A stretch of 48,980 nucleotides of DNA from a virus. The notes under the pieces are model-generated. The model had not been told where the DNA came from, did not search any database, and saw nothing but the letters and a program-made list of their open reading frames with translations. This document shows positions 1 to 48,980 of the stretch, one piece after another. The translations under genes were made by a program, and so were the position numbers. Every line of letters begins with the position of its first letter. Within the stretch, counting starts at the first letter, position 1. Location of the stretch: the IMG/VR virus record IMGVR_UViG_3300046530_000361, positions 1 to 48,980 of that record, one strand, 5' to 3'.

Positions 1-282
1 ATGGTCATTCACTTCAAGGTCGCCGGGCATCTGGCTTGCGGCCATCACGGCACCAACCTCCCGTCCAGCACCGAGTTGAACCGGGTCAAATGCCGCACCT
101 GCCGCAACACCGAAGCCTACAAGGAAGCGCGCCGCACCCAGCGCAACGCCGCTCGCCGCGCGTCACGCAAAGCCAAGACTCACACCGCAACCGACTGGCG
201 CAGCGCGTGGACACAACGCCTGACCGACTTGCCAGGCCTGCAGCGCCTGCCACGCGGGTTCAGCGGCCAGCCTTTCGTCTAG
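1..282 (+). CDS. Small Cys/His-rich basic phage-type protein (possibly 5' truncated)
   Basis: The frame is open from the first base of the window to a stop at 280-282, giving 93 residues. An ATG sits at base 1, so the true start cannot be confirmed. The N-terminal half has Cys and His in zinc-ribbon-like spacing (ACGHHG near residue 12, then CRTC near residue 31), followed by a run of Arg and Ala. This suggests a small metal-binding, nucleic-acid-associated protein. I cannot assign a function. It ends just before a strong hairpin and converges with the next gene. It lies left of the tRNA-Leu that probably bounds the main prophage, so it likely belongs to another element. Confidence 0.6.
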   Translation: MVIHFKVAGHLACGHHGTNLPSSTELNRVKCRTCRNTEAYKEARRTQRNAARRASRKAKTHTATDWRSAWTQRLTDLPGLQRLPRGFSGQPFV

Positions 283-293
283 GTCGCCCATAC

Positions 294-324
294 AAAAGCC
301 CCGGCCAGGCCGGGGCTTTTTTTT
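294..324. terminator. Intrinsic terminator between convergent genes
   Basis: A 9-bp GC-rich stem (AGCCCCGGC at 297-305 with GCCGGGGCT at 309-317) is followed by eight T on the plus strand, and has A residues on its other side. It lies between the stop of the 1-282 gene and the stop of the reverse gene 329-520. It probably serves mainly the plus-strand gene and possibly both. Confidence 0.85.
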
Positions 325-328
325 GCGT

Positions 329-520
329 TCAATCATCATTGGACACCGGCCGGTTGCGTGCCTTGTACCCTGGCAAGGTAGCGGCATACGCAAATGCCTG
401 TTCGCGGGAATTGAAGGTCGCCAACCGGTCCTGGGGCGTACATACCCGCCACGGTCCATGGTTGACCTGCACGATGTCGTAGCCATTCAGATGCAGCTTC
501 GTCAGCATTGGAGCGCTCAT
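329..520 (-). CDS. Small phage-type hypothetical protein (63 aa)
   Basis: A longer frame exists upstream, but the ATG at 520 is chosen because GAGGT lies about five bases before it (GAGGTGACT-ATG). The 63-residue product has no signal peptide or membrane segment. It reads as a compact alpha/beta fold with a central VNHGPWRVCTP stretch and a later SREQAFAYAATLPGYKAR segment. Small proteins of this kind are common in Pseudomonas prophages and I know of no demonstrated function. It converges with the 1-282 gene on the shared terminator. Confidence 0.65.
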   Translation of the reverse strand: MSAPMLTKLHLNGYDIVQVNHGPWRVCTPQDRLATFNSREQAFAYAATLPGYKARNRPVSNDD

Positions 521-594
521 AGTCACCTCGCTTTCCTGAGATTTTCTGGCGTTGCAGCCCCACCTTACACCCGCAACGGGCTCAGAGGTCGACC

Positions 595-675
595 ATGTGT
601 CGTACCGAAATGGCCGCATTCATGAACACCAAACAGCGGCTGATTCACTACCTGGCCGGCGGGTATGGCAAGTAG
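595..675 (+). CDS. Possible 26-residue ORF
   Basis: A short frame (MCRTEMAAFMNTKQRLIHY...) starts seven bases after AGAGGT, a reasonable ribosome site, and stops at 675. It is divergent from the 329-520 gene. Its size makes chance likely. It could also be the start of a gene broken by integration. From 676 to 806 I see no further coding signal. Confidence 0.25.
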   Translation: MCRTEMAAFMNTKQRLIHYLAGGYGK

Positions 676-806
676 CCAAAGCTGTCATTTATGGCTCTTG
701 TTCTGTCGCCAGCGGAATCGTCCGATTAGCCTCAATACCCCCTGTAGATCACTGATCTGCCGAGCTTTTTCACTCAAGCCTTCAGCAAGAAAGCTGCCCT
801 TCGACC

Positions 807-835
807 TTGCGCCCGAGCGTGCGGATCTATATATT
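807..835 (+). promoter_or_regulatory. Promoter of tRNA-Leu
   Basis: TTGCGC (807-812) and TATATT (830-835) are separated by 17 bases. Transcription would start near 842, about 19 bases before the mature tRNA 5' end. The fit to sigma-70 spacing and the position directly upstream of the tRNA support the call. Confidence 0.6.
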
Positions 836-860
836 CCCAACCCTGCTACAACGCGCTGCC

Positions 861-947
861 GCCCGAATGGCGAAACTGGTAGACGCATGGGACTTAAAAT
901 CCCCCGCTCGTAAGGGCGTCCCGGTTCGATTCCGGGTTCGGGCACCA
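861..947 (+). tRNA. tRNA-Leu, anticodon UAA
   Basis: This is a full 87-base cloverleaf. The acceptor stem pairs GCCCGAA (861-867) with TTCGGGC (937-943), followed by discriminator A944 and an encoded CCA (945-947). The anticodon loop CTTAAAA gives UAA. The long variable arm (around GCTCGTAAGGGCG) and the GGTTCGATTCC T-arm are typical of tRNA-Leu. The gene is intact. Its 3' end is a likely attachment site: prophage genes start immediately to the right, and integration into the 3' end of a tRNA normally regenerates it. The matching second att copy would lie beyond the window. Confidence 0.96.
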
Positions 948-995
948 AAGATATCAAGGGCTTGCATGATGAACTTCATGCAGGCCCTCATCTTT

Positions 996-1029
996 TGTGT
1001 TCCGCAATTTTGGGATGTGTTCCGCAATT
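996..1029. repeat. Two 14-bp direct repeats, possible integrase arm sites
   Basis: TGTGTTCCGCAATT occurs at 996-1009 and again at 1016-1029, a 20-bp period, starting 49 bases after the tRNA CCA. Short tandem direct repeats next to an attachment site are typical of arm-type binding sites for tyrosine integrases. The assignment is inferred from position and arrangement only. Confidence 0.4.
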
Positions 1030-1112
1030 CCCCTCTCCGGCGTTCTGCCGACCTAATTCAAATCCTCCGTTTCACCGACTGCTACGCTGTTCACTCCACC
1101 AGAGGAACGCCG

Positions 1113-1322
1113 ATGCCAAACTCAGACCTGCTCCCTTCCCTGCTCTCCAGGCTGTACGAAAACCAGCTGGCCCTCGAAGCCTCGATCATGGAGTTATCGA
1201 ACTGGGTCGAGCAGCGTGGCTCAGCCGATGTGGCGGAGAACATCCGCGGTGCTTTGCACACCATCGATGAGAACGAGGAGTTCATCAAGCTGACCCTGGC
1301 CGTCCTAATGTCGCCCGAGTGA
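1113..1322 (+). CDS. Conserved-looking small phage protein (69 aa)
   Basis: The ATG at 1113 is preceded by AGAGGA with a six-base gap, which decides the start. The 69-residue acidic product is almost entirely helical by composition (SLLSRLYENQLALEASIMEL, then ADVAENIRGALHTI) and could form a helical hairpin or dimer. It has no cysteine pair, signal peptide or membrane segment. It is the first gene inside the presumed left end of the prophage and converges with umuC 25 bases away. Function unknown. Confidence 0.65.
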   Translation: MPNSDLLPSLLSRLYENQLALEASIMELSNWVEQRGSADVAENIRGALHTIDENEEFIKLTLAVLMSPE

Positions 1323-1347
1323 AGTTGATCTGGCGCTGAGCGCTTCA

Positions 1348-2622
1348 CTACTTGCAAGCAACCGACCACAACTGATCGAGCTTCGTCGTGTAGCTCTGGC
1401 TCATCATTTCCCGGCGCATCCCCCACTCAGGGTTCGTCGGCACACTGGCCGACCTCAGTGTTCCCCTACCCCATCTTTCATTGATCTGGTCCAGCACGGT
1501 CATTACTCGGGTGGCCTCGGCCGGCTGGGACAGCGCGAATAGATCGTCCGTGTATTCGCCTGGCTGGCACAGGTTGAGCAACATCACCTCGGCCTTGCTG
1601 TATTTGAATTCAGGGCGGTAGATGTGGTCGAGGGCATCGACGGCGGCTTTGGTCAGCAGCCGCACGTCGTCGGTCGGGTACGGCATATCCACCACTACCC
1701 CGTTGGCGTATTTCGCCTCATCCGGATTGAACATGCCGGTGCGGATGCAGACCCGGACTTTCTTGCAGAGCGAGTTTTGCGCGCGGAGCTTTTCTGAGGC
1801 CCGCATCATGTAAGTGGCCACGGCCTCCTTGATCGGCGCCAGGTCGGTCAACCGCTTACCAAACATCCGACTGCAGCAGATCTCCTGCTTCGGTGGGTCG
1901 GGCTCGTCCAACTCGAGGCAGGAGGTGCCTGCTAGTTCCCGTGCCGTCTTCTCGATCACAACACTGAATTTCTTGCGGAGCGTCCAGGGGTCAGCCTTGG
2001 CCAGGTCCATCGCTGTCTTGATGCCCATTGTGTCCAGGTGGAGCTTCATTTTTCGGCCAACACCCCAGACCTCGGATACATCGGTATTGCGCAGCACCCA
2101 ATCCCGCTTGATTGGATCAGTGATGTTCACCACTCCACCGGTTTGGGCCTGCAAGCGCTTGGCGGTGTGGTTCGCAAGCTTTGCCAGCGTCTTTGTATTA
2201 GCGATGCCGACGCCGACGGGGATGCCGGTGCACCGTAGCACCTGCGCGCGGATCTGCCGGCCGAGCGCGTCAAGCCCTCCAATACCGGTGAGGTCAGCAA
2301 AGGCTTCGTCGATGCTGTAGATCTCGACTGCGGGCACCATGCTCTCTATCAGCGTCATCACTCTCTCGCTCATGTCGCCGTAAAGCGCGTAGTTCGACGA
2401 GAACGGGACGATTCCATACTGTTTGAGCTTTTGTTTAATCTGGAAATACGGCTCGCCCATCTTGATAAAGGGCTTGGCGTCGTAGCTTCGGGCAATCACG
2501 CAGCCGTCGTTGTTGCTCAGCACGACAATCGGCGTTTTGGCGAGGTCAGGCCTGAATACACGCTCGCAACTTGCGTAGAAGCTGTTGCAGTCGATCAGAG
2601 CGAATACTGGCGGATTAGACAT
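1348..2622 (-). CDS. umuC: DNA polymerase V catalytic subunit UmuC
   Basis: This 424-residue Y-family polymerase performs translesion synthesis together with processed UmuD. The N-terminal palm motif FALIDCNSFYASCERVF carries the metal-binding Asp11, and YSIDEAFAD carries Asp105 and Glu106. A YGDMSERV segment lies between them. GVGIANTKTLAKLANHTAK matches the family's thumb helix-hairpin-helix region. The C-terminal part (about residue 370 on, ending LDQLWSVACK) fits the DUF4113 tail often seen on such UmuC proteins. Length is normal. Its start overlaps the 3' end of umuD by eight bases, so the two are translationally coupled under the LexA box at 3061-3076. As prophage cargo it would give the host SOS mutagenesis and UV tolerance. 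Confidence 0.95.
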   Translation of the reverse strand: MSNPPVFALIDCNSFYASCERVFRPDLAKTPIVVLSNNDGCVIARSYDAKPFIKMGEPYFQIKQKLKQYGIVPFSSNYALYGDMSERVMTLIESMVPAVEIYSIDEAFADLTGIGGLDALGRQIRAQVLRCTGIPVGVGIANTKTLAKLANHTAKRLQAQTGGVVNITDPIKRDWVLRNTDVSEVWGVGRKMKLHLDTMGIKTAMDLAKADPWTLRKKFSVVIEKTARELAGTSCLELDEPDPPKQEICCSRMFGKRLTDLAPIKEAVATYMMRASEKLRAQNSLCKKVRVCIRTGMFNPDEAKYANGVVVDMPYPTDDVRLLTKAAVDALDHIYRPEFKYSKAEVMLLNLCQPGEYTDDLFALSQPAEATRVMTVLDQINERWGRGTLRSASVPTNPEWGMRREMMSQSYTTKLDQLWSVACK

Positions 2623-3040
2623 GGCTGCGCACAGTGCTGGTGATCACGCCCCAGATCGATAGCTCGTCGCCTTCCAGCACGTATCGCGCCGGGTACTTCG
2701 GGTTTTCGGAAAGCAGTATCACCTCCTTGCCGCGTTTGCAGAGCCGCTTGCACATGGGGTCGTTATTCAGGAGTGCCACGACTATGTGCCCGTGCGCAGG
2801 CTCAATTGAGCGATCCACCACTGCCAGGTCGCCTTCGAAAATTCCCGCACCCTGCATGCTTTCACCGGTAATCATCACCAGGTACACATGAGGAGCCCTG
2901 ATATTCAGTACTTCATCTAGGGAAATGTGCTGCTCGATGTGATCGGCCGCCGGGGACGGGAAACCGGCCGGCACATGAAACGAGCAGAGAGGCAGTTTTG
3001 CACCGCCGCCCGCAATTGGACCCAGAATGTTGAAGCTCAT
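2615..3040 (-). CDS. umuD: Self-cleaving SOS mutagenesis protein UmuD
   Basis: This 141-residue S24-family protein has the catalytic Ser61 in ITGESMQGAGIF and Lys98 in DPMCKRL. The 37-residue spacing equals that of E. coli UmuD Ser60/Lys97. The probable RecA-stimulated cleavage bond is Ala25-Gly26 in FHVPAGFPSP, so removal of the N-terminus would yield active UmuD'. It is the first gene of the umuDC unit, and a perfect LexA box starts 20 bases upstream of its ATG. The intact catalytic pair and cleavage site indicate a working protein. Confidence 0.95.
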   Translation of the reverse strand: MSFNILGPIAGGGAKLPLCSFHVPAGFPSPAADHIEQHISLDEVLNIRAPHVYLVMITGESMQGAGIFEGDLAVVDRSIEPAHGHIVVALLNNDPMCKRLCKRGKEVILLSENPKYPARYVLEGDELSIWGVITSTVRSHV

Positions 3041-3060
3041 GGTGCTGCCTTATGCAGATA

Positions 3061-3076
3061 CTGTACGAATGTACAG
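3061..3076 (-). promoter_or_regulatory. LexA (SOS) box of umuDC
   Basis: CTGTACGAATGTACAG is a perfect CTGT-N8-ACAG LexA operator, 20 bases upstream of the umuD start. It predicts repression by host LexA and induction by DNA damage. Confidence 0.92.
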
Positions 3077-3136
3077 TTAATATCGCATATGGCTTGCGGT
3101 CAATTTGGTGTAAGAGATATCTGACAGGCGGCCGCG

Positions 3137-3343
3137 TCAGCCCAACTCATCTGCGTACGCGGCGACAGCCTCTTCTGTGAGTTCCCGCCACTCGTCGCTG
3201 TCGATTGCGCCGTGCTCTTTCATGTCGTCAGCCAGCGACAGGCGCCTCTCGTAGCGCTCTTCCGGCGTGGCTGAGATGAAGTCCGGATCATTGCGCAGGG
3301 AAAACCACGCCTCCATTGCGTTGATCTGATCGATGATTGCCAT
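3137..3343 (-). CDS. Small acidic phage hypothetical protein (68 aa)
   Basis: The product is 68 residues, acidic and helical (IDQINAMEAWFSLRNDPDF, then RYERRLSLADDMKEH and WRELTEEAVAAYADEL). The ATG at 3343 has no strong Shine-Dalgarno sequence, so expression level or start is uncertain. It is transcribed leftward towards umuD but lies upstream of the LexA box. It is divergent from yedK across an 83-base region that holds a long inverted repeat. I do not recognise the family. Confidence 0.6.
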   Translation of the reverse strand: MAIIDQINAMEAWFSLRNDPDFISATPEERYERRLSLADDMKEHGAIDSDEWRELTEEAVAAYADELG

Positions 3344-3352
3344 GACGAATAC

Positions 3353-3394
3353 CCGGGGCCAGTGTCTACAGTGTAGAGATTGGCCTGGCCCCGG
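3353..3394. promoter_or_regulatory. Nested inverted repeats between divergent genes
   Basis: CCGGGGCCA (3353-3361) and TGGCCCCGG (3386-3394) form a 9-bp inverted repeat that encloses a 13-bp near-palindrome, TCTACAGTGTAGA (3365-3377). The element sits between the reverse gene 3137-3343 and yedK. It could be an operator for a regulator controlling both genes. It does not match the LexA consensus. Confidence 0.35.
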
Positions 3395-3426
3395 CTGTTC
3401 ATTGGGGCCGACGAGCGGAGACGACT

Positions 3427-4119
3427 ATGTGCGGAAGACTTTCCCAGTACAGCGGCATCCACGACTTTGTTGCGGCTTTGAGCATGCCCAATGCTCTGGC
3501 GAACTCCGTCGGTGAATTGCCACTCGAGCGCTACAACGTCGCCCCGACAACCCAAGTCGCCCTGCTCCACCTGCAGGGCGATCTTTTGCACGCCGACCTG
3601 GTGCGCTGGGGATGGAGACCCCACTGGGCCAAAGACCGAGCCGCCCCCATCAATGCCCGCGTCGAGAAGGTGGCCCACGGCCCGTTCTTCAGGGCGATCT
3701 GGCCACACAGGGCAATCACGCCGATCGATAACTGGTTTGAGTGGGTGGACGAAGGCGGACCGAAGAAACAGCCCTACCTGAGACGCCGGCGGGATGGCGA
3801 GCCCGTGCTGTGCGCCGCAATTGGCCAACTGCCCAACAGCGATGAAGGCCCAGGCGAGCATGACGGCTTCGTGATCATCACCGCCGACAGCGCCGGCGGC
3901 ATGGTGGATATTCACGACCGGCGCCCGGTGGTGCTGACGCCGGACTTGGCCCGGGAATGGTTGGACCCGGCCACGCCCAAGGAGCGCGCCGAGCAGATGG
4001 TGCTACACCAAGGCGAACCGGCAGAGGTGTTTGAGTGGTTCAAGGTCGGCCCGGCCGTGGGTAGCGTGATGAACAAAGGACCAGGACTGATTGAACCGTT
4101 GATACCCGCCAACAAATGA
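3427..4119 (+). CDS. yedK: SOS-response-associated peptidase (SRAP / YedK family)
   Basis: SRAP proteins form a stable thiazolidine crosslink between Cys2 and the aldehyde of abasic sites in single-stranded DNA, shielding the lesion. This 230-residue protein starts MCGRLSQY, giving Cys2 after removal of the initiator Met. It has the family's other active-site residues: Asn37 (YNVAPT), the NARVE motif at 76-80, Glu105 in NWFEW and His163 in VDIHDRRPV. GGAGA precedes the ATG. A terminator follows directly, so it is a single-gene unit. Placed next to umuDC it forms a DNA-damage tolerance cluster, though I see no LexA box in front of this gene. Confidence 0.93.
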   Translation: MCGRLSQYSGIHDFVAALSMPNALANSVGELPLERYNVAPTTQVALLHLQGDLLHADLVRWGWRPHWAKDRAAPINARVEKVAHGPFFRAIWPHRAITPIDNWFEWVDEGGPKKQPYLRRRRDGEPVLCAAIGQLPNSDEGPGEHDGFVIITADSAGGMVDIHDRRPVVLTPDLAREWLDPATPKERAEQMVLHQGEPAEVFEWFKVGPAVGSVMNKGPGLIEPLIPANK

Positions 4120-4144
4120 AGCCCCATAAGGGGCTCCATTTTTT
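4120..4144 (+). terminator. Terminator of yedK
   Basis: A 6-bp stem AGCCCC (4120-4125) / GGGGCT (4130-4135) with an ATAA loop is followed by CCATTTTTT. It overlaps the last base of the yedK stop codon. Confidence 0.8.
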
Positions 4145-4309
4145 CGCATCTAAAACAAGGTCAGCTGACCAGGATGAGAACGCCAGTGCTGGCATACATT
4201 TTCCCAGCGGCCAAGCCGGTATCGAAAATAGCGATGCACGAAAACGCTCTTCGTAGTCGAGTAAGCCATGGCAGGCCCTCCCCTAGAAGGATTGGAAGGT
4301 TTTCGCTTG

Positions 4310-4443
4310 CCCTGATCTGAGGCCACTACTACACTGCTGACGTCTTCCCCAAGACATCTGTGTAGGGATCAGGGTGGTTAGGTAGACCCTCATTCACCTC
4401 ACCAAGGCTCAAGAAGTGTTAGAAGCACTTCTTGAGCTTTTTT
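4310..4443 (+). ncRNA. Possible structured small RNA with its own terminator
   Basis: Three nested inverted repeats share one centre: CCCTGATC (4310-4317) with GATCAGGG (4367-4374), CTACAC (4329-4334) with GTGTAG (4360-4365), and GTCTT (4342-4346) with AAGAC (4351-4355) closing a CCCC loop. Forty bases on, a 12-bp perfect stem (4407-4418 with 4426-4437) is followed by six T, a strong plus-strand terminator. No coding frame fits the segment. A possible promoter, TTGCCC (4307-4312) and TACACT (4330-4335) with 17-base spacing, would give a transcript starting near 4342, which would exclude the outer stems. So either the whole fold is the RNA, or the outer repeats are DNA sites. I recognise no known family. 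Confidence 0.42.
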
Positions 4444-4486
4444 GCATCTGCATCCTCGTTAGCCTAGGAACTGCAGTGGGCATGGC

Positions 4487-4621
4487 TTAGCAACGGACCA
4501 AAAAGCACCAAGCTTCATGACCGTATTCCCATGCGTCGAGTACGCGCTGCGAGTTCTTCACCCGACGATAGCGGCAGAAAACCCAACGGAACCCTTTAGG
4601 GGCTGGTTTTTTAGGCATCAT
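4487..4621 (-). CDS. 44-residue basic protein
   Basis: This short frame (MMPKKPAPKGFRWVFCRY...) starts at an ATG nine bases after a perfect AGGAGG, and ends ...AWCFLVRC. An ATG four bases earlier would give only four codons, so it is not the start. The product is rich in Arg, Lys and aromatic residues with three Cys, and its N-terminal PKKPAPKGFRWVFCRYRRV suggests nucleic-acid contact. It sits alone between the putative RNA and the ImmA gene. The strong ribosome site is the main reason to believe in it. Function unknown. Confidence 0.5.
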   Translation of the reverse strand: MMPKKPAPKGFRWVFCRYRRVKNSQRVLDAWEYGHEAWCFLVRC

Positions 4622-4738
4622 CCATAGTCACCTCCTTAGCAGAAGGAAATTTTTTCTTGCCATCCGCTAGGAAATGACTAACATTCCGTTCGCAGCTACC
4701 CTGCAAGGGCGAGCCCCTTCTCCAAAGCTCACCGAATT

Positions 4739-4760
4739 GATTGGAGGACCAACTCCAATC
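4739..4760 (-). terminator. Hairpin at the end of the ImmA gene
   Basis: An 8-bp stem GATTGGAG (4739-4746) / CTCCAATC (4753-4760) begins at the stop codon of the 4759-5304 gene. It lacks a proper U-tract, so it is at best a weak terminator or an mRNA-stabilising end. Confidence 0.4.
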
Positions 4761-5304
4761 AGTTCAAAATTTTCATACCAAACCTGATCAACTTTTTGTT
4801 TTGTACCATTGCTGCCTGAGAGCTAACACCGAATCGCTCAGTCATTTCCTTGATGCTGCAGCATTGAAGAGCCAATGAACGCGGCATCAGAAGATCGCCT
4901 GCAAACGTATTTGCCTGCCACTCACTATCCCGATATACGTCTAGTTTTCCATGCTCTTGGCGATGGAAGACAATCGGTACTGCTCGATGCATGATGTAGT
5001 GGCCAAGCTCATGAGCCGCGGTGAATCGATCTCGACCTCTATCGCGGTAAAGCCCGTCGTACACATCCTCCCGGAGCCGGATAACATTTTCTGCTGGAAT
5101 CGTCAGTCCATGGTTGGCCCCCATATCACTCATCAGTCCCGCCTCTAGGGCGAAACCTGGGAACAACCGCGGCATTGCCAGCTCAAGAAAATGTATCAAC
5201 GGAAAATCGTCAGTTTTGATCTGCATATTTCGCCGAATCCCATCGGCGATCTGAGCAATTTGAGCTCCGCTTAGCGGAGGAACTTCACAGCGCGGTCCAC
5301 TCAT
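4759..5304 (-). CDS. ImmA/IrrE-family metallopeptidase
   Basis: This 181-residue protein carries the zinc-binding motif AAHELGHYIMH (His98, Glu99, His102). The third ligand is probably Glu128 in DSEWQANTFAGDLLMP, the arrangement of the ImmA/IrrE peptidases. In known pairs the peptidase cleaves or inactivates the adjacent XRE repressor after a signal such as DNA damage. Here the XRE gene lies immediately upstream with a four-base gap, so the two are one operon. Length is normal for the family. The pair lies outside the main cI/cro switch and so is a separate regulatory or stress module. Confidence 0.85.
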   Translation of the reverse strand: MSGPRCEVPPLSGAQIAQIADGIRRNMQIKTDDFPLIHFLELAMPRLFPGFALEAGLMSDMGANHGLTIPAENVIRLREDVYDGLYRDRGRDRFTAAHELGHYIMHRAVPIVFHRQEHGKLDVYRDSEWQANTFAGDLLMPRSLALQCCSIKEMTERFGVSSQAAMVQNKKLIRFGMKILN

Positions 5305-5308
5305 AAGC

Positions 5309-5683
5309 TTACCTCTTCATTTTTTGACTCTCATTCAATAGAGCCAAAATCTTATCCAGCTCCGTTACCTTCATTTCTTCAAACTGCCTCGAAAATGCCA
5401 TAGCAACCTCCTGATGTCTGTTTGTCATTCCATGGAAAGGGACCTGCACTTGACCACGAGTCATAATCACAGCGTCTTCAAGGTCGCGATACCCGATTGA
5501 CCCAGGTAGAAAACCCAAATACTTAGCAATTTTTTGAACAAAATCATCGCTAAAGGTCTTTTTACCAGTCTCAACAGTCGACAAATACGCTGGACTTACT
5601 TCTAGCCCAAGAGCCATATCCTTGAGCAGAAGATTTCGATCTATTCGCACCTTCCTCAAAAATTTTCCGAGTTCTGTCAACAT
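5309..5683 (-). CDS. XRE-family transcriptional regulator paired with ImmA-type peptidase
   Basis: Residues 5-60 form an XRE/Cro-type helix-turn-helix (LGKFLRKVRIDRNLLLKDMA, then GLEVSPAYLSTVETGKKT). The rest of the 124-residue protein is helical, with a possible dimerisation or cleavage-target segment (HQEVAMAFSRQFEEMKVTEL). It precedes the metallopeptidase gene, the usual antirepressor-repressor order. Its own promoter is overlapped by a palindrome, suggesting negative autoregulation. It may be the repressor of an accessory function or the antitoxin-like half of a two-gene module. The lysogeny repressor of this phage is more likely the LexA-type CI at 38994. Confidence 0.85.
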   Translation of the reverse strand: MLTELGKFLRKVRIDRNLLLKDMALGLEVSPAYLSTVETGKKTFSDDFVQKIAKYLGFLPGSIGYRDLEDAVIMTRGQVQVPFHGMTNRHQEVAMAFSRQFEEMKVTELDKILALLNESQKMKR

Positions 5684-5724
5684 ACCTACCTCCGTAGAGA
5701 AGGCGATTTCGCCAACTCAATTTC

Positions 5725-5780
5725 AGATTAACACAAATGGTTAATTCGTCAAACAGATTTTGTTAACCGCTGATTTGTTA
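5725..5780 (-). promoter_or_regulatory. Promoter and operator of the XRE-ImmA operon
   Basis: Read leftward, TTGACG (5747-5752) and TAATCT (5725-5730) are 16 bases apart. The palindrome TTAAC-N7-GTTAA (5728-5744) fills the spacer and touches the -10 box, ideal for a repressor. Two further TTTGTTA copies at 5758-5764 and 5774-5780 lie just upstream and may be half-sites. The AT-rich tract differs from flanking DNA. From 5781 to 5861 I see no gene. Confidence 0.5.
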
Positions 5781-5861
5781 GTGGCACCCTAGCCCCATGA
5801 GTTCAAAAGTTTTGTGTCGGGCCCGGCGCTCACCTGGCAGACCCACGGCGCGATCACGGCA

Positions 5862-6350
5862 TCACTTGCGTAACGATTGATAACTCCTTTCACAAGCCAG
5901 TCCCGCTATTTTGGCTCGGTCATAAGCCGCTGCCAGTTCTCCCGCTCTTTTGTCAGCCCGCTGGAGCAGGTCGGAGAGCACCATTGCGGCGCGGGTGGCT
6001 GACGCGCCTCGTTGGGTAGCTCCGGTATCGCCGCAGGCAGTGGCGGCGAGCTTATTGGCATCTGCGTGCATCCGGTCGCCAGCAGCATCAGCGACACTAG
6101 CATCCACGGCCGCAGCCCTGTTTTGTTCTCGAGCATCGCTTGCTTCCTTATTCACTGCCGCTTGGCGGCGCTGTTCTTCTTCGCGGGCAACATTGCCCGC
6201 TTCTGCAATGGCGAGCGCCTGGGCCTTTTCAATACCGGCCAGCTTTTCGCCCATCCGCCAGTCCTGCACCTTCCAGGTGCCGCCTGCGCTGACGGCCATC
6301 GCCAGCAGGACCAAAGCAACTAAGCCGGCCAGCTTCTGCACCGGCGTCAT
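5862..6350 (-). CDS. i-spanin-like lysis protein (DUF2514-type Rz)
   Basis: The 162-residue protein has one N-terminal membrane anchor (LAGLVALVLLAMAVSAGG, about residues 7-24) followed by a long charged, Ala-rich periplasmic coiled coil. This matches the inner-membrane spanin that, with an outer-membrane lipoprotein, fuses the membranes at the end of lysis. Its ATG overlaps the endolysin stop by four bases. A second frame inside it encodes a lipoprotein (see the Rz1 entry), which supports the spanin call more strongly than sequence similarity alone. It is the last structural gene of the leftward late operon. Confidence 0.8.
   Translation of the reverse strand: MTPVQKLAGLVALVLLAMAVSAGGTWKVQDWRMGEKLAGIEKAQALAIAEAGNVAREEEQRRQAAVNKEASDAREQNRAAAVDASVADAAGDRMHADANKLAATACGDTGATQRGASATRAAMVLSDLLQRADKRAGELAAAYDRAKIAGLACERSYQSLRK
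5906..6136 (-). CDS. Nested o-spanin lipoprotein (Rz1-like), out of frame inside the Rz gene
   Basis: This 76-residue frame lies wholly within the Rz-like gene in another reading frame. It has a signal sequence ending in the lipobox LLATGC (MLVSLMLLATGC), then a proline-rich stretch (MPISSPPLPAAIPELP), the two marks of Rz1. The start at 6136 is favoured because AAGGAAG lies eight bases upstream. An internal ATG at 6103 would also leave the lipobox intact. The mature lipoprotein would sit in the outer membrane and bind the Rz-like partner. Nested Rz/Rz1 pairs are well known in lambda. Confidence 0.8.
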   Translation of the reverse strand: MLENKTGLRPWMLVSLMLLATGCTQMPISSPPLPAAIPELPNEARQPPAPQWCSPTCSSGLTKERENWQRLMTEPK

Positions 6351-6772
6351 GCCAGCGCCCGCCGCACGCCTTCAACCAATACCGCCTCAGGGTAGGCGTA
6401 GCCGGCGTTCTCGTGATGGATGATCGCCTTCACGAAACCAGCCATAACCGCCGGCTGGGACAGGTCCACCTCAGCGCCTGGCCGAGTGCCGGTGTTCGCC
6501 TCAACTGCGCGCACGTATGCCGCAGTGTCGTTTTCCACTGAAGGTGCCCAACGGCTGATGATCGCCTTCACGGTCTTCAATCCATGCTTGCGCTGGTACG
6601 TCAGCAGGAGCTTGCCCAGCGCGCGAATACCGTTCTCCGGTGTATCGAATCGCGCGAAGCGTTTCTCAATGGCAGGATCTGGCGCGAGCTGGCCCTGCCA
6701 TTTATTGGCCGGGTTGTAGTCGATGTTGCCGGGGTTGCGGTTGCGTACCCCGCGGGTTTCGGTGATCGGCAT
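6347..6772 (-). CDS. Endolysin (phage lysozyme / murein hydrolase, P5-like)
   Basis: The 141-residue product starts MPITETRGVRNRNPGNIDY. The RNRNPGNI motif, the W-x-GQ segment and FARFDTPENGIRALGKLLL are typical of the small muramidase/transglycosylase group found in phage virions and lysis cassettes. Glu57 in DTPENG could be catalytic, but I cannot prove this from sequence. The start at 6772 is chosen for the upstream GGAGA rather than a 33-base longer frame. No signal peptide is present, so export depends on the holins at 31975-32654, which lie at the far end of the same operon. Confidence 0.8.
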   Translation of the reverse strand: MPITETRGVRNRNPGNIDYNPANKWQGQLAPDPAIEKRFARFDTPENGIRALGKLLLTYQRKHGLKTVKAIISRWAPSVENDTAAYVRAVEANTGTRPGAEVDLSQPAVMAGFVKAIIHHENAGYAYPEAVLVEGVRRALA

Positions 6773-6786
6773 GCTTTTTCTCCAGG

Positions 6787-6812
6787 CAAAAAAATACCCG
6801 CTCATGGCGGGT
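6787..6812 (-). terminator. Terminator-like hairpin upstream of the endolysin
   Basis: Leftward, stem ACCCGC/GCGGGT (6807-6812 with 6796-6801, loop of five) is followed by A and seven U. It lies 19 bases after the preceding stop and 14 bases before the endolysin start. It is one of a series of such hairpins in the late operon. Confidence 0.7.
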
Positions 6813-6831
6813 GGCAGTGTTCGGGTAGTGG

Positions 6832-7206
6832 TCAGCCGGGCGCTACGGGCCGCTTGCTGCTGTCGGGAAAGTCAGGGTTCTCCGCCGTCCATTTGCGCAG
6901 GGCGAGCCAATATCTCTGCCACTGCTGGGTAGTGCCTGGGATATCTTCCTCGCCGTACTCAATGGCCGTTACGTTCTGTTGGGCCTTTGGCATTTCCGAG
7001 TCACGCCAAGCGTTTTCGGTGGGTGCCAATTTGGCGTTTCGCGTTTCCAGTGTGACGCTCCATGTACCATCTACCTGGGCTGTGTAATCGAGTGTATTTT
7101 CTCCATCAGGCCTGGTTTCCGACATCAGGATGTATCCATCAGGAACCTCACCTCCGGTCTCTTCAACGATTTGGAAGCTTTCACCAACCTTTGCAAAAAC
7201 CCTCAT
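6832..7206 (-). CDS. Tail fibre assembly / phage tail assembly chaperone-like protein
   Basis: The 124-residue protein has an N-terminal beta-rich part (FAKVGESFQIVEETGGEVPD) and a C-terminal helical block, QQWQRYWLALRKWTAENPDF followed by PDSSKRPVAPG. The latter resembles the tail-assembly-chaperone/fibre-assembly domain that usually follows a tail fibre gene. Its ATG overlaps the fibre stop by four bases, the usual coupling of a fibre and its chaperone. It likely helps fold or attach the 593-residue fibre. Confidence 0.7.
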   Translation of the reverse strand: MRVFAKVGESFQIVEETGGEVPDGYILMSETRPDGENTLDYTAQVDGTWSVTLETRNAKLAPTENAWRDSEMPKAQQNVTAIEYGEEDIPGTTQQWQRYWLALRKWTAENPDFPDSSKRPVAPG

Positions 7207-8984
7207 CCCTTAACCCTCCACACGCGAACTCGGCAGGGAAGCGACGAAATTCCGGTCCCTACATTCAAAGATGTTGAACCGCCGCCCAATTGATACCCAA
7301 TCAAAAGCGAGTTGCTTCCGGTAGATGTTCGTATCGAGTCAGCCCCCTGCGAAGCCTTAACGCCCGATCCGTAGCTGTTGTTTGAGTACCATCCAGGGGA
7401 GACCCATTCTCCACCTTGCAGCACTTGAGCCTCACAAATTACCGGGTGACCCGGAAAAGGGTTAGGGTTTACGTACTGGCTAGATACCGCGACTACTGCG
7501 GGGGATGCCTCGCTGCCGCCATTTGGATACACATACGCAAACCCCAGAGAGGTATCCAAAGTCTGAATCTGACTCGACTGATTACTCACCGTCGTAGCCA
7601 GCGCCGTCACGTCTACCGATCCTGGGTTTACCGCCTTGCCCGCCCCGACCGTACACCAGATAACGGTTTCGTTTGATCCACGTGTTTCAGTGCCTGTGCG
7701 GGCAACACGAGATGCGTCAAATCCCCATGTATACCCAGCCGCCGAAACTGGCGATGGGCGGGCTCCTACAGAAACGGCGTTACCTACAAACGCTCCGGTT
7801 GCATCCGTAGGATTGATCATTGCCACCGAGCTTGAGACAACCGAGCCCGTAATATTTTGCAACTGGTCTGTCTGATGCAACCCAGGCGTGCCCGCCGAGT
7901 TCTTGCCATCTCCCCGCAATACCATGGCCGCAATCGTGTTGCCGTCGGCGTGCCTCGCATTGGTGTCCGGCATGCGGAATGTGGTCGATCCATCGCCGCT
8001 GGAATACCTGCCGCGGGACGTGTAAGGCGACGCAAGCCAAACGGCATCCGTCACTGAGCTTGCAGAAACCAGCGCCCAAAGACCAGGCCAATCGGCCCGA
8101 TTGAGCAGTTGGCCATCACGGGCAATCCAACCGGCAGGTATTGTCGCCCGAGAAACGGACCATGGCACGATAGATCCAACAGGAATTCCTACGCCTGCTT
8201 CCTTGTATACGCCTCCCGCAGTTAGAAACTTATCCTGGTCGCCGGGAACAGCAGCGGGAACCAGCCCCTTTTTGCCCGCGACAGTTGCCGTGGCGCCGAC
8301 CATAGTTGCGATGCCTTGACGCAGCTTGTCGAATCCGTCCGTAGTAATCGCGAGAAGCGAAGTGATGTCGTTATTATCACCGCTTGCTGCTTTACCTTCA
8401 GTGACCTCCTCAGCGCGATCTGCTGAGTCTTTAGCTGCAGCCGCCGAAGCTGCCGCCGCTTGCTCCGACTGGATAACAGAATCACGCGCTGTTTCGGACC
8501 GATCGGCAGCCTCACCGGACGCCTGGGCCGAGTTCTGGCTTTGCTGAGCCGCCAGTTGCGCGGCGTTCTTGTTGTCGGTGGATGCCACAGCGGCAGCGGT
8601 TGCGATGTCCGCCTGCTCAGTGGCCACAGCCTTCGACTGCCCTGCTGACTGTGCCGCCTCGGTTGCAGCCGCAACCTGCTCCTGCATGTCAGCAACGCCA
8701 CTGGCGATCACCTTGGTGGCGGCTCGCAACGCGTCAGCTGAGTCTTTGACGTAACCCTGCATCGGCGCGAGGGAGTAGCCGCCCGCGGTCACAGCAAGGC
8801 CCTGGTAATCTGGCGCAATCGAGAGCGCCGTATTACTGGCGATATTGATGACTTCGTACCACTCACCGTCAGGCCCGCGGAACGCATCACCGACGCGAGC
8901 GTTCGCGATGAAGGATGTTCCAGTGCCGAGCACGGCATTGCTGCCAGGTGTCACAGCAACTGTGCCTGTTTTGTACCAGGTCAT
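7203..8984 (-). CDS. Tail fibre protein with collar-type domain
   Basis: The 593-residue protein is modular. Residues 1-78 form a beta-rich N-terminal attachment domain. About 80-200 is an Ala/Gln/Ser-rich helical region (many AA, AQS and AADR repeats) expected to be a trimeric coiled coil. About 268-345 is a phage collar-like domain (VGSIVPWSVSRATIPAGWIA, DGQLLNRADWPGLWAL). The C-terminal 150 residues are Gly/Ser/Asn-rich and probably form the receptor-binding tip. It should recognise the cell surface. It is followed by its putative assembly chaperone. Confidence 0.88.
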   Translation of the reverse strand: MTWYKTGTVAVTPGSNAVLGTGTSFIANARVGDAFRGPDGEWYEVINIASNTALSIAPDYQGLAVTAGGYSLAPMQGYVKDSADALRAATKVIASGVADMQEQVAAATEAAQSAGQSKAVATEQADIATAAAVASTDNKNAAQLAAQQSQNSAQASGEAADRSETARDSVIQSEQAAAASAAAAKDSADRAEEVTEGKAASGDNNDITSLLAITTDGFDKLRQGIATMVGATATVAGKKGLVPAAVPGDQDKFLTAGGVYKEAGVGIPVGSIVPWSVSRATIPAGWIARDGQLLNRADWPGLWALVSASSVTDAVWLASPYTSRGRYSSGDGSTTFRMPDTNARHADGNTIAAMVLRGDGKNSAGTPGLHQTDQLQNITGSVVSSSVAMINPTDATGAFVGNAVSVGARPSPVSAAGYTWGFDASRVARTGTETRGSNETVIWCTVGAGKAVNPGSVDVTALATTVSNQSSQIQTLDTSLGFAYVYPNGGSEASPAVVAVSSQYVNPNPFPGHPVICEAQVLQGGEWVSPGWYSNNSYGSGVKASQGADSIRTSTGSNSLLIGYQLGGGSTSLNVGTGISSLPCRVRVWRVKG

Positions 8985-8993
8985 ATAAATCCC

Positions 8994-9623
8994 CTAAGAA
9001 ATAGGCTTGGCAAATACAATAGGAATGAAGAAATTGACCGAGTTATTTACACCAATAATGTAAGGCTCAAGTCTATTAGTGCCGTAATTCCACACAACAT
9101 ATAGCTTTGCTGCTCTCGTCGAATTGCCACCTACATCCATGCCCACATTGTTTATAAGCATGTAATCTCCGGTATCTAATGGAGAATATGCTGTCCAATT
9201 AGATCTGGTCGTACCCTGCCCCGTCTGACTCGAACCCGTATATGTCCAACTGGTGATTGTCCGGGTGAACTGCGCACAAGGGGTTCCGCTATCGAATAGT
9301 AAATTGGAGGCGCCATCCCATAGCCGAAGACCATATTTTGCAAGCTCACGCGATTTGAAGGCGGCACAAAAGTAATTACCAGCACCTGAAGACAAGAATG
9401 AAAACCCAGTCCAATTTCCCGGGCCGCCACTGATGGTGGTGTACTGGAAGGTAGTGCTACCGTCTGGACGGACAAATACCAAAGGAGGCTCAGCCGTTGT
9501 AATGGCGGGGGAGAACACGGCGCCACCCGAGTATCTGCCAGACTGTACGATCACAAGCCTGGAGAACTCAGAGTCGAGCGTTACCACGTCGTTATTGTTG
9601 GTAAACGTCAAGCCGAATGTCAT
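8994..9623 (-). CDS. Tail-tip associated protein, paralogue of the next gene upstream
   Basis: The 209-residue protein is rich in Gly, Ser, Thr, Asn and aromatic residues, the composition of a secreted beta-structure, with no signal peptide. Its first 26 residues (MTFGLTFTNNNDVVTLDSEF...) align by eye with those of the neighbouring 114-residue protein, so the genes share an N-terminal module. It lies between gpJ and the tail fibre and starts directly after the 9624-9968 stop. It is probably a virion component of the tail tip. I cannot name the family with confidence. Confidence 0.65.
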   Translation of the reverse strand: MTFGLTFTNNNDVVTLDSEFSRLVIVQSGRYSGGAVFSPAITTAEPPLVFVRPDGSTTFQYTTISGGPGNWTGFSFLSSGAGNYFCAAFKSRELAKYGLRLWDGASNLLFDSGTPCAQFTRTITSWTYTGSSQTGQGTTRSNWTAYSPLDTGDYMLINNVGMDVGGNSTRAAKLYVVWNYGTNRLEPYIIGVNNSVNFFIPIVFAKPIS

Positions 9624-9968
9624 CTACCTATCCTTCATAACTAACAACCGCTGAGGACCAAGTCCATTAATTGCATTAACTGCCCCGGTACGATTGCCGA
9701 ACCAAACTGTCACCCCGCCAGAGTAAACCGCTGGCTCGTACTGAACTGCGTAGTTGTTCTGGGCGTTTGGGTCTTGAGGGTAAGCGCCAATCGGGATACA
9801 GACTGCGGAGTGTGTTGCTGGCGACACGCCAGGGATGGAAATATTGATATACCTCTCACCTCCTGTGATAAATGCAACTACTGCAGAATAAACAATCCTC
9901 ACAGTGAATGAGTTCTCATCCAGTTCCAACTTCCCTGTCGGCCCCCAAATTCTCATCCCGAAGCTCAT
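9624..9968 (-). CDS. Tail-tip associated protein, short paralogue
   Basis: The 114-residue protein starts MSFGMRIWGPTGKLELDENS and resembles the N-terminus of the 8994-9623 product (MSFG/MTFG, then L-x-L-D-x-x-F and a hydrophobic VRIV/LVIV). It is beta-rich and lacks signal or membrane sequences. Its ATG overlaps the gpJ stop by four bases, so it is coupled to gpJ and probably joins the tail tip. The short size suggests a minimal version of the shared domain. Confidence 0.65.
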   Translation of the reverse strand: MSFGMRIWGPTGKLELDENSFTVRIVYSAVVAFITGGERYINISIPGVSPATHSAVCIPIGAYPQDPNAQNNYAVQYEPAVYSGGVTVWFGNRTGAVNAINGLGPQRLLVMKDR

Positions 9969-12900
9969 GCCGTCAGATCTCCGAGCTGTACGCGCTTAAC
10001 GTTGTTTTCGTCATAGACCTTGATCGCGCGATTGGTCATCGTCAGGCGCCCACCACCAGGTGCGGGTCCGTTGAACTCCAGGTTGCCCGCCTTATCGAGA
10101 CGCCAGCCTTTTACCCCCGCAACGTAATCGTCGGACTGCAGCGCCTGTCCGATCTTCAGCATGGTGATGCTGCCGTCCTGGATGAACGCCGAGCGCATAA
10201 AGACCTGCCCATCCTGCACCGTGAACGGCGTGAACACCTGGCCTCCGGCCAACGTGCTGACAATGGCGAAACGGTCGGCACTCACGAGGAACTGGCTTTG
10301 AAGCACACCGTCTTCATCCTGCTCGATACCCAAGCCAAAGCCGGCGGCAACCAATTGGCCGTCGGCATTCACCTGCATCTTCACGGAGTACATCGTTTTG
10401 AACTTGCCGTCGGTATCGGCCTGGGCCTCGCTCACGACCTGCACGGCCGCCGAAGTCTCTCCGATTTCTGCCCTGACCTGCTGAATTGCCTGAGAAGTCG
10501 CCTCGCGATCCGTAACCACCACGCTTTCAAGCTCGCTCACCGAGCCACTGACGTCGCCCACCTCAGCAGTGAGCTCGGTCTGCCGCTGCACCATGGCCGC
10601 ATTCTGCGAGGCGCGCGTCTTCACTTCTTGCGCAAAGCTCGCCGAAGCGTTGTAGCCCTGAAGCGCATCTGCGAGGTCGCCCTCCCCGGTGTCATCCCGA
10701 TATGCCGCCTGCAAAGCCTGAAGGCTCGACGCGGCCGCCGTGACCACTCCATCCAACTCGGTGATGCTGGTGGTGTTGATCTCAACCTGGCGCGCCAGTC
10801 CGTTGGCAGTGACAAGCACCTGGCCCACGTCCACCCAATACGCGGCGTTCGGCGGCGAAGTATCGACCGGCACCAACTGCGTGGCCTGGTAGATACGCTT
10901 GCCGACGACCACCAGGTCGCCCTCGAGGTAGATCGACTCAGGGTCGTAGGCCGACAGGCCGTCGAGCGCATCGATCTGCGCCTGCAGGCCTGGGATTTTG
11001 TCAATCTCATCCGTGATGTCCTTGCCGAGCTCTGTCCGCCCTACTTGGCCGGCGATCAGGTCCAGCACAGGATCCGCATCGGCGCTGGCCATCCCCATTA
11101 CACCGTTGCCGACTGGATAGAACGGCCCGATATTCCCGGTCCGGTCAACCAGGCGTGCCCAGAAGAAGAACTGCGCGCCTGCCTGTAGGGCCTGCATGCT
11201 GTAATCCGACTGGGGGTAGGCCAGGTCTGCCAGTTTCGATGCCACGGACAGGTCATTGGCCTGGCCGTACCACAGCTCGGTGCGCTGGGTATCCTCGGCG
11301 CCAGCAGGGAAACCCCACCGAATGCCGATACCGAACAGTTCGCTGGTAGTGGTCAGGAACGCCACCGCCGGCGGCAATCCAACCTTCCCCTCCAGATTGG
11401 TCAGATTGGAGCTCTTCCAGATCGAAGAAATCTCGAAGGCGCTGACGCAGCGAACCCGGGCCAAGTAGGCACCCGAGTAAATGCCGGTGACGTCCACGCT
11501 TGTCGCGCCTGTGCGCTGCAGCTTGATCCAGTTGCCACTGTCCTTGCGCCACTCCACGTCATACGCGACAGCGCCAGCCACGGCAGGCCATGAGATGTTC
11601 ATGGTGCTGATCGCCAGGCCCTGGTCCACGGAGTAGTTCGACGTGATGTCGACGCTCGCCGGCGCCGGTACTACGGTGATAGGCACAACGCTGATTGGCC
11701 GCTCTTCCAGGCGGGCGCCGGTGTCGATGTGATCGAACTTGCTCGGGTCGTACTGAACTGCCGAGATTTCAAACACACCAGGCTCCGGCCGCGCCACGCT
11801 GACCACGCGATAAAGCGGGATGGCCAGGTCGTCAGCATCCAGCGCCCACACCAGCTCACGCTCCGGCGGCACGGAATAAGCTACGGTGACGGTGACCTGC
11901 CGACCGCTGACCAACTGCACGGTGCGGCCCTCGCACTTGCCGTCCGGCAGGTTGAGGATAAGCCGATCACCAGGCTTGGCCTGGGTGTCCCGGTCCAGGG
12001 TGATGACCTTGCCATTCACCGCCGAGATACGACCGCCAACCGGCCGACCGGCTAGCAATTCGTCGGCGATCGGGATCACGTAGCCAGGCAGCGGGATGCG
12101 CCCGTCGAGGCCGACCTTGAAGGTAACCGCCCGATCCTTGGAGTTCGTGAGCAGCGCCCACTTACCCCGGCGCTGGGCCTCGGATTCGCGGGTGCAGCCA
12201 ATAGCGCTGATCTCCAGCGGGTTGTCGCCGTAGCGCCGCTGCAACTTGGCATCGGTCACAGCTGTGACATCGGTGTCGAAGTTGTTCCCCGGGTTGTCGT
12301 AGCTGATCAGCGCCCGCGTGTAGCGGGTGCGCTCCGATGCGCTCGAGTAGGTGAACTTGCCATCGATGACATTCGCCCGGGTGTAGGCAAAGTCGAAGTC
12401 GGTAGCGCGCGGCATATCCGACAGGGTGAATACCTGGCCCTGGGCCCAGTAAGTCATGCCCCGGTAGATCGCCGAGATATCACGCAGCAGCGACCAGGCG
12501 TCGGCCTTGCTCTGCAGATTCAGGTTGCAAATGAATCGCGGCTCCTGGCCACCCTTCCCGTCCGGCACCAGTTGGTCACAGTACTGCGAGATGCGGTACA
12601 ACTCCCACTTGTCCACCATCCACGGCTTGATGCGACGGCCAAGGCCGAAACGGTCGTTGGTGGTGATGCCGTAAGTGTGCCAAACAGGGTTGTCAGTCCA
12701 GGCCTGTTTGAATGTTCCGTCCCAGATGCCCGTATAGGTTCGCGACCTGGTGTCGTAGTTGCTCGGCACCTGCCATTTCCGCCCATCACATTCGATCGTT
12801 ACCGCAGGGATGCTGCGGAACTGCTCGGCGGAAAACTCGATGTAAAGCAGCGCGGTGTTCGGGTATCGAATCTTCGCGTCGATCACCTCGGTGAAGCCGG

Positions 12901-13534
12901 CAATCTGCATGGTGTCCGAGATTTTGTTGTTGTTCTGGTTTGCAGTCAGTCGAGTGATGCGCAGCAGCCACCCGGTTGTCGCGCGAGGCAGATTGATGCG
13001 GCGGGTTCGCTCGTACAGGCTGGTGGTCTTGCCGGATACTGCCTCGTTCAAAACCTCCTGGTAAGTTCCCCCATCCGTTGCCAACTCGACCTTATAGCCG
13101 ATCGCGTAACCGTTGATGTTGCCGCCGGCGTCCACCGATTGGAGCGCAGGCCAGGCAAAGCGCACTCGTACAGCTGAGAGCTGGGTATTGGTGATCGCCC
13201 GAACCCACGGCGTTCCGCTGCGGAGTTCGGTGCTGATGGTAGTTTCGTTCTCGACAGATGGGATGCCCTGGATATAGGACTGGTCCACAGCCCCGCTGCG
13301 CCACTCCCACTTCACGTTCGGGAAGTTCATGTTCCCCTGCGGGTCTTGCAGCGGCGTATTGTCGAGAAAGATGTCCTTGGCAGTCGGAGCACCTTCAAAC
13401 TCGCCCTCACCCACAGCAATAAGCATTTTCGCAATGGCGACGGAACGCAGGCTGTCTGGTGCCTCGGTTGGGGTTTTAGGCTTCTCGGAACCGCCCTTGG
13501 CACCATAAACATCGATCTTGCGTGCTGCGCCCAT
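9965..13534 (-). CDS. Central tail-tip / host specificity protein (lambda gpJ-like)
   Basis: This 1189-residue protein is the largest of the window. The start at 13534 (MGAARKIDVYGAKGGSEKPK) is chosen for its GGAGA; a longer frame has no support. N-terminal features match gpJ: DSLRSVAIAKMLIAVGEGEF, then hub domains with RFICNLNLQSKADAWSLLRD and MTYWAQGQVF. Around residues 690-800 there are fibronectin-III-like sections (STMNISWPAVAGAVAYDVEW). The C-terminal third is helical (SITELDGVVTAAASSLQALQ) and ends in a DUF1983-like segment. gpJ caps the tail tube, contacts the receptor and is needed for DNA injection. Confidence 0.9.
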   Translation of the reverse strand: MGAARKIDVYGAKGGSEKPKTPTEAPDSLRSVAIAKMLIAVGEGEFEGAPTAKDIFLDNTPLQDPQGNMNFPNVKWEWRSGAVDQSYIQGIPSVENETTISTELRSGTPWVRAITNTQLSAVRVRFAWPALQSVDAGGNINGYAIGYKVELATDGGTYQEVLNEAVSGKTTSLYERTRRINLPRATTGWLLRITRLTANQNNNKISDTMQIAGFTEVIDAKIRYPNTALLYIEFSAEQFRSIPAVTIECDGRKWQVPSNYDTRSRTYTGIWDGTFKQAWTDNPVWHTYGITTNDRFGLGRRIKPWMVDKWELYRISQYCDQLVPDGKGGQEPRFICNLNLQSKADAWSLLRDISAIYRGMTYWAQGQVFTLSDMPRATDFDFAYTRANVIDGKFTYSSASERTRYTRALISYDNPGNNFDTDVTAVTDAKLQRRYGDNPLEISAIGCTRESEAQRRGKWALLTNSKDRAVTFKVGLDGRIPLPGYVIPIADELLAGRPVGGRISAVNGKVITLDRDTQAKPGDRLILNLPDGKCEGRTVQLVSGRQVTVTVAYSVPPERELVWALDADDLAIPLYRVVSVARPEPGVFEISAVQYDPSKFDHIDTGARLEERPISVVPITVVPAPASVDITSNYSVDQGLAISTMNISWPAVAGAVAYDVEWRKDSGNWIKLQRTGATSVDVTGIYSGAYLARVRCVSAFEISSIWKSSNLTNLEGKVGLPPAVAFLTTTSELFGIGIRWGFPAGAEDTQRTELWYGQANDLSVASKLADLAYPQSDYSMQALQAGAQFFFWARLVDRTGNIGPFYPVGNGVMGMASADADPVLDLIAGQVGRTELGKDITDEIDKIPGLQAQIDALDGLSAYDPESIYLEGDLVVVGKRIYQATQLVPVDTSPPNAAYWVDVGQVLVTANGLARQVEINTTSITELDGVVTAAASSLQALQAAYRDDTGEGDLADALQGYNASASFAQEVKTRASQNAAMVQRQTELTAEVGDVSGSVSELESVVVTDREATSQAIQQVRAEIGETSAAVQVVSEAQADTDGKFKTMYSVKMQVNADGQLVAAGFGLGIEQDEDGVLQSQFLVSADRFAIVSTLAGGQVFTPFTVQDGQVFMRSAFIQDGSITMLKIGQALQSDDYVAGVKGWRLDKAGNLEFNGPAPGGGRLTMTNRAIKVYDENNVKRVQLGDLTA

Positions 13535-13550
13535 GCTTTTCTCCAGGCAT

Positions 13551-13573
13551 AAAAAAACCGCCTGTTGGGCGGC
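13551..13573 (-). terminator. Terminator-like hairpin upstream of gpJ
   Basis: Leftward, GGCGG/CCGCC (13568-13572 with 13558-13562, loop TGTTG) is followed by seven U. It lies between the gpI stop and the gpJ ribosome site. Confidence 0.65.
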
Positions 13574-13593
13574 TTCAGTTTTTCGGGTGTTGG

Positions 13594-14205
13594 CTACATC
13601 TGGTCTTCGGCGTAAATGGCGGCGCTGATTATCGCACCACCCCAGCGTCGACGGCCTGCACACAGTGAGACAGGATTGCCGGATGCCGTGGTGTTCTTGG
13701 CGCTGCCGAAGGCGTAGCCGGGGGTGTTCTCGGGCGCTGCGCTGGTCTTCAGGCCGCCGACTTGGGGGCTGAGCATTTGGATAACACCGCCCAGCACCAT
13801 CGATCCGCCCATCATGATCAGAGCTGAACCGAAAGGTGCGCCGGCGCCGAAGGTGCCACCGGTGATGACAAGGCCGACAACAATCAGCACAGCGCCGATG
13901 ATGGTCTGCAACGCCCCGCCGCGCTTACTGCCGGTGACGATCGGGGCAATTCGAATATCGCCGCCACCCGCAAACCCAAGCTGCTTTTCTGCCAGGTTCG
14001 TCTTTCCTCGGAATACGGCAAACTCAATCCCCCGTGATTTGGCGTTCGATAGGAAGCGTTCAAATCCGGGGATCTGCACACACAGCGCCTTGATCGCCTC
14101 AGCTGGTGAATTCACAGCCATGCGGAAGGACCGGCCAAACTGTCGAAGTTGACCGTAAAGCAAGATCGTGGTCATTGGCTGATAATTGATAGCGAGTGCT
14201 GCCAT
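13594..14205 (-). CDS. Tail assembly protein (lambda gpI-like)
   Basis: The 203-residue product starts MAALAINYQPMTTILLYGQL after a GGAGA site; a longer frame upstream overlaps a hairpin and is not supported. The N-terminal TTILLYGQLRQFGRSFRMAV and the FRGKTNLAEKQL segment match the gpI family. A long Gly-rich hydrophobic segment (about 98-145) and the terminal GRRRWGGAIISAAIYAEDQM are also typical. gpI helps form the tail-tip initiator complex but is not always found in the virion. The order K-I-J is that of lambda, except that three small non-tail genes sit between K and I. Confidence 0.88.
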   Translation of the reverse strand: MAALAINYQPMTTILLYGQLRQFGRSFRMAVNSPAEAIKALCVQIPGFERFLSNAKSRGIEFAVFRGKTNLAEKQLGFAGGGDIRIAPIVTGSKRGGALQTIIGAVLIVVGLVITGGTFGAGAPFGSALIMMGGSMVLGGVIQMLSPQVGGLKTSAAPENTPGYAFGSAKNTTASGNPVSLCAGRRRWGGAIISAAIYAEDQM

Positions 14206-14224
14206 TAACTTTTCTCCGGGCAAT

Positions 14225-14246
14225 AAAAAAGCCCGCCGAAGCGAGC
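14225..14246 (-). terminator. Weak terminator-like hairpin upstream of gpI
   Basis: GCTCGC/GCCCGC (14241-14246 with 14231-14236) pairs with one mismatch and is followed by six U. It is weaker than the other hairpins but lies in the same relative position. Confidence 0.4.
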
Positions 14247-14266
14247 CTTTGGTGAAGTGGTGCTGA

Positions 14267-14647
14267 CTATAGGCAGCCTTGCAGCGCAGCCAATCGTTTA
14301 TTCGCAATCCAGTTTCCGACCACCACGTAATACTTCGCTTCGGCCCCCGAGCCTTTAGGCTGGATGTCAACGAAGTACTGGGATCCCTCGGTGAACACGG
14401 TGTAACCCGTATCGCGGCCAGGCTGAAGAGTCGCGCCAGGCGTGCCCCCGAAGATCGACTGGTTCTGCCATTCGTACTGAACGCACTTTGCCAGCGCGGC
14501 GTCGGTCTTTTTCGAGCTCATAACCTTGTAAGGTCCGCTCTGGCGCGCCTCATTCATCGTGGGCGCCATGCACCCCGCGAGCATCGCCGCCGACGAGCAA
14601 ATAATGAGGGCCAAAACAAGTTTGTGTACCGAGCCCAGAGCTCTCAT
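14267..14647 (-). CDS. Small lipoprotein (moron)
   Basis: The ATG at 14647 overlaps the stop of the preceding gene (ATGA), which fixes the start and gives 126 residues. A signal sequence (HKLVLALIICSSAAMLAGC) ends in a clear lipobox with Cys25, so the mature protein should be lipidated. The rest is a small periplasmic or surface domain with three further Cys. It sits between tail genes K and I, where lambda has no counterpart. Phage lipoproteins in such positions often alter receptors or block superinfection; that role is an inference here. Confidence 0.7.
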   Translation of the reverse strand: MRALGSVHKLVLALIICSSAAMLAGCMAPTMNEARQSGPYKVMSSKKTDAALAKCVQYEWQNQSIFGGTPGATLQPGRDTGYTVFTEGSQYFVDIQPKGSGAEAKYYVVVGNWIANKRLAALQGCL

Positions 14648-14976
14648 TTGTCTTTCGCCTTCAGGCATAAAGAAAACCATTTATTTTCAAATTCGCTTAC
14701 CGCCCTTTTTTGGTTTTCCTCCGTACGGAAGGCCGAAGTGCTGTAAGCGTCCTTGATGACTTCCGCGCCAAGCGCGTCGACAGATGGGTCTCCAGCAGAG
14801 GCTTTCATCATTTTGGCCATTGAAACTTCATTCTGCCTATTTTTCATAATCGAAGCGGCCATCTCTGAAACGGAAGTGCAATAACTGAGCGTTTCATCGG
14901 ATGGTTTTGCAGCAAGTGCAATGCCTGAAGACAAAACAAGCGCCACCATCGCTGTACCTGATAATAAAATCCGCAT
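14644..14976 (-). CDS. Small exported protein (moron)
   Basis: The 110-residue protein begins with a standard signal peptide (MRILLSGTAMVALVLSSGIA, cleavage likely after LAA near residue 23). The mature part is helical with two Cys (YCTSVSEM and SLCLKAKDK) that could form a disulphide. AGGGAAC precedes the start. It is coupled to the lipoprotein gene by an ATGA overlap, and its own promoter lies at 15002-15029. The pair forms a self-contained expression unit inside the tail genes. I recognise no function; an effect on the host envelope during lysogeny is plausible. Confidence 0.7.
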   Translation of the reverse strand: MRILLSGTAMVALVLSSGIALAAKPSDETLSYCTSVSEMAASIMKNRQNEVSMAKMMKASAGDPSVDALGAEVIKDAYSTSAFRTEENQKRAVSEFENKWFSLCLKAKDK

Positions 14977-15001
14977 GTCGTTCCCTCGTTGGTTTGGCGG
15001 G

Positions 15002-15029
15002 ACTGTAGCACTGGGAAAGCCAGATGCAA
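15002..15029 (-). promoter_or_regulatory. Promoter of the exported protein-lipoprotein pair
   Basis: Leftward, TTGCAT (15024-15029) and TACAGT (15002-15007) are 16 bases apart and directly follow a terminator. Terminator-promoter-gene is the classic arrangement of a moron expressed from the prophage. Confidence 0.45.
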
Positions 15030-15053
15030 AAAACCCGGCGCTTGGCCGGGTTT
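15028..15053 (-). terminator. Intrinsic terminator after the small membrane gene
   Basis: A 9-bp stem AAACCCGGC/GCCGGGTTT (15045-15053 with 15031-15039, loop of five) runs into a U-tract leftward. It ends the 15073-15270 unit 20 bases after its stop. Confidence 0.8.
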
Positions 15054-15072
15054 CATGAGCCTGCTTCTGACC

Positions 15073-15270
15073 TTACAACGAGCGTAGCTCAGTGAATGCC
15101 CGAGCAATGCAATAAGGAATCACTGCGCAGGTCAGCCCCATTGCAGCTGCGGCCGCTTCCTGCGGGGCGCTTTTCGCAAGCATCATCCCGCCAAAACCCA
15201 CAACCGCACCAATAAACGACATTACGATGGTGACGAACCACATAAATTTGGCCAAGTTGATTCCCTTCAT
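15073..15270 (-). CDS. Small inner-membrane protein (moron)
   Basis: The product from the ATG at 15270 is 65 residues (MKGINLAKFMWFVTIVMSFI...). It has two predicted membrane helices, about 8-30 and 40-58, and a Pro-Tyr-Cys in the second. A TTG start at 15297 would add nine basic residues; neither start has a strong ribosome site. It has its own promoter (15320-15348) and terminator (15028-15053), so it can be expressed in the lysogen. Small two-helix phage proteins often act in superinfection exclusion, but that is only a suggestion here. Confidence 0.6.
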   Translation of the reverse strand: MKGINLAKFMWFVTIVMSFIGAVVGFGGMMLAKSAPQEAAAAAMGLTCAVIPYCIARAFTELRSL

Positions 15271-15319
15271 ACGATGATTGTTCTTGATCACTCGCAACGA
15301 GCGAGCCGCTCTTTCGCGA

Positions 15320-15348
15320 GGAATCTACAGTTGTCGTTGCGCAAGGTC
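15320..15348 (-). promoter_or_regulatory. Promoter of the small membrane gene
   Basis: Leftward, TTGACC (15343-15348) and TAGATT (15320-15325) have 17-base spacing, a good sigma-70 match. The start of transcription would be near 15313, about 43 bases before the ATG. Confidence 0.55.
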
Positions 15349-15435
15349 AATTTGCCATCATTCAACTGATGTACTGTTCAGTCACCAACCCTGGATGGAA
15401 TGCCAATTCTGCATGACTTGCGCGCCCCGGCCGCG

Positions 15436-16197
15436 TCACGGTTGTTTTGCGTCCTTATGTCTGAGGATCAGACGCGTACGGTCATGCCAAGGGCCGCCGT
15501 AGACGATTATCTCTGACGGCCTGCCGTACAGGTGGTGCAACAGGAAAGGGCCCGGACCGAACACACCTGAGTCCTCACCAGGCAGCGACGGTTCAGTGCC
15601 CAGGTAGATCCCGGCATGGTTTGGGTGAGCCGTCCGGCCAACCTGCATAACGATCATGTCACCGCGCTGCGGTCGGTCGACGCGAACGAACCCGGCCGCC
15701 TCGTAGTGCTGCTCGTACAGGCTTGCGTGCTCGGCACTTTCCCACCAGCCGTCGGTACGCTGGAAGGCTTCGAACTCCAGGCCCCATTCCCGCTTATACC
15801 AATCTGCGCAAACCTGCCAGCAATCCCAGGCCCCATGCACAAACGGGCGCTTGAGCAGAGGCGTGCTGCCCGTGGGCGTGATCGTGCGCATGTCGCCCTC
15901 GGGCCAGGACAGAATGTGCCAGGGCAATGCCGTGGCCTCGCACATGGCCAAGTCATGGGGTGACGGCCTGCTGGTGGCGTCCGGGTGCGAGTGAACGATG
16001 CCGATCACTTCGCCCAAGTCTTCCGCCGCGACGTAGTCCTCGGGATCGAGCCTGAACTCTTCGCTCGGCTCGGTGGCAATGTTCCGGCACGGGAAATACT
16101 TCTGCTTGCGCCCGATGGCCAGCAGCAGGCCGCAACACTCTTTCGGATACTGGGCCGCCGCGTGCACCTGGATAGCCGCGATGATGTGCTTGCGCAT
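15436..16197 (-). CDS. Tail tip hydrolase with JAMM and NlpC/P60 domains (lambda gpK-like)
   Basis: The 253-residue protein has two enzyme domains. Residues 1-115 form a Mov34/JAMM metallopeptidase fold with Glu20 (PKECCG) and the full HSHPDATSRPSPHD motif (His69, His71, Ser79, Asp82). Residues 118-250 form an NlpC/P60 cysteine peptidase with Cys126 in AWDCWQVCADWY and His194 in HPNHAGIYLG. In lambda the equivalent protein acts at the tail tip, probably cutting peptidoglycan during DNA entry. Both active sites look complete. It follows gpL by three bases. Confidence 0.92.
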   Translation of the reverse strand: MRKHIIAAIQVHAAAQYPKECCGLLLAIGRKQKYFPCRNIATEPSEEFRLDPEDYVAAEDLGEVIGIVHSHPDATSRPSPHDLAMCEATALPWHILSWPEGDMRTITPTGSTPLLKRPFVHGAWDCWQVCADWYKREWGLEFEAFQRTDGWWESAEHASLYEQHYEAAGFVRVDRPQRGDMIVMQVGRTAHPNHAGIYLGTEPSLPGEDSGVFGPGPFLLHHLYGRPSEIIVYGGPWHDRTRLILRHKDAKQP

Positions 16198-16199
16198 GA

Positions 16200-16952
16200 T
16201 CAGCTCCGGGCAATGAGGGAAACGGCGGGGAATCCACCGAAGGACAGTTCGTTGTTCTCACCGAAGCGCAGCTTGCAGGACGACAAACAGCCCTTGCACT
16301 GGTCGAGCGCTGGGTCGTCCGTGGGGTTGTCCTCGTCGTCGAACATGGCCGCGCCGGTGTAGCCACAATCCGGCCCCCTATACCCATTGGTCATGGCCCA
16401 GTGGCAGAAGGTCGTCATCTGCCGGCCGGGAAGTCCGTGGTTGTCGATCTCGCCCGGGGAGGACAGCTCCCAGACCACCGCCTCGCCGTCCTCGCTTGTT
16501 TTCTGGTCGATGTACCAGATCTCCAGCGCCTCCTGGGTCGGGTCGGCGGTTGGGTTGCCGTCAGGAAAGTTGGCTGCGTCCAAGTACTGGGCCAGGGTCT
16601 CGCGGACCGTAAGCTTGAACTTGAGCATGTCCTCGAAGGCCAGGCAGAGCGCGGTGACGCGACCATTCACGTTGCCCGCGGCGAACGTCGGCCTAGAGGC
16701 GGTGCCGTCGCTGCTCGAGGAGATACCCTCAATCTGCACCGGCCAGGCCGCGTACTCCTGGCCCTGCCAGATAATCGACTTGGCGGGTAGATCATCTTCG
16801 GAGCCCTCGTAGGCCAGCAATTCCTCGGGCGTGTGCGGGATGGCGTGCCCGTGGAAGCGCAGATAATCGGCGCCGTATTCGGTACCGTCAATTTCGAACA
16901 GGCGAATCTCGCCGCCGGGCTCCAGTTTCTGGATGTCCGTGATCAGAGCCAT
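16200..16952 (-). CDS. Minor tail protein L, probable Fe-S protein
   Basis: The 250-residue protein matches lambda gpL in size and position (M-L-K order). The C-terminal region holds five cysteines at 183, 196, 219, 222 and 226 (TFCHWAMTNGYRGPDCGYTG, then DQCKGCLSSCKLRFG). This fits the [4Fe-4S]-binding domain described for lambda gpL. It is a tail-tip component that acts early in tail assembly. An N-terminal beta domain (EIRLFEIDGTEYGADYLRFH) precedes it. Coupled closely with gpK. Confidence 0.9.
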   Translation of the reverse strand: MALITDIQKLEPGGEIRLFEIDGTEYGADYLRFHGHAIPHTPEELLAYEGSEDDLPAKSIIWQGQEYAAWPVQIEGISSSSDGTASRPTFAAGNVNGRVTALCLAFEDMLKFKLTVRETLAQYLDAANFPDGNPTADPTQEALEIWYIDQKTSEDGEAVVWELSSPGEIDNHGLPGRQMTTFCHWAMTNGYRGPDCGYTGAAMFDDEDNPTDDPALDQCKGCLSSCKLRFGENNELSFGGFPAVSLIARS

Positions 16953-16963
16953 GCGTGGTTATC

Positions 16964-17302
16964 TCAGGGATGAAAGGTTTGCTGGAAAGTCGCGGTGATG
17001 GCGTAGACCTGGCCACCGCGGTGCACTGGCTTGTAGCCGTTGCACTTGTAGAGGCCAAGCTCACCCAGGGGCGGCTCCCAGAGGAAGCCCTTCGCCCCTT
17101 TGTGCCGGTCGAGGAACGCCATGATGTCCTTGATGCGCCCCTTCAAACCGGTGAAGGTCACCGGCCAGGATTGCGACCGGTTGTTGAGGCCATCCTCGAT
17201 CGACTGCTCGTAGCCATCGCCAAACTGCTTTGAGCGGACGCGCTGGGTAATGTCGCCCTCCGCGCCCTTCTCTGTCGCCCAGGTGAATCGTTCGATAGCC
17301 AT
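16964..17302 (-). CDS. Minor tail protein M (lambda gpM-like)
   Basis: The 112-residue protein (MAIERFTWATEKGAEGDITQ...) carries the family's QRVRSKQFGDGYEQSIEDGL and FLDRHKGAKGFLWEPPLGE segments. Two adjacent ATG codons are possible. The second (17302) is chosen because AAGGGG lies five bases before it; the first overlaps the tape-measure stop. gpM is part of the tail-tip complex, linking the tape measure end to gpL/gpJ. Confidence 0.88.
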   Translation of the reverse strand: MAIERFTWATEKGAEGDITQRVRSKQFGDGYEQSIEDGLNNRSQSWPVTFTGLKGRIKDIMAFLDRHKGAKGFLWEPPLGELGLYKCNGYKPVHRGGQVYAITATFQQTFHP

Positions 17303-20300
17303 CATCGCCCCTTAATTGCGTTGTTGATGACGCCGCCCTGGCGCATATCCTTAGAGCGCAGCTCCTGATATTTCTGCTCCACGAAAGTCGCCAGCTCCTT
17401 GCCGAACAGGTCGTAGCCAGGTGCGTCGGCGGTGGACGATGCATTGCCATCGCCATCGATGTGCACCTCGACATTGATCTGCGTTCCGCCAGCCCCACCG
17501 GCGCCCATGGCCATAACCCCAAGCTTGCCGCTCGACGTCCGGGTCAGGGGCATAATTGCCTCCTCCCCAGCCTCGCCCATGACGCCGGTCTTGCCATTGG
17601 CCATGCCGAATGCTGTGGGCTTGCTGACGATCGAGTTCGTGAAAGCGCCGCCATCGGCAAACAACTGCACACCGCCCGACCAGGCGCCGCCCTTCGCTTG
17701 CGGGAGGTACGTGCTGGAATAACCGTCTGCAGATGCACCGAGGTTTGACGAATTCGCCCCTGCTGAACCGGCAGCCAGCCCATTTCCGCCACCGCCGCCA
17801 CTGAAGTAGCTGAGGCCAGCACCAAACAGGCTGCTGAGCAGAGCAGAACTTGCCTGCCGGGTGGCAATGCGCGCCATATCGGCCAGGATTGATTTTGCGA
17901 AGTCAGCAAACGACAGCTTCCCAGTTATGGCGAAGTTGACGACGGCATCCTCCATGGAGCTGAAGGCGTTACCGAACAGCGTCTTGGTCTGGCCAGCAAT
18001 GTTCCTCGCCGAATCCAGATAATTCGCCCAAGCCGACGTGGCACCATTGGTCCAGTCGCCCTGAGCGGCCTCAACGTCCGCATAGTTTTGCCGGATCTGG
18101 TCGGTAGCCGCCTTGTTCGCGTCAGCGAGCGCCTGCGACTTCCGCTTGAACTCCTCTTCCGACATGTTGCGCGACGGGTCGGACTTTTGGTTGGCGAGTT
18201 CCAGCGACTGCTGAGCAAACCGGTCTTGCTGGCCATTCAGTTCGCCGCTGAGCGCGTTCTGACGATCGCCCTGCCCTACGCCAATAACCGCACGTTGGCC
18301 GGCAAGCTCCAGGGCTCGCTGTTGCTGCCCGAGCGCCTGCACATATGTGCTGATCGCCCGCTCCTGCTTGGCGAGTCGCCCAGTCTCATTGGTCGCCAAC
18401 ACCTCAAGCTGGCTGTCGGCATCCTTCTGCGCCTTGACCATCCCTGCGCGTGCGTCAGCGATCTTCTGGTCCAGCTGGATGCTTTGCGCGGCCGACGTCG
18501 TCTTCTTGCCCTTGGCGGCTTCCAGCGCGGCAATCTCGGCCTGGTAGGCTGCTGTCGTTTGGTCGAGTTGGTTGCCGATCAGCGCCTGGCGCCGCAGCAG
18601 ATAGTCCTCCTCAGACAGCAGGCCAGCCTTCTGCGCCGCCTCCAGTTCCTTCTGGTAGTTCTTGTAGGTGTCGGTGATCGCCGCCAGGTCGTTCTTGGCG
18701 TTGTTGAAGCCGGTCAAGTCGACTTGGGTGCCAGCTGCTTTCGGGTCCTTGAACTTGTCGTTGATGTTGGCGATATTTTTGTCGATCGTTGCCTGGGCCA
18801 GGCGCGGATCGTTCGGCGCTACCTTTCGGATATCGTCGAGTTGTTTTTTGTAGTCCTTGAGTGCGTCGGTCCGCTTCTGCTCATTCGTCCAAGAGGACTT
18901 GGTGAGCGCGTCAACCTTTTGCATCGAGGTGATCGCGGCTTGTTGGGCTTTTGCCTGATCGCCTTCCAGCTTTGCAATTTCAGCCTGTGCCGCCTTCTGG
19001 TCCTCAAGCATATTCAAGCGGTTTTGATAGAGATCAATCATCTCCTGCTTGTTTTGGAACAGACCAACGTCGCCGGACTGCGCGCTCGCCAGGTCTCGGC
19101 GTGCCTGCTCAATATCTGCGCCAATGTCCGGGCGCCCGATGTTCTTGAGGCTGTCAGCAGCGCGTGCGACCGCGTTGTAACCTTTCTCCCAGAAGCTCAG
19201 ATTCTCCAAAATCTTCGGCGTGCGCTCGTTGATCGCGTCAGCGTAAGACTCGGTCGCAAGCTTTACGGCGCCAGCATGGTCGCGCTGCTCTTCCAGCGCG
19301 GCGATCTGTGAGAACACCGAAGCCGTAAGATAGTGATACTGCTCATTCAGAGCAGCGGAAGCCTTAACCGGGTCGTCGGAAAGCTTCACGAACTCGGCGA
19401 CTGTCTCGCTGACGGCTTTACCGGTGGCCTCCTGCATCGACACGGCGGCCTGGGTGATACCCTCGAAACTCTCGCCGGCGATCTTGCCGTTGTCCGCCAG
19501 CATTGCCAGGACTGCGGCGGCCTGGCCGGTAGTGCCCACGGTTGCGCTGACCTGGCGCGCCATTTCACCCAGTTGGCCCGCACTCACACCGGCATAGTTA
19601 CCGGTGAGGATCAGTGACTTGCTGTAGTTGTCCTGTTCTTCACTGCCCTTGTGGTAGGCGTAGGCCAGTCCACCGACAGCAGCTGTTGCAAGCGCCAGCG
19701 GCCCCAGGATGGCGAGCAACCCGGCAGCGCCTGCTCCAGCCCCGGCCCCCAGTTGAGCAACCGCACGCACGCCGCTACCCCAGTCACCCGAGGAAAGAGC
19801 ATTACCCAACTGAACGACGTTTTCCTGCGCCTGGCGGGTGCCGAGGCGTAGATTGTCGAAGCCCGTGGTGGTCTTTTCGAGTTTGGCGTAGTCCTTGTCG
19901 ATCTTACCCAGGGCAGTGTTGTACTGATCCTGGCTGATGCGGCCGGCGTCCAGGTGTTTGCCCAGTTGCTCGACCTTCGTATCTAGCTTCGCCAGTGCAG
20001 CACGGGCCGGGTCGATGGCACCCAGAAGGCTGTTCAGGGCCTTTTGCTCGTCCATGGCGGACTTGGCCAGGGCTACCTGCTGCTTGTCGAGTTGCGCCGA
20101 GATCTTCGCTGCCTCGGCCTCGCCATAGGCGCCGGTCTTGGTCAGCTTCGCCAGGGCATCACGCTGCTTTGCCAGGTCCTGCGTGGTCTTGGCGCTGGAG
20201 GAAAGTGATTTCTCCAGTGCCTGCATTTCATTCATCAGGCTGGCAGCGGATTGCTCGGCCCGGCCGCCGGCCTTCGCCATTTCATCCAGACTCGTTTTTG

Positions 20301-20352
20301 CCTGGATTGCATCGGCCGAGTCGATTTTGACGCCGAGTTCTGCAATGTTCAT
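17302..20352 (-). CDS. Tail length tape measure protein (lambda gpH-like)
   Basis: This 1016-residue protein is mostly long coiled coil. A Gly/Ala-rich hydrophobic segment lies near 205-232 (GLLAILGPLALATAAVGGLA). The C-terminal domain (SSMEDAVVNFAITGKLSFAD, FAKSILADMARIA) is the lambda-type tape-measure terminal domain. The protein sets tail length and is ejected during DNA entry. By the usual 0.15 nm per residue it predicts a tail of roughly 150 nm. Its ATG overlaps the GT stop, so it follows the two chaperone products as in lambda. Confidence 0.95.
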   Translation of the reverse strand: MNIAELGVKIDSADAIQAKTSLDEMAKAGGRAEQSAASLMNEMQALEKSLSSSAKTTQDLAKQRDALAKLTKTGAYGEAEAAKISAQLDKQQVALAKSAMDEQKALNSLLGAIDPARAALAKLDTKVEQLGKHLDAGRISQDQYNTALGKIDKDYAKLEKTTTGFDNLRLGTRQAQENVVQLGNALSSGDWGSGVRAVAQLGAGAGAGAAGLLAILGPLALATAAVGGLAYAYHKGSEEQDNYSKSLILTGNYAGVSAGQLGEMARQVSATVGTTGQAAAVLAMLADNGKIAGESFEGITQAAVSMQEATGKAVSETVAEFVKLSDDPVKASAALNEQYHYLTASVFSQIAALEEQRDHAGAVKLATESYADAINERTPKILENLSFWEKGYNAVARAADSLKNIGRPDIGADIEQARRDLASAQSGDVGLFQNKQEMIDLYQNRLNMLEDQKAAQAEIAKLEGDQAKAQQAAITSMQKVDALTKSSWTNEQKRTDALKDYKKQLDDIRKVAPNDPRLAQATIDKNIANINDKFKDPKAAGTQVDLTGFNNAKNDLAAITDTYKNYQKELEAAQKAGLLSEEDYLLRRQALIGNQLDQTTAAYQAEIAALEAAKGKKTTSAAQSIQLDQKIADARAGMVKAQKDADSQLEVLATNETGRLAKQERAISTYVQALGQQQRALELAGQRAVIGVGQGDRQNALSGELNGQQDRFAQQSLELANQKSDPSRNMSEEEFKRKSQALADANKAATDQIRQNYADVEAAQGDWTNGATSAWANYLDSARNIAGQTKTLFGNAFSSMEDAVVNFAITGKLSFADFAKSILADMARIATRQASSALLSSLFGAGLSYFSGGGGGNGLAAGSAGANSSNLGASADGYSSTYLPQAKGGAWSGGVQLFADGGAFTNSIVSKPTAFGMANGKTGVMGEAGEEAIMPLTRTSSGKLGVMAMGAGGAGGTQINVEVHIDGDGNASSTADAPGYDLFGKELATFVEQKYQELRSKDMRQGGVINNAIKGR

Positions 20353-21046
20353 CGACTCACCTTGAATAAGTGCCCGTGATTAAGGGCTTCGCCTTCCAGC
20401 ACCTGAAGGTCAGGGAAGATTTCAGCGAGTTTCTTTTTCTTGATGCCGAGGAACCCGGCCACGTCGCGGATGCAGCTGTAGTCGAGACCGATCGCGCCGC
20501 CGGCGCCCGCCCGCCACTGAGTCGACATCCGGTTGAAAAGGAAAAAAGCCGGCCAAAGGCACGGCCAAATCTCGAACTCTTCTTCCATATCCTCAGCATC
20601 CAGGCCGAACACGGCGAGTTGCTCCGCATCTGGTGGGGGCTCATACAGAGCGCGGGCGGCGCGAATCAGTTTCCCGTGCGAGCCTTAGCGAAAGCTGCTT
20701 GGTAGGCGTCCACAACAGCCTCGGCTGTGCCGTGGCACGAGGTCACCAGCGCCTTGATGCTCTCGTCATTGAACTTGTCGTCGAACCCCCAGCCGACCAC
20801 CAGATCCTTTATCTGGTGTACCTGGTGCTCAGTGTCGACGGCCACCACATCAGAGAGAGAGGGCTTGTCTCCGAGACGCTCAACCCCTTCCTTGCGGCGC
20901 TGATTCCATTCATCAAAAAGTGCGGCAAGGTCAACGCGATCGCGATACTTGAAGGTGAACTCAACCTTCGCGGGCGCTTGCCCAACGACGGGAATGAGTA
21001 CCAGCCCTTTGAACGTCGGGGCCTGAGCAATCTTGAACTTCGCCAT
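20349..21046 (-). CDS. Tail assembly chaperone fusion G-T, made by -1 frameshift
   Basis: The downstream frame has no good start of its own (a weak GTG at 20612). It is continuous with gpG in the -1 frame from the slippery GGGAAAC at 20669-20675. The extension is 106 residues, giving a fusion of 232. It contains the DUF1799-like block EFEIWPCLWPAFFLFNRMST, then QWRAGAGGAIGLDYSCIRDV. In lambda the G and GT products load the tape measure and recruit tail tube subunits. The extension ends by overlapping the tape-measure start (ATGA). Coordinates span the G start to the T stop, with one base re-read. Confidence 0.85.
20666..21046 (-). CDS. Tail assembly chaperone (lambda gpG-like)
   Basis: The 126-residue protein (MAKFKIAQAPTFKGLVLIPV...) is a soluble, non-virion chaperone by position and type: it lies between the tail tube and tape measure genes. 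The beta-rich N-terminus (VEFTFKYRDRVDLAALFDEW) and helical C-terminus (SIKALVTSCHGTAEAVVDAY) fit the phage tail-assembly-chaperone group. Its last codons, GGA AAC before TGA, form the frameshift site used to make the longer G-T protein. Confidence 0.85.
   Translation of the reverse strand: MAKFKIAQAPTFKGLVLIPVVGQAPAKVEFTFKYRDRVDLAALFDEWNQRRKEGVERLGDKPSLSDVVAVDTEHQVHQIKDLVVGWGFDDKFNDESIKALVTSCHGTAEAVVDAYQAAFAKARTGN
20669..20675 (-). other. -1 ribosomal frameshift slippery site GGGAAAC
   Basis: Read leftward in the gpG frame, the heptamer is split G GGA AAC and is followed at once by TGA (20666-20668), the X-XXY-YYZ form. Slippage to GGG AAA joins gpG to the T frame. Lambda uses GGGAAAG at the same place. 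Confidence 0.88.
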
Positions 21047-21048
21047 AA

Positions 21049-21720
21049 TCAGCTCCCACCGCCGGCCGCTACTGGAGCGCGATACGCGGTGATTTCAGCA
21101 TTGATGGTGAAACCGAAAGCAACAGCCGCACCTTCGTTGCGCACCAGCGTTGGGCTCTTGTTGAACGATGGATAGCCGGCGTAGTAGATCGTCTTGCCGT
21201 TGGGCAGCGACATACGCAGGATCCGCACTTCCTTCTCGCGGTCGGCCTTGTCCAGTTCGTCGTACCAGGCAAGGCTGTCGTCGTCAGCGAGCTGGAACGA
21301 AAAAGACTGAGCGTTCTTGGTGGTTGGGATCTGCTTGTCGCGGCGCGCCTCGAGCGGTGCGTAGGTCCAGTACTGCTGCTCCCCCCCGGACATCGAGTTG
21401 CCAATCACCTGGTTCACCGCAACCCAGCCGGTGACCTTTTTGGCAGTGCCCGCGCTGATTCCGTCCGGGAAGAACGACGTGTTGGAAGTATCGATACCTT
21501 CCAGAGTGAAGGCGCCCGCAGCGGCTGCAGCGACACGCACGGCGCGCTCGTTGATATCTTCCCAGCCGGAAGTGATCAGCAGGATGTCGCCATTGGCAAA
21601 GCCGTTGGCAAGCGCAGTGGCGACACCAGGGTTCGCGTTCGTGATGCTGGTGATCACCTTCGCAGCAGCAAAGCCGGTCGAGAGCGCCAGTGTTGCCCCG
21701 TTGGGGAAGTAGACAGACAT
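21049..21720 (-). CDS. Major tail tube protein (lambda gpV-like)
   Basis: The 223-residue protein starts at 21720 (MSVYFPNGATLALSTGFAAA), with AGAGGA upstream. The region GDILLITSGWEDINERAVRV, the SFSFQLADDDSLAWYDEL block and the terminal AAVAFGFTINAEITAY are typical of Ig-free siphophage tail tube subunits. It polymerises around the tape measure. A terminator-like hairpin lies between it and the tail terminator gene upstream, so transcript abundance may be set there. Confidence 0.88.
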   Translation of the reverse strand: MSVYFPNGATLALSTGFAAAKVITSITNANPGVATALANGFANGDILLITSGWEDINERAVRVAAAAAGAFTLEGIDTSNTSFFPDGISAGTAKKVTGWVAVNQVIGNSMSGGEQQYWTYAPLEARRDKQIPTTKNAQSFSFQLADDDSLAWYDELDKADREKEVRILRMSLPNGKTIYYAGYPSFNKSPTLVRNEGAAVAFGFTINAEITAYRAPVAAGGGS

Positions 21721-21743
21721 GGGTTTTCCTCTTTGCAGAAATG

Positions 21744-21766
21744 ACAAAACCCGCATAGGGCGGGTT
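21744..21766 (-). terminator. Terminator-like hairpin upstream of the tail tube gene
   Basis: Leftward, AACCCGC/GCGGGTT (21760-21766 with 21748-21754, loop of five) is followed by a short U-run TTGTC. It lies 22 bases after the gpU-like stop. Confidence 0.55.
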
Positions 21767-21788
21767 CAGGATTTGCCCAACGGGCGGG

Positions 21789-22208
21789 TTACGGCGTGGT
21801 GTCGGATCGGTAGGAGAACGACAGCGGGACGGTGTAGGTTGAGTCGCCCGTGATGCCGGGTCCCTGGTCAACAGGTGTCATCGGCGTAACGACGAACCCG
21901 TTTTTGGTATCCCGCACGTAAAGCGGGAACAGGGAAGTCAGCTCATCCGCAATCGGATTGGTCTTGGTCTTACCGGTGCCTGCCGGCGCGATGATGCTGA
22001 TCTGAAACACGCCAGTGAACAGCCGGTGGTCGCCGCCGAGCGTGTTGCTCGCGGTGTCGCCCGGGATCGTGAAAGCCCGCAGGTAGGTCTCGCCCGCCAT
22101 CGGTGTGTACGCCGTGTTCTCGAAGACGATCTTCAACTTCTCCGACCTGGCAGCGTTCCAGGCGATGAGCTTGGCCTCGTAGATTGAAGCGATGATTGCG
22201 TGACTCAT
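21789..22208 (-). CDS. Tail terminator protein (lambda gpU-like)
   Basis: The 139-residue protein (MSHAIIASIYEAKLIAWNAA...) fits the DUF4128/gpU type: a short N-terminal helix, then a beta fold with YLRAFTIPGDTASNTLGGDH and FQISIIAPAGTGKT-like segments. The gpU hexamer caps the growing tail tube and joins the tail to the head. It overlaps the gp10-like gene by four bases and precedes the tail tube gene, the expected order. Confidence 0.8.
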   Translation of the reverse strand: MSHAIIASIYEAKLIAWNAARSEKLKIVFENTAYTPMAGETYLRAFTIPGDTASNTLGGDHRLFTGVFQISIIAPAGTGKTKTNPIADELTSLFPLYVRDTKNGFVVTPMTPVDQGPGITGDSTYTVPLSFSYRSDTTP

Positions 22209-22801
22209 ACCTGGTTGTTCCTGATGGCCTCCAGCACGATCTGCTGAAAGCGAGTCACGGTTACCCGTACCATGCCGCCGGGGGCCTGGGTGGAATGGCC
22301 GAACTCCAGCGGGATGGCATAGGGCAAGTTGTTGATGATGTAGGCCATCTGGCCGGCGGTGAAGTCGCTCATCGCTGCGACCAGCGCCGCGGTAGTCTCG
22401 GCGCCGCTCGGGTCTACCTCGTCAAAGGTGACATTCTCGACCACGCCGAGCGATATGTGCCAGTTCGCCCGGAACCGGCCTCCGACGTAGCCTTCTGGCG
22501 CCTTGAGGTCCATGCCGTCGTTGAGTTTGCGGCCCTTCTTCAGCCGCCCGCCCTTCGTGAGGTTCGCCGGGTCGCTGCGCAGTGCGCTGTTGTGATCGTC
22601 GACGGCCTTGTTGTACTGGGTGGCCACTGCGTTCTGCGCCCAAATCTCCGGGTTACCCACTGGAGACATGCGAATCAGGCTGCTGCCGACCTCGATGATG
22701 ATTTCACGCACGCTGGCATCGATGGCTTCACCCGTCTGGGCGGCGAACTCTGCCAGGCTCAGGGCGAAGCTGCCGGATTGTCCGGCGCCTGCGCGGCTCA
22801 C
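22205..22801 (-). CDS. HK97 gp10-like / minor tail protein Z-like connector
   Basis: The start is GTG at 22801, which overlaps the upstream stop (GTGA); the longer frame is unsupported. The 198-residue product has a helical N-terminus (FALSLAEFAAQTGEAIDASV) and the family's SPVGNPEIW, GYVGGRFRANW and NNLPYAIPLEFGHSTQAPGG motifs. Such proteins act in head-tail joining or tail completion. It lies between the head-closure candidate and the tail terminator, as expected. Confidence 0.8.
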   Translation of the reverse strand: MSRAGAGQSGSFALSLAEFAAQTGEAIDASVREIIIEVGSSLIRMSPVGNPEIWAQNAVATQYNKAVDDHNSALRSDPANLTKGGRLKKGRKLNDGMDLKAPEGYVGGRFRANWHISLGVVENVTFDEVDPSGAETTAALVAAMSDFTAGQMAYIINNLPYAIPLEFGHSTQAPGGMVRVTVTRFQQIVLEAIRNNQV

Positions 22802-23166
22802 GACCGTACCTGCAGCTCGTACAGGATCGGTGTGCCGGCGGGGTTGATCTCTTTCAGAGGAGGTACGATTGACCAGGTGCGGCCTTGGGCGACCACCTTG
22901 TCGAGCAGCCCGGGTACCCAAGCCAATCCCTGCGCGGCGATCTTGAGTTTTTTGTCGCCCTGCCTGATGAGGCTGTTGTTTTGGAACTCTTGGCCGGTGA
23001 AGTCGAGCAGGATGCCTTGGGCGGTTTGCTCGACGGTTGCGCCCGGCGCCTCACCTCCCAGGTCCGGGTCGTACTCGCCCGGCTCGGTCTTGCTGATGGT
23101 CACGGGCTGGCCAAACTCTGTGATCATCTCCAGAGCCATTACGGCCATTTCGTCGTAAAAGGCCAT
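22798..23166 (-). CDS. Putative head-tail joining (head closure) protein
   Basis: The 122-residue protein starts at 23166 (MAFYDEMAVMALEMITEFGQ) after TGGAG. The central EPGEYDPDLGGEAPGATVEQ and QGDKKLKIAAQGLAWVPGLL resemble small head-closure proteins of siphophages. Position supports this: between the adaptor candidate and the gp10-like gene. Direct sequence recognition is weak, so the functional name rests on gene order. Confidence 0.6.
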   Translation of the reverse strand: MAFYDEMAVMALEMITEFGQPVTISKTEPGEYDPDLGGEAPGATVEQTAQGILLDFTGQEFQNNSLIRQGDKKLKIAAQGLAWVPGLLDKVVAQGRTWSIVPPLKEINPAGTPILYELQVRS

Positions 23167-23182
23167 GGTGGCTCCAGGTATG

Positions 23183-23205
23183 AAAAACCCAGCGCGATGG
23201 CTGGG
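23183..23205 (-). terminator. Terminator-like hairpin upstream of the head-closure gene
   Basis: Leftward, GCTGGG pairs with CCCAGC (23200-23205 with 23188-23193) and is followed by five U. It lies 20 bases after the stop of the 63-residue gene. Confidence 0.65.
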
Positions 23206-23225
23206 CTTGGGTAGCAAATAACAAG

Positions 23226-23417
23226 CTAAGTGATTGAAACCACCTTAGCGTCAAACTCCGAATCCTCTGTCTCAAAAAGAGATCCGTCACGTCGAACATC
23301 CAACGTTTCTACAGAGGACACATTCACGCGCCAGTGGTAGCAGTAGTCGTGCGCTACAACTACCTCAAGGTCCTGGGGCATAGCTTTCAGCAGCTCTATT
23401 AGCTCAGACACTTTCAT
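23226..23417 (-). CDS. Small hypothetical protein (63 aa)
   Basis: The 63-residue acidic product (MKVSELIELLKAMPQDLEVV...) has the pattern of small phage proteins with a helix followed by a beta sheet (LLKAMPQDLEVVVAHDYCYH). It uses fewer GC codons than its neighbours. It stands between the DnaT-like connector gene and the head-closure gene, with about 50 bases before it and a hairpin after it, so it may be an insertion. Function unknown. Confidence 0.6.
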   Translation of the reverse strand: MKVSELIELLKAMPQDLEVVVAHDYCYHWRVNVSSVETLDVRRDGSLFETEDSEFDAKVVSIT

Positions 23418-23466
23418 TCAGAAGCCTCTTTAGCGGCAAAGCGCGCCCAAAAATAAAGATGCCGAA

Positions 23467-23970
23467 TTATGCCCGAACAGCGAACAGTCCGCGCTTCTTT
23501 AGGTAGTCGGCAAACTGAGTTGCACTCGGCCGATCGGGCGCTGCCGGCAACAACCGATTGCTGGTGGACGGGATAGCCGCATATTGCCGCGTCACCGCGC
23601 CCTCAACACGATCCAGCAGCACAGCGCCCTTGCGCTTCTCCACCGGGTCGATATCGTCCTGATGGATCTCTGCAGCCAGGGCCATCTGCCCATACTGGAT
23701 TCGCGCCGGAAGGTAGTTGTTCGGCTTGATCTCGTGATCCAGCAGTACCTCCCGGCGCGGCCAGGACAGAGCCTGCTCGCTGTTCGTCTTGCGGCCCTTC
23801 CAGGTCATGCCATCCATTGCCAAGGCGGCCCGGCGCAGCAGCGCTTCCTGTTCCGGAACACCTACAGGGATGACCGTGCCGAATTTCACGGCATACATGG
23901 CCAGGTCCTCGGCGCTCGCGTAGCTTTCGGCGTCAGGCTTGCCGGTGCCGTCCTCGATGATGAGTGTCAT
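23467..23970 (-). CDS. Head-tail adaptor (DnaT-like family) protein
   Basis: The 167-residue protein shows the pattern DGTGKPDAESYASAEDLAMY, then EALLRRAALAMDGMTWKGRK and ALSWPRREVLLDHEIKPNNY, LPARIQYGQMALAAEIHQDD. This is the phage family annotated as DnaT-like in Pfam. Its usual place after the major capsid gene marks it as a connector or adaptor protein, not a replication factor. That context holds here. No strong ribosome site precedes the ATG at 23970. Confidence 0.75.
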   Translation of the reverse strand: MTLIIEDGTGKPDAESYASAEDLAMYAVKFGTVIPVGVPEQEALLRRAALAMDGMTWKGRKTNSEQALSWPRREVLLDHEIKPNNYLPARIQYGQMALAAEIHQDDIDPVEKRKGAVLLDRVEGAVTRQYAAIPSTSNRLLPAAPDRPSATQFADYLKKRGLFAVRA

Positions 23971-24029
23971 GCGTTAACTCGCTGGAATGGGTTGAAGATT
24001 GGCCGCCGGGTCACCGACAGCCAGCAGTA

Positions 24030-24620
24030 TTACTCCTTGGTCAGCTCGGCGACGAGCTTTTCCAGGGATTCTTTGGAGGCGTTTGCCCGATACTGGACCT
24101 TGGCCTCATCGAGCTTTGCTTTCAGCGCCGCGATTTCACTGGCCTCATCAACCGATGGTGCGAGGGCAGCCTTCTTCAGCGCTTCAACCTCGGCGCGCAG
24201 CGCGTCGACAGTCATGGCCAGGCCGTCGCGTTCAGTGGTCAACTCACCAACCGAAGCATGAATGGTGCCCAGCACTTCAAACAAGCGCAACGCCAGTTCG
24301 CCGGACTCTGGGAGGTGGATTTCGCCAGCCTCCAGGCCGTCGACCAGCAGAACCATCGCGTCACTCTCGGCTTGCAGAGCGGCAAGTAGCTGAGACAGCT
24401 CACCAGACGCCACCGCCGGCGCGCCGACAACAACAGGCGCCGGCAACTCGACAACCTCAACGTCCACACCGGCATCTTCGTATGCCGTGACGATCTCGGG
24501 ATAGTCACCTACCACGGTCACCGCCGTTGCATCGCGCTCTACGCTGCGGAACAGCCCGGGGACGCGGTAACGCTTGCCAGGCTCAAAGCCGTCAAGCTGG
24601 TTCGTGTAAACGAGTTCCAT
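24030..24620 (-). CDS. Capsid-associated protein with C-terminal HeH/LEM-like motif
   Basis: The ATG at 24620 (MELVYTNQLDGFEPGKRYRV) is favoured over 24641 because GGAG lies seven bases before it; this gives 196 residues. A helical, Ala/Glu-rich middle (LSQLLAALQAESDAMVLLVD, ERDGLAMTVDALRAEVEALK) precedes a final LDEAKVQYRANASKESLEKL. The last part resembles the HeH/LEM fold often found at the end of phage capsid-adjacent proteins. It follows the major capsid gene. It may be a head decoration or completion protein, inferred from position. Confidence 0.6.
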   Translation of the reverse strand: MELVYTNQLDGFEPGKRYRVPGLFRSVERDATAVTVVGDYPEIVTAYEDAGVDVEVVELPAPVVVGAPAVASGELSQLLAALQAESDAMVLLVDGLEAGEIHLPESGELALRLFEVLGTIHASVGELTTERDGLAMTVDALRAEVEALKKAALAPSVDEASEIAALKAKLDEAKVQYRANASKESLEKLVAELTKE

Positions 24621-24666
24621 CGGAATCTCCGTAGCGGCCATCTCTGGCCGCCTTCAGGGTTGAATA

Positions 24667-25629
24667 TCAGCCGCCTACTGGTGGCGTGGTGGTGAGGTTG
24701 ATCATCACGCCGGCAGTGACCTTGTTGCTGTCCGAGTGCTTGACCCAGTTCGCAGCAGAGCCAACAGCCGCCAGGGTTGGGTTGGTGCCGCCGGTAGTTT
24801 CCTTCCAGCTGTAACCCAACACATCGATGTTGACGGTACCCTCGGCGCGGTAACCGATAGCCAGGTTTTCCTCGTCGTTCACGTCGTACGAACGGAATCC
24901 CGGGGCCTGGGACTCGGTGATAACCACGGCATTCGGCAACAGGCCGAAGATCGCGTCCACCGGCGCCTTGTCGGTCACCAGTACCGGCTTGCCAAGGGTG
25001 CCAGGCAGGCCGCCGTAGATCACGACGCCGGCTTCTTCGTAGACCTTGTTCGCGATCGCCTCATCAACGATGTCGAAATAGGCAGACGAGTGCATGACCC
25101 ACAGCGCGATGCGGCCAAACTTGTCGCCGAATTTGCGCATGCCACGGGTCAGCGTCTTCTTGCCGTCGGTTTCGATGTTGGCGGACACAACCATCGCAGC
25201 GTTGGAGCCAATGGCGGCCTTGAGCGCGCCGGTGGCGTACTCAATGAAGCCTTCGATTGTGGCGTCAGCCACGTCTGCGCCGATAATCTGGGAAAACTCA
25301 TCAACCGCACGACCGCGCCGCTTGAACGCTTCTTCGGTGGTCTGGTACGGGCCGTATTTCCACGGAGCCTTGACGCCCACAGCTTCGCCGGCGCCAATTT
25401 TCTTGGCGGTGACCTTGCCATCGGAGTTGACATCGCGGTGTTCCAGACCGCCACCGAGCTTGTAGAAAGCACGCTTGCGGAAGTCGCCTTGGATCAGTTC
25501 GTTGTCGAGGACGATTGCGCCGTTGGACGATGCGTTAAACACGTCCAGGTTGTCCTGGATGCGCTCCAGGTATGCGGTCTGCGCCTCATCGTTGTAGATG
25601 ATCAGGTCGCTGTTTACAGTCGTTGGCAT
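24667..25629 (-). CDS. Major capsid protein
   Basis: The 320-residue protein (MPTTVNSDLIIYNDEAQTAY...) follows the scaffold gene and has HK97-fold features: an N-arm, the RKRAFYKLGGGLEHRD region, a helical spine (DATIEGFIEYATGALKAAIG) and WVMHSSAYFDIVDEAIANKV. The C-terminal GTVNIDVLGYSWKETTGGTN part is usual in this group. It forms the icosahedral shell. No protease or N-terminal delta domain is visible, so assembly probably relies on the separate scaffold. Confidence 0.9.
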   Translation of the reverse strand: MPTTVNSDLIIYNDEAQTAYLERIQDNLDVFNASSNGAIVLDNELIQGDFRKRAFYKLGGGLEHRDVNSDGKVTAKKIGAGEAVGVKAPWKYGPYQTTEEAFKRRGRAVDEFSQIIGADVADATIEGFIEYATGALKAAIGSNAAMVVSANIETDGKKTLTRGMRKFGDKFGRIALWVMHSSAYFDIVDEAIANKVYEEAGVVIYGGLPGTLGKPVLVTDKAPVDAIFGLLPNAVVITESQAPGFRSYDVNDEENLAIGYRAEGTVNIDVLGYSWKETTGGTNPTLAAVGSAANWVKHSDSNKVTAGVMINLTTTPPVGG

Positions 25630-25641
25630 GGATCTTTCCCC

Positions 25642-26370
25642 TTACTTGGGCAATGCGAGATATGCGGTTTGGCCGTGCTTGCGCTGGAAGTCGCGCTTCT
25701 GCTCGGAGGTCATTTCGGAGCGCTTGGATGCAGCCTGGCCGCCACCCCCGCCCGGGGCTTGTGTCCCTGAAGCCCTTGGCCACAGGTGGGGTGCGCTTTC
25801 GCGCAGAGACTCGGCCCATTCGAGCGGAGTCAGAGGGGTCTTGCCGTCTTTGCCGAGGATGGTCTGGCCATTCTCGTCAACAGCGACCGCTTCGCCCTCT
25901 TCATTCAGTGAGAACACGCCTTTGGCGCGCAAGATGATGTCGTCGGTTGCTTCCGGCAGTGCGCCGGCTTTCAGTGCCGCGCCGCGTACCGAGTCGCCCA
26001 GGACTTTGCCCTGGAACTTGGCAGCGAAGGCTTCGGCCTTCTCGGCGCGGCCGGCGAGCGTCTTCAGTTGCTTGTCGTGCTCGCCACGCAGACGTTCGGT
26101 GCGCTTATTAAACACCTCGTCCACCTTGCCCTCGGTCAGCAGCTTGGTTTCTTCGTCCTGCCCGGCGCGGCTGAGCAGGCCTTTGACGGCGTCAATGTCG
26201 ATGCCTTCAAACTGGGTTTCAAACTGGGTCAGCTTGCCGGATGTTTCCTTCAGCTTGCCCAGCAGCTCCGAGTTCTTGGTTTTCAAACCCGAAACGGATG
26301 CTTCAACGGCAGTCGCGATAGCGGCCTTGATTGCCGGGTTTTCCAGGTCGATCTCGTTTTCTTCTGCCAC
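25642..26370 (-). CDS. Capsid scaffold protein
   Basis: The start is GTG at 26370 behind AGGGG. The 242-residue product is highly charged and helical (IKAAIATAVEASVSGLKTKN, LLGKLKETSGKLTQFETQFE), with a Gly-rich linker near 205 and a basic C-terminus (SKRSEMTSEQKRDFQRKHGQ). This is the expected form of an internal scaffold whose basic tail binds the capsid. It lies between MuF and the major capsid gene, the canonical place. Confidence 0.85.
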   Translation of the reverse strand: MAEENEIDLENPAIKAAIATAVEASVSGLKTKNSELLGKLKETSGKLTQFETQFEGIDIDAVKGLLSRAGQDEETKLLTEGKVDEVFNKRTERLRGEHDKQLKTLAGRAEKAEAFAAKFQGKVLGDSVRGAALKAGALPEATDDIILRAKGVFSLNEEGEAVAVDENGQTILGKDGKTPLTPLEWAESLRESAPHLWPRASGTQAPGGGGGQAASKRSEMTSEQKRDFQRKHGQTAYLALPK

Positions 26371-26414
26371 GTTGATGCACCCCTTGGGTATGTTTCGCCA
26401 GCTTTGCAGGCAAT

Positions 26415-26434
26415 AAAAAACCGCCCGGAGGCGG
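26415..26434 (-). terminator. Terminator-like hairpin upstream of the scaffold gene
   Basis: Leftward, GGCGG... pairs 26430-26434 with 26421-26425 (loop of four) and six U follow. It separates the DNA-packaging and portal block from the abundant scaffold and capsid genes. Confidence 0.7.
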
Positions 26435-26452
26435 CTGGTTTAATGTGTTCGG

Positions 26453-27538
26453 TTAAATCCCGGCCCGCTCAAATGCCAGAGGCTCTAGCCCTTTCATCTG
26501 CGCCAGAGTGAGCGGTGCGAAGTTGCGATCAAGCTGCAGCTCGGCGAAACGCTCGACGGTCAACCCACCCTCCCTGAACAGCTTGGCCCGGACAGGACCA
26601 ATGGCGACGTCCTGGAACGAAGCCGGCTGTTGCTGTAGCCAGTGGTAGTAATCGAGGTCAGCACTTACCTGCTGTCCACCATCAGCACCCACCGAGGCGC
26701 GCGTTGCGCCCTTGGCGTACATGGCGCTGAGCTTGGTCATCAAGATGAAGGTGGTACGGCAGTTCGGGTGGAACGGCGGCCTTGGGCCGGAATCCACTGG
26801 AAACTTGCGCTTGTCCATCGAGCGGCATTGCTGGCTGGTCTTGCTGTCCAGCGTGGCCACCATCTGGATCTCTTGCACGATGTCCGTGTTGGCCTTGGCC
26901 ACCTCCATTCGCGCTTGAGACGACACATGCTGAATCGCGGTGTGCACGACCGTGCTGGCATTACGGTTGGTGGTAGCGAGAATTCCATCCTTGTAGCCGG
27001 CAGCCTTGGTGCCGCGAATGTTGCGAATGATCTGAAAGTTCGTCTGCCCTTCGAAGAAGCCCTGCCGGATCGTGCCGGTGACGCGCTCGCGCTCGGCGCC
27101 AGTCCACCCCTTGATAAACGCCTTCAGCAGCTTCCCGCCGCCGGTGCCACGCACGCTGAGCGGGTTTGTCAGCACTGCGGTCCGAATCGCAGCAGCCGTC
27201 GGCGCGACCACGTCCAGCGACACACCAACCGGCGCCGACCTGGCGATGCTGGTCGCTTCGAACTCAGCCTCGTAGTTGGCGATATCCACTAGGTCCAGGT
27301 TCAGTTGGGCGCTGTATCGGTCGAAGATACCCAGCAACAGGCTGTCGACCTCCTTCAGTAACGCTTCCAGGCGCTTGACGTTGTACTCGGTCAGATCTGA
27401 CTGGGTTAGTCGGTCACGGATCGAACGATCAATCTCCTTGAGGAAGGGAGCAAACTTGCCCACCTCCCCCGCCTTGAGCTTTTCGAGAAATACCGCGTGC
27501 CGGATCGTGGCATCAAGTACTGCCGGATTTACCGCCAT
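26453..27538 (-). CDS. Minor head protein (SPP1 gp7 / MuF-like)
   Basis: The start at 27538 (MAVNPAVLDATIRHAVFLEK) overlaps the portal 3' end and gives 361 residues. The MuF signature is clear: RNASTVVHTAIQHVSSQARM, then ATLDSKTSQQCRSMDKRKFP and PPFHPNCRTTFILM, with the conserved Cys and His. MuF proteins bind the portal and enter the head in few copies. No extra toxin domain is fused at the C-terminus, unlike some MuF proteins. Confidence 0.88.
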   Translation of the reverse strand: MAVNPAVLDATIRHAVFLEKLKAGEVGKFAPFLKEIDRSIRDRLTQSDLTEYNVKRLEALLKEVDSLLLGIFDRYSAQLNLDLVDIANYEAEFEATSIARSAPVGVSLDVVAPTAAAIRTAVLTNPLSVRGTGGGKLLKAFIKGWTGAERERVTGTIRQGFFEGQTNFQIIRNIRGTKAAGYKDGILATTNRNASTVVHTAIQHVSSQARMEVAKANTDIVQEIQMVATLDSKTSQQCRSMDKRKFPVDSGPRPPFHPNCRTTFILMTKLSAMYAKGATRASVGADGGQQVSADLDYYHWLQQQPASFQDVAIGPVRAKLFREGGLTVERFAELQLDRNFAPLTLAQMKGLEPLAFERAGI

Positions 27539-28931
27539 TTGGTTTGTCCTCGTCGTCCAGGCCCAGGCCATCGCCCTGCTCTTCCAGTTCACCGTCGATC
27601 TGCAGGTCGGTACGCTCTGGCGCGATCAGGCCCAGCTTGCGCAGGTAGGCCCGCAGGTCAGCTTTCGCAAACCCGCCGTTCTGCCACAAGCCAACCAAGG
27701 CCGTGATCATCTGCGGATCGGCCGTGAGCTCTACGAACTCCTGATTCACCTGATAGGCGACCTTCTTGTCAGCGATACCCATGTAGGCGCAGCACCACAT
27801 GATTGCCCGGGTGTAGGCCTCGCTTACGTTTGCCACGCAGCCGGCCAGCACTGATGTGGACGCCGATTGGTCGCCGCGGGCCTCGGTCGCCGTCTTGGAC
27901 GACAGAGACGCAACCACCATCCGCGCCCCGAGCTCGATCATCATCTGGTTCTTGTCGGCCATGGCCTCCTTGACCAGAGTGTTCGGCAATGGCTGCGCGT
28001 AACCGAACTGGCCGCCGGCCGGCAGCATCATTGGCGCCCTGGAGCCGACGTAAACGCCGTTTTTCTCCATCCAGTCGCGCCATTGCTCATCCAAACCACT
28101 GATCCACGGCTGGGCCTGGCCGCACCAGAACACACTGTCTTCGTAGTCAGCGCTGTTCCGGTAATGGCCCAGGTTGATCATCGCGATGTCGTACAGCGGT
28201 GACTCGTCGATGCTTGGGTCGTTGTTCTGCGCCCCGACGAAGGTGAACGGAATCTCCTTGAGGCGACCGGTTACGCCTTCCGGCCTGAACTCTTCGATGA
28301 CCGCCAGCGGCCCGCCACCTTTCGGACCGGACCGGCGCCAAACACGACAAACGAAACCGTCATCCTCAAGCGCCAGTTCCCGGTACTGCTCAGCTGTCTT
28401 GTAACCGAAGCCATCAGGAATCTCCGGAGACTCGCGCAGCACCACCAGCGTTAGCACGCTGTGACCGTTCACCATGCCCGTGCGCCAGTTGATGATGTCT
28501 TCAGCGCAGTAAGACAGGATCACCGAATGCCCGCCGATGCCGTCGTCCTGGTGATAGTCGACGTACAGACCGTGGCGACCAGCTTCAAGCACCTTTTCAA
28601 GCGTGCCCTGGGAGTGCTGGTAAATGCTCACCCCGGAGCCGTTGGCGTTGTCTTGCAGGTATTCCAGCTTTTTCGGCACCGTGAGGGTCGGGTCTTTATG
28701 GAAGGCCAGGCCTAGCAGCCCGTTACGGGTGTGCCCGGTGGCGTTCTTGAACACCGCCCTCTCGCGGTAAGCACGGTTCCGGTCTTCGTTCTCCGGAGAC
28801 TTGTCGTGCGCGTTGATGTACGGGAGCCGATCGACAACCCGGTGCTGGCCGGCGCAGACATCGCGGACGGTCGCCCAGCGGTCCAGCACTGCCGTGTATT
28901 CCGCCCGCTTGAAGGAGACGTCGTTGCTCAT
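27513..28931 (-). CDS. Portal protein (DUF4055 family)
   Basis: The 472-residue protein (MSNDVSFKRAEYTAVLDRWA...) matches DUF4055 portals: YRERAVFKNATGHTRNGLLG, the SGVSIYQHSQGTLEKVLEAG helix, then DIINWRTG and MVVASLSSKTATEARGDQSA. The last segment is the stem/crown helix region. The portal dodecamer is the DNA gate and the docking site for terminase. It overlaps the TerL stop by four bases and the MuF start by 26 bases. Confidence 0.92.
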   Translation of the reverse strand: MSNDVSFKRAEYTAVLDRWATVRDVCAGQHRVVDRLPYINAHDKSPENEDRNRAYRERAVFKNATGHTRNGLLGLAFHKDPTLTVPKKLEYLQDNANGSGVSIYQHSQGTLEKVLEAGRHGLYVDYHQDDGIGGHSVILSYCAEDIINWRTGMVNGHSVLTLVVLRESPEIPDGFGYKTAEQYRELALEDDGFVCRVWRRSGPKGGGPLAVIEEFRPEGVTGRLKEIPFTFVGAQNNDPSIDESPLYDIAMINLGHYRNSADYEDSVFWCGQAQPWISGLDEQWRDWMEKNGVYVGSRAPMMLPAGGQFGYAQPLPNTLVKEAMADKNQMMIELGARMVVASLSSKTATEARGDQSASTSVLAGCVANVSEAYTRAIMWCCAYMGIADKKVAYQVNQEFVELTADPQMITALVGLWQNGGFAKADLRAYLRKLGLIAPERTDLQIDGELEEQGDGLGLDDEDKPNGGKSGST

Positions 28932-30229
28932 CGGGCGTATCCCATTTTGATAGCGGTGACCGGTTTGATGATCGGGTACTCGCGATGGATGAAGTAGCCG
29001 CCGGCGTCATTCGCGTGATCGATGCCGGCGGTTTTATCTGGCTCCCCGTTCGCGCCCCACACCTGCTGCTCCAGGCCATCGGCGTAGGTCGGGCAGGTAA
29101 AGGGGTTGATCAGGTAGCGGCGCTCGCCCTGCGCATTGCAGAAGACGGCGTTCATTGCGTTGATTCGGTCCTTCACAGGCGGGTTTGCCGCTGGAGCGAT
29201 GACCGCGAACCCGGCCTGCTTGAGCATGGCCAGGTCGGTGATGCTGGCGTTCACGGACTTGCGCGAATCGCCCGAGGCATCCGGGTAGATCCTGATCTCG
29301 CAGGTCTTCTTGAAGTCGTTGCCGTCGTGCTGCCAGTAGCGCTCTTTGATGCGTCGGATCATGTCGGGCGTGTCGTAACCGTCGATCAACTCATCCACTG
29401 CCCTGGGCAGCCCCTGGTCGCGCTTGACGTGGGTGATCGCCGCCATCTTGCCGACGTTGAAGTCCATGCCGATGAACAGAGGCTCGCCGGGCTGCACGGT
29501 GTCGAAGCAACCGTTCAGCTTGCGGTCGTAGGCCGTGTAGATCGTGCCCGACGTCAGGTTGACGAACTGGCCCTTGAGGTACGCCATGATCAGCTGCGGT
29601 GGATACGACTCCATCAAAGAGGCGATGTAGTCATCCGGCAGGTTCAGCTCGTTGTCGAACGTGCTGGCCTGCACCAGGCCGTACATCTCCTTGAGCGACG
29701 GTTTGTCGCGCAACTGCTTCACGAACTGCAGGAAGACGAACTTGAAGCCTTCCGGCGTCGTGGTGACATCCACCCCGTTCTTCAGCCCGGGCAAGTTGTA
29801 GCGCATCCGGGCGATGATCTTGCGCCAGGCCTGCTGTGCCTTGACGGCGGTTAGCACGTCCAGCTCATCCACCAGGGCGTGGCCAATCTTGAAACCGACA
29901 ATCGTCTGCGGCTTCTCCATCGACCGGCAAATCACAGTGCCGCGGTACTGCCGGCCGCTGTAGATGTGAACTTCGTGGTTCGCCTGGTTGATCTTGGTCT
30001 TCAGCCCCCAGTCGTAGGCCACCTCATCCATGGTCGGATAGAAGATGTCCCGGATCTGCGGGTAGGTCGGTGCGAAGTAGCCAGCGTTGACGCCAGGCCA
30101 CTCCATGAAGTGCTTGCTCAGTGCCGAGCATCCCACCCAGGTCTTGCCTGAGCCGAACCCGGCAACGAACGCGCGAAACTTGTGTGGCAGCGTGAGGAAC
30201 TGAGCCTGCGGAACGTTAAGGCTCGGCAT
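28928..30229 (-). CDS. Terminase large subunit
   Basis: The start at 30229 (MPSLNVPQAQFLTLPHKFRA) is chosen for the GAGGA before it, giving 433 residues. The ATPase domain has Walker A GFGSGKT at 24-30 and Walker B ending ALVDE with Asp121-Glu122. The nuclease domain has Asp255 in IGMDFNVGKM and a second acidic site at IYPDASGDS. The enzyme pumps DNA through the portal and cuts concatemers. It overlaps the small subunit gene by 14 bases. Confidence 0.95.
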   Translation of the reverse strand: MPSLNVPQAQFLTLPHKFRAFVAGFGSGKTWVGCSALSKHFMEWPGVNAGYFAPTYPQIRDIFYPTMDEVAYDWGLKTKINQANHEVHIYSGRQYRGTVICRSMEKPQTIVGFKIGHALVDELDVLTAVKAQQAWRKIIARMRYNLPGLKNGVDVTTTPEGFKFVFLQFVKQLRDKPSLKEMYGLVQASTFDNELNLPDDYIASLMESYPPQLIMAYLKGQFVNLTSGTIYTAYDRKLNGCFDTVQPGEPLFIGMDFNVGKMAAITHVKRDQGLPRAVDELIDGYDTPDMIRRIKERYWQHDGNDFKKTCEIRIYPDASGDSRKSVNASITDLAMLKQAGFAVIAPAANPPVKDRINAMNAVFCNAQGERRYLINPFTCPTYADGLEQQVWGANGEPDKTAGIDHANDAGGYFIHREYPIIKPVTAIKMGYAR

Positions 30230-30677
30230 TCGGCTTCCTCGCATCCACCACGTCGACCTGAATGCGGGTCGGGATCACCGGTTCATCGCCAACCTCTTCC
30301 TTCCGGGCCCGGTTGACGTAGATGTCGCCGGTTTCCTTTGCGGCCTGTTCGAGGATCTGCATGGCCAGGCCGATGTTCTTCATCGACTCAGCCTTCTCCA
30401 CAAAGCGGTTCATCGCGCGGAGGCGAAAGGCGCGGTTGGCAATGGGTATGTCTTCAGTCTCTTCGCGGAAACGCTTTCTGGTCTGCTCGAAAAGGGTCTT
30501 CCATCTGTCGGCGAGCTTCTTACCTGAAACCTTTGTAGGGTCGTGGGATTCGACCTGCTGCCGGGTGATGCTCAAGCTGAATTCTTTATGGACCGCCTCA
30601 ACCACCTGAGAAGGCGTATCGAAGCAAGCGAGAGCCTGTACTACAAAGGTCTTCACCTCACTGCTTAGAGCTGCCAT
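30216..30677 (-). CDS. Terminase small subunit (DUF2280 family)
   Basis: The 153-residue protein has an N-terminal helix-turn-helix-like region (VVQALACFDTPSQVVEAVHK, then LSITRQQVESHDPTK) and a helical oligomerisation part (IPIANRAFRLRAMNRFVEKA). This matches DUF2280, the small terminase of several Pseudomonas phages. It recognises the packaging site and regulates TerL. The pac/cos site is probably nearby, but I cannot identify it by eye. Confidence 0.88.
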   Translation of the reverse strand: MAALSSEVKTFVVQALACFDTPSQVVEAVHKEFSLSITRQQVESHDPTKVSGKKLADRWKTLFEQTRKRFREETEDIPIANRAFRLRAMNRFVEKAESMKNIGLAMQILEQAAKETGDIYVNRARKEEVGDEPVIPTRIQVDVVDARKPNAEP

Positions 30678-30707
30678 AGGCGTTCATCCGTCCAAACCTG
30701 TCCAAAA

Positions 30708-31331
30708 TCAGGCCGACTTGAGCAGACAGGTTCCGCAGGCCCTCGCAATATTCATTTTCCCTACCTCAGCAGGATTGTTTGCAGCGTCCACCAGCTCTTG
30801 AACTGCCGGGCTTGCCCCATAGCGACGCACTACACCGACGAACTCTTCAACGTCGTGTCCGCGCATCTCAAGCTTGGGTAGACCTTCTTGGGTGAAAGCT
30901 GGCTGACCGTACTTATCGGTCGCCTGGGCGATGTGGTACAGCTCATGCTCGACCAGTGCGCAAAAGTCAGCGTCAGAGCAGTCGGCGCAGTAGTCGGCAG
31001 CCAGGGTGATGATGTAGGCCGGCACATCGCCGAACCAATCACGCATCTGTTGTTCCATTCGTGCTTTCTGCCACCCGCCGGCACGGAGCGCCACCTGCTC
31101 AGCCTGACCAACCACAGTGCGCCCCTTCTTCGTGAAGGCAGAGGATGCCCACATCACTCGAATGTCCGCATCGATCAGATGGGCGTGTTCGTTGTTGTGG
31201 ACGCTACCTGTGTCGGCAAGGATTTCGGCTTGGAGCCATGACCATACCTCCGGGGCAGGAATCAGGCGGATGCAAAACTCGGACACATCAGAGAGCTCAA
31301 GCAGCGATGCCGGCGGCTTTGGCCTATTCAT
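30708..31331 (-). CDS. Putative phage metallopeptidase (HExxH)
   Basis: The 207-residue protein carries FCALVEHELYHIAQ with the zinc motif His129, Glu130, His133. A conserved YCADCSDADFC segment lies just before it and EMRGHDVEEFVGVVRRYG after it, which could supply a third ligand. This fits a putative phage metallopeptidase family often found next to terminase genes. Substrate unknown. AAGGTGA precedes the ATG at 31331. It stands between the holins and the small terminase, so it is expressed late. Confidence 0.75.
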   Translation of the reverse strand: MNRPKPPASLLELSDVSEFCIRLIPAPEVWSWLQAEILADTGSVHNNEHAHLIDADIRVMWASSAFTKKGRTVVGQAEQVALRAGGWQKARMEQQMRDWFGDVPAYIITLAADYCADCSDADFCALVEHELYHIAQATDKYGQPAFTQEGLPKLEMRGHDVEEFVGVVRRYGASPAVQELVDAANNPAEVGKMNIARACGTCLLKSA

Positions 31332-31345
31332 GACTCACCTTGAGC

Positions 31346-31374
31346 TTGAAATGGTAGCTATTTGCCGGTATCAG
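31346..31374 (+). promoter_or_regulatory. Possible promoter of the plus-strand membrane gene
   Basis: TTGAAA (31346-31351) and TATCAG (31369-31374) are 17 bases apart, about 33 bases before the GTG start at 31407. Match to consensus is moderate. Confidence 0.35.
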
Positions 31375-31406
31375 TACGTTTTCGGCAATGTTTATAGGAA
31401 TTCCAC

Positions 31407-31922
31407 GTGGTAAAAGTTTTTCGTATTGCCATGAGCGTGCTTGGCAGCGCTAGCGTCATCGCGCTGTTAACCCTCACGTACACGATATGGCGGGACTCAA
31501 AGGTAGACTCAATCGCATACGGCGAGACAAAGGCTCTGCTTTCCACTACGACAGATCAATTGAAAGAGATGAAGGCAGAAAATACGAAGCTAACGAACGA
31601 GACAGCGGAGCTGAACCGTACTATTGATGGTTTGCGGCAGAGTCTGCTAACGGAAGAAACGGATAACAGGTACAACAAGCGACTATTGGAAGAATCGCTT
31701 GCCAAGACGAAGGCTCAAGATATCCAACTTGAACAGATATCTCGGCTAGTAAAGGCCGATGACCCCTGCTCTCCTATCAGACTGCAAATAGCAGAAATCG
31801 AAAAAATCCTGCGAAGACCTAGCTACGATGCTTTTGCCCCACAGGGTGAGCAGCGAGACCAGCTAGCCGTAAACCTGAATGAAAAGTACAAAACTCTTAA
31901 TGCATGTTTTGGCTCCAAATAA
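31407..31922 (+). CDS. Membrane-anchored coiled-coil protein, opposite to the late operon
   Basis: The GTG at 31407 has AGGAA seven bases upstream and gives 171 residues. One N-terminal membrane helix (IAMSVLGSASVIALLTLTYT) is followed by a long predicted coiled coil (QLKEMKAENTKLTNETAELN, then RYNKRLLEESLAKTKAQDIQ) and a C-terminal domain with two Cys. It is the only plus-strand gene inside the leftward late block, and its base composition is visibly lower in GC than its neighbours. This points to a later insertion expressed from its own promoter. It could be an envelope-acting moron; no function is recognised. Confidence 0.7.
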   Translation: MVKVFRIAMSVLGSASVIALLTLTYTIWRDSKVDSIAYGETKALLSTTTDQLKEMKAENTKLTNETAELNRTIDGLRQSLLTEETDNRYNKRLLEESLAKTKAQDIQLEQISRLVKADDPCSPIRLQIAEIEKILRRPSYDAFAPQGEQRDQLAVNLNEKYKTLNACFGSK

Positions 31923-31974
31923 CTGACCATTTGCGTCGCGACAAAATTCGCTGATACGCGAAACGTGTCGCGAT

Positions 31975-32319
31975 TTACTGGGATCGTCGCTCGATCCCGC
32001 CTGGCGCCTTGTCACAATGCAGGCAATGCTCGCAGTTCAGCGTCCGGCACAGCCAGACCTTCACCCGCTGCCAGTATGTGACCATGAAGATGTGCCGGGC
32101 ACCGGCAAGGGCCAGAGCGACATGCAGCGTCAGCCCGGCGGTGGTCGGGCCAAAGAAGATGTTCTGGCTGCGAACCGACACGACGAAGCCAGTGATGGCG
32201 ATCGTGGTGTAGATCAGCTTCCCAAGGATGCCGTCTCTCACCTTCCCGCTCAGTACGCACCAGGCTGCCCACAGCGCGATAAGGCCGCAGGCGATGGAGT
32301 TGATCAGTTCAAGATTCAT
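31975..32319 (-). CDS. Holin-like membrane protein 1
   Basis: The 114-residue protein has three membrane helices: INSIACGLIALWAAWCVLSG, then LIYTTIAITGFVVSVRS and LTLHVALALAGARHIFMV. A basic, Cys-rich tail follows (CRTLNCEHCLHCDKAP). Size and topology fit a phage holin that forms the lesion letting the endolysin out. Its ATG overlaps the stop of a second small membrane protein. The two are first in the late operon, far from the endolysin at its end. Confidence 0.7.
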   Translation of the reverse strand: MNLELINSIACGLIALWAAWCVLSGKVRDGILGKLIYTTIAITGFVVSVRSQNIFFGPTTAGLTLHVALALAGARHIFMVTYWQRVKVWLCRTLNCEHCLHCDKAPGGIERRSQ

Positions 32320-32654
32320 GGTGGATTGCCTCCCCCGAACCGCTGGCGAATAAGCGCCCAGAGGTCAGCGGATTTGATGGCTCGATTGATGGCCGCCAGG
32401 AGCGAGCCGCCGAATGCGCCCAGCAGGAAGCCGATGCCAGCGACTATCTTCGGTTCGGTCACTCCCAGGTAGGTGCTGACCATGCTCGTCAGGTAGATCG
32501 AGCAGGCCATGCCAGTGATGAGGAAGATCATCCAGGCGCGCCAGTCGTTCAAGTCGTCCTTGTGCCACCAACTGGCGATCACCGCCCCAACGAGGCCCGC
32601 AATCAGTAATTCGAACCTGTCGATCTTGTCGAGCAGGCGCTGTAGATACTCCAT
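32316..32654 (-). CDS. Holin-like membrane protein 2 (holin or antiholin)
   Basis: The 112-residue protein has three hydrophobic segments (ELLIAGLVGAVIASWW, AWMIFLITGMACSIYLTSMV, IVAGIGFLLGAFGGSLLAAI) and a charged N-terminus (MEYLQRLLDKIDRFE). GGAG lies before the ATG. Paired small membrane proteins in this position are usually holin and antiholin; I cannot tell which is which. It is the first gene of the late structural and lysis operon. Confidence 0.7.
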   Translation of the reverse strand: MEYLQRLLDKIDRFELLIAGLVGAVIASWWHKDDLNDWRAWMIFLITGMACSIYLTSMVSTYLGVTEPKIVAGIGFLLGAFGGSLLAAINRAIKSADLWALIRQRFGGGNPP

Positions 32655-32743
32655 GCGCTCGACTCCGTGGGGGCATGTTTGAAATAGGTCGGCTCCAGCA
32701 GCACTCCCGCCTCAGAGCGATGGGTGTGGCGGGGCCGAAAACG

Positions 32744-32769
32744 AAAAAGCCCCGGCGAATGCCGAGGCT
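32744..32769 (-). terminator. Terminator after the 32806-33432 gene
   Basis: Leftward, a 9-bp stem with one G-U pair (32761-32769 with 32748-32756, loop of four) runs into a U-rich tract. It lies 37 bases past the stop of the upstream gene and before the holins. Confidence 0.75.
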
Positions 32770-32805
32770 TGAATGTGTATCCCGCTGTAGAAAAAGGACG
32801 CCTGA

Positions 32806-33432
32806 CTACTCAACTTCCGTCAGGCGGGGCAATGTACGCTTTATGACCTCTTTTTTGGTTTCCTTCCATGCTTGATGCAAGTCATGAAAGTCTTCATCAA
32901 CACCCCAGCGATGACCAAAGGACGGGAGGTCAAAACTTTTCCTCAATTTGCATGCCAACAAGTGGGCCTCGTAACCAAAGTAACCGACCACTTCAGCCTT
33001 ATGATTGTGTACCTCGGTCGGATCGAAAGAGGACTCATAAATCCAATATAGATGCTCACTTGCCAAGGCTTTTTCAGTGGCCAGCCATGCTAGATCACTT
33101 GCATGCTCAGCATCTAAATGCTTCAGCGTGTCTTCGGTGACCTCTAGATCAGGATATGAACATCTTGGCCAGTTTTGGTAGTGAGTGTGCGGATCCATTG
33201 GACCGGTTACTTCGTGATAGTCCCGAACGTTTTGCCGAGATTGAATAACATAGAGGTCCAGCCTCGCAATGACCCCTATTGCAGCAAATTTTGCGTCTCT
33301 CACCCTGTCTCGACGCTTAAAAAGCCAGTCTTTGAACCAGCCGATCGCAGAGGCGACCACACCACTTGCCAAGACAATTTTTAGAATGTCTCCCCAGCCG
33401 AGAACGGTAGCCCCTACCTGAACCGATTCCAT
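32806..33432 (-). CDS. Membrane-anchored protein of unknown function
   Basis: The 208-residue protein (MESVQVGATVLGWGDILKIV...) has one hydrophobic N-terminal helix (ILKIVLASGVVASAIGWF, about 16-33), then a basic stop-transfer stretch (KRRDRVRDAK) and a cytosolic domain of about 160 residues rich in His, Trp and acidic residues (HYQNWPRCSYPD, HLYWIYESSFDPTEVHNH). It is lower in GC than its neighbours. It is flanked by a terminator on each side, so it is a separate unit between the early and late leftward operons. An anti-phage or exclusion role is possible but unproved. Confidence 0.65.
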   Translation of the reverse strand: MESVQVGATVLGWGDILKIVLASGVVASAIGWFKDWLFKRRDRVRDAKFAAIGVIARLDLYVIQSRQNVRDYHEVTGPMDPHTHYQNWPRCSYPDLEVTEDTLKHLDAEHASDLAWLATEKALASEHLYWIYESSFDPTEVHNHKAEVVGYFGYEAHLLACKLRKSFDLPSFGHRWGVDEDFHDLHQAWKETKKEVIKRTLPRLTEVE

Positions 33433-33447
33433 CACCTAATTCCTTAT

Positions 33448-33476
33448 AAAAAAAAGCCCGACTCAGTGGCCGGGCT
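33448..33476 (-). terminator. Terminator at the end of the leftward early operon
   Basis: AGCCCG pairs with CGGGCT (33471-33476 with 33455-33460, loop of ten) and eight U follow leftward. It lies about 80 bases beyond the stop of the 33559-34104 gene, in the place where a lambda-like late antiterminator would need to act. I see no gene in 33477-33558. Confidence 0.75.
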
Positions 33477-33558
33477 CTCGATATCAATCCCTAATGCGCA
33501 AGGACGACAGGATGGGTAAATACTCTCTCACTTTCTCACTCGGAGCAATGGCTTTTTG

Positions 33559-34104
33559 CTACGCCGCGCAACTTTCGATTAATCCCTCTGCATCGAGCAG
33601 TTCCTGAGCGGCAGTGAGCGCCTCGTTCACCTGGTCATCCAGAGTCTTGCGGATCCCTGAGCGCCACCGGTACCGAGTAGATTCAGGCTTGCCGTCGTTA
33701 TCCCAATTTGTGATGTCGTACCAGGCGGCCGGCAGCACAGCGGCGGAACGCTTGCCCTCGGCACCGGCAACTTGCGGGATGGCCCAGGTCAGCACCGCGC
33801 ATTCCCGGAATCGCTGCGGCGCCGGCGTCTTCACCGAATTCAACAGCTCCAGGATGGCCCCATGCTTTCGCTCCTGGTGCGTCGAATACTTCGCCACCAG
33901 CGCCCGCCAGTGCGCAGGAGCCAGCGCCTTGTGCAGCCGACCGAACACCCAGCAGTCTTGGAGAAAGGCAGCCTCCTTGCCGACGATCTCCCCCTTCTGC
34001 TTGGCGCACTGCACCTTGGGCTCGAAGTCGCAGCCGCCGGCGGAACTGATGGTCTCGGCCGCAAGGGCTCGAACTACTGCTGAAACAACGTTGCGATAGG
34101 TCAT
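33559..34104 (-). CDS. Last early-operon gene, candidate late regulator
   Basis: The 181-residue protein (MTYRNVVSAVVRALAAETIS...) is cytosolic and has Cys24, Cys33, Cys51 and basic helical segments (LAPAHWRALVAKYSTHQERK). It overlaps NinG by four bases and is the last gene before the terminator and late genes. This is the place of gpQ-type antiterminators in lambdoid phages, so a late antiterminator role is reasonable. It is not shown by a motif I can name. Alternative: a NinH-like or other accessory early protein. Confidence 0.55.
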   Translation of the reverse strand: MTYRNVVSAVVRALAAETISSAGGCDFEPKVQCAKQKGEIVGKEAAFLQDCWVFGRLHKALAPAHWRALVAKYSTHQERKHGAILELLNSVKTPAPQRFRECAVLTWAIPQVAGAEGKRSAAVLPAAWYDITNWDNDGKPESTRYRWRSGIRKTLDDQVNEALTAAQELLDAEGLIESCAA

Positions 34105-34715
34105 GCGGCTTCCCCTTTTTTCAGCTCTCTGGTCATTGCCCGGTATTTGGCCTTGATGGCCTTGATCTCATCGACGGTGTACTTGCATGGCGGGTGCCGG
34201 CCTTCCAGCCAGGCGACCTTATCGGTGCCGATGCGCTGCACCAGACGAATCCGGTATTCCACGGCATTGCCGGAAAGGTTGCGGTTGCACTTCACGCACT
34301 GCCGGTGGATGTTCAGCGGCTCGAAGCGCAGCTCTGGACAGGCGCCGACGGATCGGTAGTGCCCAGCATCCCAGCGGCTGCCGGTCATGAGGTCATTGTC
34401 GTTCGGCGTTGAGTCGCAGCTGATGCACGGCAGGTGCGCGTCACGCAGGCGCACGTACTCGTTCACGGCGACCTGGGCCTCGCGGAGGTGATCCGCTCGG
34501 GTCTTCAGCTTCTCCTTGCGAACCTTGATCTCCCGTCGACCGGCCAGTGCCAGCGACTTTTTCTCCTTGGCCTTCTGCACCTCGACGACGGCCAGCGCGC
34601 ACTTCGGACTGCACACCGCCTGCCCGAGGCGCTGCGGGACGAATGAGGCCCTGCATGATGGGTTCTTGCAGGTCTTGGGCTTTGGCGCCCTCTTTTCCTT
34701 GAGGGCTACGCGCAT
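34101..34715 (-). CDS. ninG: Recombination protein NinG (Rap)
   Basis: The 204-residue protein has an N-terminal zinc-binding part (CKNPSCRASFVPQRLGQAVC, SPKC) and a second Cys/His cluster (LPCISCDS..., AGHYRSVGACPELRF, NIHRQCVKCNRNLSGN). That is the NinG/Rap pattern. In lambda, Rap is a structure-specific endonuclease acting on recombination intermediates in the Red pathway. GGAGG precedes the ATG. Its presence beside the single-strand annealing protein encoded at 45705 suggests a complete phage recombination set. Confidence 0.88.
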   Translation of the reverse strand: MRVALKEKRAPKPKTCKNPSCRASFVPQRLGQAVCSPKCALAVVEVQKAKEKKSLALAGRREIKVRKEKLKTRADHLREAQVAVNEYVRLRDAHLPCISCDSTPNDNDLMTGSRWDAGHYRSVGACPELRFEPLNIHRQCVKCNRNLSGNAVEYRIRLVQRIGTDKVAWLEGRHPPCKYTVDEIKAIKAKYRAMTRELKKGEAA

Positions 34716-34936
34716 GGATCGGCCTCCACCCTCATCAGAAGGACATCAGCCCAGCGGTAGCTGTATGGGCCACACACCGCCACGACCTTGTAGTGAGCGC
34801 CGTCCCTGCAAAAGATCTGCTCACAAGTCGGAGGGCTTGTTTCTGCCGTCAAGGCGATTCGCTCCGAACCTAGACTCCACGTCACCATGCACTTGGTCAG
34901 CAGCTCAGATATCGCCGGCTCCTTGTAATTGATCAT
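34706..34936 (-). CDS. Small phage hypothetical protein (76 aa)
   Basis: The 76-residue product (MINYKEPAISELLTKCMVTW...) overlaps both neighbours: four bases with the DUF1367-like gene and ten with NinG. AGGAGG lies before it. It has four Cys, with CEQIFCRDGAHY in the middle, possibly a zinc site. Gene packing and the ribosome site indicate a real gene. Function unknown. Confidence 0.65.
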   Translation of the reverse strand: MINYKEPAISELLTKCMVTWSLGSERIALTAETSPPTCEQIFCRDGAHYKVVAVCGPYSYRWADVLLMRVEADPCA

Positions 34937-35448
34937 GCGGCCTCCTTGAATGCTTCGAACTCGGCCATTTCGGTCAGGCGCTCTTCCGTGAGCGTTGGCC
35001 AGTCATGCTGCACCAAGTACGCGCAGCACTGGCGCCAAAAGTCTTGGAATGTCTCCTCCCCCATCGAGTCGTAGGAAAGGCTGCGAGGTGTTTTGCGGGT
35101 GAGCTGGCCCAGGCCGGGGATATCGAACGCTTCCTCGTCGCAGTACACGCCCGACTCCAACTGCAGCGCCTTGATAGCGTCGTGTGACTGCTTGCCAGAG
35201 AACCGATCGATGTTCTGGCTCAGCACCCGGCCCAGGCCGTGGACCAAACCATTGAACCGTGGGTTGCGCGGCTGCTTGAGGTCGGCGCGGATCTTCGTGT
35301 TGATCCGGAAATCCCGCTCGCGAAGGATTGACCGGTCAGCATCGGAGGACGGCACGAACGCCGCCACCTCCTTGCCAGTAACCGGATCGACCAGACGGCG
35401 CAGCACCAGGTACACGGGCATTGGGCGGGGCTTTGCTGGCTTGGTCAT
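34933..35448 (-). CDS. DUF1367-like phage protein (NinB-position)
   Basis: The 171-residue protein contains LKQPRNPRFNGLVHGLGRVL, the hallmark of DUF1367 proteins, then a helical region (SHDAIKALQLESGVYCDEEA) and SYDSMGEETFQDFWRQCCAY. The family is common in early operons next to NinG/NinB genes and is of unproved role. A function in phage recombination is inferred from neighbours. It overlaps the next gene by four bases. Confidence 0.7.
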   Translation of the reverse strand: MTKPAKPRPMPVYLVLRRLVDPVTGKEVAAFVPSSDADRSILRERDFRINTKIRADLKQPRNPRFNGLVHGLGRVLSQNIDRFSGKQSHDAIKALQLESGVYCDEEAFDIPGLGQLTRKTPRSLSYDSMGEETFQDFWRQCCAYLVQHDWPTLTEERLTEMAEFEAFKEAA

Positions 35449-36242
35449 TGCGCCGCCCTCTTCGCTTCCAGTTCCTGAGCTTGCTTGAAGAGCAGCGCCC
35501 TGCGATCCGCCAACTCATTTGCCGCGTCAATCCGCATTTCGGTTTTCCGTTCGGCACTGGCCTTGCGCATTTCCAGCATCGAGTTTTTCACCAGTTCCAA
35601 CTTCTGCCGAAGCTGGGGCTCTGGCCGTGTGACGGTGCCCGTGAGTAAGCCGGCGATGGCGCGACCGTCCTCAGTGATCGGCTCGACGCTCAGGTCCGTC
35701 AGGTACTTCTGTGCGTGTTCGCGCGGGATTCTCTTCAGCTCCATTGCCTTAGTCACAGCCTGCACGCGACGGTTTGCGTCGAAACCCACGGACACGTGCC
35801 AGTTGACCGGTTTCGCATCCTCGCGGGCCTGGCCCACGAACCGCTGGTAGGCGTCGATGAACGCCATGCGAGCGCCGATTTTGTCGCCGCCATCCAAGAT
35901 GGGTTTCGCGGCAGCCAGTGCCAGCTGGATCTCGTCGGTCAGCACCACAGTTTCGAATTCATCGTTGGTGGTCATGGCGATTGCCCAGGCCTCGTCCTTG
36001 CCCGGGCGCCCGTCGGAGGACTGAACACGCTGCAGGATGTCAGCCATTGCCAGCTTGCCCTTCACCTCGAAGCGGCAGGCCTTCAATGCGGCTTTGACGA
36101 CGGGCACCGGATACGCGCAGAGGTCTTCAGCCATCATCGCGGCAGTGCCCGGGTTCATTTCCTGGCCCATGGCCTCGGCTGTGGCGCAGATGGCGGCGGC
36201 CAATCCGGCAACCTGCTGGTCATTCATTTCAAAGGTATTCAT
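35445..36242 (-). CDS. Putative replication accessory protein (helicase loader-position)
   Basis: The start at 36242 (MNTFEMNDQQVAGLAAAICA) is chosen for its AGGTGA site, giving 265 residues. It is helical, with a conserved-looking EMNPGTAAMMAEDLCAYPVP and CRFEVKGKLAMADILQRVQS at the N-terminus and a long charged coiled coil at the end (MEMRKASAERKTEM region). It follows the initiator gene with a short overlap, the place of lambda gpP. A helicase-loading role is an inference; no AAA+ motif is present. Confidence 0.55.
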   Translation of the reverse strand: MNTFEMNDQQVAGLAAAICATAEAMGQEMNPGTAAMMAEDLCAYPVPVVKAALKACRFEVKGKLAMADILQRVQSSDGRPGKDEAWAIAMTTNDEFETVVLTDEIQLALAAAKPILDGGDKIGARMAFIDAYQRFVGQAREDAKPVNWHVSVGFDANRRVQAVTKAMELKRIPREHAQKYLTDLSVEPITEDGRAIAGLLTGTVTRPEPQLRQKLELVKNSMLEMRKASAERKTEMRIDAANELADRRALLFKQAQELEAKRAAQ

Positions 36243-37158
36243 TGCGGTCACCTGCTTGGCGTTTGGCCAAAACCATCTGGGCGGCCTGTTCTGCTGCGGA
36301 GTGGTTCGCCTCTGTCCGTTCCATCTGGCGGGCGGTTGTGCCGTTGATGCGCTGACCGGTCACCCACTGGGTGTGATAGCTCTCAGCGTTGGCCAGCAGC
36401 TCGTTGAGGCTGTGGCACTTGCGCAGCACAGCGGCGTCGCTGGTTTTCAGGAAGTGGGCAGCGACGTGGTGGGCGACGTCGGCGCCGAGCCGGTCAACCA
36501 GTTGGCCGAGCTGGCCACCGACCTTGGCGTTCCACACCGGCCAAGCGCTGTAGCGCTTGCGGTAAGCCATGGCGTAGTTCGCCCAGACCTTGAAGGTTTT
36601 GCAGGTCTGGTCTTTGGGGCCCGGCATGTCGGCGGGGATCTCAACCCGTGGGGCATCGGTGCGATCAACCACTAGCACCAAGCCGCGGGACTGAGCCGGC
36701 ACAACCTCGGCGGAGGCCGGGGGTGTAATTGGTTCAATGACCGGTTCCATGACTGGTTCAAGAGAGTTACTGATTCTGGGTGCAGCTGCTGCACTACCCC
36801 CTGGTGCAGGAGATTCACTAGGGGGTGAACCTGCTGCACTACCCGGGTGAATCTTCTGCGCTACCCCTGGTGCAGGAGGTGCACCACCCCCGTCGAGGGT
36901 GAGGAAGTAAACGTTCGACGAATTCCCCTTCGGACCACCCTTCCGGATTTCCTTGCGCAACAGTCCCGCCTCACACAAGGCTGTGATGTGATTCATGACA
37001 GAGCGCTTGCTGATCTCACACTGGTCGGCGATATGCTGATAGGACGGCCAGCACTCGCCTACGTCGCTGGCGTTGTCGGCCAGCTTGATCAGGACAAGCT
37101 TGCGCAATGGATTGCCGACGCGAAGCTTCATTGCGGCGACCATAAGGCCCATGCTCAC
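36229..37158 (-). CDS. Replication initiator (lambda gpO-like, HTH_36 type)
   Basis: The GTG at 37158 overlaps the upstream stop (GTGA) and has GAGGTG before it, giving 309 residues. The N-terminal 85 residues form a winged helix (SYQHIADQCEISKRSVMNHI, TALCEAGLLRKEIRKGGPKG). A Pro/Ala/Gly-rich linker (about 88-130) is encoded by the iteron-like repeats. The C-terminal half (KTFKVWANYAMAYRKRYSAW) would contact the helicase loader. This is the lambda O layout: DNA-binding domain, origin inside the gene, protein-contact domain. Confidence 0.82.
   Translation of the reverse strand: MSMGLMVAAMKLRVGNPLRKLVLIKLADNASDVGECWPSYQHIADQCEISKRSVMNHITALCEAGLLRKEIRKGGPKGNSSNVYFLTLDGGGAPPAPGVAQKIHPGSAAGSPPSESPAPGGSAAAAPRISNSLEPVMEPVIEPITPPASAEVVPAQSRGLVLVVDRTDAPRVEIPADMPGPKDQTCKTFKVWANYAMAYRKRYSAWPVWNAKVGGQLGQLVDRLGADVAHHVAAHFLKTSDAAVLRKCHSLNELLANAESYHTQWVTGQRINGTTARQMERTEANHSAAEQAAQMVLAKRQAGDRNEYL
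36779..36896 (-). repeat. Iteron cluster, probable phage replication origin
   Basis: A unit of the form CTGCACTACCC (with variants) occurs at 36789-36811, 36834-36853 and 36856-36877. The first and third continue with TGGTGCAGGA, and GGTGCACCACCCCC follows. Each unit holds partial inverted symmetry (CTGCACTACC... GGTGCAG). The cluster lies inside the initiator gene in the low-complexity linker, as the lambda origin does. Confidence 0.55.
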
Positions 37159-37949
37159 GCTGCACCTCGAACTGCTTTATCGTGCGTGAACTGGCCGTCC
37201 CATGTCTTCTTCATGGGCAGCTCGCCGGCCAGGTACAGGTCGTATAGGCGTGCGGCGCCCTTCTTCAGCAGGATTGGCGTGTAGGAGATGAATGGGTCTT
37301 TTCCGTGAGGGGTGACTTCGACCTGGTGCTCGGTCATGTACTTGTCACGAGCGTACGACCCAACACGGTGACGGATGCCGGACTTGCTCTCGTTGTAGAG
37401 CCAGCTGCGTGCTTCCAGGTACTTGCCCACCTGCATGACGTTGACCCCATTGAGGCCCTTGCAGAACCGGGTGTGGGTCATACCTTCCTTGAACAGATTC
37501 TCCAAGGAATGGATCTTTGTGGCCTGCTGCTCGACCTGGGCGGTGAGCATCAAGCGGGCCTTTTCAGACTCCATGGCGATCTGCAGTATTTCGATAGTGG
37601 AGAGCTGCTGTGGTTTCGCAATCTGCTCCTCCAGCTCCCTCCACCGACGAACAACTGCCAACCGCATTCTGGCGCTGTAGCCGGTAAGCAGGGTGTCAGT
37701 CATCTCCCTGTCGAGGTTGAAGCACGGGAGGAAGCGCCCAGTGCTGTCTTTGTACTGGGCTGAATATTCAGCCGAGTCGATTTCCAGTTCTACGAACATT
37801 GCGCGGATGTCGGCCAGCACGTTCTTGTGCATCTTCCGGGTCAACTCAGAAATTTCTACAGACGACATAGTTCGCGCCACGTTTTGAGATTGCGGAAAAC
37901 GTGGCGCGAGATTGTTGGGGCTATTGATCGATTCTGTGTGTTGGCGCAT
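37155..37949 (-). CDS. Rha-type phage antirepressor/regulatory protein
   Basis: The 264-residue protein has an N-terminal Rha domain (SSVEISELTRKMHKNVLADI, ... CFNLDREMTDTLLTGYSARM) and a helical link (LSTIEILQIAMESEKARLML). The C-terminal domain (MTHTRFCKGLNGVNVMQVGK, YLEARSWLYNESKSGIRHRV) resembles phage antirepressor C-termini. Rha proteins interfere with lysogeny in several phages. TGGAG precedes the ATG at 37949. It is the first gene after the terminator in the leftward early operon, coupled to the initiator gene. Confidence 0.82.
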   Translation of the reverse strand: MRQHTESINSPNNLAPRFPQSQNVARTMSSVEISELTRKMHKNVLADIRAMFVELEIDSAEYSAQYKDSTGRFLPCFNLDREMTDTLLTGYSARMRLAVVRRWRELEEQIAKPQQLSTIEILQIAMESEKARLMLTAQVEQQATKIHSLENLFKEGMTHTRFCKGLNGVNVMQVGKYLEARSWLYNESKSGIRHRVGSYARDKYMTEHQVEVTPHGKDPFISYTPILLKKGAARLYDLYLAGELPMKKTWDGQFTHDKAVRGAA

Positions 37950-37977
37950 GATTCGCTCCAGTTGTTTACCGCTGTAG

Positions 37978-38003
37978 AAAAAGCCGACCTCGAACGTCGG
38001 CTT
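37978..38003. terminator. Bidirectional terminator between the 38019 gene and rha
   Basis: An 8-bp stem AAGCCGAC/GTCGGCTT (37981-37988 with 37996-38003, loop CTCGAAC) has U-tracts on both strands. In the leftward direction it follows the 38019-38636 stop by 16 bases, so early transcription must pass it to reach replication genes. This suggests early antitermination. Confidence 0.8.
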
Positions 38004-38018
38004 TTTTGTGCCTGCAAT

Positions 38019-38636
38019 TCAGGCTATGGATTTCAGTGGGCGAGCCGACGCGAGCAGTTGCTCTGCTCTACGCCCCAACTCCCCCGCTTTCGCCTCAACC
38101 TGGCGGCATTGCTTCGCGAACGCAGGCAAGTGCGGCAGGTCCTGCTCGCACATCACCTGGTCATCGAACACTTCGCTGCCGGTGTCGATCACATCGCCCA
38201 GCGCGCGGATCAGCGCACCGAAGCTTTTGTTCGCACATTGGTCGCTGGTCATCTGACGGGCGCCGGTCAAGCCGTGGCGGCTCGCCAGTTCGTTCAGGCA
38301 GTGATCGCGGTATTCAGGCTCAAGGGCGTTGACCCACGACTCTTCCAGCCAGGACGGCATTTCCTGATCGCCGGACAGCCAGCGCTGAACACGCTTGAGC
38401 CAGCGGCCGGTAGCCTTAATGAACTCGCCCACGTCGTTCAGGCGAGCCAGCTCTTCGAAGTCCGGGACTTTCGCGTCTTTGATCTTCGCGGCGGGCACGG
38501 TCAGGTAGATCTCACGGCTCAGCGCCTGGGCGAAGTCGTCCTGGCTCAGACTGGTGCGTGCAATCTGGTTTGCAGCGTGTGCGACCAGCACCTGATCACG
38601 AGTTTGTACGGTGTGTCTGGAACTGGACGTTTGCAT
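38019..38636 (-). CDS. Early phage protein downstream of cro (unknown)
   Basis: The 205-residue protein (MQTSSSRHTVQTRDQVLVAH...) is helical, with KDAKVPDFEELARLNDVGEF, TGRWLKRVQRWLSGDQEMPS and GLTGARQMTSDQCANKSFGA. It has no membrane segment. It lies directly downstream of cro, the position of cII-type regulators in lambdoid phages. The C-terminal helices (ALIRALGDVIDTGSEVFDDQ) could tetramerise. I recognise no family, so a regulatory role is only positional. Confidence 0.6.
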   Translation of the reverse strand: MQTSSSRHTVQTRDQVLVAHAANQIARTSLSQDDFAQALSREIYLTVPAAKIKDAKVPDFEELARLNDVGEFIKATGRWLKRVQRWLSGDQEMPSWLEESWVNALEPEYRDHCLNELASRHGLTGARQMTSDQCANKSFGALIRALGDVIDTGSEVFDDQVMCEQDLPHLPAFAKQCRQVEAKAGELGRRAEQLLASARPLKSIA

Positions 38637-38690
38637 GGGGATAGCTCTCTTCTAATCTGGCTTCAATGGAACGGCGGACAGGGATGTCGC

Positions 38691-38906
38691 TTATGCGGCC
38701 ATCTCGGCCCATGGAAACGACGGACAAAGGGATTCTTTTTTGAAAGCACCTCCGGTCAACGCCTCCGCTCGCTTGGCAACCACTGGAGACATGCCGTGCT
38801 TCTCGCGAACCCAACCGGAAACGGTGCTTTGATCAACCTTGAGCTTTTCGGCCGTGACCTCCTGAGTGCCGAAGAAGGCAACGAGGTCCTTATAAATAGT
38901 GTTCAT
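38691..38906 (-). CDS. Cro-like repressor
   Basis: The 71-residue protein starts at 38906 (MNTIYKDLVAFFGTQEVTAE), after GGAGG with a seven-base gap; the longer frame runs through the operators and is rejected. Residues 15-33 form a helix-turn-helix (VTAEKLKVDQSTVSGWVREK), followed by MSPVVAKRAEALTGGAF. Divergent from cI over an 87-base operator region, it is the Cro of this phage, binding the same operators in reverse preference to favour lysis. Confidence 0.88.
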   Translation of the reverse strand: MNTIYKDLVAFFGTQEVTAEKLKVDQSTVSGWVREKHGMSPVVAKRAEALTGGAFKKESLCPSFPWAEMAA

Positions 38907-38918
38907 GCTGCCCCTCCA

Positions 38919-38982
38919 TACGGGAATACCCATATAGTAGGTTATGGGAATACCGATTTGCAAGGATATGGGAGCACCCGTA
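38919..38982. promoter_or_regulatory. Immunity region: three operators and divergent cro/cI promoters
   Basis: Three similar sites lie exactly 24 bp apart: TACGGGAATACCCATA (38919-38934), TATGGGAATACCGAT (38943-38957) and TATGGGAGCACCCGTA (38967-38982). The palindrome TTGCAA (38958-38963) can serve as the -35 box in both directions. Rightward it pairs with TAATAC (38981-38986, 17 bp) for cI. Leftward it pairs with TACTAT (38934-38939, 18 bp) for cro. Operator 3 covers the cI spacer and operators 1-2 the cro promoter. Confidence 0.8.
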
Positions 38983-38993
38983 ATACTCGCCGG

Positions 38994-39662
38994 ATGGAAT
39001 TCAAAGATCGTTTAAAGGCAGCGCGCCGGCACGCCAAGCTCAATCAGGGCGAATTGGCCGCTAAAGCTGGTATCACGCAGACGTCGATTTCTGACCTTGA
39101 GCGTGGAAAATCGAAAGCCACCGCACACGTCGTGAAGATCGCCGACGCATGTGGGGTGAGCGCCAAATGGCTCTCAGACGAGATCGGGCCAATGCTGGCT
39201 ACTGGGTTAACGTCCGGCTCTGGTGAATCGAACGTCTCCCCCGCCGCGCAACCCACCAAATCATTCCGCTACCCAGTAGTGAGCTGGGTTGCCGCCGGTG
39301 CCTGGGCGGAAGCAGTGGAGCCCTACCCGGCCGGAATCTCGGACACCTACGAGTTTTCGGAGTACGACTCCAAAGGCCCGGCGTTCTGGCTGACGGTCAA
39401 AGGTGACTCGATGACAGCGCCCGCCGGCCAGAGCATCACCGAGGGCACGCTGATCTTGGTGGACACTGAGGCTGAAGTTGCACCAGGTAAGCTGGTGGTG
39501 GCCAAGCTGCCGGACAGCAATGAAGCCACATTCAAGAAACTGGTGAGCGACGGCGGCCGGCTGTTCCTGAAGCCGCTGAATCCGAGTTACCCGATCGAGG
39601 CTGTCGACGAGAACTGCCGGATCGTAGGCGTGGTTGTGCAGGCGCTGCAGAAGTTTTACTGA
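38994..39662 (+). CDS. CI-type lysogeny repressor (LexA-like autoprotease)
   Basis: The 222-residue protein (MEFKDRLKAARRHAKLNQGE) has an XRE helix-turn-helix at residues 4-60 (LAAKAGITQTSISDLERGKS). It also has a complete S24 peptidase domain: probable cleavage bond Ala101-Gly102 (WVAAGAWAEA), Ser139 in VKGDSMTAPAG and Lys181 in ATFKKL. RecA-stimulated self-cleavage would link induction to DNA damage. The ATG has no ribosome site and lies only seven bases after the -10 box, so the mRNA from this promoter is probably leaderless, as for lambda cI from PRM. A long frame reading in from 37827 is not the real start. Confidence 0.92.
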   Translation: MEFKDRLKAARRHAKLNQGELAAKAGITQTSISDLERGKSKATAHVVKIADACGVSAKWLSDEIGPMLATGLTSGSGESNVSPAAQPTKSFRYPVVSWVAAGAWAEAVEPYPAGISDTYEFSEYDSKGPAFWLTVKGDSMTAPAGQSITEGTLILVDTEAEVAPGKLVVAKLPDSNEATFKKLVSDGGRLFLKPLNPSYPIEAVDENCRIVGVVVQALQKFY

Positions 39663-39901
39663 TGCCATCCGCCCTTGGAAAGCCATCGACCTCTTGGCGA
39701 GAGCAGAGCTTTTGGAACAAGGTGTGGACCTATGCCCTGCTTGCGCTCATGGTGGTTTTCACAGCCGAAGCTGGAATTTGGCCGGACGGCAGTTCATCCC
39801 ATCGCAAGCGGGTCTTCAGCCCAGGCTTCGTTGTGGTCTGCGTTTTCGTGGCCGTGGTTGAGCTGATAGCGCTGAACCACTTCTATGGCGCGACCGGATG
39901 A
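39662..39901 (+). CDS. Small membrane protein coupled to cI
   Basis: The ATG overlaps the cI stop (TGATG), so translation is coupled to the repressor and the protein would be made in the lysogen. It has 79 residues with two hydrophobic helices (VWTYALLALMVVFTAEAGIW and FVVVCVFVAVVELIALNHF) separated by a charged loop (SSSHRKR). Small membrane proteins expressed with the repressor often exclude superinfecting phages (Sie-type); that is an inference. A terminator follows at 39954. Confidence 0.65.
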   Translation: MPSALGKPSTSWREQSFWNKVWTYALLALMVVFTAEAGIWPDGSSSHRKRVFSPGFVVVCVFVAVVELIALNHFYGATG

Positions 39902-40086
39902 GGTGCAGGCGGGAAGGACTGTGCGGGACCGTGCAGAACCAGCCAAATGACTTGCCCGGCCCAGCGCCGGGCTTCTTGTATCTGCACTACCTCCCTCGCA
40001 GCACGGACCATCTCGATTCTTGGTCGGCTGTAAGAGTCCGACGAAGTCACGTTCTCCATCCTTGCTACAAAGGCAATAGAGTCCAT
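39883..40086 (-). CDS. Possible small protein (67 aa) downstream of hxlR
   Basis: A leftward frame from the ATG at 40086 (MDSIAFVARMENVTSSDSYS...) gives 67 residues with a plausible amphipathic helix (IEMVRAAREVVQIQEARRWA). The ribosome site is weak and it overlaps the 3' end of the plus-strand membrane gene. It may be real or a chance frame. Confidence 0.3.
   Translation of the reverse strand: MDSIAFVARMENVTSSDSYSRPRIEMVRAAREVVQIQEARRWAGQVIWLVLHGPAQSFPPAPHPVAP
39954..39977 (+). terminator. Terminator of the cI-membrane gene unit
   Basis: A 7-bp stem GCCCGGC/GCCGGGC (39954-39960 with 39966-39972, loop CCAGC) is followed by TTCTT, a modest U-tract. It lies 53 bases after the membrane gene stop. 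Confidence 0.55.
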
Positions 40087-40111
40087 TACCAAGGTATAAA
40101 TAACGCCGTGA

Positions 40112-40516
40112 CTAGATTTTTGTCGAGCCTGCCGAGTCGTAACGAGCACGGGCTGCATCAAGAGCGGGAAAATGATACTCCGCCCACCGATCCAGCGCTG
40201 TAAGCGTATCAACCAGAGAAAGCGCTACCGGGTTGAGCCGATATTCAACGTGGATAGGCCTATCCGATATCTCTCGTCGCTCAAGCAAACCGTTCCGCTC
40301 AAGCTTCTTGAGGGTTTGCGTTAAAACCTTCTGAGAAATACCCTCAATTTGCCTAAGCAGTTCACCGTTGCGCATGGGGCGCTGAGCAAGAGCAGGCACT
40401 ATTAACATCACCCACTTTCCAGAGATGAGCTCCAGCGCGTCACGCGCTGAACAATTTTTTGAATACACGTTACCAGGGTGCGCCAAGGTGGTTACCTCCA
40501 GGTGCGTAATTGCCAT
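40112..40516 (-). CDS. HxlR-family transcriptional regulator
   Basis: The 134-residue protein has the HxlR winged helix: conserved Cys22 (YSKNCSARDALELISGKWVM), the recognition helix region (MRNGELLRQIEGISQKVLTQ), and the wing (LKKLERNGLLERREISDRPI). HxlR proteins typically sense electrophiles or quinones through the Cys and control divergent redox genes. Here the divergent neighbour is a quinone reductase, an ideal target. Together they form a two-gene cargo cassette unrelated to phage growth. Confidence 0.9.
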   Translation of the reverse strand: MAITHLEVTTLAHPGNVYSKNCSARDALELISGKWVMLIVPALAQRPMRNGELLRQIEGISQKVLTQTLKKLERNGLLERREISDRPIHVEYRLNPVALSLVDTLTALDRWAEYHFPALDAARARYDSAGSTKI

Positions 40517-40563
40517 GATGAGCGATACGGTACAGCATTCGTAAAACAGCTGAGGTAGACCGC

Positions 40564-41295
40564 ATGCATGTTCTTATCGTTTTAGCCCACCCTGACAATG
40601 AGTCCTTTAACAGCCAGTTAACCGCAGCAGCCAGATCTGCTCTTGAAGCGGCAGGGCACGTGGTAACTATATCTGACCTCTACGCCGCGAAGTTCGATCC
40701 AGTAGAAGACGGTCAGCATTACGGTGATCGCCTGAACACGCAGCAATTTGTTGCGCTAGCGGAGCAGCGCCACGCCAGCAAGAATGGCACTCTGCCGAGG
40801 GACGTACAGCTAGAAATTGAAAAACTCGAAGCTGCAGATCTCGTTATCTTGCAGTTTCCACTTTGGTGGCACGGCCCTCCCGCCGTTCTGAAAGGCTGGT
40901 TTGATCGAGTCTTTGTTTCTGGCCATCTCTACAACAGTAAAATGCGATACGAAACAGGCTATTTTCGGGGAAAGCGGGCAATCGTATCAGTCACGACTGG
41001 GGCACCTGCTTCGGCTTTCGGGCCTGGCGCCAGAGGCGGGGAAATGGGGGTGATGCTTTGGCCTATCCACTATTCTCTACATTATCTAGGATTCTCAATT
41101 CTTGCACCTGAATACCATTTCGAGGTCTCAGGACATGGCTATAGTTATAGTGAAGAGTCTGAAAATCAGAAGCGACTACAGGCTAACATTGAGGATTGGT
41201 CTAAACGGGTAGCTCATCTAGATTACGAAAGAACGCTTACTTTTTCGGGTTGGGCTGACTGGGCAGAAGACGGGAGTTCCAAATCACCTAATTGA
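40564..41295 (+). CDS. NAD(P)H dehydrogenase (quinone), flavodoxin-like
   Basis: The 243-residue protein (MHVLIVLAHPDNESFNSQLT) has the flavodoxin_2 fold of NQO1/MdaB-type enzymes. Markers are the N-terminal VLAHPDNESFNSQL phosphate-binding loop, QFPLWWHGPPAVLKGWFDRV at 97-116, and VSVTTGAPASAFGPGARGG. It would reduce quinones or similar electrophiles by two electrons with FAD/FMN and NAD(P)H. The HxlR gene lies 47 bases upstream on the other strand, and their shared promoter region should hold the operator. It is lower in GC than phage genes around it. It may give the lysogen resistance to oxidative or quinone stress. Confidence 0.88.
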   Translation: MHVLIVLAHPDNESFNSQLTAAARSALEAAGHVVTISDLYAAKFDPVEDGQHYGDRLNTQQFVALAEQRHASKNGTLPRDVQLEIEKLEAADLVILQFPLWWHGPPAVLKGWFDRVFVSGHLYNSKMRYETGYFRGKRAIVSVTTGAPASAFGPGARGGEMGVMLWPIHYSLHYLGFSILAPEYHFEVSGHGYSYSEESENQKRLQANIEDWSKRVAHLDYERTLTFSGWADWAEDGSSKSPN

Positions 41296-41381
41296 TAGAA
41301 CTACCTGCTTTCAGCGACTATGCATGCTGGATAACCCCATAGCCAACAAATCCTAGAACGGCAGATTATATATGCGGCTAA

Positions 41382-41552
41382 CTAGCAAGCGACTACCTTG
41401 CGCGCATATAGAGCCTGGCCATGAGCTAGCCAAATGGAAATCTCACGGTAATACACTGGGAAGATTGAGCCCCGGCGCCAATCAAGTTCTTCTTCCGGCC
41501 ACTTAGCCACCAGTCGGTATTTAGCACACTGGCCTTGCTCAAGGATCGGCAC
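41382..41552 (-). CDS. Possible small phage protein (56 aa)
   Basis: From a GTG at 41552 the frame gives 56 residues (MPILEQGQCAKYRLVAKWPE...) with a protein-like mix of charged and aromatic residues (ELDWRRGSIFPVYYREISIW). The ribosome site is unclear. An upstream extension would run through the hairpin at 41569 and is unlikely. It fills part of the gap between the quinone reductase and DUF1654 gene. From 41296 to 41381 I see nothing. Confidence 0.4.
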   Translation of the reverse strand: MPILEQGQCAKYRLVAKWPEEELDWRRGSIFPVYYREISIWLAHGQALYARKVVAC

Positions 41553-41568
41553 CCCAGGTGTCGCAGAG

Positions 41569-41592
41569 AGCCCGCTATGGAGCGGGCTTTTT
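41569..41592 (+). terminator. Intrinsic terminator
   Basis: A 7-bp stem AGCCCGC/GCGGGCT (41569-41575 with 41582-41588, loop TATGGA) is followed by five T on the plus strand. It may end the quinone reductase transcript, 270 bases on, and insulates the SOS-controlled gene that follows. Confidence 0.75.
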
Positions 41593-41657
41593 GGTATCCG
41601 CCGGAAACGCCCCTGCTTCAAAATATGCATTTATGCATGAAACTTCTCGCCAGCCTA

Positions 41658-41698
41658 TTGCCAAGAAATGTCAGCGCAAATACTGTGTATGCATACAG
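41658..41698 (+). promoter_or_regulatory. LexA-controlled promoter of the DUF1654 gene
   Basis: CTGTGTATGCATACAG (41683-41698) is a perfect LexA box, extended to a 26-bp palindrome from AAATA to TATTT. TTGCCA (41658-41663) and TACTGT (41681-41686) have 17-base spacing, so the LexA box covers the -10 box and the start of transcription. Confidence 0.88.
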
Positions 41699-41717
41699 TA
41701 TTTGCAAGGAGCGAAGC

Positions 41718-41969
41718 ATGAACCAGGCACCCTACCCCACATCCAAACCGAGAAATTCCTACGAGCTTGTGGGCCACCGCCTGCAACGCTTGATCGCATC
41801 CCCCCGGGTACAGCGGATTCAGTTGGTTGAGGTCTCCAGGCGCGACGATGAAAGCCCTGAAGCCTGGCGCCAGGTGATCCAGGATATCGGCGACACCGCA
41901 GGCATAAGGATCGAGCATCTGGATGATGGTGCCGTCCGGATCGGCTGGCGCGAGTACTGCGATTCCTAA
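41718..41969 (+). CDS. DUF1654 family protein, SOS-regulated
   Basis: The ATG at 41718 has AAGGAG before it; the longer frame upstream crosses the LexA box and is not real. The 83-residue protein contains the DUF1654 pattern: SYELVGHRLQRLIASPRVQR, then VEVSRRDDESPEAWRQVIQD and HLDDGAVRIGWREYC. The family is Pseudomonas-restricted in my knowledge, and members with LexA boxes are known. Its role is unknown. It is one of two LexA-boxed units in this prophage. A terminator follows at once. Confidence 0.85.
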   Translation: MNQAPYPTSKPRNSYELVGHRLQRLIASPRVQRIQLVEVSRRDDESPEAWRQVIQDIGDTAGIRIEHLDDGAVRIGWREYCDS

Positions 41970-41972
41970 ATG

Positions 41973-41997
41973 AGCCCGCCAGTGAGCGGGCTTTTTA
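41973..41997 (+). terminator. Terminator of the DUF1654 gene
   Basis: A 7-bp stem AGCCCGC/GCGGGCT (41973-41979 with 41986-41992) is followed by TTTTATC. It has the same stem sequence as the hairpin at 41569, so the SOS gene is bracketed by identical terminators. Confidence 0.82.
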
Positions 41998-42014
41998 TCG
42001 CCGCCCATAAAATA

Positions 42015-42057
42015 TATGGGAATACCCATTGACGATAAATATGGGAGTGCCTATATT
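42015..42057 (+). promoter_or_regulatory. Second CI-controlled promoter (two operators) of the rightward early operon
   Basis: TATGGGAATACCCAT (42015-42029) and TATGGGAGTGCCTATA (42040-42055) match the three cI/cro operators and are 25 bp apart. They overlap a very good promoter: TTGACG (42029-42034), 17-base spacer, TATATT (42052-42057). CI bound here would block the whole 42397-48142 operon, so it acts like lambda PL/OL. Confidence 0.82.
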
Positions 42058-42063
42058 TGCATC

Positions 42064-42396
42064 CATCGAGACGCCACTGCGAATCGCCAGAGCCGAAGGC
42101 TCGAAGCTCTTTAGCGACACCCCTTGCCGGATCACCACCGGCCCAGATTCAAAGGCAGCGATGAACCGGCCTAAACGGTTCAGAGGGTTGGCAACTGACC
42201 CGGGCGTGCAGCGTAAAGCGCCAAGAACAGTTATCCAGCGGGAGAACAAGCCGAAAGGCCCGCGGCTGGAGTGACATTTGATTCAAGCCGGTGACCGACG
42301 CCAGTAGCGGGTCCCGGCGGAAGTTTTCACTGATGCACCCAGCTGCAGCTCGGTCGGGTGCATTGGGAAAACAACCGATCAAGCACGGAGCACCAA
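42064..42396 (+). promoter_or_regulatory. Long untranslated leader with hairpin
   Basis: About 330 bases separate the promoter from the first well-supported gene. I see no convincing gene here; a frame starting at 42041 would begin upstream of the transcript. An 8-bp stem ATGCACCC/GGGTGCAT (42333-42340 with 42356-42363) lies 24 bases before the ribosome site of the next gene and could affect its translation. An early antitermination site could also be present, but none is recognisable by eye. Confidence 0.4.
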
Positions 42397-43170
42397 ATGA
42401 GCGAGCAAACACTTCAATCCATGCTGATGGATGGCGTAACCCGATTCACAGACGGCGCCAAGCCAGCAGAAATCATCGATAAGCATGTGGAAAGCATGTT
42501 CACCGACATCATCAAAGACAACTTCCGCAGCTACAGCGACATGGGCAAGCTGGTCAGCCAGGCCATTAAAGACGCGCTGCCATCCAACGTGAGCGATCTG
42601 TTTGAGCTGACTCGCTACAACGACCTGATCGCCACCGCATTGAAAACACAGTGGGAGTCTTCTGGCGTTACTGGCGAAATGCTTCGTCGTTCGCAAGCAG
42701 CGATCGACGATGCGCTGAAAGACGACATCGTGCCGGAATTCGTAAACCTGAGCGATTTGCTGAATGCCTTCATCGAAGAAAACAAAGAGCGCGCAACAGA
42801 CGAGCAATGGGAAAGCCCGCACATCACCATTCGCGAGGCTGAAAACGACTACATCGGCAGCAGCAAGCACATGCACATCTGCTTTGACCCACAGCCGGAA
42901 GAGCGCAGTTCGTCATCTCGATACTCCTCTGGTACCAAGCGCACCGAATGGGAGCTGGCCAATCGGATCAGCATCAGCGTCAAGGGCCAGAACGAGCGGG
43001 GCTACGACTTCGGTGAGGTCTACAGCGCGAAGCTGGACGGCGCACCCATTGGCCGCAACTTCATGATTTACAAGAAGTGGGAAAAGCTCACTGCGGCCCT
43101 CTACTTCGGTGGTGCCAAGCTGGTGATCGATTGCGACGAGCACGATTTCAGTTATGGCCTGTACGACTGA
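42397..43170 (+). CDS. Phage early protein (257 aa), unknown function
   Basis: The ATG at 42397 follows CGGAG by six bases. The 257-residue protein (MSEQTLQSMLMDGVTRFTDG...) has a helical N-terminal half (EIIDKHVESMFTDIIKDNFR, ... SDMGKLVSQAIKDALPSNVS) and a beta-rich C-terminal half (SPHITIREAENDYIGSSKHM, YDFGEVYSAKLDG, LVIDCDEHDFSYGLYD). It has no catalytic motif I know. As first gene of the CI-repressed operon it would be made strongly at induction, and may modify host functions. Confidence 0.65.
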   Translation: MSEQTLQSMLMDGVTRFTDGAKPAEIIDKHVESMFTDIIKDNFRSYSDMGKLVSQAIKDALPSNVSDLFELTRYNDLIATALKTQWESSGVTGEMLRRSQAAIDDALKDDIVPEFVNLSDLLNAFIEENKERATDEQWESPHITIREAENDYIGSSKHMHICFDPQPEERSSSSRYSSGTKRTEWELANRISISVKGQNERGYDFGEVYSAKLDGAPIGRNFMIYKKWEKLTAALYFGGAKLVIDCDEHDFSYGLYD

Positions 43171-43321
43171 ACAACCAGCGCCATGACAGCCGGGAAAGAC
43201 CGGCACCTCCCCTTCCCCACCTCTATTACGTCAGCACTCCTCCCCCGCGCCCATCGGCAACCAGCGGGAGGCATGAGTGTTGACGAATACAGGTGAACAA
43301 CCCGCCACCTTGGAGGCGACC

Positions 43322-43759
43322 ATGAACGCAGCATTGAATATTTGCCAGGAGCGTTTCGACGCTGAGTTGCCTCCAGAGGTCAGCGAGAGCGACGAGGTGG
43401 CTGACTGGCTTGAGCATTCGGCGGAGCGCCTGGTGTGCGGCGTCGACATCAAGTGGAAGCGGCGCTACGGCCAGCCGCAGGTTGTGACGTTCGACCGGTT
43501 CTGCACTGTCCTGCAGGGCCACCTGAACCAGCGCCAGATAGACGGCCTGGATCAGCGTGATTCGTTTGCCCGCCTGCTGCTGTCGGCGATGCTCGGCAGC
43601 CAGAGCGATGCCCGCGCCCACGCTGCCGACTTGCTGGGCCAGCAGCGTCCGATTGAGACGGTCGAGAAGATCGCCGTAGCGCTGCTGCGGCCCTACGCCG
43701 AAGACGCGGTAGCAGCGGAACGGGAAGAGCGCGAAGACGACGTGGATGCAGATCTATGA
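43322..43759 (+). CDS. Phage early hypothetical protein (145 aa)
   Basis: The start at 43322 (MNAALNICQERFDAELPPEV) has GGAGG six bases upstream; the frame extends further but without support. The acidic, helical product shows DEVADWLEHSAERLVCGVDI and a C-terminal IETVEKIAVALLRPYAEDAV followed by an acidic tail (EREEREDDVDADL). The tail suggests DNA mimicry or protein contact, but this is not proved. It overlaps the next gene by four bases. The gap 43171-43321 holds no convincing gene. Confidence 0.6.
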   Translation: MNAALNICQERFDAELPPEVSESDEVADWLEHSAERLVCGVDIKWKRRYGQPQVVTFDRFCTVLQGHLNQRQIDGLDQRDSFARLLLSAMLGSQSDARAHAADLLGQQRPIETVEKIAVALLRPYAEDAVAAEREEREDDVDADL

Positions 43760-43947
43760 GCCCGCACATCCTGATCGATGAGGCGCTGGAGGCCCTGGAG
43801 CATCCAGCCAGCGAGCCCGGTGCCCAATCCGTCGTCGTGCGGATGATCACCAACATGCTTACCGGCGACGCGATCACCGTCGAAGAATTCAACCACTACT
43901 GCCAGCGCCTGCTGAAAATCACCAGGCACCGCAAGGAGGCCGCATGA
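43756..43947 (+). CDS. Small phage hypothetical protein (63 aa)
   Basis: The 63-residue protein (MSPHILIDEALEALEHPASE...) overlaps the genes before and after by four bases each (ATGA), showing translational coupling. It is helical, with ITVEEFNHYCQRLLKITRHR near the end. No function can be named; the operon position suggests an early regulatory or host-modifying role. Confidence 0.65.
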   Translation: MSPHILIDEALEALEHPASEPGAQSVVVRMITNMLTGDAITVEEFNHYCQRLLKITRHRKEAA

Positions 43948-44138
43948 CCACGCCAATTGTGAAATCGCTGGCTGATGAGCAGCTCGACGACATCGAGCGC
44001 CGCATTGCCATCCTGGGCTTCGGCCTTCCCTTCAATGAGCTGATTGGCCGCAAGCGTGAAGACCTCGTGCGGGATCTGCCGCAGCGCCTGGCGCCAACCA
44101 TGAAGGGTGGGCGGATTGCGGTGAGGGTTCGGCCTTGA
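43944..44138 (+). CDS. Small phage hypothetical protein (64 aa)
   Basis: The 64-residue protein (MTTPIVKSLADEQLDDIERR...) has a strong AAGGAGG before its ATG and overlaps the gene upstream by four bases. It contains IERRIAILGFGLPFNELIGR and a basic end (GGRIAVRVRP). No membrane segment or known motif is present. Function unknown. Confidence 0.65.
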   Translation: MTTPIVKSLADEQLDDIERRIAILGFGLPFNELIGRKREDLVRDLPQRLAPTMKGGRIAVRVRP

Positions 44139-44251
44139 CTCCCCACCAGCGCACCAGGCGCACGCTCATCTGGCGCGGATCTTTCTCTGTCCTCTCCCTA
44201 GGCACATTCCTGATGTTGCTCAGCGCTCTCGCTGATCGAATTTCGGGTTAG
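44135..44251 (+). CDS. Possible 38-residue membrane peptide (TTG start)
   Basis: A TTG overlapping the preceding stop (TTGA) opens a frame of 38 residues: basic start (TPHQRTRRTLIWRGSF), one hydrophobic helix (SVLSLGTFLMLLSALA), then stop at 44251. The tight overlap and the single membrane segment argue for a real coupled gene. The rare start codon and small size keep this uncertain. It converges with the reverse gene at 44248. Confidence 0.45.
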   Translation: MTPHQRTRRTLIWRGSFSVLSLGTFLMLLSALADRISG

Positions 44252-44520
44252 CTTTTGGATTTGTTCGCTACAGCTCTGGACAGTTCAAGAATGGTGTTGG
44301 AGGCACTTTGAAAGCTGCCAAGACCAGGATATTGAACCTCATAGATATAGCTGAGCCGATCCGTCAATGCCTTGTGAATTTCCTTGGCGCCGAGTGCAGT
44401 TGCTAAGTTGATCATGATCTCTTCCAGTGTTTCTCGCTGGCTGAGTCCTGTGTTTTTTATTGTTCCGCTGTAACTGCCAGAGATCGGCTTTGGCGCCGTG
44501 ATGATCTTTGTCTTGCGCAT
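44248..44520 (-). CDS. Reverse-strand hypothetical protein inside the rightward operon (90 aa)
   Basis: The start at 44520 (MRKTKIITAPKPISGSYSGT) has GGAGG upstream. The 90-residue product has a basic N-terminus and a helical core (SQRETLEEIMINLATALGAK, EIHKALTDRLSYIYEVQYPG). Its codon use is less GC-rich than neighbours. It is transcribed against the operon, so read-through from the CI-repressed promoter would give antisense RNA over it. It is a likely lysogenic accessory gene. Function unknown. Confidence 0.6.
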   Translation of the reverse strand: MRKTKIITAPKPISGSYSGTIKNTGLSQRETLEEIMINLATALGAKEIHKALTDRLSYIYEVQYPGLGSFQSASNTILELSRAVANKSKS

Positions 44521-44610
44521 TCCCTGATCCTCCAAATCGTCAATTCACGAAATATCCCACATACAACTTAAAACGCACAGCGCCTCGCAAGGATGGCGCG
44601 GGAGATAGTC

Positions 44611-45705
44611 ATGCTCGCAGCAATTGCAGATCGCATCCGTTCCAAGTCCTACGAACTTCCCCTGTCCCGCGATTACGTCCGCCACTGGGGCCTGAAAGAG
44701 GCCATACGGGAGCTGGTACAGAACGCCCTGGACAGCGAGTCGCCGTTTGAATATGCCTTCGCCGAAGGCCAGCTATTCATCACCAGCCGCTTTGCAAGGC
44801 TGGAGGCCAGCACCCTGGTGCTGGGCAGCACGTCCAAGTCTGATCGCGCCGATGCCATCGGTAGCTTCGGCGAGGGCTACAAAATAGCCCTGCTGGTACT
44901 GACCCGGAATGGCTACGACGTGAAGGTGCTGAACGGAAACAAACAATGGGTACCAGAGTTCCGGCACAGCGACCAGTTCGACGCCGAAGTGTTATGCATC
45001 AACGAGACCCCGGCGCACCGGCAGAATCAGGGCGTTGAGTTCGTTGTCTCCGGTCTCACTGAGGATGACGAAGCGGAAATCCGCAGCATGTGCCTGCGCA
45101 TGCAGCCGCCAATGAGCGACGTCATCGGCACCAAATACGGCCACATCCTGCCTTCCCGGCCGGGGAAGCTCTACGTCGGCACGCTCTTCGTGTGCGACAC
45201 CGACCTGACCTACGGCTACGACATCCTCCCCGAACACCTGCAGCTTGAGCGTGATCGCCAGACGGTCAGCGGTTGGGACTTGAAACAGGTATCTAAAAAC
45301 GCCTGGATCGACACCGGGCGCCTTGATGAAGTGGCGGAGAAGATCGAGGCAGGAATTCCGGACGTTGAATACGTCGGGTATGGCAGCACTGAGCTTGTGA
45401 AGGAGGCCTGCTACAGGTTGTTCCAGCAGAAGCACCCCGGCGCCATTGCAGTTCAATCCCAGGAAGAGCTGAACAGCCTGGTCAAGCAGGGAATGACCAA
45501 CACCGTAGTGGTGAGCCGGACCTTCCACTCTCAGGTTTCAAACTCGACTTCGTACAAGCAGCAGGTCTCCCACGTCGTTGCCATCCAGACGCCCAAAGCC
45601 GCCTTGGAAGAATGGTATCGCGACCACAAAAAATACATGAGCAGGCTGCCGTCGGCTTCCTTCAAGGAGCTGGCCAAGCGTGCTGACAGCTGGAGGAACA
45701 AGTGA
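44611..45705 (+). CDS. GHKL-type ATP-binding protein
   Basis: The start at 44611 has GGGAG before it, giving 364 residues. The N-terminal 110 residues show a GHKL (Hsp90/MutL-like) ATP site: N-box AIRELVQNALDSE with Glu34, Asn38, Asp41, and glycine lid ADAIGSFGEGYKIALLVLTR. The usual DxGxG motif between them is not visible: the expected place reads FARLEASTLVLGSTSKSD. The rest holds YGHILPSRPGKLYVGTLFVC and YGYDILPEHLQLERDRQTVS. It precedes the annealing recombinase with overlapping stop/start, so a role in DNA processing is likely but unproved. Confidence 0.75.
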   Translation: MLAAIADRIRSKSYELPLSRDYVRHWGLKEAIRELVQNALDSESPFEYAFAEGQLFITSRFARLEASTLVLGSTSKSDRADAIGSFGEGYKIALLVLTRNGYDVKVLNGNKQWVPEFRHSDQFDAEVLCINETPAHRQNQGVEFVVSGLTEDDEAEIRSMCLRMQPPMSDVIGTKYGHILPSRPGKLYVGTLFVCDTDLTYGYDILPEHLQLERDRQTVSGWDLKQVSKNAWIDTGRLDEVAEKIEAGIPDVEYVGYGSTELVKEACYRLFQQKHPGAIAVQSQEELNSLVKQGMTNTVVVSRTFHSQVSNSTSYKQQVSHVVAIQTPKAALEEWYRDHKKYMSRLPSASFKELAKRADSWRNK

Positions 45706-46448
45706 TGTCTGAGAACACCAGGATATGGGATCAGGTCGAAACTACCGACCCCGAGGTCACCAAAAAATTTACGGGCGCAGGCGGTTTCAAGGGGACCGCC
45801 ATCAGGCCCACTTACCTGATGCATCGGGCCACAGAGCTGTTTGGCCCGTGCGGTGAAGGCTGGGGCTGGACAGTTCTTGAAGATCGCTTTGACGAAGGCG
45901 CGCCCCTTCAGGCGCCAACGAAAGAATGGCCTGGAGCGCCAATGATCTGCGCGAAGGTGCATACCGTAAAGGTAGAACTTTGGTACACGGGCAAGGCCGG
46001 GCAGAAATGCACAATTCAGCAGTACGGCCACACACCATTCGTGTACCTGCAGCAGGGGAAAATCCTTACTGACTGGGATACGGCGAAAAAGTCTCTCACC
46101 GACGGCATCGGTAAGTGCCTGCAAGCCCTGGGCTTCGCAGCTGACATTTATCTGGGCATGTTCGACGACCCCACCTACGTCGACACCATCACCGAAGAAT
46201 TCAAGATTGAGAAGGCTGAAGACAAAGACGCCGAAATTCTGCGCCAAAAACAGGAGCGCATTGACTGGCTCGCCTCGGCTGTCGAGACCATCGGCAAGGC
46301 GGTAACCGCCTACGAGCTGAAAACACTGAATGTGAAATACATTCGTGAGGCAACACGCCGCAACGAGCCGGCTTTCATCGCGCGGATCACCCGGGCGTTC
46401 GAAGAGCGTAAAGCCACCCTGGAAAAATTGACTGAGGATGCAGCATGA
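45705..46448 (+). CDS. Putative single-strand annealing recombinase (DUF1071/Sak3-like)
   Basis: The ATG at 45705 overlaps the preceding stop and has GGAGG upstream, giving 247 residues. The pattern IRPTYLMHRATELFGPCGEG, WGWTVLEDRFDEG, then a beta core (CTIQQYGHTPFVYLQQGKIL) and DTAKKSLTDGIGKCLQALGF, ADIYLGMFDD matches the Rad52-like annealing proteins of phages. These coat single-stranded DNA and anneal homologous strands. The C-terminal third is helical and charged. No paired exonuclease gene is visible in the window. Confidence 0.7.
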   Translation: MSENTRIWDQVETTDPEVTKKFTGAGGFKGTAIRPTYLMHRATELFGPCGEGWGWTVLEDRFDEGAPLQAPTKEWPGAPMICAKVHTVKVELWYTGKAGQKCTIQQYGHTPFVYLQQGKILTDWDTAKKSLTDGIGKCLQALGFAADIYLGMFDDPTYVDTITEEFKIEKAEDKDAEILRQKQERIDWLASAVETIGKAVTAYELKTLNVKYIREATRRNEPAFIARITRAFEERKATLEKLTEDAA

Positions 46449-47008
46449 CTCAACTCTACGCACTGACCGGCAAGCTGGCTGAGCTCCAGGCCATGACCGA
46501 CACCGATGATGAGGGCCTGAAAGAGGCTCTTCAGCATGCCATGGACGAAGTGCAAGGCGACTTCAACGACAAGGCCGACAACATCGTCATGTTGCGCCGG
46601 AACATTGAAAGCGACGTGACGGCCATCGACAACGAAATCGAGCGCCTTGCTGAACTCAAGCGAATCAAGTCCAACAGCGTTTCGCAGATCAGCGACTACC
46701 TGCGCCGCAACATGGAAGCCGCCAACATCAAGTCGATCAAGCGTCCGCTCTTCACCATCACGCTGGCCATGGGCAGCGAACGAGTGATCGTGGACAACGA
46801 AGATGCAGTGCCGGACGAACTGACCACTGTGAAGTCGAGCATTGCTCCGGACAAAAAGGCCATTGCCGCCAAGCTCAAGGAAATCCGCGAGCATAACGAA
46901 GCGGTGCGCAAGCGCGTGGCAGCCGGTGAAGACGCTGAACACGAACTTTTACCCGAACCTACCTGGGCTCACTTGGAGCGCGGCGACAGTTCGATCCGAA
47001 TCAAGTGA
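46445..47008 (+). CDS. Siphovirus Gp157 family protein
   Basis: The 187-residue protein has a long helical hairpin (LKEALQHAMDEVQGDFNDKA, then SDVTAIDNEIERLAELKRIK) followed by LRRNMEAANIKSIKRPLFTI, TLAMGSERVIVDNEDAVPDE. This is the Gp157 pattern. The family is thought to inhibit or guide host nucleases in a Gam-like way. It overlaps the recombinase gene by four bases, which fits a recombination and DNA-protection role. Confidence 0.82.
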   Translation: MTQLYALTGKLAELQAMTDTDDEGLKEALQHAMDEVQGDFNDKADNIVMLRRNIESDVTAIDNEIERLAELKRIKSNSVSQISDYLRRNMEAANIKSIKRPLFTITLAMGSERVIVDNEDAVPDELTTVKSSIAPDKKAIAAKLKEIREHNEAVRKRVAAGEDAEHELLPEPTWAHLERGDSSIRIK

Positions 47009-47015
47009 GGTCGCC

Positions 47016-47261
47016 ATGTACGTCAGCAACCACCTCAGCCTGGTCGAGGAACAGCGACAGCACGTTGATTCAATCGCGGAACGTACAGCGCAGTTCCTGT
47101 CCACCGGCGGAACCGTAGCGCAGTTACCAAGCCCGCCACGCAAACCGCTACCACCGCCCCGCTCCACCAAGATCGACCCCGAGACCATCCTCAAGCGCCG
47201 CAAGCCGCCCATCACCCGGGCCGAGCGTGAAGCGCTGCGCAAACTCGCGGAGGCATTATGA
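47016..47261 (+). CDS. Small proline-rich phage protein (81 aa)
   Basis: The ATG at 47016 has TGAGG before it. The 81-residue product (MYVSNHLSLVEEQRQHVDSI...) has an N-terminal helix and a Pro/Arg-rich middle (LPSPPRKPLPPPRSTK), then a basic C-terminal helix (RRKPPITRAEREALRKLAEA). Such proteins may bind nucleic acid or partner proteins. It overlaps the next gene by four bases. Function unknown. Confidence 0.6.
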   Translation: MYVSNHLSLVEEQRQHVDSIAERTAQFLSTGGTVAQLPSPPRKPLPPPRSTKIDPETILKRRKPPITRAEREALRKLAEAL

Positions 47262-47728
47262 GCAAGCGCAAACCCCACAACCTCAAAGCCCGCATTGACC
47301 GGTCCTGCCGGTCGCTGCTCGCCGCCAATCACGTCGCCGTGGTCAACATCGACCCCAGCGGCCGCCAGGGCATGATCAATTACAAGTCGCTGAAGAACAT
47401 CGCCCCAGGGAAGATTGGCCAGGCCGTCTGCGGCATACCCCACCGGTGGACGATCTACCTAAGCGCGCTTTGCATCGACGCCTGCGGCGACCGCTACAGC
47501 AAGTCAGTGGAGGTGGCGCCCGACGGCGTCTACCTCTCCGACCACCTGGAAGACGTGATTGAGCATTGCTACAAGAAGCTGCGCGACGAGGCCAATCAAA
47601 GCCAGATGGTGGCATCGGGCTGGATCGCCATTCCTGAAGTGATGTCGCTGGATGAGGAACACGCTGCGCGCATTTTCGAAGCTGTCGGCGCTTGGAATCA
47701 GCAGAAGGTCGCTGCATGCGCCGCATAG
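47258..47728 (+). CDS. Phage early hypothetical protein (156 aa)
   Basis: The 156-residue protein (MSKRKPHNLKARIDRSCRSL...) has a basic start, then a compact domain with four or more Cys (CGIPHRWTIYLSALCIDACG) and a helical end (EDVIEHCYKKLRDEANQSQM). It is coupled to the gene upstream (ATGA). It looks like a folded cytosolic early protein common to Pseudomonas phages. I cannot name its role. Confidence 0.65.
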   Translation: MSKRKPHNLKARIDRSCRSLLAANHVAVVNIDPSGRQGMINYKSLKNIAPGKIGQAVCGIPHRWTIYLSALCIDACGDRYSKSVEVAPDGVYLSDHLEDVIEHCYKKLRDEANQSQMVASGWIAIPEVMSLDEEHAARIFEAVGAWNQQKVAACAA

Positions 47729-47797
47729 CCCGTACCCAGCAACGCAAACGACAACCCTGGCTCGCACTGCTGGCCAGCGGAATAGAAGAGGTAGGCC

Positions 47798-48142
47798 ATG
47801 GCCAAGAGTGGACAAGAGCGATCGGCGAAGGCCGCCGAGAAGCGGATCGAGTACGACGAGAAGGAACTGCGGCACCGGGTCAGGCTCGGCACCCGGAAGA
47901 AGCTTGAAGAACTGATGGCTTGGAACGGCATCACGGAAATCAACGAGGCTGTACAGAACCTGATTCTGAACGCTCACGCGCTCGGCCCCACCCTTTCCTA
48001 CCAAGCAATGGAAAGTCCGCGCCACAAAGTGCAGATAAGTGAAAACGTGGCGCGGATGTTTCGGGGAGCAAGTGTGGCAGCGTTGAGGCGCGAACCTGGA
48101 GACGAAAACATTACGTCTATTATTTTTCAGGGAACACCGTAG
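47798..48142 (+). CDS. Putative small DNA-binding regulator
   Basis: The 114-residue protein (MAKSGQERSAKAAEKRIEYD...) has GAGGT before its start. A basic N-terminal segment and the stretch LRHRVRLGTRKKLEELMAWN, GITEINEAVQNLILNAHALG are compatible with a ribbon-helix-helix type fold (short strand HRVRLGT, then two helices). That would make it a phage regulator. It is last in the rightward early operon and its 3' end overlaps the reverse gene by 23 bases. Confidence 0.6.
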   Translation: MAKSGQERSAKAAEKRIEYDEKELRHRVRLGTRKKLEELMAWNGITEINEAVQNLILNAHALGPTLSYQAMESPRHKVQISENVARMFRGASVAALRREPGDENITSIIFQGTP

Positions 48143-48821
48143 CGGCCATTTTTGGGTGTATATAAACGCTATCGAGCAAATTATCTACGACATCCATTGC
48201 CAGATTCAGTTGCTCGGATGTGCTAGGCCTAGCTTCATGAGCTGAATCGTTACCCATTGAGCGAAGTTTGTGGAGAATATCGGAGCCCGCAGGCGCTAAC
48301 ACTCCCATGCGTACTAGGTCGTCAATTTTCTTATAAAGATTCCCGCCTTCAGCATTCTTATCTTTGCATATCATCTCTATGAGGACACGGACCCCGAGAC
48401 CGGCCAATATTTTCTGCCCTCCGTTGAGTGCTTGAATCAACTCTTCGTAAGCAGCACGAACCTTGACAGGTAAATGTTGTATACCTTTAAGTCTAAACCT
48501 ACCTGCAGTTCTGCTCGGATACACATCGATTACACTGTAATAAACAACCTCATCTATTTCAGGATCATAATCCGCCGAATTAGAATCTGTGTACTCTTTC
48601 CTAAACGATAAGTCATCGCAATTCAAACACTGAACAATTTCATATTCTGTAAGTGCCGTGTCGTAATCGTCTTCAACTTTTCTACGAACAGATTGAACGA
48701 CATTATGTTTTTGCTCAATCTTGCAAACTTCACAGATTAGGCGAACCGTTGCTCCTTTGGTTTCACCTTCAATATACGTTCTCTTGTACATATCTGATCT
48801 CGATCTGTTATCCGGCTCCAT
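48120..48821 (-). CDS. DUF4145 domain protein, AT-rich accessory gene
   Basis: The start at 48821 (MEPDNRSRSDMYKRTYIEGE) has GGGAG upstream, giving 233 residues. The N-terminus has two CxxC pairs (LICEVCKIEQKHN and VQCLNCDDLSFRKEY), probably a zinc ribbon. The rest is the helical DUF4145 domain (LPVKVRAAYEELIQALNGGQ, LGVRVLIEMICKDKNAEGGN, HKLRSMGNDSAHEARPSTSE). DUF4145 occurs alone and fused to restriction or other defence proteins. The DNA is clearly more AT-rich than the phage genes beside it and the gene is on the opposite strand, so it is a recent addition. A defence role is plausible, not shown. Confidence 0.78.
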   Translation of the reverse strand: MEPDNRSRSDMYKRTYIEGETKGATVRLICEVCKIEQKHNVVQSVRRKVEDDYDTALTEYEIVQCLNCDDLSFRKEYTDSNSADYDPEIDEVVYYSVIDVYPSRTAGRFRLKGIQHLPVKVRAAYEELIQALNGGQKILAGLGVRVLIEMICKDKNAEGGNLYKKIDDLVRMGVLAPAGSDILHKLRSMGNDSAHEARPSTSEQLNLAMDVVDNLLDSVYIHPKMAATVFPEK

Positions 48822-48902
48822 GCCGGCTCCCAGTAATACCCCACCCCAAACCAAATTGCCACCATCCGGTAACGGAGGGCGGCGCCTGACTGGAGATAAT
48901 CC

Positions 48903-48980
48903 ATGGACAAAAACACCAAGATCCTGATCACGGAGATCCCGGGTGAGTGGACCCAGCGCCAGCGTAACGGCAGCCTCAAC
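48903..48980 (+). CDS. Early-type gene cut by the window edge
   Basis: An ATG at 48903 with CTGGAGATAATCC before it opens a frame that runs to the window end (MDKNTKILITEIPGEWTQRQ...). Only 26 codons are visible, so the product cannot be named. Its position at the right end of the prophage, where excisionase and integrase genes are expected, makes a site-specific recombination accessory gene possible. Confidence 0.5.
   Translation, partial: MDKNTKILITEIPGEWTQRQRNGSLN

Follow-up and report, generated by a model that had tools for sequence, protein, structure and literature searches.

In the window analysed here (the whole stretch of 48,980 nucleotides), a pair of sites resembling the cI/cro operators is present at 42015–42057, about 3 kb from the cI/cro region. 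The question raised by this locus is whether the CI repressor, besides acting at its own operators, also governs a second early operon from this pair. Here we report that the region is very probably (about 0.93) the OL/PL element of a mirror-oriented immunity region of the lambda/D3 type in a Pseudomonas phage; CI bound there to OL1 and OL2 would block the rightward early operon. The observation holds, and a system of known kind explains it well: the OL/PL arrangement as such is not new, being that of lambda in mirror orientation. The leader RNA of the PL transcript may be the part that is new.

Operators and promoters

The regulatory elements of the two regions are as follows.

42015–42030, no strand: operator OL1, TATGGGAATACCCATT, overlapping the −35 element of PL (site match, OR-trained matrix, relatives)
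42040–42055, no strand: operator OL2, TATGGGAGTGCCTATA, in the spacer and −10 element of PL (site match, matrix, relatives)
42029–42057, + strand: promoter PL, TTGACG-17-TATATT (promoter scan; conserved in relatives)
38919–38934, no strand: OR site TACGGGAATACCCATA, overlapping the −10/start region of the leftward promoter PR
38943–38958, no strand: OR site TATGGGAATACCGATT, lying 24 bp from the adjacent site within the spacer of PR (leftward)
38967–38982, no strand: OR site TATGGGAGCACCCGTA, within the spacer of PRM, the promoter that reads rightward into cI
38958–38986, + strand: putative PRM, TTGCAA, 17 bp, TAATAC (read from the sequence)

The initial annotation had described TATGGGAATACCCATT and TATGGGAGTGCCTATA as repeats of the cI/cro operators, and both the coordinates and the resemblance were found to be right. 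The 49-kb window was searched for TAYGGGNNNNCCNRTA with at most one mismatch, which recovered five operators and one weak site at 7440, while the reversed pattern, used as a control, gave zero matches in the same window. A matrix trained on the three cI/cro operators only was then scanned over about 49,000 positions and assigned 21.5 bits to OL1 and 15.9 bits to OL2, which places them second and fifth in the window; the next position reached 10.8 bits. The top match in dinucleotide shuffles had a mean of 12.2 bits and a maximum of 17.0 bits, and the OL2 score was attained somewhere in 49 kb by 4 of 100 shuffles, so that OL2 by itself scores only moderately above chance. Centre spacing is 24 and 24 bp within OR and 25 bp within OL. 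The number of strong OL sites in the window is two, compared with three in lambda. A third was considered at 42004–42009, where the half-site CCCATA stands alone and is without a CTTAT counterpart in relatives of operator type B (defined below); it is not claimed.

The near-consensus promoter said to carry the pair is present as described, with a −35 element TTGACG (42029–42034), a spacer of 17 bp, a −10 element TATATT (42052–42057) and a sigma-70-type score of 10/12. The scan gave three matches over 4.8 kb, of which this is the best, while 2.3 would be expected from shuffled sequence; taken alone, the match would not be significant.

At the other operator set, the position of the TACGGGAATACCCATA site, −75 relative to the cI ATG, is the same in 24 loci of operator type A. 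The palindromic TTGCAA of PRM, which is kept in types A, B and D3, can double as the −35 element of leftward PR (18 bp to TACTAT). Transcription of lambda cI from PRM begins at about its own ATG. The PRM start in the window is expected at about 38993 and the cI ATG lies at 38994, so the cI transcript may be leaderless as in lambda.

Gene layout

The genes identified in the two early operons, together with cI, are as follows.

36229–37158, − strand: O-like replication initiation protein, PR operon (phrog_391, E = 8.9e-66)
38019–38636, − strand: CII-like activator (phrog_4834, E = 1.7e-49)
38691–38906, − strand: cro (phrog_35, E = 3.8e-14)
38994–39662, + strand: CI repressor, 222 aa (HTH_3 and Peptidase_S24)
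42397–43170, + strand: first long gene of the PL operon, function not assigned (phrog_2600, E = 1.7e-61)
45702–46448, + strand: exonuclease-family gene, PL operon (phrog_7838, E = 1.6e-81)
46445–47008, + strand: Gp157/Gam-like gene, PL operon (PF05565, E = 5.2e-32; phrog_253, E = 1.1e-42)

The PR operon extends leftward of OR and comprises cro, the CII-like activator, a Rha-type gene, the O-like initiator and NinG, whereas the PL operon runs rightward from about 42064 with the phrog_2600 gene, the exonuclease-family gene and the Gp157/Gam-like gene. cI is situated between the two operator sets, with cro-CII-O on one flank and the recombination genes on the other. This is the lambda layout in mirror image, which identifies the rightward early operon of the initial annotation as the PL operon.

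In the window, as in lambda, repressor sites lie on divergent early promoters flanking cI and cargo, the replication genes are found on the side of cro and the recombination genes opposite, paired sites stand about 24 bp apart, cI is probably leaderless, and the PL leader has a boxA. The window differs from lambda in its mirror orientation, in an OL of two evident sites at 25-bp spacing (three in lambda), in a cargo of 1.2–8.6 kb, in an SOS-type DUF1654 gene that abuts OL, and in a leader whose boxA follows a hairpin and precedes a structured RNA; moreover, no boxA was seen on the PR side over 2.5 kb, and no N gene was recognised.

Co-switching of operators and repressor

Relatives were gathered with CI as query, which yielded 80 loci. 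The operators before cI fall into type A (TAYGGG-N4-CCNRTA), type B (ATAAG-N4-CTTAT) and type C (TTAAG-N4-CTTAA). The CI C-terminal domain is 93–94% identical across the three types, and the N-terminal domain has an identity to that of the window of 52% in type B and 26% in type C. The window CI (38994–39662) and those of two relatives (L030, L076) represent natural domain swaps, with three DNA-binding domains on near-identical C-terminal domains.

An OL pair was present in each type A or type B locus whose sequence extends 5 kb or more beyond cI (25 A, 35 B). OL type equalled OR type in 60 of these 60 loci, with a pair spacing of exactly 25 bp, although the loci are related and amount to about 6–12 independent tests (the switches), not 60. 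Type A retained an OR of three sites at 24 bp and an OL of two sites at 25 bp in its 25 loci, OR and OL of type B had switched together in 35/35, and type C carried a matching OL triplet in nine of ten loci, the tenth of which ends 2.6 kb after cI. The last TT of OL1 begins TTGAC and the TATA of OL2 begins the −10 element in types A and B, an overlap kept by almost all of the 60 loci. In a tree built from the 330 bp that adjoin OL, the type switches at least six times when only supported branches are counted and 12 times when the best tree is taken; this count is its only informative output because one label served both traits. The loci found via the leader show further OL specificities, and three of these, in L151, L146 and PseuP_224, are accompanied by a matching OR-like cluster in the same locus.

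The proximity of the PL score to the number expected by chance would by itself suit chance repeats on a chance promoter, but this explanation, to which we assign a negligible probability, is refuted by conservation in the relatives, where exact 25-bp geometry and matched specificity recur in 60 loci. What is observed is that the sites match, that they overlap the promoter, that their geometry is conserved and that OL switches together with OR and with the DNA-binding domain of CI. OL behaves as a small exchangeable module obliged to match CI. Since the OL sites match the repressor's own OR sites in every one of the 60 loci, a single repressor almost certainly shuts both early operons. The coevolution of OL, OR and CI thus gives strong support to the proposal that the rightward early operon has a second operator pair for CI on its promoter.

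The pair might instead serve primarily Cro or another regulator, for example the product of the DUF1654 or HxlR gene (listed below), with control by CI incidental. Cro reads the same sites as CI in lambda, and by this precedent it is also a likely binder in the window and could be a second user of the sites. OL specificity, however, changes along with the CI N-terminal domain and OR, and neither of the other two genes follows the switch, as the DUF1654 gene spans types A and B and HxlR is missing from nearly all relatives; control by their products is ruled out on this ground. We regard a primary role of any regulator other than CI as very unlikely.

According to the preferred reading, CI dimers on OL1 and OL2 would cover the PL −35 element and the spacer/−10 region, and OL-bound CI would block the rightward early operon (recombination and other genes) in the lysogen. 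The three OR sites would likewise block leftward PR (cro, CII, O), and neighbouring CI dimers would be expected to cooperate. Upon SOS induction, inactivation of CI, which has an S24 peptidase fold, would open both operons.

CI control of both operons may extend to a DNA loop of about 3 kb in which CI joins OL and OR, with stronger repression and control of PRM. The repressors of lambda, HK022 and phiKO2 all loop OL to OR, and such looping was suggested by its authors to be widespread (PMC8053113). Sites paired at 24–25 bp would permit contact between dimers, and the CI C-terminal domain, the bearer of such contacts in lambda, is the part that stays constant across immunity types. The distance between OR and OL varies from 1.2 to 8.6 kb, however, so that no particular loop length is selected, and only two OL sites are evident, while a third pair adds stability in lambda. 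By analogy, we consider a loop somewhat favoured.

These data establish how the repressor is wired in a Pseudomonas prophage group that is widespread, and they constitute a natural experiment, in which the C-terminal domain was kept, the DNA-binding domain was swapped, and two operator sets kilobases apart were switched to match. Immunity groups, and hence superinfection immunity and prophage induction, become predictable from sequence.

The island between OR and OL

The features between cI and OL are given below.

39662–39901, + strand: putative membrane protein of 79 aa, after cI (hydrophobic stretches)
40112–40516, − strand: HxlR regulator, cargo (PF01638, E = 9.8e-22)
40564–41295, + strand: Flavodoxin_2/quinone reductase, cargo (PF02525, E = 3.5e-47)
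41683–41698, no strand: LexA-like box CTGTGTATGCATACAG, preceding the DUF1654 gene
41718–41969, + strand: DUF1654 gene, directly left of OL (PF07867, E = 1.4e-19)

All genes that had been placed between the operator sets, namely cI, a membrane gene, the HxlR-quinone reductase pair and an SOS gene (the DUF1654 gene behind its LexA-like box), were located there. The notion that they form a lysogenic island bracketed by repressor sites needs to be divided: the sites do flank the island, but its contents are variable cargo. The HxlR/quinone reductase pair is present in only 1 of 59 other related islands (L010), and the 79-aa membrane gene, which has no Pfam match, has relatives in 31/59 and is a common cargo after cI. 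The distance from the cI ATG to OL1 ranges from 1.2 to 8.6 kb (median 4.0 kb). Variable distance and variable genes together identify the island as a cargo slot, which is thereby delimited by OR and OL; to call the cargo genes lysogenic genes is a reasonable guess from their position.

The DUF1654 gene adjoins OL in 59 of 60 loci, usually behind the LexA-like box, which lies 331–340 bp before OL1 in most relatives; the gene and a terminator left of OL are common to types A and B. This unit (41683–41969 in the window, including the LexA-like box) remains constant beside an operator that swaps its type.

Comparison with other phages

D3, PMG1, PP9W2, F10 and VB_EV13 possess a 25-bp OL pair of their own specificity, TATGRG-N4-CTCATA, 0.75–1.0 kb after the cI start. 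D3 has three annotated OR sites 24 bp apart, a triplet at 24-bp steps that is also found in the window, and D3 and PMG1 carry a matching 25-bp pair on a TTGACA promoter that lies about 1 kb past cI and is followed by a boxA; the PMG1 record annotates a promoter at the place of the OL pair. The differences lie in the TATGRG-N4-CTCATA operators and the much shorter cargo of these phages. The GenBank features of D3 in the stretch examined include three OR operators and no marked left operator, and the literature searched, which did not include the D3 genome paper, contained no D3 operator study. The window has the D3-like layout, with an OR triplet at 24-bp steps, an OL pair at 25 bp and a TTGAC promoter.

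PseuP_222 agrees with the window in the layout of the OR triplet and in an OL pair of the same specificity and 25-bp spacing, but its OL is 4.8 kb from cI and is not adjoined by a DUF1654 gene. The number of OL sites varies among relatives, with three in type C, F10 and VB_EV13, and the two sites of the window are therefore compatible with a lambda-type OL/PL, a class for which the three sites of lambda are no requirement. The three sites of F10 and VB_EV13 (L090, L092) are located 735–799 bp after the cI start and are 22 and 25 bp apart; the F10 leader is without boxA.

The PL leader

Two elements of the PL leader are concerned.

42105–42113, + strand: boxA-like AGCTCTTTA, preceded by a small hairpin
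42119–42245, + strand: structured, pseudoknotted leader RNA, model R1 (covariation; cmsearch, 152 bits)

Exact CGCTCTTTA occurs in 45 of 65 leaders, 29–68 nt past the −10 element, with 0.0003 expected per 150-bp leader; 13 further leaders retain CTCTTT, and the window copy reads AGCTCTTTA. On the PR side, the 2.5 kb next to cI contain no exact CGCTCTTTA on the corresponding strand. The gamma-proteobacterial boxA consensus is GYTCTTTAANA (PMC5725501), which is fitted best by the D3-type copies, and the window copy departs from it after GCTCTTTA. With respect to boxB and N, a small hairpin stands before boxA, and no N-like gene was recognised among the PL-operon proteins scanned. A small basic open reading frame (about 42162–42274) was considered as an N-like protein and set aside, as this stretch is covarying RNA with indels between relatives.

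The R1 structure consists of five helices, one of which is a pseudoknot, and 95.0% of cells are paired in 29 diverse sequences. Compensatory changes on both sides were found in 13 of 25 pairs. Covariation was 0.276, whereas shuffling gave 0.119 and sliding the structure gave no more than 0.080, the slide control being favoured because the structure was derived from the same 29 sequences. No source contained more than one match to the covariance model; all matches were in sense with PL, and none lay on the PR side. Copies are present in 32 of 60 type-A/B leaders, in three type-C loci, in PseuP_224 and, as one weak copy, in L050, as well as in 8/8 Pseudomonas genomes tried. R1 follows directly after prtR, behind a boxA, in a tailocin-like prophage (L096). 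The leader RNA and the other leader modules had no match in Rfam at the gathering threshold.

HK022 put RNA is about 70 nt long with two stem-loops (PMC9378689). The window resembles HK022 in that a structured RNA opens the PL transcript and no N protein is recognised in the phage, whereas the window RNA, compared with put by its published description, has 127 nt, four helices and a pseudoknot, and lies next to boxA. It does not qualify as put, an RNA of about 70 nt with two stems that acts without Nus sites, as size and structure differ.

The combination of boxA and R1 RNA is a candidate antitermination leader. More specifically, we tentatively suggest that the PL transcript could bear a new class of processive antitermination leader, with boxA followed by a portable pseudoknotted RNA of 127 nt, although we hold this to be rather less than an even chance. 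The module is shared by Pseudomonas phages of many immunity types and by tailocin-like loci; if the suggestion is true, it would let polymerase read through the early operon with no N protein involved. The structured PL leader next to boxA would be a testable new antitermination element.

The boxA and R1 module also occurs in L227, L228 and L232 and in L229, L233 and L234, Pseudomonas genome loci that either resemble the tailocin-like one or have no assigned identity. In other phages the place behind boxA is taken by two or more further structured RNA families: A1 (L015, L025, L043, L054, L056, L058, L062, L065), in whose alignment 16 of 51 pairs had changed on both sides, and A3 (L007, L026, L052 and others). 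Proteo-phage-1 RNA (RF03044) is present in a related prophage (L043, 2698–2774, − strand). Directly before the first PL gene, the window has a hairpin (42322–42380) flanked by TTCACTGA and TTGGGAAAACAACCG, and hairpins with other stems occupy this place in many relatives. A tRNA gene is located at 861–944 of the window (RF00005, 53.6 bits).
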